In this document: one piece after another, positions 1 through 64,000 of the stretch | Layout of the letters: each line of letters opens with the position of its first letter | How positions within the stretch are numbered: position 1 is the first letter of the stretch | Assembly (NCBI GenBank): GCA_025618425.1 | Contig: CM046838.1 | Coordinates: 13,416,010 to 13,480,009, forward strand | Length of the DNA: 64,000 bases | Direction: 5' to 3' | From: Heliocidaris tuberculata | Lineage: Eukaryota > Echinodermata > Echinoidea > Camarodonta > Echinometridae | Translations under genes and position numbers: made by a program | The notes under the pieces: model-generated | The model's input: only the letters and a program-made list of their open reading frames with translations | Databases searched by the model: none | What the model was told of the DNA's origin: nothing

Positions 1-23
1 CTCTGCCTCTCAGCAATTTCATA

Positions 24-410
24 ATGGTAGTGATAATGTTGATGGTGATTATGACCATTACCAAGAAGATACTGACGATGATGATGATTATGATGGTGGT
101 GGTTGTAATAGTGATGATGGGGATGATGATCATCATGACAAAGATGATGACTGTGGAAATCAGCATGCTAATGATGAAGCCTGGTGGTGATGGTGATTTT
201 GTAGATGAATGATGATGATAGTGATGGTGATTTTGTAGATGAATGATACTTCAGCGATGGTGATGAGGATGATTGCAGTTGTTATGATTATAAAGATAAT
301 AGTGGTTTTGGTAGTGATGATGATGATGGAAATGATGAAAGTGATGATAATTTTGATGATCAGGGATGATGATGATAATCGTGAAGAAGATACCATATTG
401 ATCATGTTAA
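24..410. repeat. GAT/GATG-rich microsatellite
   Basis: Imperfect GAT, GATG and GATGGT repeats run through the segment. Open frames on both strands are low-complexity runs of Met, Ile, Asp or His produced by the repeat, so no gene is called. Confidence 0.85.
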
Positions 411-691
411 TTATCAAAATTTGGGAAGGTGAATCAGTGGACTTCGCACCGATCTACACTGGGTGCACGCATACAGGGTTTTACAAACAAAATAATTAAA
501 TATGTCCAGAACTAGACTAGGATGACAGCGATAGAGGTGATGTGATGATGTTGATGGTGGTACGTGCGTTCAATGAGGACAATTGTTTTGATGATAAGGA
601 TAATGATAACAATGATGACAGTGATTATACTGATTATAGTAATGGATTTGAAAGTGATCATCAGTAACTATTTATCACATATTATATAGAG

Positions 692-850
692 CAGTGGCAA
701 ATCTACATAGGGGAAAAACTGGCCCGTGCCCCCTCTTTTGAAACCCAACTGGCATACCTTAAGTACACAATGAAAAAAAAATTGCCCCCTTAATTGTGTA
801 CTTTTCTGGCTCTGTGCCCCTTCTTTTACAAAATCCTGGATTCGCCCCTG
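692..850. mobile_element. hAT-like MITE (159 bp)
   Basis: Starts CAGTGGCAAATCTACA and ends with the imperfect inverse GGATTCGCCCCTG. The 8 bases outside the ends are ATATAGAG and ATATAGAA, a 7/8 match to an 8-bp target-site duplication. CAG-type termini plus an 8-bp duplication are hAT characteristics. No coding capacity. Confidence 0.6.
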
Positions 851-1922
851 ATATAGAACAGTGGTGCAGCATTGAGGCAGCACCAGTGTCATGGGGGGGG
901 GGGGGGGGGGAGGTGAGCACCAGACATTTTTGGTGGATGAAATGTCACATAACAAGGCCATAGTGTGAGGAGATGATGTGAGAGGGGACATATTGTCTTC
1001 TTATCACACGGCCTATCCCCTGTCCTTTTCTTTCTTTCTGCTATATTTTTCTCTTTCCGGCTCATCTCTTTCCCTTTTTGATGGCCCCCTCCCCCTACTC
1101 CCCCCCCCCCCTTCGAGGTAGCTACCCCACTGATGTACAGTCTCTAATCTGGGGAGTAGCTTAATAAAACTTGCAATCAATATAGTTGTGACTTTAATTA
1201 GGATCAAATAAAAAGATTACAAACATGTGCATAGAGGCAAATAAAAAAAAAAAAGAATGGAATGTTGTTATTGTTATCATTTAGAAAATCCTGTTAATAA
1301 TTAGATAATACTTTGCCAGGCAGCAAAATATGGTACTGCTGAATGTGCTGATAACATTGTGGGCATCAACCAATTTTCATTCCTTAAAGAATCCTTAGAA
1401 CACTTAATTGATTTATTGATTGCATTTAGTATTAGTATTTATTATCATTTTTTTTAAATGGCAGATCCAGACAAATTAGCATAGCGCATACTAATTATAG
1501 CCCCATGTCTGTAATAAGATCCAGTCATTTTTGGTGATTCCCCCTCGACCAGTGTAAAAAACAAAATTTCTTTCGCAAGGGCTACTTTGAAGTCCACCTA
1601 TTGTGTTAAGAGATTTTAATGCACTATGACCCATGGGCAGAAATATTATTTGACAGTGGCTCTTTTTTCTTTTACGATGGCTTTTTCAAGAGTTTCGGGG
1701 GCTAATCGCCCTTAGCCCCCACTTATTTTTTTTCACTGCCCTCGACCCATACCAAAAATGATGTAATTGTTAAAAAATATTCATATAAAATCAGTGGTAA
1801 TATTTGAACACCTTTTTTGATATGTGCCTAAAGAAGGATAATTACTGGCTCAGATCTCCATGAGAGAGCAGGAGTTGGTCCCAGTGAGATTTTATGCGGA
1901 TAGCAGCACAAGAAACCTCATT

Positions 1923-2765
1923 CAGTGGCGGCACCAGGATTTTTAAAGTGGGGGGGGGGGGCAAATGGGGGGCAAAAGAAAATGTTGGGGGGGGGGCAAG
2001 GGCGGACAAAAAAAATTTTGACACTTTTTGTAGTGAAAATGTACAGAATATTCGGCTATAAACCTACCCAGATATGAGGACGTTTTGAGCATCTAGCTGA
2101 ACTGCCCGATTATAAAGAGGTGTTAGTTACATACTGCGAGCGAGCGAAGCGAGCGAGCAAAAATTTTGACATTTTTCGTAGTAAAAATGTACAGAAATTA
2201 CATATTCCGCTATAAAACTACCCCAATATGCATGAGGACATTTGAGCATCTTGCTGCCCGATTATGAGGTGGTAGTTATTTATTGCGAACACTTTTTGTC
2301 GTGAAAATGTACAGAAATTATATTCGGCTATGAAACTACCCAGATATGAGGACATTTGAGCATCTTGCTGCCTGATAATAAGGTGGTAGTTATACATTGC
2401 GAACGGGCCAAAATTTTGAAACTTTTTGTGGTGAAAATGTACAGAAATGATTATTTGGCTATAAAACTACCCCAATATGAGGATATTTACACGAGCTGAG
2501 CGAACAAATTTGCCCCATGCCCCCCCCCCCCCCACCTTGATGCCGCCACTGCTTTCCAAGTTTCCGTTTTCTTTCTTTTTCCTTCTTTTCTCCATTCCTT
2601 TTTCACTTTTTTCTTTCCTTTTTTCTTTTTCATTTTCCACCCTTTTATTTTTTTTCACTCCGAAAATTATTGGGGGGGCAACTGGGGGGGGGGGCAAAGC
2701 TTCTGACTGGGGGGGGGGGGCAAATGCCCCCCCATGCGCTATGCCCCCCCTTGGTGCCGCCACTG
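1923..2765. mobile_element. hAT-like non-autonomous element with internal tandem repeats
   Basis: The ends are perfect inverted repeats CAGTGGCGGCACCA and TGGTGCCGCCACTG, flanked on both sides by ACCTCATT (1915-1922 and 2766-2773), a perfect 8-bp target-site duplication typical of hAT transposons. Inside are poly-G/poly-C blocks and about four degenerate repeats of roughly 125 bp. Open frames on both strands in the 3' half arise from homopolymer tracts; no transposase is present. Confidence 0.85.
2004..2500. repeat. Degenerate ~125-bp tandem repeats inside the hAT-like element
   Basis: About four copies share the blocks AAAATTTTGACACTTTTTG, GAAAATGTACAGAA and ATATGAGGACATTTTGAGC. Spacing varies by small indels. 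Related blocks in reverse orientation occur near 54310-54420. Confidence 0.7.
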
Positions 2766-2993
2766 ACCTCATTACCACACTAGCTTGTTTGTGGGTAGTC
2801 AGTTGCAGCCCCTGTAAAGAGAAAAAATCTTTAAAATGCCCTTCATATTTCAGGAAGTCAAGGAAATTATATGAACTATTCAAGACACAAGTTTGAATGT
2901 TGCCTTTGCTAGCACTTATTTTTCGTGATTTTTAAGTTCTCATTTTTTAAACACATGAGCCTATGGGGAAATAATTACTGGTGTGCGACCTAT

Positions 2994-3020
2994 ATCTCTA
3001 TGCGAATTAGCATAGAGATC
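2994..3020. repeat. Short perfect palindrome upstream of TRPML exon 1
   Basis: ATCTCTATGC and GCATAGAGAT flank a short spacer. Fragments of the same word (GATCTCTATG) recur through 3050-3150. No function can be assigned; it lies about 400 bp upstream of the TRPML start codon. Confidence 0.5.
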
Positions 3021-3430
3021 TTATGTTCTAATGGGATCGAATAAGCCTAGATAGGATCTCTATGCGTTATGTTCTAATAAAGGATCTCTATGGAATTAGC
3101 ATTATATCATAGATCAGAGAGATCCTAGATATAAGATTATATCATAGGATCTTACAGGTATGTATTTTTTTAAATTTTATTTTATGTATAGCTGGCTCTG
3201 CTCGCTCTTATTGTTATGCTGCCCTCTATTGAGCGTACAGTGGACATAAAACATAGGAGGATCGGATAATATCGGAAGGCAGATCACATGATATTGACAA
3301 TCACGGGAATTAACCACAAACACCACCACGTCCACGATTTCTGTGTTTACGTTTGACCTTCCGTTTTAGATTCCATTGGTTAAGTTAAGTTGTGAAATTT
3401 ATCTCTTTTCCATCCTGATTGAAAAACTAG

Positions 3431-3665
3431 ATGAGGGCGTCCCGGGCGAGTTCGGTGAGAGAAGCAGAGCGACGTACCAAAAAAACTGTCATACATTCTG
3501 CAAACGGACGCTATCTTGAGGCCGAGGATACACCCGACTCACGTCGTTCCGTACGCCGGCAGGAGCGGCTTGGTTTGGGGGCGGAATCCACATCTGCTGC
3601 AGGGGCGTGTACTACTTGTGCACCCTCTGTTATAATTTCGTCACCTCCTAAACTTAACTGCACAG
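3431..3665 (+). CDS. TRPML exon 1 (candidate N-terminal coding exon)
   Basis: The ATG follows an in-frame TAG directly, so it is the first possible start in this frame. The exon encodes 78 basic, Ser-rich residues without a recognised domain and ends ACAG|GTATGT. It leaves one base (G) that joins the CC of the next exon to make GCC, keeping the frame open into the conserved part. CpG-rich compared with its surroundings. If this exon is only 5' UTR in some transcripts, translation could begin at ATG 8949 (614 aa). No homologous sequence is recognised, so confidence is moderate. Confidence 0.6.
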
Positions 3666-6600
3666 GTATGTTTTTGTCGCTAATATATCTATTGCTTTAT
3701 TAAGTATTGAGGCCTAATCCTGGAATAAGTCTCCTGGCGCTAATGCACTTTCGTATCCAGGCCAGCCCGCATCTACATGATCACATGAACATGTATCTAT
3801 CATGTCTATTCTATTTCTAGATTCTAGATGCCATACTACATTACTAGATCTAAAGTGTGAGTGTCCGTCCTACTCCTAGTCTAGACCCACTCACACTTAT
3901 GCGAGGTTATTGGAGATAACCTCGCACTAATAGATCGTGTACCTTCATACATGATTGATACAGTGAGCAATTGCCTCCCATAGGCAAGTGTGTGATATCT
4001 TGCCCACATGTGTGCAGGAGAGGAGCAAGATCACCGACCAAAAACAGCCTGAAAATTTCACTTGATCAAGATGATAAAGATCCTATCGAAGGATCTGGCA
4101 TGAAATTAGATATTCTATCATTCTAAAATGCAGAAGGAAGTATTTTCTCAAAATTTTGCAGATTACATGTTTTTACCTCTTCAATTTAGAAGTCGTGACA
4201 GGCCAAAATTGACACAGCCCCATATATAGTGAATAGTGATGGTCCCATGAGTGTCCTAGACCCTACATAATCTACATGTAAGCCACTTATACATGTACAA
4301 GCTTATCTGAAGATAAGCTTGTACTCCAGACAAGCTTTTACAGGTGAATATGCTTCAATAGCTTTTGTGTGTATCAGCGGGCTCTTTTCCAGTCTAGATC
4401 ATTCATACATGAGAGGAAAATAATTATTTAAAATTTCACTTTCAATTCTGAATCTCCGAATTTGTGGCACAGTAAGAGTTGATAAGTCTCTGAATCAGGT
4501 AATTTAGCAAATTTAAGAATATTAAATCTTGCTTAGAGTAATTTTGCTGTCTGTTTTTGACTGCTGCAACAGTGAATGTTGGACACAGTCCCACATAGGC
4601 AAGGTCCTATGAGTGCATGTAAGCACACCTCAAATATAATGAAGTTCCGTTCCAAATAATGAAAACTCTCTTTAGAATATCTGTTTAAAGAAGGCTTTCA
4701 TTATTTGGAATGGAATAAAGCAATATTAGAGGTGTGTTACATTGCTATGTACACTTTCTAAAACTCGAGATGCGGGCTGGATACGAAAGTGCACAGGTGC
4801 ATTAGTGCCAGTCTCCTCTCATTCAGTGTGTACGCAAACACTTACCTAGCCTGGAAGGCTCTTTGAAGAGTAAAAACCAAAAAAAAAGCCTGGTGCTTTT
4901 ATCTATAGATCTCAGCAACATAGTAGCCATTTTAGAATCTAAAGGACCGCTTGTAAATCAACTTTGTCATGAGCCACTCATACTCATAGCGACTTTATTA
5001 TACTTTGTGTGTAGACTCTAGGCAGTCATACACCTCAACACTTTCAAACACACACTGCCCAAAAGTCACCAACATTCACTCAAAATCAGCATTTAATTTA
5101 CAAATGCCGACACCAACATATCCTTGAAATACAATAAATTCAACTCACTGATGTTGGAAAAGATACATTGTAATTCCAAAAATGAAATCCGTAATATACT
5201 GTCAGTTCTGGTGAAACGGGGTATTGCAAGTCATTGTGTACATTTCCTGATCGCCGCGAGCGCCAACATCTCCCCCTAAAAAATTTGGTTGTTAAAAATT
5301 CGGTCCCTATGGTGCACACGCAAAAGTCCTGATTTTTCCTCGTGCGCGATCATAGAGATCGATGTGCGCACACGATACTGAGTTTTTTGTGGACAAAATT
5401 TTATTGGCCGAGTTTAGTCTAAAACATCGGCGGCATGAAAACAACATGCGATCTCGAAAAAAGTTTCTTCGGTTTTGAACATGATTTTGACATCTTCGGT
5501 ATACAGTGCTGAAGACGCCTGGTCAGAATGCGTGCGAGATTTGGGGGTCATGGGTTCAAAGGTCAAAGGTCACAGAAGGTGTTATATACACTGTACCTGT
5601 AAATAGAGTGTTATGGCAATAACTTGAATACAGTTTGACATTTTAACTTCAATGGTCTCTGCAGTCATTTCAGATATATATTGCAGTAACAATAATATTT
5701 TAGCTGATTTCTTAAGAGTGATATAATATTTTGTTACATTTTTCAATCAAAATTTAAAACAAATCAACATGAATGTGTGATATATTTCTGATCTGGCAAG
5801 GGTGGAGAGGCATAAATTTCGACTGCAAGCAGTCGAGAATTCATCTAGTTTACTATGCCTTCTTCTCTAGATTGTAATACAAGATTTAGCGTTACATCAG
5901 AATCATATTTATTAAAAATCTTGCACATTTCAATCATATCGCCTCAAGCCCTCCTGTAAGCTAAGGTAGGGATATTCGACTGTCTCAATCTTTGTGCTAG
6001 TCCGACCAGACGGCGTGCTTCGTACAGCATCTGACAAGGACCTACTAAACTTTCAATGCGACACCCCTCATTGTCGCTAAAAACAATGTACAAAATTAAT
6101 TGAAAATGTATGTTTTACTTCTAATTTTACGTTTTACTCACATTGATTGCTGGGATGGATTTTTTGAAGTTCAATCCCCAGCAAGCTGTCAGGCAATGTC
6201 CACAGGGTATAGAATTTCAACTTTTGACTGCCAAAACCTGACCATCGCTGAACTAATTCAAAATACTAGTTACGCACGGGTGTGACCTTTCAAAGTGCAG
6301 CGATTACATTCAGGGTCACTTCTGCCATACAGTAGCTCAGCTACCGTTGGCAGACGATGCAATAAATCATCGTTTTTTGGTAAGTTGTAAGTTGTTAAAC
6401 TAAATTTAACTTAATGATTGTAATCAATCAATAGTTGAACTTTTATTTAGTTTAATTTTTAGTTCAAAACTATTTGTAATTTCAGCGAAAAGCATGTAGT
6501 CACACTTTGTCATCGCAGTTCCCAACGCTAGAAAACTGCCGACTTGTACAGCGCTGTCGCATGTTATTGAAGTGGAATGATGTCACCATAGCGTCGCAAT

Positions 6601-9600
6601 AAACCAATACTGTACGGGGTGAATGAGGGGTGACATATTTCACAATAACGCCAGTATTGACATACATGTAAGAGTCGATCAACTATCATGACTATAGTGT
6701 TCCTTGGAATATTGAGAGCAGATTGAAAATCCCAGCAGACATTTGCCCTTGGGCTTGCCCTTGGGTCTTGAGTGTGTCATTAGACGCACTCACCTGCATT
6801 ACTACACTTTGTGTGTATACTCTTGGACGGTCATACACCTCAACACTTTCAAACACCACTACACAAAAGTCACCAACATTCGCTCAAAATCAGCATTTAA
6901 TTTACAAATTTACCGACACCAATATATCCATGAAATACGATAAATTCAACTCACGATGTTGGAAAAGATAAATTCCAAAAATGGAATCTGTATACTGTCA
7001 ATTCTGGCAAAACAGATTATCAGGGTCATTGTGTGCATTTCCTGACATCTGACATCTCCCCCCCCCCCCAAATTTGGTCCCTATCGGCTATCTCTCTCTT
7101 GCATCCTTCCTCCGCTAAGGTTGGAGATCGTCTGCACTTTGAGTCTGCCGAAGTTCATTACACTGTAAGTGGCTTTCTATGGGTCATTGGAGTATTCAAC
7201 TGTTGCTAAGAAGATTTTGACGAGTTGTGTGAAGATTACGTATGAAATAGAGGATAAAATGCTCTATTTCGCCAGCTTCTCAAGAAGGGTGAAAAAATAT
7301 TTCACTTCATCTTACAAATAATATGGTTTAAGACACTTCCCCACCCTCCATTGTATTTGTATCTATTCTCTCTGTTTCTTCTCTCTGCCTCTTCGTGAAT
7401 ATTTCTCTTTTCCGTATAACTCGCATGTTGCACCTCCATTCTCCCCCTCTTTTTCCTCTTTCCCCTTCTTTTTCTTTTCCTTTTTTCCTCCCGTTTTTTC
7501 CCTCCAATCAAGCTCAGCGGTCTCTTTCTTTTTTTGTATGTAGTTATTTTCTTTAAATTGAAATGAATGGAATTGAAGTGTATGCAGCTGAGCTTTGGCA
7601 CTATTGTTCATGTGTCCATAAGGGAGAAAGAGGACCGACTCCAAGAACAGCTCAGGGACCAATTCAATGTACTGCGCAAACTGCTTGGTGTTGCTGTTTA
7701 ACGAGGTCTTGTCGCACAGATGTAAGGGCTGGGCAAGGTGCAACAAGGTGCTCAACATCTTCTCGCTCTAGAGACACAGTCGGCAGCAGTTATCAGCTGC
7801 CTTCCCGATCCTGACAAGCCTGGCTTGGGTCAGGCAGACATTACAGGAGAGCTGGGCTTGGATGGTGATGGCTGGCCTCAAGCTCAGGTTGGCTATATGC
7901 CCAGGATCAGGATACAGGTCCTTGGCCTTTGGTTAAGGTCTTCTGGTCCAGAGGGATAATGAAGTCTTGGTGAGGGCATCACACTGCCTGGCCTCAGAAA
8001 CCTTTACCACAGCTGACTGCACCATGCACTTCCATAGCTTGTAGTGGGGGGGGGGGGGGGGGGGGGGTCTTATTACAAGCTCGTCTAGAGGGGGAAGGGT
8101 ATGTACATGTACATGTAGCAGGGTTGGGGATGGGTGTGTCGTTGCTATCTTTGACAGCATGACAGCATGCCGATGTATAGCGGCTGGTTTATGGACTTGT
8201 AGATTTCAATGACCAGGTCTGGGGCTTTTCCTGTAAGTGTGCAAGATCTTCCCTGCTGGAATCCAAATTGAAGTGGGTCTGGAATTTGGTGTTCTTGTAG
8301 GTGTTGGGTGGGTTTAGGTTTGACTAGCAGTTCAAGCAGCTTTCCCAGGACAGGGGTCAGCATGATGCCCCTGTAGTTTCCTAGTACTGATGGATCCTTG
8401 TCACTGCCTTTGTGAAGAGGGATCACAAGACCATCTCTGTGGCTAGGTAGAATGTGCTTCAAATGAACCATCCTGTTCATCAGGATAAGGATGAGAGTCC
8501 TTGTGGTGCAGCCACTCTTAAAAGTCGCGATTTTCCTTGTGATCGTAGAGATCAATGTGCAAGTGCAATACCGAGTTTCTTTGTGGACACAATTTTATTG
8601 GCCGAGTTTAGCCTAAAACATTGGCGGAATGAAAGCAACATGCGTTGGCAAAAAAAAAAGAAAATATGAATCTAGCTTGTTAATTAGTTTTCATCCATGT
8701 GTATAATATTGGTTAATGATTTCTGCACGCTTCTTTCTTAAAATAAATATTTTTTCTTGTCCAGAAAACCGATCCACTGTGCACATTGTAAACAAATGAG
8801 TATCTATTTAAGTTTATTATAAGCAACCCCTTAACCAGAATCCAAAATTATCCGCAACATCATCAACAGTTGATCAAATTTTTGTCTTCAACGTGCATGC
8901 AAATCATAATCGAGCTGTATGATGTATTCATTATCCACAGCCCCAATCATGAACACCTTAGCAGCACAGACAGCCTGTGGAGGGGGCAGCTCCAGATCCA
9001 TCAACAGAATCGGCCAATGTGAGTGTAACCATGACAACTATGGCAACATCCAGAATGATGACTGCATGGGGAGCTCACCAACATGTCTGGAAGAGGATGA
9101 TGTCTTTGGCTCATCACTAGGAACACTGAGGAGTAAGCAGGAGATGCGCTGGGAGTTGAGGTACTTCTTCATGAATCCTTATCTCAAGTACAAGAAGCGA
9201 GGTCGCAAGCCCTGGAAGCTAGGCATCCAACTCCTCAAGATCATCTTTGTTACCATCCAGGTAAATGTATTTCCTCTTCCAATGGCATAACTGTGAGGGA
9301 GGCACGTTGAATGGTGGGGGGGAAAAAAAAAAAAAAGAGAGAGAGAAAAGGAAAGGGAGAGGGGGGGGGGGGGGGGCTAGGACAAGAAGAAATAAAGAAA
9401 AGATGATAGGATTCACTCCAATGTCCCCCTCTCCCCCCCCCCCCCCCCCAAATCGGTGGCCTTTTTTATCACTGAGTAAAACAGTGACCCCTCAATGGCT
9501 GGACCCACACAATCCTCTACTACACTCACAGGCCCAAACCAGTTTGGGACTGTCAAACATTCACTGCTGCACTAGTGTAAATGGAACACCAGAATCAATG

Positions 9601-12600
9601 TAAGCAGGATTTAATTTACTTAAAATACAAGTGCTAGATTACCTAACTGGGCGTTGTGGCGTGCGCCTGTAATTCGGCTAACAGTGGAAGTTATAAACTG
9701 ATTCAGCGGACCCAGGTTCGAAACTGAGTCACGTCTTTCGGATGGTGACGTTAAAGGTCGGTCCCCAGACGTAAATAATCATATCTGATTGATACACGTC
9801 TGTAAAAACCCAATTACACACACACACACACCTAATTCAAGGACTCTTCACCTATACTCTGCTACGAATTTCGGGTTTTCAAAATGAAAAAGAAGTATTT
9901 AAATACATGTAATTACTTTCCCTATTCTCATGTATGATCTACCTTGGACTGATCCAGGCTAATGCATACAAAATCTATTGTAGGAATTCAGACAGATACA
10001 GCTATTCAGCTTAAAGGTTACTTTAATTAACCTTGTACATTGCTCTACCACTACTTGTATGTAACATGTTGCTGTAACTGTTAATGTTTCATAAAACTTG
10101 CAATCAGTAACAAGTGACAACATTTTATTACAAATTTGCTCTCAGCCAATCAAATGCAGTGTTTTTACTCAGTAATATTGTAAACTTATCATTGATACCA
10201 TGTTATATGAAACAGGGCTGTGGTACTATTTTATTATTTTTTTTTTGGGGGGGGGGATGGGGTGTGGTGGGGGAGTTTTCAACACTGAAAGGTTTATTAT
10301 TAGAAAGGTGGAAAATGATATGTGTTGTATGTACATGAAGATGTATGGTTATGATCTCATGTGAAGTGTTTGAATTAACCTCTAAACATTTTACATTTTT
10401 ACATTTTTCAGTGCAGTATACATGTACATTTTGTACTTATACAGCATGCAATTCAGCATGACATTAGGTTCAAGTTAAGATATTGGTGTAGTGTGCAGAA
10501 TCAAAATTTGTTCCAAAGTGTCATATGAAAGCAGTTCAGGAGAAATAATTAAATGTGAGATTGCTAAGTACTACATGATAATTTTATTCATGAAGATGTA
10601 GATGTACTTTGGATAATGGATGGTTATGATGATTATGATCTCATGTGAAGTGTTTGAATTAAAAAGAATGAAGAAACTTGCACTTTTGTTCTCGATACTT
10701 GAACATGCTCTTGAATGAATTGAATTATACGTAAGTGCATCCTATACCTGTAAGGACATAAAGGTGACCTAAGGCTTGCAGTAAACAGATAATAAATGCT
10801 TTCAGTTTTGTAAGCAAAGAGTATACAGGGTTGTACATGTACATTAGATGGGAGATCTAGATAAGGGAAACAAAACTCTTTGGATTGTACAATTTATAGA
10901 AAGTGAAACACAGTCCAGTTTTGCAAATGATTTATTTTTTAATAGTCAAGTTCCTTTTTATTTGTTTAGATTTTACAATTTTATTCAAAAACCAAAACAG
11001 TTGATACATAGTGACACATACTTGGAGTACATGTACTTCTGTTCATGTATGGGAGTGGATCCTATTTCCGAACACTTTTCAGAAAATCAACGATAGCAAA
11101 AATAAAATATCAAACGAATATCTGTCAAACTTACATACATGTAATGAATGCTTAAAGTCCTACAGAAAAAGAAGTTAGTGGAATTTGAAAAAGACAGCTT
11201 ATTTTTAATACGATATTCCCTTCCGAGCGAACCCCTTCCCAACGACGTGGCGTTTTGGTCCCTTAAAGGTAACAGATAGTTTTGGGAAGCTCTCAAAAAC
11301 TTTTCGTGAGATTTCTTTGATTTTACTTAATAAATAGCAGGGTACTAACATAACTAAGATGCTGTGAAGTTTTTTCCTCCTCAAGTAAAATATTTATCGA
11401 ATGAGAGGTGAAAAGTAATAAAAATCCCTGGCCCAAAAAAGAGGGGATGTACATGTAAATTCAAACAACGGCCACACACATTACGCACATGGGGATTGCT
11501 GTGTGTTATAGAATACGCTACACACAGTGCAAAGCGCTAGGTTTATTGTGCGGGGAACCTTCGGGTGGATATGGTCCTAGCGTGAGGCAGTGAAAAGCTG
11601 TTACCAAGCGCTTCTTACAGATATTTACACTAAAATTTGTTCGAAATCGTGAATGGAATGTTAAATGATCTCGTACATGTGTCTTATGATAAAAGGAGAA
11701 TAGTATGTGACTATTGTTTTTAATAGTGTGGAGAACATACATGTACGCGTAATCCCACGCGTATGAAAACCATTTTAGGTGCTTAACTGTAGGCTTTCGG
11801 TAATACAATGCATGACTACATGTATACATGTATGCTTTATCCTCTTGAAACTGAGCAAAGATTTATATTTTGTATTGTGAATATTCCAAAAGTGTGTTGA
11901 ACCTGGCTTCGAAGTTCATGCCAAAAAAAGTTTTATCCTATACATGTATGCCCAATGAAAGGCGGTTCATTGTGTTCTACAGGAAGGAGATGTGAACACT
12001 TCCATGGTTGAAGTCAGAATACATGTACATGTACATACACATTTTCTGGATTGGTAATCCCTGTGTTAAAGGGGCAGAACATCCTAATGACAAGTTTGAA
12101 TTAATAAAAGCAGAAAAAAGTGGATAAAGGAATTGTAATTTTGATGAAAAACAAAATGTCAATTCTGTAATTACCCTGGCAAACAGCTGACTGGATTGAT
12201 TAATACATGTAGCATTGGTACTATTTTTCTCCCACAAAATATCCCTATTTTTGGTTGCTGTTGAAGGAATTAGGAATAGATCCATTTCATTGATGAGGGT
12301 GTGTCAAAGTGTTCTTTTAATCAATTGATTGGAAAGAATAATCCCTAAGGCTTCAGAAACTGTGGCCTAATGGCTAGTCTTGTATTTTTAGGATTGAGAT
12401 TTGAAAACAAGATGTACATGTACATGTACATGTAAGCAGAGGAGTGCCAGTTAAAGATAATGAGATGTCCTGGCTCTGTTCATGAAGATACATGTAGTTT
12501 CATTCTTTCAAGCAAGAATTACAAAAAGCAAGAATTACAACAGAACAAAGTGTAAGGATGAATTATGTATTTATGTTGTGTTTAAACTACAGATCTAAAA

Positions 12601-15600
12601 ACCCACATGTTTTGTTGAGCATAGTCTCTCTAAGATTTGAAGTAAACAAGCAGTAAACTACTTTCTTTTTCATTTGGGAACACAGAATGGGCTTAACGCA
12701 TTAGATTATGCCATGCATCGAGAAAGAGGATTCAATTTGGCAATTGAAATTAACTTTCGTTTCTTAATTCTAAATTTAAAAAAAAAAATCATTATCATCC
12801 CTTGATATACAGTGTACATGTGTGTATCTGGGCATATTCCCTGTATTCACTTTTTCAAAAATGTCACATGCATGGAGTTACCTTTATTTAAAATCTGCTA
12901 AAAGATGAGGAAGATCAAGTTACAGACTTAACCTATAGCAGTTCATAGTTTTGATTAATCAGCCTTCCCTCCTCAAATTGGCTACAGTTATTCTTTTTTC
13001 CAACTCCTACATAGTTAAAAAAAAAAAAAAAATGTCATTAAATGAACCATTGTGAATGAAAGATTGCAAAATTGAACATAAATTTGCCGATTTGCAGATG
13101 AAAATAGTGATTATACATTTTACAAGTGCTGCTTTGCCAATTTAGAGACTATAATGATTAGTTACAATCAGTTGGCAGATTTAAATCATGTTGATTTAAA
13201 GCGACATGATTAAAAAAAAAAAAATCATCAATGATTTAAATCACTTCTATTATAACATGTACAAATAATTGACAAAAGGTTTGTTGTTGGCAGTTTTAAT
13301 CCTTCGAATCAACTACTTCCATCAGAAATATATAATACATGTAAGTTGTCCCAAACACTTGAAAGTCTAGTTATATAGAGATCTACTTTCACTATATAAT
13401 GAAAGTTCAATTACAGATAACTTACATGTATTAAGCAATCTAAGTAGGTCTGTAAGAATGAATAATGTAATCATAAAACGTGTGAAATCCACAATTTTTT
13501 TAGGAGTTATTGTAGATCAACATTTATCATGGAATGAACATATACTAGCTATATCAAACAAAATATCAAGGAATATTGCTGTCATCAACAAACTGCACCA
13601 CTTCTTGCCAGAACATATTTTCATTTTACTGTACAACTCAATGGTTTTTACCTTATTTAATGTATTTTCTGAGCGCCTCACAGGCAGCACTTTTACTTGC
13701 TCTCCTGGTATCTGTTTAATTAGAGTGTTTAGGAGATCATTACTGTTTATCTTTTGTGACATCTTGTGTATCATAACATACTGACCTTGCAAGACAATTT
13801 TGGTAAGGTGTTATGCTCTAGTTTTGTTGTAGTTATATGATTAATTTTTTGGTACTTGTTAGTTCAGTCTTGCTTGGTTTGCTCTGCCCATGGCTTCCAT
13901 GTATTCTATGTACAACTACACTATTGAGAAGCTTTGGACTTATACCAGAGCACTTTTATTGTGTCTAGCACTGATAATCCTATTTCAATGTTATTCATGG
14001 CCAAGTGAACCCATTCATCCATTGTTCTCAGTGGACACCAATATAATGGGTCTGACAAGATCAGAGCTTCTTGAATTGAACTGTGATTTGAAGCTGCCTC
14101 ATGATGTATGGACACACATCAAGGAATTGGGCATCTACAGGAAGCCTGCTACACGGCGTGGAACAAGAGGTGGTAGGAGGAAGAGCAAGAAGAGTGATGG
14201 ACTTTCTACACCTACTGGCAGTCCTCGAAGCGATTCACATGGACAGACGACCCTGAAAGCATGTCTTTGGAATAGTCAGTCAATCCGCAACAAGAGCGAC
14301 TTACTGTGTGATTCAGTTATCGATAACAACTATGACATCACCTTCATAACGGAGACTTGGCTCAAGGAGGATGACCGGGTCATCCTTGGTGAGATTTGTC
14401 CACCTGGTTTCTCCGCTCTCAGTCTTCCGCGAAAAACTTCACGTAGGGGTGGAGGGATCGCTGCAGTATATGACAGCAGTCTAAAGCTGAAGGACTGTTC
14501 CGATACTCTCCCGGAAGCTAGCTCATTTGAATTTGCTTTATTTAGAAACCCCAACGTGAACTTCCTGGTTATCTACAGACCTCCTTCTGGCTCAGTGCCA
14601 TCTTCTACGTTTTTTGAGGAATTCGAGGAGGTCCTCAGCTGTGCCGATTTGCTGCCGAACAGACTGGTGGTCATGGGGGATTTTAACTTCCATATGGACT
14701 GTCCTAGTAAGCCGGAGGTGAGAAATATGAACTCGTTGCTGACCTCGCTTGGCTACAAGCAGCTTGTTCAAGGGCCTACACATCGTCTTGGACACACCCT
14801 TGACCTCATCATCGTTAAGGACAGTGACACTCTCATTACGACATGCTTCGTAGATCAGATTCTGCACTCTGATCACTCCATGATAAAGTTTGATCTTGAT
14901 CTGAAGAAATCAGCTCCTTCTAGTGACATTCGTGTTCTCCGGAAGTTTAAGTCAATAGATCACGAGCAGTTCTCTCAGGATCTATCCAACAGAATGAACT
15001 CAATTATGGATTGTGACAGTAGTAACATCGATGATCTTGTGCTTCGGTACAACGAAGCTTGTCGTGAAGTTCTTGACGCTCACGCCCCCGCAACTACAAG
15101 GACACTGTCAGTTCGAGTAAAGCCTAGCTGGTACACCGATAAAGTGATGGAAGCTCGACGTGCCCGACGGCGTGCAGAGAGACGCTGGCGCAAGACAAAG
15201 TCAAATACTGATCGCAGACTGTATATTGAAGCTCAGCGGACTGTATGTGATGTGGTTGTCTCTGCCAAGAAAGACTATTATCATGAGAGACTTTCTTCAT
15301 GTAATACCAAGGACATGTATAAGACTGTCAATGAATTGCTTAATGTCAGTAGTAATGTTCTTCCTGTATGTACAAACTCTTCTGATCTTGCTGAAGATTT
15401 TTCAAATTACTTTGTCAGTAAGGTATCTAAAATTAGGGACGATATAGAGAGCACTGTTCCAACAAAACGTAATGTCCCTACTTGATCCTACCAAGCCTGG
15501 AGATGCAGCTTGCGCATACTACCGTATCTCGAAGTGCTTAGAAGACATACAATCATGGCTTGTCAGTAATAAATTGAAGTTGAATTCCGGTAAAACTGAG

Positions 15601-16879
15601 TTCTTCATTGCTGCATCATCCACCGACTTGAATCGGTTCAATGACCTTTCATTTTCTATTGATGATCTAGACATCCCAATGTCTTCAACAATCAAGGATC
15701 TGGGTGTTGTCTTTGATAAGGAAATGAAAATGTCTGACCATGTAACAAACTTGTGTCGTACCCTCAATTGGCAAATTTACAACCTCAATCGCATCAGGGG
15801 GTACTTAAATAAAGACACCTGTCATAATGTTGTTAGAGCACTTGTGCTATCCAGGCTTGACTATGGTGGATGTTTGCTTGGGGTCATCAGTAAACAGGAC
15901 CTGGGCAGACTTCAACGTCTTCAGAATAAGTGTGCTCGTCTAATATGTCAAAAACCAAAATGGTCCCACGTCACTCCATTACTCAATGAACTTCACTGGC
16001 TTCCCGTTTCTAAGAGAATACAATACCGTATACTGGTTCAGACTTACAAATCACTGTCAACCACACTTCCTCAATACATCTCCTCACTCTTTCAGCAACA
16101 GAGAACATCATATTCTCTTCGTTCTACCTCTGCTCCTTCCTATGTCATTCCAAAATCCCGAAAACAGGCTGGCTTCAAGTCCTTTCAGTCACTTGCTCCA
16201 CAACTTTGGAACAGACTCCCCGCATCTCTCCGTAATAGCACATCACTTGACATCTTCAAGAAACATCTAAAAACTTACTTATACAATTCTTAATTTACTT
16301 GAATAGACTTTAGGTGACAGCGCCTTGTATCCTTTGGAAAAGGCGCTATATAAATCCAATTATTATTATTATTATTATTATTGCAATGTTGCCTGGGCCA
16401 ACACATATCCTTCCAGGCTCCTTCGATTGTTGAAATCGCAAAAAAAAAAATTGTAAGAATATGTTCAATGTCTGGCTAGCCTATATTGCTCCTTCACAAC
16501 CACTTTTTTAAAAACTTAAATTCCTCACTATCTAGCAATTGAATCAATACTGTATTGAATTAATGGGTTTTTAAACATAAAACACAACAAATTGCCATCT
16601 TGCCACAGTGGTTAAATGTAAAACAGTAATGTATGATAACATTAGAAATCCTTAAAATTATTGTATTGAAGAATGTAAAAACACAGGATCTTCTTTTTCT
16701 TTTAAATACAAAGGACTTTTTATTTGGAACTCTCTTCCTCATTATATCAGAAGTGTTTCATTTTTAAATTCTTTTAAATCAAAACTTAAGGAATTCTAAA
16801 TCACTTTAGTCTGCTACATACATGTAATTGTCCCCGCCGAACGAAGTTCGGGAGGGGACTATGAAACGGGCTCCGTTCG

Positions 16880-16968
<89 letters not shown>

Positions 16969-19900
16969 GTCCGTCCGTCCGTCCGTCCGTCTGTCCGTGT
17001 GTGCTCAAATGTTAGAAAATGCTACTTCTCCGTCATTTCTTGGCCGATTTTGATTCTGATTGTTTTATCTGATAGGGCTGGGTGGGGGCTTCCAAACTGC
17101 TACACAGAATTTTGAAATTCAATAATTATGCAAATTTATGCAAATTTATTCAAAAGTGACGAAAAATGCTACTTCTCCTCTATTTCACATCGGATTTTGA
17201 TTCCGATTGTTTTATCTGATAGGGCTGGGTGGGGGCTTCCAAACTTCTACACAGAATTTTGAAATTCCTTAATTATGCAAATTTATGCAAATTTATTCAA
17301 AATTGACGAAAAATGCTACTTCTCCTCTATTTCACATCGGATTTTGATTCCGATTGTTTTATCTGATAGGGCTGGGTGGGGGCTTCCAAACATCTACACA
17401 GAATTTTGAAATTCCTTAATTATGCAAATTTATGCAAATTTATTCAAAATTGACGAAAAATGCTACTTCTCCTCTATTTCACATCGGATTTTGATTCCGA
17501 TTGTTTTATCTGATAGGGCTCGGTGGGGGCTTCCAAACTTCTACACAGAATTTTGAAATTCCTTAATTATACAAATTTATGCAAATTTATTCAAAATTGA
17601 CGAAAAATGCTACTTCTCCTCTATTTCACATCGGATTTTGATTCCGATTGTTTTATCTGATAGGGCTGGGTGGGGGCTTCCAAACTTCTACACAGAATTT
17701 TGAAATTCCTTAATTATGCAAATTTATGCAAATTTATTCAAAATTGACGAAAAATGCTACTTCTCTATTTCACATCGGATTTTGATTCTGATTGTTTTAT
17801 CTGATAGGGCTGGGTGGGGGCTTCCAAACTTCTACACAGAATTTTGAAATTCATTATTCATGCAAATTTATGCAAATTTATTCAAAATTGACGAAAAATG
17901 CTACTTCTCCTCTATTTCACATCGGATTTTGATTCCGATTGTTTTATCTGATAGGGCTGGGTGGGGGCTTCCAAACTTCTACACAGAATTTTGAAATTCA
18001 TTATTCATGCAAATTTATGCAAATTTATTCAAAATGGCTGAAGGTTCATAATGTTTTCATGTTTTATATTTCAGTTGTATACATGCATTGTTGGTATTCT
18101 CTTCTTTTGCATGCAGTAACATTATTATTTTATTCACTAAAGTTTTTCACTGAAGTTTTAAGGTTCAGGCTAGTTAATTTCCACAGATCTGCACTTCCGG
18201 CGGGGACATTTATTACGCATTGCGTAATTTACTCATTCACTTGTTAATTTATCCAACCCCTTTTATCATTATGTTTTTATAATTTTTATTAGTACAAACT
18301 TAGGTATTTTACTAGTGACTGCCTCGACAGAACCTTTATTTGGTTCTTTTGCAGTTGCCATTTCATGTCCATTATTTTATGTGCTGTAAATATCAATAGT
18401 GCGCTTATTATTCTTGTCTTTTATATTCTACTTTTCTTTCCATTCTCTTTTTTGTTGGTTGGTTCAATGCTTTAATATATTCTATATGTTTGATTCATTT
18501 TTTTAATGTACTTTTTAAATGGACTTGAAAAAATTGAATTGAAAAAAAAAGAAAGAATCAAAGATAAGTATGTGATCAGCAGTGACTCAATTTTGGTTTA
18601 AGTATGTACATGTATGTAAAGTTTTTCATTTGAAATTTGAATTTCTTGTTGGCTATCAGTGAAACATGTTTCTTTTGTATTTCTTTCTTATTACATTTAT
18701 TACAAAATGTAACAGGTTTTTTTTTAGAGAACCTTTTGTAAAAATCACTATAACATAATGTAGTATAGTCATACTTTTAACTGTTGTAAAGCTGTCTTTT
18801 ATATTCCTCACCAACACTGATAGTTCATTTTATGTTCAGTGCTTCGAATAATAACAGAAGTTTTGCATCCCTCGCAATGGAAGAGCTGTAATAACAATCT
18901 GTAAAACTGAAAATAAACTAAACATTACCATTTAAATGTTACAAATAGATATTTTACTACGATAGTTACATGTACATTGCCCAAAAAGATGGCTTTTTCA
19001 GCTAAAAAAGATGACTGTTCTGTCTTTTTCAATGTAACTAGGTGACAAAAAAACACTTTTCCATTGATATTAAAAAAATCAAATGGCAAATGGACCACCT
19101 TTTAAGGTGGTCCATTTTGAAAGAATACGGCCCCAGAGCCATCCTTTGTACAATTAATGCATTAATGCATTAATTGGATAAAAATTGTACACTGGCATGT
19201 GCTTCTGCATGATGATGTTATCGGCAGCATGCATGTACGGAGGATTGGGGGGGGGGGGGGAGACGTCTTTTTTGGCAATGTAACCAAGGGACGAAAATAG
19301 AATAGCAAATGCGTGTTTGATTAAGTGCACACAAAAAAGTGGGGGAATTTTCTCTACTTAATGGGATTCCGAAATGGGGGCATTTTCTCTACTTAATGGG
19401 TATTCCCTAGGGAAGTTTGTATGTTTTATGTATGTATGTATGTTGGGAAATCAATTCATTGAGATTAATTATTTCTCAGTAGATTTTGATTTGTCGGTTA
19501 CTTCATATTTTTGATTGGGCTTAATTACAAAATAAACTGTGAAGAACAATGTTAAGAGTAAAATTTATGATAAGATTAAGATCAATGTTATTATTAGAGT
19601 AAGATTTCTTTGTAATTGAATATTATTTTTCGATGAAATTTTCAAAAAAATAAAAAATTAAAACAATCTGATTTAAATTTTAAAAATCTGATTTTAATCA
19701 ATCAAATCGGATTTTTTTTTAATTAAAAAAAAAAAAAAAAATCGTCAGCCCACTTAAAATTCAATTGCTCTTATTCAAGAACAACACAATGTACTGCATT
19801 AAAAATGGACTCACCATTTTCAGTGAATTTTTCTCTCTTTCTGCTAATGTAAAATGTGTAATTCTGAGCATTTTGGATCAAAAGATACTGCAACAGTGTC

Positions 19901-22900
19901 ACTCAAAAGGAGACACTGTACTAATATTGGTTAAAGGAACCAAACTACAGACTTTATTAATTTCATTGGTTAAATGAAACAAACTACAGACTTTATTAAT
20001 TTCCACAAATGGGAATGCAGGTGTTGTTACACATAGTTTTGCATACAATGCATGTTGTTTTGCTGATGATCAATCCTTTTTGTTTTCTTCCCAGCTTGTC
20101 GCCTTTGGAACGAGCCAGTTCTCTTTGAACGAGTTCTACGAGGGAAACCGAGAAGCCTTTGAACATTTGTTCCTGAAAGATTGGAGCTCAGACTTTGACT
20201 CTAAGGCCTACCCAAAGAGCAATGAACTTTATGCCATCTATGAACAAGAATCATTCTTCAAACACCTTGACTTTGTTGCTTATCAGGTACGTTTACTTCA
20301 AGAGAAGGTTGAGTTCTGTGAAAGGTGAAAAATAATTTGTGAGCTGTCTCATTCAGTTTATGTCAGTTTGGAAGAACATCATACTACTGTACGTGTATAA
20401 ATGTCCCCTGAAAAGGATTGCTCTTCAAGTGCCCTCATATTCAAGATATGACAAGAAAAAGCTGAAATATTTGGGCCGAATATTCATGACACGAGTGTGT
20501 GCAGTCCCATATACCCATTTCTGTGTGCAGTGCATGTGCTTTTCAGCGAGATTGGGTCAATTTCTTATCATTGTAATGATTCCAAAACCTCACAGCGTAC
20601 ACCAATTCTTATGTAGACATGATCGACTTTTCCCAATTGCTTTGAGACAGATTCTTTCACAATGTAATTGCATGACCAGGGGAGTGTTTCATGAAAGGAT
20701 TTGTCGGATATTTTTTCCGACAAGTGTTATAAGCTACTGAAATCCTTGCATCTGATTGGCAGAGAGCAAATTTGTCAGTAAAAATCACTGACAAAATGCT
20801 TGATGAAACGCTCCCCAGAATTCACCTTTATCTTTAAGGCCATGTAATAATAATAATAATAATAATATTCTGCTTTTATATAGCGCCTAATGTACATCGG
20901 CGATGTCTCTAAGCGCTTTACAGATTTATTATTACCCCGTTTATCGGATACTGGCTTGCCCGCACACAATGTATGCACATTCTCCACTCCCTGGGGAGTA
21001 TTCCAGCAGTGGGCCATGGCGCTCACATTGCTAAGCAAACGACATTAACTTTCGCATCCTACCGGGTACCCATTTAACACCTGGGTGGAGAGTGGCAAAT
21101 GTAGATTAATGTCTGCCAAAGGACGCTAGTGCTGCAGTGGGATTCGAACCCTGGACCTCGTGGTTCACGGTCCGGGGACTTATCCACCGATCCACAACAC
21201 CGCTACATACATGCACTTAAACAAGGTTGTTTTTTCAATATTTTCAGATTTAATTCCAACATCCATATCATCTGCTGAGAGTCAGAAGGGCATTAACTTT
21301 ATAGAATATGCTACATGTACATGTATCAATCAATGACCTTCGGGCTCTCAGCAGACGATATTGTTTTCTGAGAGCCTGAAAGACAATATATATCATAAAA
21401 GAAAGAAGAGTTGTTTTCCATACATGTACATGTAGGACTTATCCTGTTTCAGGAAGTATGTTTAACAATTGATTTGGAAAACTTACTGTACTGTTTTGAA
21501 ACTAGGAGCATAGTGAGCACAAAGTAATCCACATGTACATCGCATGTTCAGTTTGTGACGAAGATAGTGGCATTGATGATGAAGAACCAAGTATGAATTA
21601 CATGTAGTTTTGCTTTGAATGTTCTAGAAAGGAACAAAATTAATAAAAAGAGATCAAGATGTTGCACTAACATTGTGTACATGTGAGCTAAAAGAAAAAA
21701 AAAATTAAAGAAGGGAAAAAAAAAATTCTTATACACTGTACTTTGATCATGAAATAATGATTTCCCCTTTCTACCATATAGGAGAGATAGGCCTACATGA
21801 GAAGCCTGTATTATTGGGATGTAAATTCCTTTCATATATTTATTTTGCTGTATGTATGGTAATGAAGGCCATGGTAAAAACAATTCTCACATTGGCAACT
21901 AGGACATTTTCCAGATTTGTAGAAATCTTCTTTTTGATAAGGTCCCTCCATACACTGTATATGTTCACTTTATAATGTTCGTAAAAAAAAAATATTTCCA
22001 TGAATTTAACTGCCTACATGTAAGTCATCTTTCAGCTTCATTTTTAAAAAGGTTTACCAGTAGCAATAAAAAACACTATTGTACAAGATAAAATGTAAAA
22101 TTTGCATTTACATGTATAGATGTAGTAGTAAAAGTACATGTAGTAATTTTACAACCTGGTACTAACCTGACTGGAAACCTTGGATATGGAGTTTGGATGG
22201 GTTATAATACATGTACATGTATAGGCCACATTAAGGAGGTCAGCCTTAATAAACCATTATCACATGATGTATTCTAAAGATGGTCATGTGACTGTATATT
22301 GATCAACACAGATATAATATCATGACTATCAACAGTGTAAAGGTCACATTCTGTCAACATGTACTTCTCTCTACCAGTCTAATATCATTTTATGGATAAC
22401 GTGAATGCTTGTCAAATTGTTTTTCAACAAAGGTGGAAGTAATTTGTTACGATTTTTGACATTTACATGTATGTCCATACGTATACATACATGTACATGC
22501 ATATTTTTACTTTTAAAAAAGTCACATTGCCTTGTATAATTGCTGATGGTACAAAAAATTGTTTACCACTCAAGTTAATTGATCAGCACAGATAATGAAA
22601 AGGTCTATTCACCCGCCTAACGTGTTTGTTCAGGCCTCATTATATTGTAGCTATTTTATTGTTTATCAATGATAAAATAATAATATTGGATACATTTTTG
22701 CCTTGTATTGTACATAAATATGTACATGTACATAAATATACATATCTTTAGTGTTGGCATCGGGTAAATCTTTTGATCATTCAGTAATTTGTAAACAAGA
22801 TGAAAGGCAGATATTTTCACACACACACAGACTAGCACACCCCATTTTACTCAACCATTTGTTATCACAATCAAATAAACACTTTAATCTTTATTTCTAA

Positions 22901-23863
22901 TCTTTTTGTAAATCTTTGAGCACCTTGTGTTCCGCATACTAGTATTTAGTTTCATTATTCAGGACAACCCACTTGAACCCTCAGAAGAGTCGTCAAAAGG
23001 CCCACAAGACCAACATGATGCTGTCATGGAGTCATGGGCTGTCAGTCTTGCGCACCCTCGAGTAAAGGCCACCGCACACCTTACGATCGGTCTGCGATCC
23101 GATTTGTGAAATTAATCGCTATGGCATTAAATATTGGCATTTTAACAAATGAAATCTACCCTATTCAGGTTCTGAAAAGTAATATGAATACTAAACATAG
23201 GGATTGGGTGAGCTGTCAGCTTTCTACAGGGAATAAGGGCAAGATTAGTTTCAAATCATAGGCAGTCGTACGATTTTTGTGACGTCACTACGACTCAGAG
23301 CCGATTTGGCCATTCCACCGACTAGAAAACTCGGCAAAGGCCGTATTATCGATTTTCACTATCTGTATGACTATTCAGACCCTCAATGAAAAATATTTTT
23401 CGTTTTTAAATGATTTTTCAAATGATGTAACATTTTCTTCTGAAATCAGATCGCAGACCGATCGTAAGGTGTGCGGTGGCCTTAACTTTCCAGAAGGCCC
23501 TTGAGACGCATGTTGTAGTGGTCTCATGGGCCTTTGGTCTTGTGGACTGTAGTCTTATTATCATTGTCATTTTTTTTAGTAATACATGATGTGAAGTGCG
23601 TGTTTTAAATATTTTATATTAGTTCTATTACATGTATTATCATTAATATTAAATGTAGTTTGCCAACCTGAAGACGATTGCGATCGGTACGTACGGCTAT
23701 GACCATAGAGAGAAAGGGGAGGCTCGCTCTCTACATGTCTACCAGGAAAATTATAAAGAGATCAAGATTACAGAGGATGGCCACTTCATGATCGATGAGG
23801 ATATTCATACAAGTAATTAATTGTTGATGTCTCCTCTTTCTTTCTTTTTTCTCCCTTTTTCCA

Positions 23864-23896
<33 letters not shown>

Positions 23897-26800
23897 ATAC
23901 CTCTCTCTTGCTCTACGTTGTGTAGCTCTCTCTGCTTTTTCTGGCTCTGCCAACTGATACATCTGTTTTCTGGTAGTGGTGTTCAGTTACATTTTTCTCT
24001 CCCTCTCTCTATATACCTCCCTCTATGTGTCCTCTCTATTTTTTGCCCCCACCTTTTTGTCTCTGTCTTTATCCATCTCATCTTTCTCCTTCCTCAGTTG
24101 CCCCTACATGCCCAGGCTTATAATACTGTTTTTCAAGGCCTTTTCGCTATTGGTTATGTATCTGTAATCTTTTTTAAAACACACTTTTAATAGTTTTATT
24201 ATGCATACAATTATCTAATAGCACATGATTTTAATAATATGCACATCAGATTTAATTACATGTATTCTGACATTTCATTTTGAATTTTATAGGTTGTTTA
24301 CTTCTTGTGCTCAAGTCGAATATATCCTTTGTCTTTGTAATCTTGTGTAGGACAATACGATTAGCCTAATTCTTTGTTTGCTTAATAGTGAGTGCTATTT
24401 TTTACAGAAGCGTATTTGCCATTTATGTTTTTCGCTAGTTTTCTTTTCAGTAGTGCATAATCCATGCTCCATGTACATTAACTGTGCATTTAACAAACTT
24501 TTAGTGTGTCACTTGGGTCTAAAAATCAGTCCCAAATTTTTTAAAAGGAAATTCTGTAAATTAATAATTTCCTTTCTTTTGCTTTTTTTTTTTACAGGTT
24601 ACCTAATCATTCCTGTTAATGCCTCGCAAAATATATCGGTCAGAGATTACTTAGAAGATCACAATCAAACCCTTAACCTTGATACGTAAGTTTACCTTGC
24701 ATCTTAGCAGTATTACTATATTATTTTAGTAGTCTTTTAATAATTGGTGACATGTTCTTTTCTAAGTTTAATTTTACAGCTGTTAATAAGAAAACACAAT
24801 AGCATCAATTAACATAATTCTCAAATTAGTTAATATAGAAGCAGAAACATTTATGAAATTTCTGTGTTGTATCAGTTGTAATTCAATAATTTCATGGCAT
24901 GAATCTTTCACGAGTCTGAACCTCTTGCAATATTTGTGAACATTTAATGTGCAAAAGTTTCTGGTTTTGCAGTAGGGCAATTCCATTAGTTGCGGACATG
25001 GACCTTACATTTAAATTTGGTATTTCACTTTGCTATGAATCGTTTTTTTTTGTGCTACGTAATTGCAGGAACTTGCCCAAACATTGGTAAACCTATTATC
25101 AGTCGCTTAAGTAACTAAGAAAACATTACAAGTTAGAAAATGAAAAAAATAATCTATTTTTACACTTTTTAGTGATATTTTGCCAATAAATTGTGCATCT
25201 TTAGATTGCTCATTTGGAAGTAAAATATCCAAAGTTTTTCCAGGATTTATAAAAAAATTAAATTTATAAGGTCCATTGATCATTTTTCATTGAAAAAAAC
25301 ACAAAGAAGAACCTAAGTCCAGCAAGTTAGAATGAAACCAAAGCTCCTACTATTTCATGGGCAAAACGTAACATGAGTAACTGGAACGTGATTAACCATT
25401 ATTCCTGTGAAATCTGCAAAAATGATGGGTCCAGTAATTTTCAGTTGTCACCTAAAGGAGGTCTCCCTAGCATGGTTCTTTGAAAAGGGTAAAATCATTT
25501 TTCGAGAAAGCTTCATATTAGCACACTTTTCATCTACATGTAAGCCCTCTTTGCAATTTATGTATGTCCAAGTTTTGTAACATGAGTAACCGACACATTA
25601 GTTGGGCTAGCAGCAATTACTGTTCATCAGTGGCGCAAATCCATTTTCAAATTCGGGGAGGGGGGGGGGGGGGGGAGTCACCACATGATTCAACTTTTGT
25701 ACCTGTCCAAAATGTCTGTCTGAAAAAAAAGGTTATCACATTTTTGGGGTCTAGTTTTCCTCCAAAATTCTCTGACAAGCAAAAAAAAAAAGGTTATTCA
25801 AAAAGGTGGGGGGACATTCTCCTACATTTATCTTCAAAAAGGTGAGGGGACATGTCCCCCTGTCCCCCCTGGATGTGTGCCCATGCTGTTCATCTTCAAA
25901 GGATTTGGTTCTATATATAGGTACCTCAATATGTATGCATTGTGTTAAAGTAGAATTTCATTGATTTTGAATATCGATTTAGTTTTTATTATTGCATAGG
26001 TGAAGCTTAGATTGAACAAGGTTATCAAAATTCAACGCTTGGAAACATTTGAAGTAATGATTATTATCAATTATAAAATGATATAACACAGCCCCGCTAT
26101 AGCACCTATAGAGCTCTTTGAACGCTGCTGAGATATGTGACGTCATACCGGGGAGCAATCCTTCCTAAGCAGACGATGCCCCATAACATCTTAAACATTT
26201 TCAGTGCCTGTTTTGTCATCTCATCTTCACTTATTTCTCTTACTTCACTAGCGTCAGTATAAATGCTTATTTGTTGCCTCACTCTAAATTTCCTGCATGG
26301 TATTATTTTGATGAAAAATGCAGCGTTAAAAAAATAAAGGAATCAATCGCTTGTAAACAAAAAAAGATGCCATTTTATTTTCAGCTGCATGCAATGCGGC
26401 ATGTTGGCTTTTCAAGAGGGAACGAATACCATCCATGCTATAATTCAGCGGGCTTTACAATTCGAAAGTGTGATTTCTTTGATTGATCATTGACCCTTAT
26501 CATGACTTTTTACAAACAAAAGATTTTAGTTACTAGAAACGGTTTCACTTCCCTTTTAGAATGTGAAATACGGTCATGGTGAAACAAACCAAACTCTTTA
26601 TAATTTAAAAATAATTGCATTGCAGTTACGTTCACTTGATATAGGACGTCGTCTGCTTAGGCAGGATTGGCACCTGATGTGACGTCACGAAAACATCGGT
26701 ATATTTCTGGCGAATCGCTCGGATATCCCAGATGCTGAGAAGTGTTTTTATTTGTGTTATTTTTTTAATCATCAAACACGCAGTTAACGTAAAACTTATA

Positions 26801-29800
26801 CGATTACCATCTGCAAGCTTTCTAGTTTCTAGAGATACATTATTGAGCATATTTGTGATTTGCTTTGAATATCTACTTTAACTGAAACTGATTTAGCTGA
26901 TATCTGTAATACGAGAATAAGAGCTTCAAATGTAATGTGAGTAACCATGGAATTGCCCAGTACTTGAGGTGGCATGCAAGCCCAAATGTATATGTACCTA
27001 CAAATGAAAGTGAACTCTGCTAAACTGGTAATTTGGTTTTTAGAGGATATACAATTGTATAATTTTAACATGTAATGGGTGATTCTGTGCAGAGTGTCCC
27101 TAGTGCATATGCCATTTATCTCTATATTTCATCCATATATGAAAAATCTCATGATATGACCATGATTATAGGTGGGAATACCAGAAAGCTCCATTATTCA
27201 ATGGTCATACTGGGATAGTCTGCAAGCACAGACCCTAATTTGACACTTTATCAGAAAATCATTGTGTCTTGAGAGGAGCCTAATCCAGCTACCTACTGGT
27301 CATAATGTTAATTGAATTTACCAAATTAATACAAACCTACCGGTCATATCACCCCCATAGCCATTCGATCACTGACACCCCCACCCTATGCCTGAGTGAC
27401 CTAGGCCAAATCTCCTTTGGCCGAAAATCCAAGAGACGTAATTCGAGGATTGGTAAGACGGCATCTTTGAAAAGGTGGGAAAAGTGCCCAAGTGTCCTCT
27501 TGGCGGGATGGTATCTTTCAATGATTTTGCGATGAGCAATATGATTTCCTTTTCTTATTTTACGTAAATACAGTTTTAATAAAAATACAATGTACCATCT
27601 GAAAGAAAAAAAAATTGTTAGAATTCTAAAAATAATATTTGTGGCAAAAATAGTCAGTTTTGACTAATTGCCAAATAAAAACAAATAACAACAACAACAA
27701 CGGTCATGTCAATATAATGTCAGGAGCAGCTACAGTACACGGCCTATGGTAGTCCTACAGCGCAGACTCTCTTGTACGACTGACCAGGGTTTGTGCCTGC
27801 AAACTAATATTGGGAGACTCTCCATTTTTGGATGAAATATTTGGAAACAAGACATTTGTCATACGGGACACATTGCACCAAGTCACCCTGATGGTATTTC
27901 TTGTAATTGATCGGAAAGCTGTAGTCTGTGCTTGGTAAACAATGTTACTAATTGTTCTGTTTATTACCAAGCTTTCGGTTCTGTCAGTGACTCATAAATT
28001 GACAGTTATAATGGTAGACAAAACAGTGAAAGAGGAATCATGTTTTGAAACAATGTAGATCCTGGGATTTCCTAGATGAATCTTAAACAAACATGTACAT
28101 GTGACTGACTGTGTTCTTTCCAGCTTTTCTTCCTGATAAAGGTTGACAGGAAAGCATTGAAATAGGAAACCAAAAGAGGAAAAAGGAAAGATTTAGTTAT
28201 TTATAGTCTTTTGATGCTTCCCTGTGAAAGTACATGTGATTAATTGATACAGGAATGATAGCATCCTAGAGGTTTCTCTTCTTATCAGGCAATTTTGTCT
28301 AATTTTTAACTTTAATTTTTATCTCTTTCCTGAACAAATTATGCAATTTCAAAATACATGAAAGCAATTTGAAAAAAAAAATTGAACTGCATTTATACTG
28401 AGGGTTGGCACAATTTAAATCAACATGATATAATCGCGATTTAAATTATGATTTAAATTGCCTGGATTTTTAAAAAAATCACATATTTAAATAAAAATGA
28501 AATACTTAAAGTGTTACCAATCACCAAAAAATATTTTGTTCTCTATGTTAGGGGTTCTGTGTCAATTATACAATGTACTATTATATTCAAAATATGAGCT
28601 TCAAATGTTGATTCTATAAAGAGATATTGCAAATTGAAATGCACTCCCAAAAGAAAATACAGTGGCTTGTTAGGAGACTAGTAGACACACCCGTACGTGC
28701 TCACATACATGTAGAATAATGGCCTGCGCAGAACCGAACTTGGAGTTGGGTTCCTTGCAATGGGTTTCATGTTTTCCTTCAATTTCTTCGTTCTTTTAAC
28801 CATTCACCTATAGAAGACCAGGTAAAGTGTTTTGAGGTTGATTTTATTCATTCCAGCTGTACACAAATTAATTTTTAGGTGATTGGTACACTTTAAGAAA
28901 TTTTTTTGTTGATTTTGTGGATGCAACAAAAAAAAATCACTGAAAAATCTTTCCTTTTTTTTGCTTAAAAATTCATCCAAGTGAGAGTTTTTGTATTCAA
29001 AATAATTTCTGATATTAGATCTACAAAAAAATCTGTTGCTGTTCTAATTAAGAGCAATATTTAGGGTGTAACTTTAAAAAATCAAATAAATCGAGTTACA
29101 TAAATTAATTTGCAATTTGGATGAAATAAATCCATTTTTTTTTTATTTGAAAAAAGAAAAATAAAAAAACTTTTTTTCAAACCCTGGCATTACTAGATTT
29201 TTAACACTGCCTTTATTATTACCTTTGTGTTATTTGTTTTTCTTACAGATTGAGGTTACTTACCTTTGACTTCGTAGTAAGCAGTGTTCATCTCAAGCCT
29301 TCAAAGTCCTTTACCATTCCAGATTGTATCAAGTTTAATATCACTGTGAGAGCAATATATTCACTATTCACTATTCCTGAAAAAATGTATTCATATACAT
29401 GTAGTCTATTTGTAGATTTGCTTTTCAAGTTTAATTCTTTTCAAGATTCTTCGGCTTTTTACAAGAATATCTTCTAAGTTTGGCAAACAGGTGAACTAAA
29501 GCTATGTTTTTGCTGTTACATAAGATATGTGAAGATTGAAATGCTTTGCTGCCCCAAAGGGCATTGCCATGTGCTTCAGATGCTGATGTTAGTGAAGCAA
29601 TCATTGAGATAAATTTGAGTTTCTATGTAGTGATTGACTCAAGATTGTACATCTTCCTTCACTTTCTTGTCATGGTGAATACTGTATTGAGGTTTCTTTA
29701 CTTTAAACATCTACATACATGTATACCAGTATTTGAATTTATGCAAGATTGTGTTTATGCAAAGTCTGCTATAACATGTATGCAACCTTTAAAGTGTACC

Positions 29801-32800
29801 AATCACCTGAAAAAATAATTTGTGTACAGCTAGAAAGTATAAAATCAACCTCAAAGAACTTTGTCTGGTATTCTATAGGTCAACAGTTAATGAGTATGAA
29901 GGAAATAGAGGATAACATGAAAATGCTCGCGCGGAACCGAACTCCGAGTTTGGTTCCGCGCGAGCCTTTATCTTGGCGACCGCGTACGGGTGCGTCAAGT
30001 AGTCTACTCACGAGTTGCTTTTAGACTTATAGAGATATATCTCTTTATAGAATTAATGATTGAAGCCCATATTTTGAATAAAGTATAATGACATGAAACC
30101 TCTAACATACAGAGCAAAATTATATTTGGTGATTGGTACCCTTTAATAGGAATCCATTGAACTCCTATTTTTAAGAGAGACAGTACTCTGATGGCAGAAT
30201 ATTCCCCCTGTATTAATTTCCAGATGTTTTGGGTGTTACATTTAGTCACAAATCCTCATGCATGATATAAAAATGAGAAATAGTTCTAAGAGTGTTCTTG
30301 ACTTTGTATGTTTGTTTGTTTTTGTTTGTTTGCTTTTTATTTTCTTTGGTAGATTGGGTATGATAATAAAGTACACGATGGTAGAATGCCCGTATCACTC
30401 AATTTTCAACATAATTTCTTCACCAACTGCTCCAACAAGTATGGTAGTGGTAAGTCTTGTCTTCTTCTTCATCAGTGACTCAGACTTTGTTGATATTTAT
30501 CTCACAATCTGATTCAGTTTTGCCAACACCTGGAATTTAATATATAAAACAAATTTCTGTGGCTCACTTTTAGTTTTTTTCAACATTTTTCTGAACATTA
30601 GAAACGATAAATCTTATATCTGCCTGCATGTACAGCAATGAAATTCAAAATGTTTCTGGGCCAACCAAAATGTTTCGTTAAAAAGAGACTATAATATGGA
30701 ATATTAAAACTGGGAATCTAGGGTATTAAACATTTTTTAGTAGGAAAGGAAATAATAGTCCTATTTTGTGTAATTATATTTATCTTACATGTAAAGAAAA
30801 AAAAAATCATTTGCAATTTTAGACAAAAGGATATTTGTTCAGTGTTAGAATTGCCCCTTATGTATTTTTGAGGGTATTCTTTTTGATTGTGCATATGTGT
30901 AAGAACACTTGAGAAGAATTGCTAATTTCATGTACCTACAAATTTAGTTTATTAGATGACTTTTTCACTCATTGTCTTTGTCTATATTTGTCGTTCATTT
31001 CAAGTTGCAAACACTTATGAATTTCATCTTTTCCCCAAATATTACATAGTAACTTTCAGTTAAGTGTTGTCCTTATACATGTACATGATTCTTGGCTGTA
31101 ACATCATAGCTACATGTAGCTACACCACAATTTTTCCTGGATATAGTTTTCACACACTGTCCACTGTAAGTTGTTGAAATACCTTTTGATCTACTATTTC
31201 CTTATTGAATCATATTTTTTATAAAGAGAAACAACTAATGAAACATTCCCTTTTGTACATTCCTTTTTTCCTATTGATATTTAGATGAGTTAAAGAAAGC
31301 AGGTGCAAGGCTGACATTTTCATTGGACATCCTTGTCATCATACTGTGTGTGATGTCAATGATATTGTGCGTGAGGTCCATAATAAAGGCACAACAGCTG
31401 AAATTTGTGAGTATCAGAAACCTGTGGGTTATTATCTATCATTATTGTCTCTATGCTAGTCATTCTTGAAAGAGATGCTCTATTCTATATTCCCTGTGGA
31501 ACCAATTGTGCAATATTGGCAATGATTGTTTTCTGCATTACTAGTGAAGCGATCTACTTGTAAGAATTATTTTTTAGTGTCTGCCATTGTCGTCGTCATC
31601 ATCTTTTGTCATCATCATCGTCATAATCATCATCATCACCATCATTATAATCACCATCATCATCTTCATAATCATCATCAACAAAAAATACTGCATCATG
31701 ATCATCATCATCATCCGAATATCATTATCACCATCATTTTCATCATTAAACATCATCGTCATCACTACCACACTTGGCACCATCATCGACATAATCAGCA
31801 TCATTGTCTCTGTGCCGTGAAAGAGTGCGTTATACATCATTCCTAATTTACAAAGGCATGATTGTAGAGCAATGATTTTTATGCCTCTGCCCACCGAAGG
31901 TGGTGCTGGAGGCATTATGTTTTCGGGTTGTCCGTCCGTCCGTCCCACTTTCTCGTTTTAGCAATAACTCAAGAACCACATGAGGTATGAACTTCAAACT
32001 TGGTGCTAGTATGTATCACCATAGGAAGACGATCTGATTCCATTTTGGGGTACGTAGGTCAAAGGTCAAGGTCACAGAGGCCCATTTCTGAAATTTCAGG
32101 TGTTAGCCTCATTCTCGCGATAACTCAAGAACCATATGAGGTATGAACTTTAAACCTGGTGCTAGTATGTATCACCATAGGAGGATGATCTGGGGCCCGT
32201 TGCACAAAACTTGCGTTTAATCGCAGCTCCTAAAAATCAAAAGCAAGTCCTTAATGCGCACTTCTGATTGGCTAAAAATAAAGGTGCGTTTGATTTTCCT
32301 GAGTTGCGTTTAAACGCAAGTTTTGTGCAACGGGCCCCTGATCAGATTTTGAGGTATGTAGGTTAAAGGTCAAAGGTCACAGATCAATTTCTGAAATTGC
32401 AGGTGTTAGCCTTGTTAACGAGATTTCTCGAGAACCATTTGAGGTATGAACTTCAAACTTGGTACTAGTATGTATCACCATAGACGATTTAATTAGATTT
32501 TGGGATATGTAGGTCAAAGGTCATAGAGGTCATTATACAGGTGTGTGTGAAATTAATGTTTTTTTTTAACCTATGTTATCACCATATCTCAACTATTTTG
32601 TATACATGACAAGGAGGAGATAAAGTGATCAGACTTTTGGGTTATAAGATGTAAGGTCAAATGTCAAAAGGTCAATTAACATGTAATTAGAGGCTTTTTA
32701 TTCTGGTTATCAAAATATTTCAAGAACAGTGTGAGCCATCAACAGAATTTAGGCGGAGGCATATAAGAGGCGGAGGCATATAAGAGACGCAGTCACATTC

Positions 32801-35800
32801 ATCTTGTTTTTTTTTTCATTTCTAATTAGTGGAATTATCTTTTACTATCCCTTTATATTCTTTATTAGAAAACAATGCAGTTTTTCAAGGTACATTACAA
32901 CTACAAACTGAGCACAACCGATAGAATGGAGTTCTTGAATCTGTGGTATGTGATCATCATTGTCAGTGATATATGCACCATTATTGGGAGTGTTATCAAG
33001 GTCTTGATAGAAGTATCAGTGAGTATAAAAGGTTCTTTTTTATGAATAACATCATCACCTGTAGGGCTGGGAAAAGTAATGCTTGAAGCAATAGACCGGT
33101 TTACTAAGTTATTCAAATTTATGGATGTTTCTTTCCGGAGGACCTAGTGACCAGGTATTCCACCAACCTGTTATTAATAAATGGACTACAATACTAGGAA
33201 TCCAGTTTGCATACATTACTTGTTGCTATGTCGGGCAAGCATCAGGCAAGCTTTCAGGTTGTCAAGAACAACCTTTGTTTAAAAAGCATGCATAAAATTT
33301 GAATATGTTAGTAAACCGGCCTATTTAGGAAGCACATGAAAACTAAACAAGAATGGTGACAAGTTTCTTTGAAAGGAAAAAATCTGAAAAACAAATTGGC
33401 GAATATTTAATTTATTTCTCATTTCTTATCAGAATTTGCTAGGGCTTTAGTTGATCGGTTTCTTTAGTTTTCCTGCTTCTTTTGAAACCGAGTTGGTATC
33501 GGGATGGACTTCCTCTTTCACTTCACAGTTCAATGATTTCAATGTACATGTATATTTGATTGTTGTTTGTAAATCATTACCAGAATTGATGTTCAATTAC
33601 TTATTTCATGCTAATTTGAGTATCAATAAAATCCCTGTGGATGGGGGAAATTTTTTTTAATAAACATTGTCAAAACCATGATCACTATCAAGATGTTAGT
33701 CTCAAATTGGTGAATTGGTCATGGTTATAATTCTTGGAATGTTCTCCCTGTATGAACCTGTCCTTGGTGATCTCTGTTATACAAACAGAAAAATATCAAT
33801 ACTTTAGTAAAATAAAGAGTTAACAAACTGTGATATATGCAATCTCTTGCTTGGCACATTTTTTTTTTAATGGAATATAAAGAGGTAAAACATTACTGTT
33901 TTTCAACCAATTTAAACCTTGGTTCCTGCAGCTCCAACTATTCATAGGATGTTCTGTGGAGTATTACTGTATTCATGCAGCTGGAGCGATTCATATGATA
34001 CATGTATCTCTGTGTTTACTCCGTAGGATAACACACACTATGACCCTTGCAGTCTTTTGCTCGGTATGGGCTGTTTTCTTGTGTGGTTTGGTGTTCTCAG
34101 GTACCTGGGTTTCTTCAACAAGTACAATGTAAGTCATGCCTTCTCAGTCAGAACCATTATTATTTGTAAATTGCATTTCCTGAATCCAGTGCAAGAGATC
34201 TTGATTGTAGAATTTGAAGAGTTTTGTTATTCTTGAAATCAAGGATACATTTACGAGTAACCCTCAAGCATGCTTCAGTGGCTAATGTAATAATGTTTCT
34301 TATCTGTGCTAGTAGTACATGTATCTTTGGTAATAATCTGCCTTTGAAGGGCCCTGTAATGGACTTCTTTTTGAATTTCATTTATCTCCTTGATCCTAAA
34401 TATAATGATGCTAAAGAATGCCTGCCCAATGTACGAAGGTTTCTAATCTGTGCTAGTATTATCTACAATGTATGTTAATACATGTAATCTTCTCTTGACG
34501 AGCCATATGATGAATAAGCAGTTCTTTTTACTGTTTTCCATTATTTCCTAGATCCTGATAGTAACTCTGAAGAATGCCATGCCTAATGTACTAAGGTTCC
34601 TGATCTGTGCTGGTATTATCTATGCTGCTTATGCTTTCTTTGGCTGGATAGTTCTTGGACCATACCATCCCAAGGTACATGTAAACCATTGCCGATACAC
34701 ACTTTTTTTCTAATAGTCCCTCATTTCTGTTTTTTTTCTTTATATCCCTTTTGGTATTCTTATTCTACATTAGTTTGCATATTACATGTATATTGAGCGT
34801 TCCCATGCTCGTTTCAAGCCCTGATTAGTCAGTTGGAGCAATGTGTAATAATGTTTACTCACTGGTTGATGAGACTCGTCAAAAGTTTTTAAAGATAAAA
34901 TTCTGATATGTAGAAATATGACATATTGTGTAGTTTTATGTTTCTTAATACATTACACAGAATACTCAATATTGTAGTTTGTTCAGAGTATTGCAGGGTT
35001 TTGTACGGTGATAGATAATATGCATCATCACATTTACTAGGTTTTACATTGTTATCTATTATTCTGCAACCATCAATATGGGCACTTCCCACAGGATATG
35101 CAGTTAAATTGAGAATACATGCAATAGTTGAAGCGATTCTACTATTAAAAGATTTGGGTGAGTCTAAGGTATTCAGTTCTTTTGTCTCCCTTATATCTTC
35201 AAGTATCACTAAATAATGATTATAATTAACATAGAAATTATCACTTTTCTTCATATTTGCTTTGATCCACCGGTATATTGTTGGGTTATTAACTTAATAC
35301 ACTCATCAGGGCCCTGTTTTTCTAAACTTGTCGTCAGATCACTAACAAGTACCAAACTTCAGTGACACATTTGCTCACAGCCATTCAACTGCAATTAGTT
35401 CAGTAGCTTATATCAGTTCTTGTACTTTAACTTGTGTTTTTAAAGAATAAGTTTTGTTAAAATGGGGCCCAGGGCAGCGTTTCCTCAAACAGGCTTAAGT
35501 ACAAGTTCACCGACATCCCATTGAAACACGTGTATTAAAACTAACGCGTGTTTCAATAGGATGTTGGCAAACTTGAACTTATGATGGTTTAACCCTTTCA
35601 GGACAGGAATTATTTAAGAGTTCAATTGATCACATTTTGTTCTGCAAATTGGCAACAATAATATTTTTCTTTTAGTGCTACGTGGTTCTAGTAAGAATGT
35701 AATGTCTTGAAAATAATATACATGATTAGGAACTTTGTCGAAAAGTTGAAAAAGTTGCCAATTTGGACAAAAAAAAACAATGATTTTGAACCTCTCAATG

Positions 35801-38800
35801 TGTTGCCAATTTAAGGATGTTCAAGCTTATTCTCCTTTTTAAAATTCCTGGCATCGAATGTAATGTGATCATGCAACAAAAATGGACACAGTATGTGCAG
35901 AAATTTTTGCTCTTTCCACTCATACATCTGGTATATTTTTTAAGGCTCTAAATCAAAAGTTATTGGGCCAAACCACAAAATGTGGTCAATTGTCTCGAAA
36001 GGGTTAATGAAATGATGTCTAGGTGAACTAAACTCCATGGTGTAGTGGGTAATGTTTAGTATGGGACAAAGTAGCATTGACTTTCCCATTTATTTGAAAA
36101 AAAAGGCATTTACATTGAACACATTTATCATTTATCCTTAAACAGTTTAAAACGCTCAGCATCTCCGTAGAGTGCATGTTCTCACTGATCAATGGAGATG
36201 ACATGTACGCAACATTCCGAGAGATGTCTGATCGTAATGCAACGATCTACATCTTCAGTAGAGTCTACCTCTACACGTTCATCAGTCTTTTCATATATGT
36301 TGTGCTCAGTTTGATCATTGCAGTCATCATGGACACCTATGAAACAATGAAAGTAAGCAGTGTGAACTCGCCTTATCTCTTTGTGAAAGATGTCATGATT
36401 TGTTGAGTTAGATTGTTTGTGTCTCTAACCATGGGGAATTCTAATTGTGGAATCTAGGAATTAGTAAATGCAAGATTTTAATGGGATTATCTGCATTGTG
36501 TCATACTTTATTGGATTCTTGCTGAGTGGGCCCAGAACTTATTAGTTTTTATTCAACGCTGCTCGAAAAGCCACTTTGGAGAAGGCTTCACTTTCACTTT
36601 CATTTCAATTATTCATTTCATTTCTAAAATGTACAAACAGTTGTAAATGATAAATGTAAATTTATATTTAAATTCATATCAAAATACATTGTAAGAAAAT
36701 GAAATAAGAGAACTTTAGAATAAAGCATGAATTAAGAAGGAGTCCCGTTTGCTTTAAGGAGCTTTCTTTCTATAGCTGCTGTCTGTTTGATAATTTTAAT
36801 AATTTTGCTCTGTGGCCAAATGCTGATCTTGCTTGCTGCCATTGACCTCTTGACAGGAATACCAAAGAACAGGTCACATAGAGGGCAGGCTGCACTGTTT
36901 CATGGCAGAGACATGCGATGAGGACATCCCAGGGAGAGGTTCATTCCACACCCAGTCCAGTATGATGGAGAGATGGAGATGGAAACAAAGACTAAGAGAT
37001 AACCTCTGCTGTGGAAGGTGAGGTCAAAGGTCAAAAGTGACATCCCATTGGTCCTATGCACCATTGGTATTACATTTAAATACATGTAGCTTGAGTTGTT
37101 TCTGTATGATGCAGCATGCAGGTGGGGGTTAGGGTGAGGTTGCCGTAAACTTCATGCCTATTTCTGAAGATGAGAGATAGGAGAGAAAGAAGGCACAAAA
37201 TGGTGTTTGGGGGGGGGGGGGGAATGAAGATGTATTAAGTAAGTGAATGAGAAAAGTGTAAGTTACATTCTGGTATGAATGAATCACCTCGTAGCGATAT
37301 CATTTTTTTTTACAGTGTTGATGAATCATCCCTGATTTTCATGTCGATTAAAAAACATATTTTGTACCCTTCAAATATGAAGTGCTAAACTGCCTTAAAC
37401 AACACAGGGGTTTTTAAAGTGTACCGATCCAGAGCTGCCAACCCTCCCGGATTTGCCGGGAGACTCCCGGAAAATCAACCCGATCTCCCGACACATACTC
37501 AAAATCTCCCGGATTCTTACATTTTTTAATGTTATAAACTTCCGTCATTGCCCCTTCAAAAACTAGGAAATACGCTCTCCCCGTCCCACGAGCATGCCCA
37601 AGCGATGTTGCTAGCTAGCATATCTCTGGCACTGTTCACCCCGCGGCCAGCCGGCCACGCCGCTAGCTGTACATGCAATGGCAGCATAGGCCATGAACTA
37701 CGTGTGCGGCCAGCTCGAACACTACTGTTCATGTTCGGTCGCTGGCCGCGTGCAGCTAGCTCATTGAGCTTGATTGTCGGTGCTTGCAATCGTGTGCGAA
37801 GCCCCCGGGCGAAGCCACGTTAGAAAATTTATTATGATACAAAACAGAAGCCTTGTTTAATTTTCAGTGCTGAAATTTCTTCATTCGATAATGACCCCTG
37901 ATACTCAGATACTTCTATGAGCATTTCAAGTGATTCTTTCCCCCCAAAATGACCCAGAAACGTCAGATTTTGAAAATAGTAGTCCCACGCATAGCGTTTC
38001 GAGTGTGTTGGGAAATGACCCGAAAGCAGCGTAAAAGGTCCGTTTCTGTCTAGAACCTATTTTTATTATGATGTATGGGTTTCTACTATGTCTGTTGTTG
38101 AATATAATATTCCTTTTACATATGATGTACAAGCTGCTTTTGACTGAGGTTTGGTGATTGAATGTAAACAAACATGGATGACAGACATTCTGTGAAGAAA
38201 TTTCTGCATTTTGATGATTACTCTGCCTGTGTATATTGTATTGCTTTGCATAAATACTAATAATTTACTGTCACAATATTCAGATATCATTAAAAAATGG
38301 TGCTCTAAAAGGGTGTCAAAGAGGCTTAGAACCAGGAGCTCGCGGGGGAGTATGAAGGAAATAAATGATAATATGAAGGTGCTCGCGCGGAACCGAACTC
38401 TGAGTTGGGTTCCGCATGAGCCCTTATCTTGGCGAGCGGGTACGGGTGCGTTGAGTAGTCTACTCATGAGTCGCTGTTACGCTTATAGAGAGTGTAATTA
38501 AACTTGCAGTATCTCTTTATAGAAGTATTATTTGAAGCCCATATTTTGACTATATTATAATGACATACAGAGCAAAATATTTTTGGGTGATTGGTACCCT
38601 TTAAGTTTACTGCGCTTCACACTTCTGTATCTTATAACACACAGGTAAGTGAGTACATGTACATTAGGACCTATGTTGCTTCATCCATCCCCACTTGCCA
38701 TTCATTTAGTACACAAGAAACCACGGCGGTTTTTGAGATGGTTTACTGCTGCATATGTGAACGAGCCTTTACCGTAGCAACTTATAAAATGACAAACCTG

Positions 38801-38874
38801 TTTTTATAATCTTCTTATTCTCTTTTTCTCCCAGGTGCAACTCATGTGACAGTGAGGACAGTCTGATCACATGA
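3431..38874 (+). CDS. MCOLN (TRPML): Mucolipin / TRPML cation channel gene (14 coding exons)
   Basis: Spliced CDS 3431-3665, 8941-9260, 20095-20286, 23659-23812, 24598-24685, 29249-29345, 30353-30449, 31285-31406, 32869-33018, 34027-34128, 34552-34674, 36146-36352, 36857-37017, 38835-38874: 2088 nt, 695 aa plus stop. All introns are GT-AG and phases agree. Visible in order: a polybasic stretch (KYKKRGRKPWK, about residues 158-168) before TM1, matching the phosphoinositide-binding region of mucolipins; a luminal domain over exons 3-7 with N-glycosylation sequons; TM2 in exon 8, TM3 in exon 9, TM4 in exon 10, TM5 in exon 11; the pore filter NGDD at 576-579 and TM6 in exon 12; a cytosolic tail with the CCGR motif. 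Mucolipins are endolysosomal, PI(3,5)P2-gated Ca/Fe/Zn-permeable channels; that role is inferred from family. Human MCOLN1 has 580 residues; the extra length here is mostly N-terminal. Confidence 0.93.
3735..4810. mobile_element. TIR element carrying a series of hairpins (1076 bp)
   Basis: The ends are inverted repeats of about 45 bp: TGGCGCTAATGCACTTTCGT at the left, and the inverse ACGAAAGTGC...GTGCATTAGTGCCA at the right with a short insertion. GTCTCC flanks both ends, a possible 6-bp target-site duplication. Inside are at least three strong hairpins, at 3901-3925, 4295-4324 (14-bp perfect stem, 2-base loop) and 4624-4736. Each hairpin is preceded by related text around GTCTAGACCC or GTCCTAGACCC and CACTTAT. 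No coding capacity. It starts 70 bp after the donor of TRPML exon 1. Confidence 0.7.
4985..5450. repeat. Intronic duplication, intact copy
   Basis: This stretch recurs in two pieces at 6795-7083 and 8515-8643. Shared blocks include TCATACACCTCAACACTTTC, AAAATCAGCATTTAATTTAC and TTTTATTGGCCGAGTTTAG. No coding potential seen. Bases 5560-5572 downstream carry one AGGTCAAAGGTCA direct repeat. Confidence 0.75.
6795..7083. repeat. Intronic duplication, second copy, left part
   Basis: Homologous to 4985-5310. Open frames here are shadows with no conserved product. Homology stops at the (C)n/TTTGGTCCCTAT border and resumes at about 8515. Confidence 0.7.
7084..8514 (-). mobile_element. Insertion with remnant non-LTR reverse transcriptase
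   Basis: This block interrupts the second copy of the intronic duplication. On the minus strand, about 8480-8160 encodes HILPSHRDGLVIPLHKGSDK then NYRGIMLTPVLGKLLELL and PLQFGFQQGRSC, matching the fingers region of non-LTR reverse transcriptases (LPxxWKxGxVxPLxKG..., NYRPIxLTPVLxKxxE, QFGFxxGRS). The catalytic FADD block is absent and downstream frames are broken, so it is a dead fragment. A pyrimidine-rich stretch covers 7320-7560, and there is a 22-base G tract near 8046. Confidence 0.7.
8515..8643. repeat. Intronic duplication, second copy, right part
   Basis: Continues the homology to 5318-5450 (GATTTTCCTTGTG..ATCGTAGAGATC, TTTTATTGGCCGAGTTTAG). Together with the left part it defines the 1.43-kb insertion between them. 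Confidence 0.7.
8941..9260 (+). CDS. TRPML exon 2 (polybasic region, start of TM1)
   Basis: The acceptor is TTCATTATCCACAG and the donor CAG|GTAAAT. It encodes residues 79-185. The first half is Cys/Asn/Gly-rich and unrecognised. The second half, ELRYFFMNPYLKYKKRGRKP and onward, closely resembles mucolipins just before TM1, including the run of Arg/Lys that contacts PI(3,5)P2 in mammalian TRPML1. It ends in the hydrophobic IIFVTIQ that opens TM1. Confidence 0.92.
9649..9829 (+). mobile_element. SINE with 7SL-like 5' end
   Basis: Begins GGGCGTTGTGGCGTGCGCCT GTAAT, very like the 5' domain of 7SL RNA (GGGCGCGGTGGCGCGTGCCT). It then has GGACCCAGGTTCGAAACTG, an RNA polymerase III B-box-like sequence, and ends in a CA repeat. 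ACCTAACT on the left and ACCTAATT on the right (9830-9837) form an imperfect 8-bp target-site duplication. A shorter relative of the B-box part (CGAAACTGAGTCACGTCTTT) is at 49296-49325. Confidence 0.65.
9990..13330. other. TRPML intron 2, unannotated AT-rich part
   Basis: No gene is recognised. It contains a G-rich tract at 10245-10275, many ACATGTA words, and a local duplication (GTTATGATCTCATGTGAAGT at about 10350 and about 10635). Open frames are short and without family features. Confidence 0.5.
13168..13245. repeat. GATTTAAATC-rich dispersed repeat
   Basis: Palindromic GATTTAAATCA words around an A tract. Similar degenerate AT-rich patches lie at 19655-19745, 28400-28495 and 29070-29190, often bordered by a GGTTGGCA or CCCTGGCAT word. 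Probably one dispersed repeat family; class unknown. Confidence 0.4.
13445..13661 (+). pseudogene. Outer LINE, reverse transcriptase C-terminal part, 5' piece
   Basis: Encodes NVIIKRVKSTIFLGVIVDQH then LSWNEHILAISNKISRNIAV and LPEHIFILLYNSMVFTLFN, a typical non-LTR RT C-terminal segment (VxxTKFLGVxIDxxLxWxxHI...). The frame stops being homologous at 13661 where another LINE is inserted; it resumes at 16379. The 5' part of the element is missing. Confidence 0.75.
13890..15485 (+). CDS. LINE endonuclease ORF (truncated ORF2 5' part)
   Basis: 531 codons. The N-terminus has a hydrophobic stretch, then a basic linker (TRRGTRGGRRKSKKS). An endonuclease/exonuclease/phosphatase domain follows from about residue 122 to 345, with the motifs WNSQSIRNK, ITETWL, VIYRPP, MGDFN, THRLGHTLDLII and LHSDHSMI, so the catalytic Asn, Glu, Asp and His residues appear intact. 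The apurinic-like endonuclease nicks target DNA for target-primed reverse transcription. The ORF ends at a stop created shortly after the deletion junction, before any RT motif. The element is therefore non-autonomous. Confidence 0.85.
   Translation: MASMYSMYNYTIEKLWTYTRALLLCLALIILFQCYSWPSEPIHPLFSVDTNIMGLTRSELLELNCDLKLPHDVWTHIKELGIYRKPATRRGTRGGRRKSKKSDGLSTPTGSPRSDSHGQTTLKACLWNSQSIRNKSDLLCDSVIDNNYDITFITETWLKEDDRVILGEICPPGFSALSLPRKTSRRGGGIAAVYDSSLKLKDCSDTLPEASSFEFALFRNPNVNFLVIYRPPSGSVPSSTFFEEFEEVLSCADLLPNRLVVMGDFNFHMDCPSKPEVRNMNSLLTSLGYKQLVQGPTHRLGHTLDLIIVKDSDTLITTCFVDQILHSDHSMIKFDLDLKKSAPSSDIRVLRKFKSIDHEQFSQDLSNRMNSIMDCDSSNIDDLVLRYNEACREVLDAHAPATTRTLSVRVKPSWYTDKVMEARRARRRAERRWRKTKSNTDRRLYIEAQRTVCDVVVSAKKDYYHERLSSCNTKDMYKTVNELLNVSSNVLPVCTNSSDLAEDFSNYFVSKVSKIRDDIESTVPTKRNVPT
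15472..16293 (+). CDS. LINE RT C-terminal ORF remnant
   Basis: 273 codons in a different frame from the endonuclease ORF, overlapping it by 14 bases at the deletion junction. It starts just beyond where the FADD catalytic block should be (AACAYYRISKCLEDIQSWLV, then NKLKLNSGKTEF) and contains DLGVVFDKEMKMSDHV, SRLDYGGCLL, LQRLQNKCARLI, LHWLPVSKRIQYRI and LWNRLPASLR, the ordered thumb and C-terminal motifs of CR1/L2-type RTs. The catalytic core is absent, so no polymerase activity is expected. Confidence 0.85.
   Translation: MSLLDPTKPGDAACAYYRISKCLEDIQSWLVSNKLKLNSGKTEFFIAASSTDLNRFNDLSFSIDDLDIPMSSTIKDLGVVFDKEMKMSDHVTNLCRTLNWQIYNLNRIRGYLNKDTCHNVVRALVLSRLDYGGCLLGVISKQDLGRLQRLQNKCARLICQKPKWSHVTPLLNELHWLPVSKRIQYRILVQTYKSLSTTLPQYISSLFQQQRTSYSLRSTSAPSYVIPKSRKQAGFKSFQSLAPQLWNRLPASLRNSTSLDIFKKHLKTYLYNS
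16379..16797 (+). pseudogene. Outer LINE, reverse transcriptase C-terminal part, 3' piece
   Basis: Continues the 13445-13661 fragment as CNVAWANTYPSRLLRLLKSQ and onward, through frameshifts, to SFKYKGLFIWNSLPHYIRSV then SFLNSFKSKLKEF and a stop, the standard RT C-terminus (WNSLPxxIRxxxSLxxFKxxLK). The AT-rich DNA at 18208-18560, ending in GAATTGAA and an A tract, may be the rest of its 3' UTR beyond the satellite element. Confidence 0.7.
16830..18207 (+). mobile_element. Hairpin-capped satellite element, family A
   Basis: The 5' end is a hairpin (16830-16859): GTCCCCGCCGAAC, loop GAA, GTTCGGGAGGGGAC. Next come a (GT)n tract, (GTCC)n at about 16967-17000, and seven tandem units of 147 bp. The end, GGCGGGGAC (18199-18207), is the exact inverse of the hairpin's first nine bases. 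No ORF. The same order of parts occurs in the unrelated-sequence family B elements at 31877 and 42303. Confidence 0.7.
17010..18035. repeat. 147-bp tandem repeat array (about 7 units)
   Basis: The word GTTTTATCTGATAGGGC starts at 17062, 17209, 17356, 17503, 17650, 17794 and 17941, giving steps of 147, 147, 147, 147, 144 and 147. Each unit also carries GCTACTTCTCCTCTATTTCA and ATGCAAATTTATGCAAATTT. Neighbouring units are nearly identical. Confidence 0.95.
18560..20090. other. TRPML intron 2, 3' part
   Basis: AT-rich non-coding sequence with the two palindromes, a G tract near 19250, a GATTTAAATC-type patch (19655-19745), and a 46-bp local duplication (AAACTACAGACTTTATTAAT at about 19943 and about 19981). 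No gene recognised. Confidence 0.5.
19088..19191. repeat. Two adjacent short palindromes
   Basis: 19088-19117 folds as AAATGGACCACCTT / AAGGTGGTCCATTT. 19147-19191 has TGTACAATT / AATTGTACA ends around ATGCATTAATGCAT. No element boundaries are clear; they may be remnants of one MITE. Confidence 0.4.
20095..20286 (+). CDS. TRPML exon 3 (end of TM1, first luminal segment)
   Basis: The acceptor is TTTTCTTCCCAG and the donor CAG|GTACG; 64 codons, phase 0 to 0. Encodes LVAFGTSQFSLNEFYEGNRE, then EAFEHLFLKDW and YAIYEQESFFKHLDFVAYQ, matching the mucolipin segment that follows TM1 (human LFGLSNQ... and HLFLLGY...). Preceded by an intron of about 10.8 kb filled with transposons. Confidence 0.9.
20680..20815. 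mobile_element. Harbinger-like MITE (136 bp, CAG target duplication)
   Basis: The ends are GGGAGTGTTTCATGAAAGGA and the inverse ending TTGATGAAACGCTCCC. CAG flanks both sides (20677-20679 and 20816-20818). A 3-bp CWG duplication with GGG-type ends fits the Harbinger superfamily. Confidence 0.65.
20845..21204 (-). mobile_element. tRNA-derived SINE with LINE-like tail, copy 1
   Basis: Read on the minus strand, the head GCGGTGTTGTGGATCGGTGG to GGTTCGAATCCCACTGC has pol III A- and B-box-like sequences. The tail GGCGCTATATAAAAGC ending in (ATT)n resembles the tail of the CR1/L2-like LINE at 16340-16378. A second copy is at 59477-59777 and a headless one at 51114-51240. Confidence 0.8.
23066..23482. 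mobile_element. Harbinger-like MITE (417 bp, TAA target duplication)
   Basis: Long, nearly perfect inverted ends of about 34 bp starting AGGCCACCGCACACCTTACG, with TAA on both sides (23063-23065, 23483-23485). A 3-bp TWA duplication fits PIF/Harbinger. No transposase. DNA on either side (GGCCCACAAGACCAA near 22999; inverse near 23530) suggests an older palindromic host element. Confidence 0.75.
23659..23812 (+). CDS. TRPML exon 4 (luminal domain)
   Basis: The acceptor is AAATGTAG and the donor ACAA|GTAATT. Codes for 51 residues plus one base. It includes FANLKTIAIGTYGYDHREKG and YQENYKEIKITEDGHFMIDE, corresponding to the luminal SLGRYAYVRG...CQRYYHRG...FDIDP region of vertebrate mucolipins. 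The acceptor has a weak pyrimidine tract, but phase and homology support it. Confidence 0.85.
23822..24100. repeat. CT-rich low-complexity stretch in a TRPML intron
   Basis: TCTCTC and TGTCTG runs follow exon 4. Open frames are Ser/Leu-rich products of the repeat. Confidence 0.6.
24598..24685 (+). CDS. TRPML exon 5 (luminal domain)
   Basis: The acceptor follows a long T tract (TTTTTTTTTACAG); the donor is GATAC|GTAAGT. Encodes YLIIPVNASQNISVRDYLED and the start of NQTLNLDT. NAS, NIS and NQT are N-glycosylation sequons, fitting a luminal location. Confidence 0.85.
24690..25620. other. TRPML intron 5, 5' part
   Basis: AT-rich intron sequence. No gene, repeat boundary or RNA is recognised. Confidence 0.4.
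25628..25885. mobile_element. hAT-like MITE (258 bp)
   Basis: Starts CAGTGGCGCAAATCCA and ends GGATGTGTGCCCATG. Exactly duplicated CTGTTCAT lies on both sides (25620-25627 and 25886-25893), a perfect 8-bp hAT-type target duplication. The interior is G/C-tract rich and non-coding. Confidence 0.8.
26138..26690. mobile_element. Inverted-repeat element, class unknown
   Basis: The arms GTGACGTCATACCGGGG..GCAATCCTTCCTAAGCAGACG (left) and the inverse CGTCTGCTTAGGCAGGATTG..GTGACGTCAC (right) are about 45 bp each and enclose about 460 bp without coding content. No clear target duplication was found, so the exact ends are uncertain. Confidence 0.45.
28511..28892 (-). mobile_element. TTAA-flanked MITE, copy 1 (opposite orientation)
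   Basis: The ends AGTGTTACCAATCACC and GGTGATTGGTACACT are inverted repeats flanked by TTAA at 28507-28510 and 28893-28896. It contains a decayed form of the hairpin seen in copy 2 (AACCGAACTTGGAGTTGGGTT). TTAA targets suggest Kolobok- or piggyBac-type transposases. Confidence 0.7.
29249..29345 (+). CDS. TRPML exon 6 (luminal domain)
   Basis: The acceptor is TTTTTCTTACAG and the donor CACT|GTGAGA. Encodes LRLLTFDFVVSSVHLKPSKS and FTIPDCIKFNIT, matching the human FRLKTINL...EIPDCYTFSVLITF segment with its conserved PDC cysteine. Confidence 0.9.
29793..30142 (+). mobile_element. TTAA-flanked MITE, copy 2, with internal hairpin
   Basis: TTAA sits at both borders (29789-29792, 30143-30146), with ends AGTGTACCAATCACC / GGTGATTGGTACCCT. 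At about 29922-29962 GCTCGCGCGGAACC and GGTTCCGCGCGAGC form a GC-rich stem of about 20 bp with inner AACTC/GAGTT. Open frames across it are incidental. Confidence 0.8.
30353..30449 (+). CDS. TRPML exon 7 (luminal domain, DNKxHxGRxPxSL)
   Basis: The acceptor is TTTCTTTGGTAG and the donor AGTG|GTAAGT. Encodes IGYDNKVHDGRMPVSLNFQH and NFFTNCSNKYG. The DNK-H-GR-P-SL pattern is a strong mucolipin signature. NCS is a further sequon. Confidence 0.92.
31285..31406 (+). CDS. TRPML exon 8 (TM2)
   Basis: The acceptor is CTATTGATATTTAG and the donor ATTT|GTGAGT. Encodes RLTFSLDILVIILCVMSMIL followed by CVRSIIKAQQLKF. This is the second membrane helix, with the conserved C-R-S-I/L-x-x-x-x-L exit into the cytosolic linker. 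Confidence 0.92.
31582..31805. repeat. ATC/CAT microsatellite in a TRPML intron
   Basis: Imperfect (ATC)n with interruptions. His/Ile/Met-rich open frames on both strands are artefacts of the repeat. Confidence 0.9.
31877..32816 (+). mobile_element. Hairpin-capped satellite element, family B, short copy
   Basis: The 5' hairpin (31882-31914) is TGCCTCTGCCCACC, loop GAA, GGTGGTGCTGGAGGCA. It is followed by (GTCC)n, about three units of the roughly 157-bp monomer seen in the 42303 copy, a conserved tail, and GGCGGAGGCAT twice (32752-32762, 32769-32779), inverse to the hairpin start. Homology with the long copy runs to CATTCATCTTG. It is interrupted by a 145-bp MITE. Confidence 0.8.
32193..32337. 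mobile_element. Harbinger-like MITE, 145-bp family, copy 1
   Basis: Inverted ends GGGCCCGTTGCACAAAACTT, with CTG on both sides (32190-32192, 32338-32340). It splits a family B monomer between GATCTG and ATCAGATTTT. The same 145-bp element in opposite orientation is at 56497-56641. Confidence 0.85.
32869..33018 (+). CDS. TRPML exon 9 (TM2-TM3 linker, TM3)
   Basis: The acceptor is CTTTATTAG and the donor TATCA|GTGAGT; exactly 50 codons. RMEFLNLWYVIIIVSDICTI matches the vertebrate [20 protein letters not shown]. The acceptor lies about 50 bp after the end of an inserted satellite element. Confidence 0.93.
33030..34020. other. TRPML intron 9
   Basis: AT-rich sequence without a recognised gene or element. 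A 210-base open frame at 33451-33660 has no family features. Confidence 0.4.
34027..34128 (+). CDS. TRPML exon 10 (TM4)
   Basis: The acceptor is TTACTCCGTAG and the donor CAAT|GTAAGT; 34 codons. YDPCSLLLGMGCFLVWFGVL then RYLGFFNKYN aligns with the mucolipin TM4 segment [20 protein letters not shown]. The following intron contains two decayed copies of the next exon. Confidence 0.93.
34258..34352 (+). pseudogene. Decayed copy 1 of TRPML exon 11
   Basis: The DNA follows exon 11 from GTAACCCTCAAGCATGC to CTTTGGTAATAATCTGCC and still reads VTLKHASVANVIMFLICASS then TCIFGNNLPLKGP, recognisable against VTLKNAMPNVLRFLICAGII and AFFGWIVLGP. The key S5 residues are changed. None of the AG dinucleotides just upstream would give the phase-0 start the neighbouring exons need, so use as an alternative exon is unlikely. 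Confidence 0.75.
34394..34478 (+). pseudogene. Decayed copy 2 of TRPML exon 11
   Basis: The segment GATGCTAAAGAATGCC, CCCAATGTACGAAGGTTTCT and ATCTGTGCTAGTATTATCTA matches exon 11 at DNA level. It has lost one base relative to GCCATGCC, which breaks the frame, and ends before the FFGW portion. It lies about 75 bp upstream of the intact exon. Confidence 0.75.
34552..34674 (+). CDS. TRPML exon 11 (TM5 / S5)
   Basis: The acceptor is TTATTTCCTAG and the donor CAAG|GTACAT; 41 codons. Encodes ILIVTLKNAMPNVLRFLICA then GIIYAAYAFFGWIVLGPYHP, which matches the mucolipin S5 helix ending in the invariant GWIVLGPYH. Confidence 0.94.
35310..35469. mobile_element. Putative Harbinger-like MITE (160 bp)
   Basis: The ends GGCCCTGTTTTTCTAAAC and AAAATGGGGCC are imperfect inverses, flanked by CAG (35307-35309, 35470-35472). 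Less certain than the other copies because the inverted ends are shorter and diverged. Confidence 0.5.
35487..35590. repeat. Imperfect 104-bp hairpin
   Basis: AAGTACAAGTTCACCGACAT then CCCATTGAAACACG on the left pairs with CGTGTTTCAATAGGATGTTG and onward to AACTTATGATGGTTT on the right. It abuts the preceding MITE and is probably a foldback MITE. Confidence 0.6.
36146..36352 (+). CDS. TRPML exon 12 (pore helix, filter, TM6)
   Basis: The acceptor is TATCCTTAAACAG and the donor GAAA|GTAAGC; 69 codons. ECMFSLINGDDMYATF carries the NGDD selectivity filter of mucolipins. It is followed by YLYTFISLFIYVVLSLIIAV, the S6 helix. A sequon (NAT) lies in the outer pore loop. Confidence 0.96.
36857..37017 (+). 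CDS. TRPML exon 13 (cytosolic tail)
   Basis: The acceptor is CTCTTGACAG and the donor GGAAG|GTGAGG. Encodes 53 residues plus two bases. The tail is polar and ends LRDNLCCGR, reminiscent of the CCCGR motif of mammalian TRPML1, where the cysteines are palmitoylated. Confidence 0.88.
37418..38600 (+). mobile_element. TTAA-flanked MITE, copy 3, interrupted by another insertion
   Basis: TTAA is at 37414-37417 and 38601-38604. The left end AGTGTACCGATCC is cut at about 37431, where a foreign sequence begins AGAGCTGCCAACCCTCCCGG. The family sequence resumes at about 38345 with AGTATGAAGGAAATAAATGA and the hairpin at 38371-38413. The insert of about 0.9 kb includes a GC-rich block (37560-37820) unlike its surroundings. 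Confidence 0.65.
38835..38874 (+). CDS. TRPML exon 14 (C-terminus and stop)
   Basis: The acceptor is TCTTTTTCTCCCAG. Two bases from exon 13 plus G form Arg, then CNSCDSEDSLIT and TGA. It parallels the human CCGRDPSEEHSLLVN terminus. The human acidic dileucine (EExxLL) appears here as SEDSLI, with the acidic residues shifted in register. Confidence 0.85.
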
Positions 38875-38999
38875 TACCCTGGTGGGGAATGCCCTTGCCT
38901 CCAGACAGCCAATAATTATCAACTACCAAAAAAAGGAAAAATAGGGAGAGCAAAAAAGTGGGGGGAATGTGAGAGAAAAAAAGCCTAAAAAGGTGCTAC

Positions 39000-41010
39000 A
39001 AGCCGTTATCTTTCTCTCAAAATTTGCTAAAATGTCAAAGCTTTCGCGCTTTGCACGGGAGGGGGAAAACTCCCCACTCCCTGGGGAGCAAGCTTTTCGT
39101 GCTCATCAGTATGCAACCGTTCCCCCTGAAATTAAATGCTAGCTATGCGGTTGGTCGTTGATCACCTCAAAACCACATGACTCTTGGAGGGGAATTTTTT
39201 TGGTCCTGGGTTATTCAATAAGAAGGATGATGTCTTTGGACCAGTCTTGTATTTTGAAATGGCTGTACAGGCCAGAGCAGACCTTCTCACAAAGATCACC
39301 ATGAAATTGCGGAAGGGGAATTCCCCGGCTTCGTACACAACCATTGAGCATCCTTGTGATTGCCTGGAGGGGAATTCCCAAGTCCTGGATTTTACAGTGG
39401 TCACCATGCAGTCACTAGACTTGGAAATAGCATAACAGAGGATTACCCCTCCATCTCATGATACCTGATTGGGGAAATCCCTATGGCCGAATGAAGAAAC
39501 TATGTGCTTAAGAGGATATCAATCTCACCTTCAAATAGAGTTGAGAAATGCCCAAAGAATTGGTCATAAGTTATGTCATGTTGAATGAACAGTACATGTA
39601 TTTTCTACATAATTTATTTTTCTATAATTTCTATTTTTCACTTTAGACTATTTATAAAAGTGTAGTAAAATTTTAATGTATATTTGCACGTTGTAAATTT
39701 CATTTATCCAATGGAAAGTGCACTATATGAATCCAATTTATAACATTTTTTTAGAATTGTGAATGCACATGATTTTATTGTATGCAAATTTTTCAGTGCA
39801 GTCAATATTAAAAGGCACTATTTATACCCTTTGAAAAAAAACTTAGTTAAAAGAGTACGAGTCTGTAAATCTTTCTTTTGCTAAACATTAGCTGTACCCC
39901 CCTTACAAACAGTATATGGTATGACTCACTGTATGAAATAAATTTGAGACCGTATCATGTCAAATTTTTTTCTTTTTCTTTGTATGTATGTCAATTTTAG
40001 TATTTATACTAGTGGTATATGAACATTGTGTGTTCTATGGAAATACAAAGAGATGTATCTTGTCAGTATGTGTACTTACATACATTTACTAATGCTGCCA
40101 AATGATTGTCTGTTATATTTCATTAAGTCTATTCTATAGTCATCACTTTATATAAAACCACAGAATATTCTTTTTCTATGAGGAGTATCACTGTGACCAG
40201 CTATTATTTGGGAAGAAAAGACCGATTGGTTATATTGGACCGGTCACCAATTACATTCCATGATGTCATGAAACCAGAAGCATGACAGAAATCATTATGA
40301 ATGGGACTGATTCATGGTTGTAATCATAGAACTTAAAATCATGCATGAAAAATTACCGCACGGTGTCTGTTGTAGTTGATTTTTAAGTTTACTATATGTC
40401 TTATCCAGCCAGTGCAGTTCAAAATGAGTATGCTATCTCATAGCTGCCTATTTATCTGCACTGTTCATCAAGAAGACAATAGATACATGTAATGCAAAGT
40501 GTACATATGCAGTAACGATCACGTAATATCTTATTCATTCAAAACTATGCATGTGATTTTGTAACTTTTGAAGAAAAAAAAATCATAGATTTTTACTAAT
40601 GTGTACATGAACCAAAACTACAACAGTGGATATATACTTATTGATAAGTGCAATGAAACCCAACCCCAAAATACCAACAAAGGTAATATAGGTATCTAAT
40701 GTTTGTGTTTTTGATGTTTGTGTGACAATTTTATATCAAATGTTTATAAGGGTTTTCTCAATCAGTCACAATCAGTGCATTTGTGATTACCTACAACTGT
40801 CTTTGGAAACCTTGTTTAGTCTTTACTACATGATGCCTATATCATACTAACGTTTTCACTTATATTATTCAACAAAGACTTAGACTGAGGTCTAAATTGT
40901 TGCTCTGATAAGTTTGAATTAAAACTAGCATCATGTTTAACTTGTTTGATGGAATCAATGGGATCAATTTTGTATGATATCACTGTTTCGTTTTCATTGT
41001 CATTGCCATC
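39000..41010. other. TRPML 3' flank
   Basis: AT-rich sequence, partly likely 3' UTR. At 39700-39745 the words GTGCACTATATGAATCCAAT resemble a LINE/SINE 3' tail. Open frames near 39162-39435 occur on both strands and show no family. Confidence 0.4.
39937..39942 (+). terminator. Candidate polyadenylation signal for TRPML
   Basis: AATAAA about 1.06 kb after the stop codon, in otherwise non-coding AT-rich DNA. Several further A-rich motifs follow, so the actual 3' end is uncertain. Confidence 0.3.
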
Positions 41011-41013
41011 ATT

Positions 41014-41232
41014 GGCCCGTATTCTGATCTCCGGTTTAACTGTAACTCCAGTCTAAGTTAAACCAGAGTTTAATTAAAACTGACTTAGACCGCAAGTCCA
41101 ATCTAAATTTCTGTACCAAGTTAAACCACACTTAGATTTTCGAAAATCCTGGTTTAAAGGGCAGGTTTAGACAGGGTTTAAACCACACGTAAACCGCTGT
41201 TTAACCTTAAACCGGAGTTCAGAATACAGGCC
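41014..41232. mobile_element. MITE with GGCC ends (about 219 bp)
   Basis: GGCCCGTATTCTGATCTCCG at the left and the inverse CGGAGTTCAGAATACAGGCC at the right. The interior is rich in GTTTAA/TTAAAC words. No convincing target duplication was seen, so the superfamily is open. Confidence 0.65.
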
Positions 41233-42302
41233 ATAGAATTTGGTATTGTCAATGCCGGGAAATCTATACAATATTAAAGCAGATATTACCAGAATGTCCA
41301 TTTTTCTTTCTGTCTTAATGTAATTGAATAAGTTTCATTGTACAAAATGCTGTAACTTGCCTATCCACAAAGCGCCGTTTTTACCATTTGTATGTCAAGA
41401 CAGACAATACTATTTGATGTTGATGTTTTTTTTGGTTTTTTTTTACTGCATTACATTTGTGCATCTTGCTGATCTGCACAAGGAATGCAAACTATTTCAA
41501 GTCTTCCTTGTAAGTGCACCATCACAGGGAATTATTGAATAATTGTTCATAACTTTGTTAAATCTTTAAAAAGTGGATAGAAATACATGTGCATGTTTTT
41601 ACTCAAGATTTACTTAATGATTTTCATGTAGAATCTTCATTGATGATAACATGGAATAAGAAATTTGTGGAATTTAGTGAAGTACATTGCCTCTTTAATC
41701 TCTTTCAGGGCAGTTGCCCATATTTTGTGATTTGGTTCAATAACTTATGATTATGAGAACTAAAAACATACCATGAATAGAAAGAGCAAAGCACTTTTGC
41801 ACACTGTGTGTCCATTTTTGTCCTGTTACCATATGGTGATTGATGACTGGGATATAAAAATGAAATGGACATTAAAATCCATTTGTTAGCAGCATGTTGA
41901 AAAGATTGAAATTACTGTTTTCCAGTCAAAGTGGCAATTTCTTTCACTTTTCCACATAGCTTCTGTTCAAGTTTATTAATTTCAGATACAAATTGTTGCT
42001 ATAAAAGAAAATACCAGCGTTGCCAATTTAAAGAAGAAAAGCTACTTCATTTAGCCCTTGAAAATACTATCCAGAGTGAGTTATTGCAACAGACATGACT
42101 TAAAGATGTACTGCACTACATGTATACAATGATGATATCATAGGCGTACTCAAGGGGGGGGGGGGGTGTTTTGGGTGTTTTAGGTGTTCAAACACCCCCC
42201 TTTAGCAGTGTTTTAGGTGTTTTCAAATTAAACAAAAGCTTGTTTGTAACCCTTTTATTTTTTATTTTTGTTTCACCTTGGTCTAATGATACATGTATAT
42301 CT

Positions 42303-44205
42303 TTTTATGCCTCCGCCCACCGAAGGTGGTGCCGGAGGCATTATGTTTTCGGGTTGTCCGTCCGTCCGTCCGTCCGTCCGTCCGTCCGTCCGTCCCGCTT
42401 ACTTCTTTGATCGATAACTCAAGAACCACATAAGGTATGAACTTCAAACTTGGTGCTAGTATGTATCACCATAGGAAGATGATCTGATTAGATTTTGGGG
42501 TACGTAGGTCAAAGGTCAAGGTCAAGCCAATTTTTCTGAAATTTTAGGTGTTAGGCTCGTTCTAGCATTAACTCAAGAACCATTTGAGGTATGAACTTCA
42601 AACTTAGTGCTAGTATGTATCACTATAGGAAGACGATCTGATTAGATTTTGGGGTACGTAGGTCAAAGGTCAAGGTCACAGAGGCCAATTTTTCTGAAAT
42701 TTCGGGTGTTAGGCTCGTTCTAGCATTAACTCAAGAACCATTTGAGGTATGAACTTCAAACTTAGTGCTAGTATGTATCACCATAGGAAGACGATCTGAT
42801 TAGATTTTGGGGTACGTAGGTCAAAGGTCAAGGTCACAGAGGCCAATTTCTGAAATTTCAGATGTTGGCCTCGTTCTAGCTATAACTCAAGAACCATTTG
42901 AGGTATGAATTCAAACTTAGTGCTAGTATGTATCACCATAGGAAGATGATCTGATTAGATTTTAGAGTAAATAGGTCAAAGGTCAAGGTCACAGAGGCCA
43001 ATTTTTCTGAAATTTCAGGTGTTAGGCTCGTTCTAGCATTAACTCAAGAACCATTTGAGGTAAGAACTTCAAACTTAGTGCTAGTATGTATCACTATAGG
43101 AAGACGATCTGATTAGATTTTGGGGTACGTAGGTCAAAGGTCAAGGTCATAGAGGCCAATTTTTCTGAAATTTCGGGTGTTAGGCTCGTTCTAGCATTAA
43201 CTCAAGAACCATTTGAGGTATGAACTTCAAACTTAGTGCTAGTATGTATCACCATAGGAAGACGATCTGATTAGATTTTGGGGTACGTAGGTCAAAGGTC
43301 AAGGTCACAGAGGCCAATTTCTGAAATTTCAGATGTTGGCCTCGTTCTAGCTATAACTCAAGAACCATTTGAGGTATGAATTCAAACTTAGTGCTAGTAT
43401 GTATCACCATAGGAAGATGATCTGATTAGATTTTAGAGTAAATAGGTCAAAGGTCAAGGTCACAGAGGCCAATTTTTCTGAAATTTCAGGTGTTAGGCTC
43501 GTTCTAGCATTAACTCAAGAACCATTTGAGGTAAGAACTTCAAACTTAGTGCTAGTATGTATCACTATAGGAAGACGATCTGATTAGATTTTGGGGTACG
43601 TAGGTCAAAGGTCAAGGTCATAGAGGCCAATTTTTCTGAAATTTCAGGTGTTAGGCTCGTTCTAGCATTAACTCAAGAACCATTTGAGGTATGAACTTCA
43701 AACTTAGTGCTAGTATGTATCACCATAGGAAGACGATCTGGTTAGATTTTGGGATACGTATGTAAAAGGTCAAAGGTCATAGAGGTCAATTCTGAAATTG
43801 CAGGTTTTAGCCTTAATGTGATATCTCAAGAACCATTTGATCCCTTAACTTCAAACTTGGAACTAGTATGAAACACCATAATGAGACGAACTGATTAGAT
43901 TTTTGTTCACGTAGGTCAAAGGTGACAGGTCATAGAGGTCATTATACAGGTGTATGTGAAATTAATGTTTTTTTAACCTTTGTTATCAACATATCTCAAC
44001 TATTTTGTATTCATGACTAGGAGGAGATAAAGTGATCAGACTTTGGGGTTATAAGGTGTAAGGTCAAATGTCAAAGAGGTCAATTAACATGTAATTAGAG
44101 GTTTTTTATTCTGGTTATCACAAGATTTCAAGAACAGTTTGAGCCATCAACTGAATTTAGGCGGAGGCATATAGGAGACGTAGTCGCATTCATCTTGTTT
44201 TGTTT
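42303..44205 (+). mobile_element. Hairpin-capped satellite element, family B, long copy
   Basis: 5' hairpin 42308-42340 (TGCCTCCGCCCACC, loop GAA, GGTGGTGCCGGAGGCA), then (GTCC)n at about 42356-42395, about ten monomers of about 157 bp, and a unique tail of about 350 bp shared with the 31877 copy. GGCGGAGGCAT (44160-44170) inverts ATGCCTCCGCC (42307-42317). Homology continues about 30 bp past this to CATTCATCTTG, so the inverted repeat is subterminal at the 3' end, as in Helentron-like elements. No ORF of substance. Confidence 0.8.
42416..43830. repeat. 157-bp monomers in a 471-bp higher-order repeat
   Basis: The word AACTCAAGAACCA starts at 42416, 42570, 42728, 42884, 43041, 43199, 43355, 43512 and 43670. 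Units three apart are exactly 471 bp apart (42728/43199/43670, 42884/43355, 43041/43512) and share private variants such as TTTTAGAGTAAATAGG, so trimers were copied as blocks. Nearly every monomer holds AGGTCAAAGGTCA (for example 42506-42518, 42660-42672). Confidence 0.93.
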
Positions 44206-44209
44206 TGGG

Positions 44210-45550
44210 TTTTTTTGCTTGTCAGAGAATTTTGGAGTAAAAAGACACGCCCAAATGCTGATGACTTTTCTTATTTTTTATTTTTTGCTTTTCAGAAAAT
44301 TTTCAGAATATTAGGCCCTCTCCCTCAAAAAATCCTTGATCCGCCACTGATTAAACGATGAAAATGAAGAATAATCTTAAACACCCTACTTTAAAAATAC
44401 TGGGTATGCCTATGGATGACATTCATTGTTCATTTCGGATACCTGCTGTATAAATTGCTAATTTTCCGCACCTTTTGCATGATACATGTGCCATTATCAC
44501 TGAAGTTCATAATCTGTTTTGCATTCAAAGAATCATTTTTATGGTTAATGATTTTAATGTATTTTTTAAAATTGAAAACTAAAATTGTACGAGAGATAAC
44601 CACAAGATTTTTTACCATGTTTTACAGAATGAAATGAAATTACATCCTAGATTTTAAATTTTATTCAAGAACGTGTTAAAAATTATCCAAGTTCATATAT
44701 ATATATGCTAACACAGTGTTAGTTAGTAAATTGTGTAATATATGGAAGACTAATTTATTATGGATGTGTTGGAGATTTTAAATGTTTTTTTACAACACAA
44801 AAATGTATTGATATTTCATACACTCAAGAAATAAACGGAAGCAAATATATATTCATATTCTTCTTTTTCAAGTGTGCTTTTTAATTCTTTGGAAGTCTTT
44901 TGAGTTAAATAAGCAAGAACAAATAAACAATTCAATGGTCAAGTAAGCAAAGATAAACAAACCCTCCTTTCAAGAGTCTTTTAGAAATGTTATGCCTCTC
45001 TCTTTTCTTATCTGAACCTGAAGGATGGATGATTCAAAGGCCAAGACTGATTAAAAACCTGCTGATAATATTCAATTTTATTCACTCATAACAGGAAGAT
45101 AAACATACATACAAATTGATAGATCATACGTGTACATATAATCATGAAATCAACATCAGAAAAAATACATAGCTTCAGTGAATAGGAGACAAATTACAGA
45201 TTAAAAAATCTTGGGTATTTTTCTCCCTGCAAATAAGATTAAAATGTGCTATTGAATCAGATGCATCACATTCGTAAATGGTTGATCTTTTGTATTCAGA
45301 TATCTAGAGATTAAGAAAGTCACAATTACAAATAATGTATAATCTATTAAATCTCGTACATGATATGCACTGGAAAGAAATCTTTGACAGATATTAAATA
45401 ATAAAATATGAAAAAGTGTATTAAGTCTCATACATGTATATGACATGCAATGTAAAACACCTTTCTGCCACATATTACATATCTGCGATAAAAAATATGT
45501 ATAAATCTGATACATGACATGCATTGAAATCATCAAGCATTGTGACGTCA
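44210..45550. other. Intergenic region between the TRPML 3' flank and the FG-GAP gene
   Basis: AT-rich. At 44315-44350 the words CTCAAAAAATCCTTGATCCG CCACTG look like one end of a hAT-like element whose partner was not found. No gene recognised. Confidence 0.4.
45077..45082 (-). terminator. Candidate polyadenylation signal for the FG-GAP gene
   Basis: AATAAA on the minus strand about 470 bp after the stop codon. It is the nearest canonical hexamer noticed; not otherwise supported. Confidence 0.3.
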
Positions 45551-45782
45551 TCAAGGCGCAAAGGTCTTGATGTGGAATCTGCTGACGGAATAACCTGGGA
45601 TGAAGATTTCGTTGTAGCCGTCACCATTGATGTCCTGTACCGACATCGCCCCGACCGTCCCCGCCACGCTGAAGATGATGGTCTCCGTGTAGTTCCAGTT
45701 GTTGACGTCGTTGTAGTCTGCGCTTTCAAAGATGTAGATCTTGCCGTCATCGTCACCGGTGAGGAGCAAGAGGGGCTTTTTG
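45551..45782 (-). CDS. FG-GAP gene last exon, third Ca-loop motif
   Basis: The acceptor is CTTTTCCGTTCTCTTCAAG. Encodes KKPLLLLTGDDDGKIYIFES, then NWNYTETIIFSVAGTVGAMS and VQDINGDGYNEIFIPGYSVS, ending SRFHIKTFAP. TGDDDGKIYIF and DINGDGYNE are typical propeller-blade sequences. The intron just upstream carries a large inverted repeat beginning 35 bp from this acceptor. Confidence 0.88.
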
Positions 45783-48700
45783 CTTGAAGAGAACGGAAAA
45801 GAGAAAGTTATAGTCTGGGAGCCTGTCCCGAAATAGTCACCCATTTTACCCATAAGATTTGACCCCATAAAGTTACTTAGACCATCTGAGTCATTGACAA
45901 AAAGGTTGTCAGCCTGACCGTAACCGCCGGGTTAAGCCCCCAGGGCCCCCAAAAGGGACCCCAATGTCGGGTCGATTTCACCCCATCTCACCCATGCACC
46001 AAACTTTGTCAGTAGGAAGTAGTATGACTGGACATTACAAAACACAAAAAACTGACAAAAATTCCCGTCGGGATGGGGTGTCAGACAGCCCCTAAAAATT
46101 GGGGTAAATGTTTCCCCTTAAAGCCCAGAGACCAAATTTTGTCAGAAGGAAGAGCTATGGATGTACATTCCAAAAATATAAAAACTGACAAAATTGTCCA
46201 TCGGGAAGGGGGTGTCAGACCCCCTGAAATGAAAACCCCAAAGTGCCCTTTGACAATGCTTTGCCCCCCCCCCCCCAAAATGCTCTGTATGGAAAGAAAA
46301 ACCATTTTCTTACCTTCTGACTATGATAATTCAAAAGAGTTTCATTCAATTCACTTCAAATTTTCATAACATAATTTTGAGTATAATAATCTTCTTGAGG
46401 TGCAATTTGGTGTTAATTGGTATTTTGGTTAATAAGTAATTACATTGTGAAAAATGTATTGCTTTCTCAAAAGTAGCCAAAAATATTGTCAGGATTATGT
46501 AAACACAGCCATTGACCATCTGACAAGGCATAATAGAGCAGCTTGCTTGGTATCTGTGCAATTAACACATGAATAGTACATTTCAGCCTGGCAGTCACAT
46601 ACCACAGATACCTGAAAAGCTCTTCTATTATGCCTTGTAAAACAGGTAAAGATAGACAATGGGTGTGTTTACATAATCCTGACAATATTTTTTGGCTACT
46701 TTTGAGAAAGCAATACTTTTTTTCACAATTTAATAACTTAATAACCAAAAAGCCAATTAACACCAAATTGCACCTCAAGAAGATTATTATACTCAAAATT
46801 ATGTTATGAAAATTTAAAGTGAATTGAATGAAACGCTTTTGAATTATAATAGTCAGAAGGTAAGAAAATGGTTTTTCTTTCCATACAGAGCATTTTGGGG
46901 GGCAAAGCATTGTCAAAGGGCACTTTGGGGTTTTCATTTCAGGGGGTCTGACACCCCCTTCCCGATGGACAATTTTGTCAGTTTTTATATTTTTGGAATG
47001 TACATCCATAGCTCTTCCTTCTGACAAAATTTGGTCTCTGGGCTTTAAGGGGAAACATTTACCCCAATTTTTAGGGGCTGTCTGACACCCCATCCCGACG
47101 GAAATTTTTGTCAGTTTTTTGTGTTTTGTAATGTCCAGTCATACTACTTCCTACTGACAAAGTTTGGTGCATGGGTGAGATGGGGTGAAATCGACCCGAC
47201 TTTGGGGTCCCTTTGGGGGGCTCTGGGGGCTTAACCCGGCGGCTACGGTCAGGCTGACAACCTTTTTGTCAATGACTTAGAAGGTCTGAGTAACTTTACG
47301 GGGTCAAATCTTATGGGTAAAATGGGGTGACTATGTCGGGAAGGCTCCTGGCCTATTAGAGCCGAATGCATAAAAAGAGGGAGTGAGAGAGAGAGGGGGG
47401 GGGGGGGGGAGGCTGTATACAAGTCATGTACATACAGGGAGACAGATATGGCAGACAGGCAATGTATAGAGAGATATACATTAAGAGACATACAGATAAG
47501 TAAAATTATATGCAGGGAAAGAGAAGAGAGAAGAGAAGAGAGAGAGAGAGAGACACGCACGCACACAGATATTTATAATCAAAATTATATGCAGGGAAAG
47601 AGAAGGGAGAAGAGAAAAGAGAGAGGGGGGGGCGGTTTGGGGGAGATATTTACGTTTGTAAAGGTTTAAACATCAGTTCTTAGCTGGCCTAAATTAGCTC
47701 CGATTAATCTTTTTGGACATGAATATGTCCACTGGAATTTCTTAATTTTTAGATGTATATTTATCAGAATGAAATAGTGCTTGGCTTAGTAATACATGTA
47801 TTTGCATATTGCTAAATAAAAAAAAAGAAAAAAAAAAGAAAAAAAGATTTCTACAAACACTGTAAGCATTTTGATTTTAATACAAATGTATATAAACCTC
47901 TGTTTGTGACTGGACACTCCATTGCTTTTACAGAAAATAATAGTAGGACTTAGCGTCGTCTTAAAGTTATTTCTTCACTCACTCTGTATCGTCAGTCTTC
48001 TCGTAGATGGGAAGTACGATGCCAGGTGATCCTTGTCCTTCCTGTGACACCAGGGGTACGAAACCATCAGCGATCAGGTGCCGGGTCCAGTTGTCGGTAC
48101 GGAAGTCATCCGGGATTTCGAACGCGAGCAGTTTCCCGTTGACTTCGCTAGAAAGACGTGTTGGATTTTAAAAAGTGTACAAAGAAAATTAAACAAACGA
48201 AAAATATAAGTGACTACGAAAGTATACGGGCCGAGGACCAGTGGGGCAGCGCTGGCCCAGTTATTGAGGGGCACTGGCCATTATTTGAGAAGGGCATGGG
48301 TTGACGTGCTTGAAATGCTATGGGAGAGGGTCTTATTATCTTTTTATCATCATCATTCGCCTCTTTCTTTCTTCCCCTGTCTTCTTTCTTTCTCTCTTTT
48401 CTTTCCTGGTATCCTCTTCTCTTTTTTTCGCCATTCAACTTGGGGTGCTTGCCCGTGCCTCCGGTAGCTATGCCTCTGCCTAGGACGGATCAAATTACTT
48501 CAAACAACACTCGAAAAAAGTGTGTGTAATTGTGCAATGTAAGATTGAAAACAAAGTAAAATGATACAGTTTTTTAGGTATTCGCTATTGGAAGAGAATG
48601 ATGATTTTCTTGACATATATACCTGCTAGCAGTCACCAATACATCAGTTCTGTTATCTCTATTCACATCCGTTACCTGAAAAAAAATGAGTTCAAATATG

Positions 48701-51700
48701 AAATTAAGAAACAAAATTTCACTTTATCAGTTATAGTGTTCCAGTTTTTAGTTATAATTTTGCAGCAAAGAACAATAACAACTAATTCCAATATTATAGT
48801 AGCCAAAAGTATTATCATTCAGGTATTATCATTCAGAAAGTGGGGGTTAGGAATCTTTCTAGCTCATCGCGTTAACCCCGTCGTCCATACTAGACTCGGT
48901 CAGGTGAGCGGCCGGCAGGATGAAACACAAAACTTAACGAAATCATTTTCAACTCCTTGTTCCCCCTTTTCCATTCTTCATTTTTTCTTAATGGAGGGGG
49001 GGGGGGGACTTTTGACTTCTCCAGGTCTGCCTATGTATTATTTCTTCGAACGAAGAATAACAGTGCTATATACTTACGTAAGCGTCAAAGTAGGATTCTC
49101 CGACTACGGAATCGATGACTCTGGAATAAATCTTGTCTGGATTCGACCAGTCGGTAGTAGGACCTTTAAAAAATACAAATAAACAAAACAAAAACAAATA
49201 AGTACCAACAAACGTTACTTTTTTGTGATTAAGTCTATGGATATGCATTGGTCTTGTGGTTGGCTCTTGGGTCTACCTATATAGACAAAGATTCAGGATT
49301 CGATCCTGAGTCACGTCTTTCGAATTATCACTTAAGTATTACAAATACTTAAGACTGAAATGAAATCGACCAGCAATATCACTATCTTATATAGAAAAAA
49401 AATAACTTGACTATAAATACCTTGATAATATTTACTGTCATTCATACGAATGACGAAATGAAAGGGACTCACCCTCTATCCAATGGACAAACAGAGTCTG
49501 TGAGAAATACGCTGGTGTGATTATAGCCTGGTGAAAATAAATAAGAGAGGAAAACTTTGTATCGACATCTCCAAATCATCATCATCATTTTAAGACAATG
49601 GCACAGTTGAACTAAAAAAAAAACCCACAAAAATAACATTTATTCACCTTATAGAGGCTCTATTTATCACTTGTCTCCTTTAGAGCTTTCTACTTGTACA
49701 TTTATACTTTTCCTTGTATACTGCTGCATATGAAAGGTATAGCCAATATTGCAGGATTTTCTTTATTTATCATTCATTCCATTACTTCAAACACTGGGCG
49801 TAGCTATACCGTTTTGTTGTTATTATTATTATTATTATTATTCCCATTAATCCCAGGAATCAAGAAGCTACATTCAAGTATACCTGCAGTAGTCGACACA
49901 AATGCATGCATATTTTGATTTTTTGATTTGATTTATTTTCTTCTGCATTCATATAAGTACAACATTTTTCGGTAACATATATAGAATAAAATACAAAAGT
50001 ACTTTCTGACATTGAATCATAAATAGCAAGTATATGTAACAATCATTTTTCAAAAAACAAACACGAAATGATAAATTGTCAAATTATTGTAATTCATCAA
50101 ATATAAAGTCATTTGCGGAAGAAGGACTACCATTATAAGCAATTTGCTTGAGAATATGGCAGCCCCAGACAAATATTATGAAATAGCTAAAACATGTTTA
50201 AATAAGCAGAATGGATAAATAATTGAAGTCCTAAATTAAAAGCATATTGATGATGATGTTGATGATGAAATGATGATGGTGATGATGATGATGATGATGA
50301 TGATAGCGGTGATGATGATGATGATGATGAAGAGTTGACACAGAAATTTTACCTTATATATTCAGATAGTAACATCGTTTTAACTTTGGCTTTAAATGAG
50401 TAAAGGGAACAACAGGATTTAATGAATTCTGGGAGAGAATTCCATAGGTCTGGACCATGGTGTCATATAGTGTTGAAAAGAAAATATATAGGCCTACTGC
50501 TGAAAATGGAAGAGAGGAACAGGTAAAAGAAAAAGAGACAGATAAAGGGAGTTAAAAAAGAAGGAAAATTTCTGCATTTGTTTGTGCCGATACTGCCCCA
50601 TTCATCCATTCACTCACTTACTGGACACTGCTGGAAATGCCACATTAACTTATATGATAACGAGGCTTAAATAGTTTTATTACCTCAAATGTGCCGTCGG
50701 GTGTTTCTATATCAACGAAAGTGAAGAAAGCATCGGGTCCATCGTACATATAATGGATATTCCATGGTTGACCATTGAAAGGTTCCTCAGGATGCTCTAA
50801 CCATACCATCTCAGCCTTCTGTAAACCATCTAGTACATTGACAAAATACGATGAATTAAATATCATATCCTATCTAATTCACTTTCTGATACGGTATTTC
50901 ATAGTCTCCCCATGAATAGAAATGTGAAACAGTCGATCAAGATGTCACTGCTACTGTAGTATTCGAATCCCCCTTTTTTTAATATTAGCATTATATTTTC
51001 ATCTTCGAAACCTTCACATCATTACAATATTCCTCAACATTATACCGAACATAATGATTCATTGTCATATTCCAACATACTTGTATAATTAGTATTATAT
51101 CCCTATGTCAAAGATAATGATAATAATAAAGCTCTTGTATATAGAGCATATCACATTTTCATGTAACGTCTAGTAGTACATTATCATGATTATATGCGCT
51201 TCCATAGGATTTAAGACATTAACCCCGGCTTTACACGCGTTTCATGAATCGTAAATACCTTTCCAATAGACCGCTTCGGTAATGTATGCAAATTTTATAC
51301 ATACCTTCCAAACAAAGGTTGTTCTTGACTACGTGAAAGCTTGCCGGAGGATTGCCGGACATAGCAACAAGTAATGTATGCAAACTGCATTCCAAGCATT
51401 GAGGCTCATTTATAAAAAGCAGGTTAATGGAATAGCTCGTCACTACGTGCTCAGAGAAGAAGTGTGCATAAATTTGTATACATTACAGAACCGGTCTATT
51501 CCATCCATTATCATGAATTATTCAAAGTTAAAGGTATCAACAAAAAAGGTGATGACTGTGATTCCTAACGTCGACCAATACCAGTGATATGAGGAGGACT
51601 CACATGTAAAATCGAACCGTGCTCTAGCCGTGATCGCATCTTTACGTCCATCGCCATTGACATCACGCCACAGCACACGATGATAGAACCACAATCCTAT

Positions 51701-54700
51701 ATCACACTTCCAAGTCGTGATGTCATATGTCTTCCCTGTCAGCCAGACAAACAAAAATAAATCATTTGATATTGATCGGATGGATGAAATTCAAGGATGT
51801 TGATCAGACTCGTCTATTATTTTTCGTATTGAAATAATTTCATTGGTCATGAAATGGATATACATTTCCTTTCCAGAGAACATTTTCAGTCAACTGAGGT
51901 AATATATGTAATCTGTTCAAAAGTTTATTTTTTGTTTGTTTTTTTGCAGTAAAAATTACACTCAAAGGTTTATTATTGCATGATCTTTAGCGAAGTCTAA
52001 AATGCCCCCCCCCCCTATTTTACATACTTTCAAGAACATTTTCCACAAAATGCTGACCCCTTTTGAGGAAAAGGGGTACATAATAGGTTTTAAATGTGAC
52101 CCTATTTTTACTTATCGAGCACAAATTAACCTGTTGTCTACTGGAGCCGGGTGCTCCCTGTATTAAGCCTATGAGAGTGAGAGAATGCAGTTGTCAACGG
52201 GTTAACAAAAAAGTACACCGTATTCGGAAAAACCCAGATATACGCATTCACATGTTTGCGAACATCATGAAAATATATGACTCGTTTTCGTGGAATATGG
52301 CGATCAAGGATCTCATATATAACAAAAAATCTAAACGTAGATTAGGCCTGGTATACACACTTTTGTATTCGATTTGAAATACATAATTGATACAGGATTT
52401 CGTCTTCTCACTATTTAACAGTTATGTAGCAGATACATGAATTTGGTAACACGTCATGATAAAGTGATTTAAATGTTCGATTACTATGAGAGTAACGAAT
52501 ACCTAACCAGTTTGTTTCAAAATGTTACCATGATGAGCTAAGTAACATTGATTATTTAGAACAGGTACAATTTGTCAGATTAAGGACGTTCCACAGTTAA
52601 AGTCAAATCCATGTCATTTTCACCAAACTTTTCATACAGTTACTTTTGTCCATGAGAAGCCCAAATACGCATAGAAAATTATAGGTCCATGTGCTTACTT
52701 TTTTTCTATGGGACACTGAACAGTGCCATGATCGGGTGTCAGGTAGAATGACGTCATCGCAGGTTTTTGGCCATTGATAGGCCTCAGAATTCCCAATGTC
52801 ATATACAAATCCCCATTATTCTGTCAAAATCCATGTCATATTCGTCAAACTTTCCAGATTTGTAGAGAAAAGTATACTGAAGGAGGAGAAAGTTTTAAAA
52901 ATGGGGGTCAATGCACTCGTTTTTATGCTAACATCGCCCTCAGATGGCAGAAAAGGTCAACAACTCGCAAAACTCGTAAGAACTGGCTGAGAACCTGTCT
53001 AGGAATGGGATGGGTTCGAAAAAAACTATACTGTACATTCAAAATCCATGCCAGATTCGTAATTTTTCCATATTTGTAGAGAATTATATACTGCAGAAGG
53101 AGAAAGTTTTAAAAATGGGGGTCCATGCACTCGTTTTTGTGCTAGCAGGGCCCTCAGGTGGCGGAAAAAGTCAAAAACTCGCAAAACTCGCAAAAACTGC
53201 GCATGGCTGGCTGGGAACCTGTCTGGGAATGGGATAGGTGCAAAAAAACTCTACTGTACATTCAAAATCCATGCCAGATTCGTAATTTTTTTCCATATTT
53301 GTAGAGAATTATATACTGCAGAAGGAGAAAGTTTAAAAAATGGGGGTCCATGCACTCGTTTTTGTGCTAGCAGGGCCCTCAGGTGGCGGAAAAAGTCAAA
53401 AACTCGCAAAACTCGCAAAAACTGCGCATGGCTGGCTGGGAACCTGTCTGGGAATGGGATAGGTGCAAAAAAACTCTACTGTACATTCAAAATCCATGCC
53501 AGATTCGTAAATTTTTCCATATTTGTAGAGAATTATATACTGCAGAAGGAGAAAGTTTTAAAAATGGGGGTCCATGCACTCGTTTTTGTGCTATCAGCGC
53601 CCTCATGTGGCGGGAAAAGTCAAAAACTCGCTAAACTCGCAAAAACTGCGCATGGTTGGCTGGGAACCTGTCTATGAATGGGATAGGTGCAAAAAACTCT
53701 ACTGTACATTCAAAATCCATGCCAGATTCGTAAATTTTTCCAGATTTGTAGAGAATTATATACTGCAAAAGGAGAAAGTTTAGAAAATGGGGGTCCATGC
53801 ACTCGTTTTTGTGCTAGCAGGGCCCTCATGTGGCGGAAAAAGTCAAAAACTCGCAAAACTCGCAAAAACTGCGCATGGTTGGCTGGGAACCTGTCTATGA
53901 ATGGGATAGGTGCAAAAAAACTCTACTGTACATTCAAAATCCATGCCAGATTCGTAATTTTTTCCAGATTTGTAGAGAATTATATACTGCAGAAGGAGAA
54001 AGTTTAAAAAATGGGGGTCCATGCACTCGTTTTTGTGCTATCAGCGCCCTCAGGTGGCGGAAAAAGTCAAAAACTCGCAAAACTCGCAAAAACTGCGCAT
54101 GGCTGGCTGGGAACCTGTCTAGGAATGGGATGGGTGCAAAATAACTCTCCTGTACATTCAAAATCCATGTCATTTTCACTAAAGTTTCCAGATTTGTAGA
54201 GAAAATTATACCGAAGGAGGAGAGAGTTTGAAAAAAGGGGGTCAAAGTACTGGTTTTTGTGCTAGCAGCGCCCCCCCCCCCCCGCATTTTTATAATAAAT
54301 CATTTTGCAAGGTTCCCGAAAATCCTCATATTTTGGTAGCGAGTCGCCTGAATATCCTCATATTCGGGCAGCGAGGTGCCGGTATACCAAAAAGTGTTTA
54401 AAATTTTGTACACAAAGTTTAGAAACAAAATAACCCTATTTCAGGTGTAAGGAGGGATATTGAAAAACAATGGATGATTACAGTGCTTCAATTATTCCAT
54501 TTTTTAAAATGAAATATTCTAAACCTCGCACTTTGAAAATATATCGGAATATGGAAGAAAAGGCGTTGCGGGGATGTGCTTGCATGGTCGGGGGGGGGGG
54601 GTGGGGTAGGGCTGTATAAGCAGGTAGCAAGCGTGCGAAGTGGACTAACTTTGCCTATAGAAAGTTCATGAGGGGGTATCGAATGTTATCTTTCAGCTCA

Positions 54701-55183
54701 AGCTAGTTAATATTTGGTATATATATTTTTCACAGGTACAGAATTATTGATTTCATCTATTTTCACCGATTTCTTGTTACTGCGCCCACTTGCGAACCCA
54801 TTATTAAGCATTGTGTTTAATGTGCGTATCCATTGTCTTAACTGCGCGCAATACTCTCCCGGTGTTGTGATGACGTAACACAACCAGCCAGGATGCGCAG
54901 CTGAGGTGCGCACAAACATAACTGATGAACCTCCTTAAGAGTGACAGTTAAAAGACTAAACAATTTCATACCTATTATGTATGACACTATTTTAATGACT
55001 AACCACTGACGCTCCTTCTATAATATCACATAAAAAGAAGGTGACATTGATTATTTATTCCTATATACTCACCAACCCCTCCTTCTTTGGAATCATCGAT
55101 AAGAACGATATTTCCTCGCCTTTTAGATGGGAGGAGGAACCCAGTTGCAGACCAGCGAATTCCACTCACCCCGAAGACATCGT
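45551..55183 (-). CDS. FG-GAP/VCBS-repeat beta-propeller protein, 5'-partial (8 exons)
   Basis: Minus-strand exons in coding order: 55183-55073, 51735-51604, 50829-50684, 49527-49473, 49163-49078, 48675-48623, 48147-47983, 45782-45551. All junctions are GT-AG and all phases agree through to the stop, giving about 326 residues of the C-terminal part. Three calcium-loop-like motifs are spaced along it, DVNGDGRKD, DVNRDNRTD and DINGDGYNE, each followed by a hydrophobic strand (AITARA, VLVTA, IFIPG) as in FG-GAP/VCBS propeller blades. Such proteins are usually secreted or enzymatic propellers; aldos-2-ulose dehydratase-like propellers are one possibility. The exon with the start codon and any signal peptide was not found; it may lie beyond 55.2 kb, possibly past the receptor genes. 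Function unknown. Confidence 0.85.
45818..47348. mobile_element. 1.5-kb near-palindromic inverted repeat (foldback element)
   Basis: Two arms of about 750 bp, head to head around about 46583 with a small spacer, match over nearly their whole length. Both arms encode the same 65-residue stretch (MGCQTAPKNWGKCFPLKPRD...) in opposite directions, and both end GAGCC / GGCTC, bordered by CTGG. An RNA of this intron would fold into a very long hairpin. Arm differences are scattered substitutions and indels, mostly near the centre. Confidence 0.88.
47380..47640. repeat. GA-rich and G-rich low-complexity region
   Basis: GAGAGA runs, a G tract at 47396-47410, and a duplicated segment (AAAATTATATGCAGGGAAAG at about 47502 and about 47581). 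Intron of the FG-GAP gene. Confidence 0.7.
47983..48147 (-). CDS. FG-GAP gene exon (165 bp)
   Basis: The acceptor is CGTCTTTCTAG and the donor CAGA|GTGAGT. Encodes EVNGKLLAFEIPDDFRTDNW then TRHLIADGFVPLVSQEGQGS and PGIVLPIYEKTDDT. GC-richer than its flanks. Confidence 0.85.
48623..48675 (-). CDS. FG-GAP gene exon (53 bp), second Ca-loop motif
   Basis: The acceptor is TTTTTTTTCAG and the donor GCAG|GTATAT. Encodes VTDVNRDNRTDVLVTAS, a calcium loop DVNRDNRTD followed by a strand. Confidence 0.82.
49078..49163 (-). CDS. FG-GAP gene exon (86 bp)
   Basis: The acceptor is TTTTTTAAAG and the donor TTAC|GTAAGT. Encodes PTTDWSNPDKIYSRVIDSVV then GESYFDAY, leading directly into the second Ca-loop on the next exon. 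Confidence 0.78.
49236..49400 (+). mobile_element. Putative SINE remnant
   Basis: CTTGTGGTTGGCTCTTGG followed by GGATTCGATCCTGAGTCACG resembles pol III A- and B-boxes. The last block (TGAGTCACGTCTTTCG) matches the SINE at 9649-9829. The borders are unclear. Confidence 0.4.
49473..49527 (-). CDS. FG-GAP gene exon (55 bp)
   Basis: The acceptor is ATTTTCACCAG and the donor GAGG|GTGAGT. Encodes AIITPAYFSQTLFVHWIEG. Short, but supported by phase continuity on both sides. Confidence 0.75.
50248..50332. repeat. GAT microsatellite
   Basis: (GATGAT)n with few interruptions in an intron of the FG-GAP gene. Confidence 0.9.
50684..50829 (-). CDS. FG-GAP gene exon
   Basis: The acceptor is CAATGTACTAG and the donor TGAG|GTAATA. 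A nearer AG (TTTACAG) would create a stop at the junction, so the upstream AG was chosen; it preserves phase. Encodes GLQKAEMVWLEHPEEPFNGQ then WNIHYMYDGPDAFFTFVDIE. Confidence 0.82.
51114..51240 (-). mobile_element. 5'-truncated copy of the tRNA-derived SINE
   Basis: Shares the tail and middle (AATAATAATAAAGC, ATATAGAGCATAT, ATGTAACGTCTA, TTAACCCCGGCTTTA) with the 59477 copy but lacks the tRNA-like head, as expected from aborted reverse transcription. Confidence 0.6.
51604..51735 (-). CDS. FG-GAP gene exon, first Ca-loop motif
   Basis: The acceptor is TCTGGCTGACAG and the donor ACAT|GTGAGT. Encodes TYDITTWKCDIGLWFYHRVL then WRDVNGDGRKDAITARARFD. DVNGDGRKD is a textbook FG-GAP/VCBS calcium loop. 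Confidence 0.88.
52598..54290. repeat. ~224-bp tandem repeat array (about 7 units)
   Basis: The word TGTACATTCAAAATCCATG starts at 53032, 53255, 53480, 53703, 53927 and 54151, giving steps of 223-225. Each unit carries TAGAGAATTATATACTGCAG, GGGGGTCCATGCACTCG, GCCCTCAGGTGGCGG and GCATGGCTGGCTGGGAACC. Outer copies (52800-53031, 54151-54285) are more diverged than inner ones. Because 224 is not a multiple of three, the open frames through it shift frame per unit and are not a gene. It lies in an intron of the FG-GAP gene. Confidence 0.93.
55073..55183 (-). CDS. FG-GAP gene, first recognised exon
   Basis: The acceptor is CTTTCTCTGCAG and the donor GTTG|GTGAGT. Encodes DDVFGVSGIRWSATGFLLPS then KRRGNIVLIDDSKEGGV. 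It starts with two bases of a split codon, so at least one more upstream exon exists. Confidence 0.75.
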
Positions 55184-55189
55184 CTGCAG

Positions 55190-55850
55190 AGAAAGGTACA
55201 AATAAAAAAAATAAAATCATTTTTATGAAATATGCAATAAAAATCACATATTAGAAACATGATTCTGTGTCAAAGAAGCGAAAGGTGCTCACTTAAACTC
55301 AAGAAAACATCACATCACGCAAAAAAAACAACAAAAAAACAAACCCAACAGCATCTGCTGGTATGCTCTGGAGGAACTTCCCCCTACCGACTTCGACGAA
55401 GTCGTGAATAAGACCAACTTAATTCTTGCGTATATAGACCGCATATTGCCATTATCATCTCTTAGGTGAACGATTATTCTCCCTTAACAACCATGGTTAG
55501 TCAAACGCGAGTTGCAAACCATCGAAGACTGCAAAGCGTCTGCGTTGGATTGCATTTCAGCAAGATTCAAGGAGTTTGCCTGCGCCTACGAGCTAAACTT
55601 TTCATTCACTAAGTTCTAGATACAAGAACTTTTGGAAACGAACATACCGTAATATGACATTCGATTGTTCGTAATATAGCCCCAAAAATTCAGTCAACCA
55701 TCAAAAGCCAGGCCAGTATCGCTGACTGAACACTTTGCTGAGGTAGCTGAGAAAGTCCTTGCTAGGGGAACTTCGAGTGAAGATGGAAATACTATCCACC
55801 AGGGCTATTCGGCAATGCACGAATAACATAGCATTTCCACGTATGCATGA
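55190..55850. other. Unassigned region 5' of the recognised FG-GAP exons
   Basis: On the plus strand from about 55368 a short codon-like run reads LEELPPTDFDEVVNKTNLIL then AYIDRILPLSSLR. It has no start, splice or family support and is followed by stops. It may be a transposon or gene relic. Confidence 0.25.
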
Positions 55851-56496
55851 TTGGTGTTTTGTAAGCGATACGGATTCTGTAAGCAATGCCGGCCTGCCCG
55901 GAACGACGAATCGCTTCAGAAAAGCCTTCGACATGATAAAAACCGAACTATGGCATTGGTATTTGGTATTTTATTCAGAAACTTCATTGACATTGACATC
56001 AATATTTTGTTTTACAATACAAAGCATTAGTATAAAGAAAAGTAAAAATCATATGGAATAAAATGGAAACAAAGAGAGAAAATATAGCAAATCATAATAA
56101 GACTACTCAGATTTAACATGTGACAAATTATATAACATTATCAAATTGGATATCATATTGATATAAACAATGCATTGTATCTTATGATTGTTATACAATA
56201 TCATATATGTAAAATACGTATCGTTGCGGCGACCCCAACACAAGTCATGCATGTGCGCGCTTCACGGGAACCTCGCCTACTTCTACCATGTTTTGTCAAT
56301 GTAAATTTCATTTTGTACTTAGTTGATTATGAGAAGGAAATAAATGAGTTTAAAATTTGAAAACAAAAGTCGATCATAAACCCCTCCTCATGGAATTTTG
56401 TCTTGGTGCCGTATAGCTTGAAGAGCGAACTTTCTCACTTAACGCGAGCAGAGCAAGAAGCACCGCACGGTGCTCTGTGATTGGTTAGATGTTCGG

Positions 56497-56641
56497 GGGC
56501 CCGTTGCACAAAACTTGCGTTTGAACGCAACTCAGGAAAATCAAACGCAACTTTATTTTCAGCCAATCAGAAGTGCGCATTAAGGACTTGCGTTTGATTT
56601 TTAGGAGTTGCAATTAAACGCAAGTTTTGTGCAATGGGCCC
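56497..56641. mobile_element. Harbinger-like MITE, 145-bp family, copy 2
   Basis: Same length and sequence family as 32193-32337 but inverted. Flanked by CGG on both sides (56494-56496, 56642-56644). The paralogous position in duplication unit 2 (about 60018) lacks it. Confidence 0.85.
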
Positions 56642-57628
56642 CGGTTCTTTATTCTGGTGCCGGAGGCGTGGGAAATATTGTATCAAAATCCTCTGTAAGA
56701 ATAATGATTGGCCCTGTCATTTTTTTTACAGGCGTATCGTTGATCCATGTCTTTTTTATTTGGTAATATTGTGATAAACATCCATCCTAATTCTGGAATG
56801 CAAGAAATCACCTTCGACATCGAATATCCAGTATGAACTGTGCATTATTTCTTTTTTTGTTGCATATTTGGACTGGCAACCACAACATGAAATTGAACCC
56901 TGATAAAATGTAATGTCTTGTAGTGACTGTTGGTTCAAACATATTCCCTTTTCTAACATGTTCGAAATGACAACAAGTGGACTGCAAAATATTGCTTGGG
57001 GTATGAAGAAAATCGCTTGTACAATAACTTTGTATTTTTAATTACTAACCTGCATGTGATCGATGTTTAATAACTTGGAATGATATATTTGTCTGCTGTC
57101 AATCATGACCAGTCCTTTTAATCATGATTTTATGTACTGATGTAATGACAGCGATTGCTACTATACTGTACATGTCAGTCATAGAGCGATGTAATTAAGA
57201 TGATATGTCTTATGCTTCTCACGATGTGAGCTTTGTCTGAATGATTTGCTTTGTTGGTCTGCAAATACACATTCATGGCTTAATTTATTTTAGCGATGTT
57301 AAGTGTTGCAACGGATATGATGGGAAACAGGATGCTTGTCATTTCGAGGGCGATTTATCCTTTGAATATTTAATTTTTCCTCCACATGACAGTTTTCCCC
57401 GATGAGCAGTGAATTATGACACAGAATATCTGATATGATCTTTTTGACTGGTTCACATAAACTTGAGAAAATCCAAACTACGAAATTGTAAAATCTAACC
57501 TGATAAAGTACTTTTCCAGTTCCAAATATTACTGAAAACTTTCCCCCTCAACTATAATATAGACCTTCTTTAGTTTTTGCGACAAGTATTAAGATGCTAT
57601 AGGGATCAAACAAGCAGGATAAACTACC

Positions 57629-58549
57629 ATGGATCCACCAACGCCTTCAGACATGTCAGATGCCCCGACAGAGTATATACAAGCTGCTGTAGTGTACATT
57701 GGATATGCACTAATGTTCGTCTCTATTTGCTTCAATACTTTCCTATTGATTGTAATACAGATTAATGATGTGTTCAGCGAAGTGGAATCCATTCTCTATC
57801 AGATCCTTGCAGTGGAGGACATGTTGAATTTTGTGTACGGTGTTGTCTTCTTGTCATTTAGAGTGAAAGATAGTAGTGATACAGGATTTCGCAATGTTGA
57901 ATTGTACATGTATAGTTTTCTCTACCAAACACTCGGCACTATTCTAATGATTACTATGAACCGATATTTGACAATCGTTAGGCCACTGCAGTCTTTGAGA
58001 TGGGTAACTCGGAAGAAAATCATCATTGCCCAAGGCGTATTAACCTTCTCCTGCTTCTTATCAGTGAGTTTTTATGCTGTGTTGGAGAGTTTCATTCATA
58101 ACATTGGACGCGCTCTTAATATCATCTTTATCGTGCCTATCGTGGTAGGATGTATCGTGCAAGTGGTGACCGGTTCTCACATTCTATACTTATCTGTCAA
58201 GCAATCGAGACGCATTAACGACGTCCGGAACATCATGATCAGGAACCGCTCTCAGCTAGACTTGAACGTTCCTCAAGAACGACGCCCTCTCAACAGTTTC
58301 AAAGGCATAAGAACAGTCTTGGTGATTACCATGTCATACTGGATCGCATGGACACCATGGATTCTTTTTATGCTGGCAGTATCAGAATATATCGACTTAC
58401 CCCAGTTTTACTTTAGCTTTTCAATTATCATGTTAATGTGTAATTCCTGTTGGAACGTTTTACTATACTACGTCACTAACAAAAATTTTCGTGTTGCTGC
58501 AAAGAAGACTTTATGTAGCATCAAGACAAGACTCTGTAAAACAATTTGA
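57629..58549 (+). CDS. Rhodopsin-like (class A) GPCR, single exon, copy 1
   Basis: 306 aa. The start has a strong context (ACCATGGAT). Seven hydrophobic segments: TM1 about 18-42 (FN at 35-36 where GN is usual), TM2 about 52-75 with LAVED (Asp64), TM3 about 90-112 ending NRY (111-113) in place of DRY, TM4 about 130-152, TM5 about 163-190, TM6 about 228-252 with SYWIAWTPW (Trp241, Pro243), TM7 about 262-282 with NVLLY (276-280) for NPxxY, then TNKNFR and a short Cys-containing tail. No cysteine sits at the top of TM3 or in the second extracellular loop, so the usual class A disulfide is missing. Ligand unknown. Intronless lineage-specific receptor expansions are known in sea urchins; assignment to one is inference. 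Confidence 0.9.
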   Translation: MDPPTPSDMSDAPTEYIQAAVVYIGYALMFVSICFNTFLLIVIQINDVFSEVESILYQILAVEDMLNFVYGVVFLSFRVKDSSDTGFRNVELYMYSFLYQTLGTILMITMNRYLTIVRPLQSLRWVTRKKIIIAQGVLTFSCFLSVSFYAVLESFIHNIGRALNIIFIVPIVVGCIVQVVTGSHILYLSVKQSRRINDVRNIMIRNRSQLDLNVPQERRPLNSFKGIRTVLVITMSYWIAWTPWILFMLAVSEYIDLPQFYFSFSIIMLMCNSCWNVLLYYVTNKNFRVAAKKTLCSIKTRLCKTI

Positions 58550-58617
58550 AAAGTTTAAATCTATATAGCTTGATGAAGAGTGTTCTTTTGTCGAAATGAT
58601 TTGTGCTGGCCTACTGT

Positions 58618-58780
58618 TGGGGGGGGGGGGGATTGGGGGCTGCAGCCCCAAACGTTTCACGACCCCCCCCCCCAAAAAAAAAAAAAAAAAAAAAGAAAAG
58701 AAAAAGGAAAGAAAGAAAGAAAGAAAAAGAGAAATAGAACGAAAGAAAAAAAGAAAAGAAAGAAACTACGTCCTTTTCTA
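58618..58780. repeat. Poly-G, poly-C, poly-A and GAAA-rich low-complexity block
   Basis: A G tract near 58620, a C tract near 58663, an A tract near 58675-58694 and GAAA repeats. Lys-rich open frames here are artefacts. Confidence 0.85.
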
Positions 58781-59476
58781 TTTATACCTTTCTTTCGAAA
58801 TGACTCCATTGGTTCCATCAAGTGTATCATTAAACCATTATTTGGTACATTTTGTAGAACGTATTATGTTTCGTACTTGGTCTTGTCAAATTTAAAGAAT
58901 GTGTAAAAGCAGATTTTAACCCCCCAAAAAGGGAAATTTTGTAATTACAGGAGAACGTCTTTTAGAACATCTATGGCTGAATCCTCTAAGTATCTCCCCT
59001 TCTATTATTATGCCCCTTTGGCATGCAAGAAATATTTGTTTCATGACAGTTTTCTATAAAAAAAAAAGGGGGGGGGGGACTTACATTCATACCCAGACCA
59101 AACCCTTGTACTGTAGGCCTATACATTATCTTAAAATTTCTTTTAAAATGGAGGGAAAATACGTGAAATAAATTTCTGCAAGCAGTAGTGGCAGTTCAGA
59201 TGGGGGGGGGGGGGGGGGGGGTTCTGGGACACACGTTCCCCGGAAATTTTGAAAAAGAAAGAAAATATGTATTACATGATGAGTTAAAACTACAGCACAC
59301 TATAGGCTCTGATGTGCACTAGAATACACAGTTTCACTATACAAAAATGAAAAATCTTCTATCTCGGTCTCTACACTCCCCATACTAAAATTTAAATAAA
59401 GTCTGTAAACAGGTATTGCATAGGCAGAAAGAAAAAAAAATGAGAATAATTTGCATGTATACCTTACTGATATTCT

Positions 59477-59777
59477 ATAATAATAATATTCACTTATTGT
59501 ATAGCGCGCATATAACATTACGATGTAACGTCTCTATACGCTTCCAAAGGACTTTGGATACTATTACCCCGGCTTTAGTTCCAAGAACGGTATCGCTCAT
59601 TGCATTCAAGGAACAAATCCTACCAGGAACCCACTTACTACACCTGGGTCGAGTGTGGCAAATGTAGATTAACGTCCTGTCAAAGTACATTAGTGCTGCG
59701 ACAGGGATTCGAACCCTGTACCTTGTGATTCACAGTGCGGAGACGTATTCACTAGACCACAACACCTCTAAGCCTCT
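59477..59777 (-). mobile_element. tRNA-derived SINE, copy 2
   Basis: On the minus strand the head GAGGTGTTGTGGTCTAGTG to GGTTCGAATCCCTGTCGC has pol III A- and B-boxes of tRNA type. The body matches copy 1 (TACTTTGACAGGACGTTAAT, ACCCAGGTGTAGTAAGTGGG) and the tail ends in ATTATTATTAT. It lies at the junction between the two duplication units. Confidence 0.8.
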
Positions 59778-59788
59778 ATAAGCCATGT

Positions 59789-62430
59789 AAGCGATACGAT
59801 AAGCAGCAGTTCTGGCCTGCCCGGAGCTATTTCAAAATTATGAAAAAATAGCTTCAGTAAAGCCATTGATTTGATAAAATTAATATAACCCCGAAGAATA
59901 GCGTTGCCATCATTAACTCCTCCACATGGAATTTTACCTTGCTGCCGTAGCATGAAGAGCGAACTTCTCACCGCGAACAGAGCGCGAAGCACCGCTCGAC
60001 GCTCGCTGATTGGCTAGATGTTTGTCTCTTTTTTAAGTGTCGTAGGGGACAATACTCAGTCCTGCTATGCTTCCTCTCTGCGGCCATTAACAGGCGTATC
60101 GTTGATCCATGTCTTGTTCTTTAGTAGTATTGTGATAAATATCTATCTTAATTCTGGAATGCAAGAAATCACTTTAGATATGAAGTATCCAAAACACTCT
60201 CAAAGATCGCGTAAAAAGGAAAGATGCATGTTTGTCGGGGAAACTTTACACAATATTGAGTAAAATTTACCCTGCATTTGGAAAATTTTACCCAAAGTTT
60301 TTGTAGAGTGTAAAGAGTGCGTTATATATCTGCATAGGTGGACGGGCATCCACAACACAACATGAAATTGAACTTTGATGTTCTGTTTTGACTGTTGATT
60401 AAAACCATATTCCCTTATCACAAATGTTGGATGTGAGTCAAACGAACTGCGAAATATTGCTTCGGAGTGTGTATTTTTTTTTCAAATCATATCGATTTAT
60501 TGATATTAATATCTACAATTTTGACTTATCGTTAGTTTATAAGTAAATAAAAAACAATAATGATAATACAATTAATAATAATAATAATGATAACTATAAT
60601 AACAATAATGATACTACACATAGCAGGTTACAGATGAATAGTCGACAAGAAATGTTAAATCATCAATGAAAATAGTTTTGATCTCTTGCAAATTTTACAA
60701 ATAAATTACTTTTTATGAGCCTGTTTTATCTATTCTATCACCTTACATATCACTTAATTTTGGACATAAATGTCAAAATGGGTCAGCTAATTATAGTTTT
60801 GACCCCTCGCAATATTTGTCCAAAAAAGGAGTTTAAACGACTTGTAACGGACCTTGGCCTTTTTTCATTACAAATCTGTGATTGATGCTCAATTATATGG
60901 AATGATTATGTTTGTTGTCAATCGTGACCTTTTAGTCATGATTTTATATAATGATGTAATGACACCGACTGCAGCTATTCTATACATGCCAGTCACAGGG
61001 CGATGTAATTAAGATGATATGTAACTATCTATGTGAGCCCGCATTTGAGCTTTGTATAAATGACGTTTTGTTGATCTGCAAAATTAGTACACATGACTTC
61101 AATGAAAAGTGTTGCTATGGATATGCAGGTAAACAGGATGCTTGTCATTTCGATGACGATTTATTCTTTGGATATCAATTTTTCCTCCACATGACAGTTT
61201 TCCCCGTTGAGTAGTGACTTATGTCCGTGGCTCACAGAATGTCTGATAGTTTTTTTTGTTTTTGTTTTTACTGCAGGGTGCAAGTTGAGAATGGTTGACA
61301 TAAACATTAGGAAATCAAAACTGCGAAATTGTAAAATCTAATCTGATTAAGTACTTTTCAAGTTCCAAATATTCATAAAAAATTGTCCCGTCAACTATAC
61401 TATAGATCGACTACAGTTTTTGCGAAAAGTAACAAGATGTTGTGGGATGTTCACACCAAAAGAGCAATATAAACTGCCATGGATCCACCAACGCCTTCAG
61501 ATGCCCCGACAGTTCATGTACAAGCAGCTGTAGTGTACATTGGCTATGCACTAATGTTCGTCTCTATTTGCTTCAATACTTTCCTATTGATTGTAATACA
61601 GATTAATGATGTGTTCAGCGAAGTGGAATCCATTCTTTATCAGATTCTTGCAGTGGAGGACATGTTGAATTTTGTGTACGGTGTTGCCTATTTTTCATTT
61701 AGAACGAACGTAGATGGTAGTGACACACTATTTTACAATGTTGAATTGTACATGAATAGTTTTCTCTACCAAACACTCGGCACTATTCTAATGATTACTA
61801 TGAACCGATATTTGACAATCGTTAGGCCATTGCAGTCTTTGAGATGGGTAACTCGAAAGAAAATCATCATTGCCCAAGGCGTATTGACATTCTCCTGCTT
61901 CTCATCTGTGAGTTTGTACGTTCTGTTGAAGAGTTACATCGGATGGGCTTTTATCACCTTTACTATGCCTATCGTGGTAGGATGTATCCTGCAAGTGGTG
62001 ACCGGTTCCCACATGCTATACTTATCTGTCAAGCAGTCGAGACGCGTTAACGACGTCCGGAACATCGTGGTCAGGAACCACTTTCAGCCAGACTTGAACG
62101 TTCCTCAAGAGGGACGCCCTCTCAACAGTTTCAAAGGCATAAGAACAGTCTTGGTGATTACCATGTCATACTGGATCGCATGGACACCGTGGATTCTTAT
62201 TATTCTGACACAATCACAGTATATCGTCTTCCCTCCGCTTTGTATAAGCTTTTCAATTATCATGTTAATGTGTAACTCTTGTTGGAACGTTTTACTATAC
62301 TACGTCACTAACAAAAATTTTCGCGTAGCTGCAAAGAAGACTTTATGTAGCATCAAAACGAGACTCTGTAAAACAATTTGGCAGGTTTAGATTTATATTG
62401 CTTGATGAAGAGTGTTCCTTTGTCGTTATG
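59789..62430. repeat. Tandem segmental duplication, unit 2
   Basis: Partner of 55858-58600. It lacks the 145-bp MITE but has about 390 bp of extra AT-rich sequence (60475-60880) inside the shared 5' flank. Homology resumes at TGTCAATCGTGACC and continues through the receptor gene. Confidence 0.85.
61479..62390 (+). CDS. Rhodopsin-like (class A) GPCR, single exon, copy 2
   Basis: 303 aa, very similar to copy 1 over most of its length, with the same ACCATGGAT start, LAVED, NRY, SYWIAWTPW and NVLLYYVTNKNFR motifs. Differences cluster in the N-terminus, the first extracellular loop (RTNVDGSDTLFYN versus RVKDSSDTGFRN), TM4 and the second loop (LKSYIGWAFITFTM versus LESFIHNIGRALNI), and the TM6-TM7 loop (TQSQYIVFPPL versus AVSEYIDLPQF). 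These are the surfaces expected to contact ligand. It also lacks the TM3/second-loop cysteine pair. Its C-terminus extends by three codons (WQV). Confidence 0.9.
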   Translation: MDPPTPSDAPTVHVQAAVVYIGYALMFVSICFNTFLLIVIQINDVFSEVESILYQILAVEDMLNFVYGVAYFSFRTNVDGSDTLFYNVELYMNSFLYQTLGTILMITMNRYLTIVRPLQSLRWVTRKKIIIAQGVLTFSCFSSVSLYVLLKSYIGWAFITFTMPIVVGCILQVVTGSHMLYLSVKQSRRVNDVRNIVVRNHFQPDLNVPQEGRPLNSFKGIRTVLVITMSYWIAWTPWILIILTQSQYIVFPPLCISFSIIMLMCNSCWNVLLYYVTNKNFRVAAKKTLCSIKTRLCKTIWQV

Positions 62431-64000
62431 ATCTGTAAATATATATTTCACTTTCTCAGTTTTAGATAACTGACTATGCGTATACACCATAATTATTCTT
62501 TGTAGGCTTATATTACTTACAAGGGTATCATGCATATTACTGGTTTGAATTACAAGAGCTTGCACATTTCTTCTGAATCTCATCATTTTAACACAAGTTA
62601 ATATTTCGAAAGAAAGCAATGATTAGTTGAAATAATTTTGAATTAAGATAAATTCCCAATAAATTCACATAATCATGTTCGCAGTCTCTTCATATATTTC
62701 GCAAGTATATTATGATTGTATTTATTTTATTTGACGACATGATGCAAGCTTTCGCTCGCCAGCATTAAACATGACATGGAATCACTTTCTGAAATAATTG
62801 AATGCTGATCTTCAACATATTCAACTTTTAGTGGCATATCCAGAAATTGGTAAACGGGGGCAGATATTTTCCGGATCGGGGGGGGGGGGGGGGGCGAATG
62901 TTAATATGATGCCCATAAATAAATGTGATGTTGACCTAATGCGAGTGGTTTTAACATTTTGAATTTTCTTTAAGAAAAATGGAACTACTGATGCTAATTA
63001 ACATTTTCTGTAGACTTAGGCGTGCATTATGAAAAGATAATTAAACAAATATATCGCTGAATTCTTGACAACTTCTAATGTCTTGTTATGTCATATCATT
63101 GAAAATATTTTCACTCTTAGTCTTACACAAAATCAATCTTTTGATGTACAAACTCTTTAAATGTACTTTGCTTCTTTTTCATTTTGGTTGACTGTGGGAA
63201 AATGGTGAACCGCTATAAGCTCTACAAAATTCGGAATCACATGTATGCAAAACTACAACTTTTTCTTCTTTTTTATTTAAGTGACAATTTAAATCTCATC
63301 TTTGTCATTACAATGTTTGCACAAGGAACAACCGTAGCACAATTCATAAATTAGTTTTAAAAAAATTAAACTCTTAAGAGGAGATTCGACACTTGCAACT
63401 GAAATCTTGGACAACAGCTTAGCATAGGTATAATCATTAGGGGGGGGGGGGCTGATACAAATGAAATGCGAGGGAGCAAAGCGGCCGATCGGAGAGGGAG
63501 AGGGTGTTCCCCGCACGTTTTCTGTCCCTTCTGTCTTTCTCTTCCTTCATCTCGTCCTTTCATGTCCCTTGAGGGGACATATTCTCCTACCACCCCCCCC
63601 CCCCCTCGTAGCTACGCAACTTTCAAGGATATCCAATCACAGATATACAACTACGTGCTCAACATATACGTTCGATATTTATAAATTACTATTTTGTGTA
63701 AACGTGATCACGTAAAGTGTTCCTTCTAATTGCTTTTTCGCAAATATTATTTTCATTACATGAAGAGTGTTGACCAAGCGAAAGTTGAGAATAATTGATC
63801 TAGACAAAAGTTTTGTATACATCGTTTATCCATTCGGATACAAAGCACGTTTTGATTGCATTTCTCATCGATATTCCATTACGCAGCCGGCATAAAAGTC
63901 CTTTAAATATTTATCATAATTATCGCCATGCTTAAAAGCTGCTTGCATAGTAAATTATCACTACTTTAAAAGCGTGGCCCTAATGGACCTGATATATGAT
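62400..64000. other. 3' end of the window, no gene recognised
   Basis: AT-rich, with G/C homopolymer tracts at about 62878-62893, 63440-63451 and 63592-63605. The segment between the last two has GC-rich text similar in style to the hAT-like element at 1923. Open frames are homopolymer artefacts. Confidence 0.5.
62658..62663 (+). terminator. Candidate polyadenylation signal for GPCR copy 2
   Basis: AATAAA about 270 bp after the stop codon. The equivalent place after copy 1 is occupied by low-complexity sequence. Confidence 0.3.

What the first reader, a model, noticed from the sequence alone, without database searches (positions are those of the whole stretch)
42303..44205. Two unrelated-sequence families share one mobile architecture: GAA-loop hairpin, GTCC microsatellite, ~150-bp satellite, inverted tail
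Family A (16830-18207) and family B (31877-32816, 42303-44205) have no evident sequence similarity, yet have the same order of parts: a 5' hairpin of about 13-14 bp stem closed by GAA; 15-20 bases later a (GTCC)n tract; a tandem array of 147- or 157-bp units; and a 3' tail containing the exact inverse of the first 9-11 bases of the hairpin (GTCCCCGCC/GGCGGGGAC; ATGCCTCCGCC/GGCGGAGGCAT). The 3' end could therefore pair with the hairpin arm. This suggests a mechanism that recognises structure more than sequence, possibly Helentron-like rolling-circle elements that spread satellites. The family-B tail continues about 30 bp past the inverted repeat in both copies. Related satellite-bearing elements are known in molluscs and other invertebrates; whether this hairpin arrangement is described is unknown to me.
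Basis: partly seen in the sequence, partly recalled or inferred. Interest (0 to 1): 0.78.

Follow-up and report, generated by a model that had tools for sequence, protein, structure and literature searches.

The report
Satellite-carrying non-autonomous Helentron elements (HINEs)
These are two families of a known kind of rolling-circle jumping gene (stripped-down Helentrons) that carry short satellite arrays around an animal genome; for one family the likely full-length, protein-coding parent was found on another chromosome.

Summary
Both families have a 5' hairpin, a (GTCC)n tract, a 147- or 158-bp tandem array, and a 3' tail holding the inverse of the hairpin arm. In genome copies the ends are sharp: TT|hairpin at 5', CATTCACTTG|TT (A) or CATTCATCTTG|TT (B) at 3', with no duplication of the target beyond T's. 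A's last 22 bp plus TT occur 2545 times exactly; a 23-mer of B's tail occurs 443 times. This is the published DINE-1/HINE layout: subTIR, neighbouring inverted repeat, GTCY microsatellite, central repeats, 3' subTIR, TT target. For family A a parent was found: a 9,518-bp Helentron on C12 with an uninterrupted 2240-codon frame (Rep, PIF1 helicase, C-terminal endonuclease), the same hairpin, GTCC tract, five satellite units and 3' end. The ten A copies read share one junction, an 8,465-bp internal deletion of that element; they were picked with a query spanning it. No parent was found for family B (the given coordinates), so B is HINE-like by structure and target. The families' end modules resemble each other weakly; recognition of structure rather than sequence is not supported. 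New members of a known kind. The extra: the coding Helentron itself carries the satellite.

The parts
42302..44197 (+). Family B element, copy 1 (HINE-like); 5' T run 42302-42306, body 42307-44197
   Evidence: ends agree with other genome copies
42307..42341 (+). B copy 1: 5' subTIR (ATGCCTCCGCC) plus complementary inverted repeat forming a hairpin
   Evidence: fold; 24 copies
42356..42395 (+). B copy 1: (GTCC)10 microsatellite
42415..43938 (+). B copy 1: 158-bp tandem array, also reported with a 471-bp (three-unit) period; a further degraded unit is matched nearer the 3' subTIR
44160..44171 (+). B copy 1: 3' subTIR, exact inverse of 42306-42317
44172..44197 (+). B copy 1: 3' terminus ending CATTCATCTTG, followed by TT; no strong palindrome
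31876..32806 (+). Family B element, copy 2: hairpin 31881-31915, (GTCC)4 31930-31945, short array interrupted by a palindromic insert 32186-32344, 17-bp duplication in the tail 32751-32786
16830..18243 (+). Family A element: matches the C12 Helentron minus its interior
16830..16859 (+). A: 5' subTIR (GTCCCCGCC) and inverted repeat forming the hairpin
16879..16998 (+). A: (GT)n followed by GTCC microsatellite
17016..18035 (+). A: seven 147-bp units; five such units are in the C12 Helentron
18178..18179 (+). A: junction of the inferred 8,465-bp internal deletion (GTTAAT|TTCCACAG)
   Evidence: same in the 10 A loci read, which include the window's own copy and two loci (L066, L069) with one flank, and were picked by a query spanning the junction
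18199..18243 (+). A: 3' subTIR 18199-18207, palindrome TTACGCA-T-TGCGTAA 18213-18227, terminus CATTCACTTG

Best explanation
Both families are HINEs or HINE-like: non-autonomous relatives of Helentrons, the endonuclease-bearing rolling-circle transposons. Family A most likely arose from an autonomous Helentron of about 9.5 kb by one internal deletion that removed the Rep-helicase-endonuclease gene but kept both ends, the GTCC tract and the satellite array, and was then copied thousands of times by protein supplied in trans. Family B has the same kind of ends and target, but its parent was not found. Inferred mechanism, from published rolling-circle models and not shown here: the endonuclease opens a T-rich target; Rep joins the 5' end after TT; the helicase peels off one strand; the 3' subTIR, able to pair with the 5' hairpin arm, and in A the 3' palindrome, mark where copying stops. 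The array travels as passenger and changes its unit number inside the element.
For: Sharp ends in many copies. TT before the 5' end in 29 of 29 and after the 3' end in 25 of 29, the rest TC 3 and AT 1 (5 of 34 rows left out: L001 and L063 repeat the window, L010 is a duplicate of L009, L013 and L065 have a shifted 5' end). Related repeats without the insertion for B copies L016, L020, L025. Exact 67 bp of A's 3' end downstream of a Rep ORF, in its orientation, with no array beside it (observed 0 mismatches in 29, shuffled queries 9-12; without L062 the other 33 Rep stretches give only chance matches). The same locus has A's hairpin, GTCC tract, five units and post-array tail at about 97% identity. 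Pfam Helitron_like_N and PIF1 and Exo_endo_phos fall in one frame by their coordinates; searches give that frame as 2240 aa without stops. One junction in the A loci read. Layout as in PMC2374699, PMC4067079, PMC7492417 (passages and one section).
Against: No parent for B: its ends match the Rep-bearing stretches held no better than shuffled ends, and a 1.1-kb stretch beyond the C19 Rep relative has none. B has no strong 3' palindrome (-1.9 kcal/mol). B's empty sites are paralogous repeats, about 75-84% alike, with gaps of up to about six bases near the junction in some (L020, L026, L027), so they are not base-exact; A has no independent empty site. Not every copy is whole: of 28 B loci, L004, L006, L007 lacked a recognised 3' end and L012 a 5' end; of 10 A loci, L064, L066, L069 lacked a recognised 5' hairpin. 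The A loci were picked by a query that spans the deletion junction, so its constancy is partly built in. About 3.5 kb inside the C12 frame was not read by me (6385801-6387100, 6389601-6391800). Movement itself is not shown.
Confidence: 0.92

Rival explanations
1. Tandem-repeat-bearing MITEs moved by a cut-and-paste (DDE) transposase, the inverted repeats being subterminal TIRs.
For: Short inverted repeats and high copy number.
Against: The 3' repeat lies 26 bp (B) or 36 bp (A) inside the end, no target duplication is visible beyond T's, the target is T/T, and A's ends flank a Rep-helicase-endonuclease gene.
Confidence: 0.04
2. Two unrelated kinds of element that came to one hairpin layout because the enzyme reads structure, not sequence.
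For: Arrays and bodies of A and B share only the GTCC tract at low E-values; pairing of the arms is kept in both; the similarity of the ends is weak, and beyond the subTIR alone 202 of 5000 shuffles reach it.
Against: End-anchored similarity of both modules: CATTCA(T)CTTG|TT and 9 of 11 matching subTIR bases. No compensatory changes in 25 B hairpins, which is weak evidence.
Confidence: 0.06
3. Family A was not deleted from the Helentron; the C12 locus is a HINE-A copy that gained the Rep gene between its tail and its 3' end.
For: One coding copy is seen against thousands of A 3' ends; the break lies at one clean junction, whose constancy in A copies is partly a matter of how they were picked.
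Against: Rep, helicase and endonuclease in one frame is the described Helentron gene, and HINEs are described as simple deletion derivatives (PMC4067079, passages); a gained gene would have to land in the right orientation between functional ends.
Confidence: 0.06

Closest known systems
DINE-1 (Drosophila; PMC2374699)
   Different: subTIR sequence (ATACCCGTTACTC in D. melanogaster); here arrays of 147- and 158-bp units; B lacks a clear 3' stem-loop
Helentron / HINE (PMC4067079)
   Same: Rep-helicase with C-terminal endonuclease, non-autonomous deletion derivatives sharing both ends, runs of T at the borders, no TSD (passages)
   Different: here the coding element itself carries the satellite array in front of the gene; I did not see that in the passages read
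Cg_HINE of Pacific oyster (PMC7492417)
   Same: 5' subTIR of 11-12 bp, inverted repeat of 7-12 bp, microsatellites including GTCC and GTCY, satellite array, 3' subTIR, T-rich target, no TSD; groups with related ends but different arrays
   Different: a coding partner was found here for one family; the paper reports stem-loop potential in all 3' palindromes examined, weak or absent in B
Pearl elements of bivalves and Tsp elements of sea urchin
   Same: array-bearing elements that PMC7492417 (Pearl) and PMC4067079 (sea urchin, by citation) count as HINE or DINE-1-like
   Different: original papers not read; sequences not compared

Membership tests
HINE / DINE-1-like (families A and B) | 11-15-bp subterminal inverted repeats | tested here: met
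   A 15 positions 93% complementary (9 exact), B copy 1 12 bp exact; seen in genome copies, often with one mismatch
HINE / DINE-1-like (families A and B) | inverted repeat beside the 5' subTIR (hairpin) | tested here: met
   three of ten A loci lack a recognised hairpin
HINE / DINE-1-like (families A and B) | GTCY/GTCC microsatellite in the 5' module | tested here: met
HINE (family A) | palindrome near the 3' end | tested here: met
   7-bp stem TTACGCA/TGCGTAA; kept in most A loci
HINE (family B) | palindrome near the 3' end | tested here: inconclusive
   only -1.9 kcal/mol; by eye at best a broken 5-bp stem AGA(C/T)G/CATCT
HINE (families A and B) | insertion in T-rich sequence between TT | tested here: met
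   29 of 29 at 5', 25 of 29 at 3'
HINE (family B) | no target-site duplication (empty sites) | tested here: met
   L016, L020, L025 against related repeats; paralogous and not base-exact
HINE (family A) | no target-site duplication (empty sites) | tested here: inconclusive
   flanks show no duplication beyond T, but no independent empty site was found
HINE (family A) | shares both ends with an autonomous Helentron | tested here: met
   C12:6384936-6394453
HINE (family B) | shares both ends with an autonomous Helentron | tested here: inconclusive
   none found in the stretches held, but not every Rep locus could be read to its ends; hence B is called HINE-like
Helentron (C12 element) | Rep (HUH) plus PIF1-type helicase | tested here: met
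   Pfam (PIF1 matched in part, the stretch ends there); one search shows HFH, AYLTSYMCK and GGAGVGKS (motif names recalled)
Helentron (C12 element) | AP-type endonuclease at the C-terminus of the same protein | tested here: met
   PF14529 2.9e-8, PF03372 1.1e-7; same frame by coordinates; 2240-aa frame
Helentron (C12 element) | actual transposition by rolling circle | not testable with these tools
   needs experiment or several individuals

The most novel reading that the evidence does not exclude
The satellite array is an original part of the autonomous Helentron, lying between its 5' hairpin/GTCC tract and its gene, not a later catch of the stripped copy. The (GTCC)n tract may be the seam at which Helentron ends of common descent exchange arrays, so that one set of ends spreads many unrelated satellites.
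Probability: 0.2. Interest if true: 0.5.

Novelty: new member of a known kind. Interest (0 to 1): 0.33.

Why it matters
It ties a satellite-bearing non-autonomous family to a specific coding parent that carries the same array. That lets one ask directly whether satellites spread by rolling-circle transposons start in the parent or are gained afterwards. Otherwise it is a further example of HINEs, a kind described from insects, molluscs and sea urchin.

Tried and rejected
Giant Helitron-like ORFs as parents: no ends were found, homology between loci goes on into the stretch 21-27 kb along the C16 locus, and A/B ends match the 33 Rep stretches other than L062 only at chance level. Polar growth of arrays as a rule: in most of 25 B rows the units grade from near-consensus at the 5' side to about 65-68% at the 3' side, but A arrays do not (7 copies). 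Covariation inside the B hairpin: nothing to see. Third families in the stretches held: none recognised. The finding's own test, GAA-loop hairpins followed by (GTCC)n genome-wide, was asked repeatedly and never answered; nor was the count of A 3' ends whatever follows them, so a genome-wide TT fraction is missing.

The host was not identified. The C19, C14 and C2 relatives of the C12 Rep are candidates for B's parent; only 1.1 kb beyond one of them was read, without a B end.

Full report
What is there. The three elements named in the finding are present and have the order of parts described. Each starts with a hairpin whose left arm reappears inverted near the 3' end. The window lies in an 897-Mb assembly of 69 contigs that is not named.

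Borders. A DNA search with the B 5' end gave 107 matches (pieces, several to a copy; 40 of 2682 candidates scored); one with the A body gave 64 (40 of 1364 scored), the best being 96-98% identical. I read borders in 28 B loci (L001-L028), 10 A loci (L063-L072) and the window. B copies begin TT|ATGCCTCCGCC and end CATTCATCTTG; A copies begin TT|GTCCCCGCC and end CATTCACTTG. L004, L006 and L007 lacked a recognised 3' end and L012 a 5' end; L064, L066 and L069 lacked a recognised 5' hairpin. Of 34 rows with both ends, 5 were set aside (two repeat the window, one is a segmental duplicate, two have a shifted 5' end). In the other 29, TT precedes the 5' end in 29; TT follows the 3' end in 25, TC in 3, AT in 1. 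A 23-mer of B's 3' subTIR and tail occurs exactly 443 times, and A's last 22 bp followed by TT 2545 times, with 0 for the reversed control in both searches.

Empty sites. Flanks of each copy, joined, were compared with the stretches held. Three B copies (L016, L020, L025) lie in repeats that also exist without the insertion; the junction falls in T-rich sequence and no duplication beyond T's is visible. The repeats differ from the flanks by substitutions and small gaps near the junction (four bases in one L020 alignment), and L026 and L027 matched with 5-6 extra bases there, so single bases cannot be settled. No independent empty site was found for A.

The parent of family A. The Pfam family Helitron_like_N has 31 matches in the genome. 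The stretch downstream of one of them, C12:6388931-6389518 on the minus strand, holds the last 67 bp of A without a mismatch and without an array beside it; in the other 33 Rep stretches held (148,516 bases) the A and B ends match only as well as shuffled ends do. Upstream of the gene lie A's hairpin, (GTCC)n, five 147-bp units and the post-array tail, at about 97% identity. The element runs from C12:6394453 to 6384936, 9,518 bp, flanked by T's at 5' and TT at 3'. Its frame of 2240 codons without a stop holds Helitron_like_N and the start of PIF1, and its C-terminal part matches Exo_endo_phos families. This is the Helentron layout. Of 61 homologous proteins elsewhere, those named by species come from Pecten maximus, Argopecten irradians, Glandiceps talaboti and Mya arenaria; some list Helitron_like_N with PIF1, and eight list PIF1 with an endonuclease domain; none lists all three. 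Removing 8,465 bp between GTTAAT and TTCCACAG turns the C12 element into family A. That junction is the same in the 10 A loci read; these include the window's own copy and two loci with one flank, and they are the best hits of a query that spans the junction, so the count is biased toward it. No second copy of this protein at more than 47% identity was found in the genome (33 matches).

Family B. Its ends were not found in the Rep-bearing stretches beyond what shuffled ends give, nor in 1.1 kb beyond the C19 relative. B is therefore HINE-like by architecture and target. Its 3' palindrome is weak or missing.

Are A and B related? Their arrays and bodies are not. Their end modules align weakly: 62 of 5000 composition-preserving shuffles reach the 5' score (45 of 5000 for the 5' module without the microsatellite), 17 of 5000 the 3' score, and 202 of 5000 for the part beyond the subTIR. 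This is suggestive of common descent, not proof.

Arrays. In B, unit types are ordered. The last full unit has its nearest relative in another copy in 24 of 24, and in 20 of 24 at the same place counted from the 3' end. L009 and L010 share one insertion site but are 1554 and 1243 bp long, so unit number changes after insertion. A shows no such gradient (7 copies).

Known or new. DINE-1 was described with subTIRs, a neighbouring inverted repeat, a GTCY microsatellite, central repeats and TT insertion (PMC2374699, passages). Helentrons, and HINEs as deletion derivatives, are in PMC4067079 (passages). Oyster HINEs with GTCC tracts and satellite arrays, including groups with related ends but different arrays, are in PMC7492417 (passages and section 7). 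A 2025 review (PMC12628747, passages) says that the central regions of Helitrons/Helentrons often contain arrays of satellite-like repeats. I did not see a coding Helentron that carries the array in these passages; that is a statement about what I read, not about the literature as a whole.

Mechanism. Shown: ends, T/T target, a coding element with A's ends and array. Strongly suggested: deletion origin of A. Inferred: nicking by Rep at the 5' T/T border, strand displacement, termination at the 3' subTIR region, endonuclease choice of T-rich target. These last steps follow from published models and the domain content, not from data here.

Noticed in passing
L033-L048 and L049-L054 (C1, C2, C4, C6, C12, C16, C19): Nineteen Helitron_like_N matches lie in long uninterrupted frames (15 of 3010-4370 aa, 4 of 1499-2175 aa). 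The one frame scanned joins Herpes_teg_N, OTU, DUF6570, Helitron_like_N and PIF1 domains. Homology between loci reaches into the stretch 21-27 kb along the C16 locus; ends not found.
   Followed up: partly
window 32186-32344: Palindromic MITE-like insert with 60-bp arms, 88% complementary, inside B copy 2. B copy L026 sits in a repeat that looks similar by eye.
   Followed up: partly
window 52824-54273: A 224-bp tandem array, 6.5 copies; no (GTCC)2 in the 500 bases on either side; hairpins there not tested.
   Followed up: partly
family B arrays in L002-L028 and the window: In most of 25 rows units grade from near-consensus at the 5' side to about 65-68% at the 3' side, with ordered 3' unit types shared between copies.
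   Followed up: yes
L064 near 1462: An A copy whose sequence upstream of the GTCC tract is replaced by other DNA, so the join lies at the microsatellite.
   Followed up: no
L014 near 1627 (minus strand): A B copy ends beside a 5'-truncated A copy.
   Followed up: no
window 13863-15482 and 15448-16290: ORFs that read like LINE endonuclease and reverse transcriptase remnants (my reading, no search made).
   Followed up: no
window 57623-58546 and 61473-62387: Two similar ORFs that look like seven-helix receptors (my reading, no search made).
   Followed up: no
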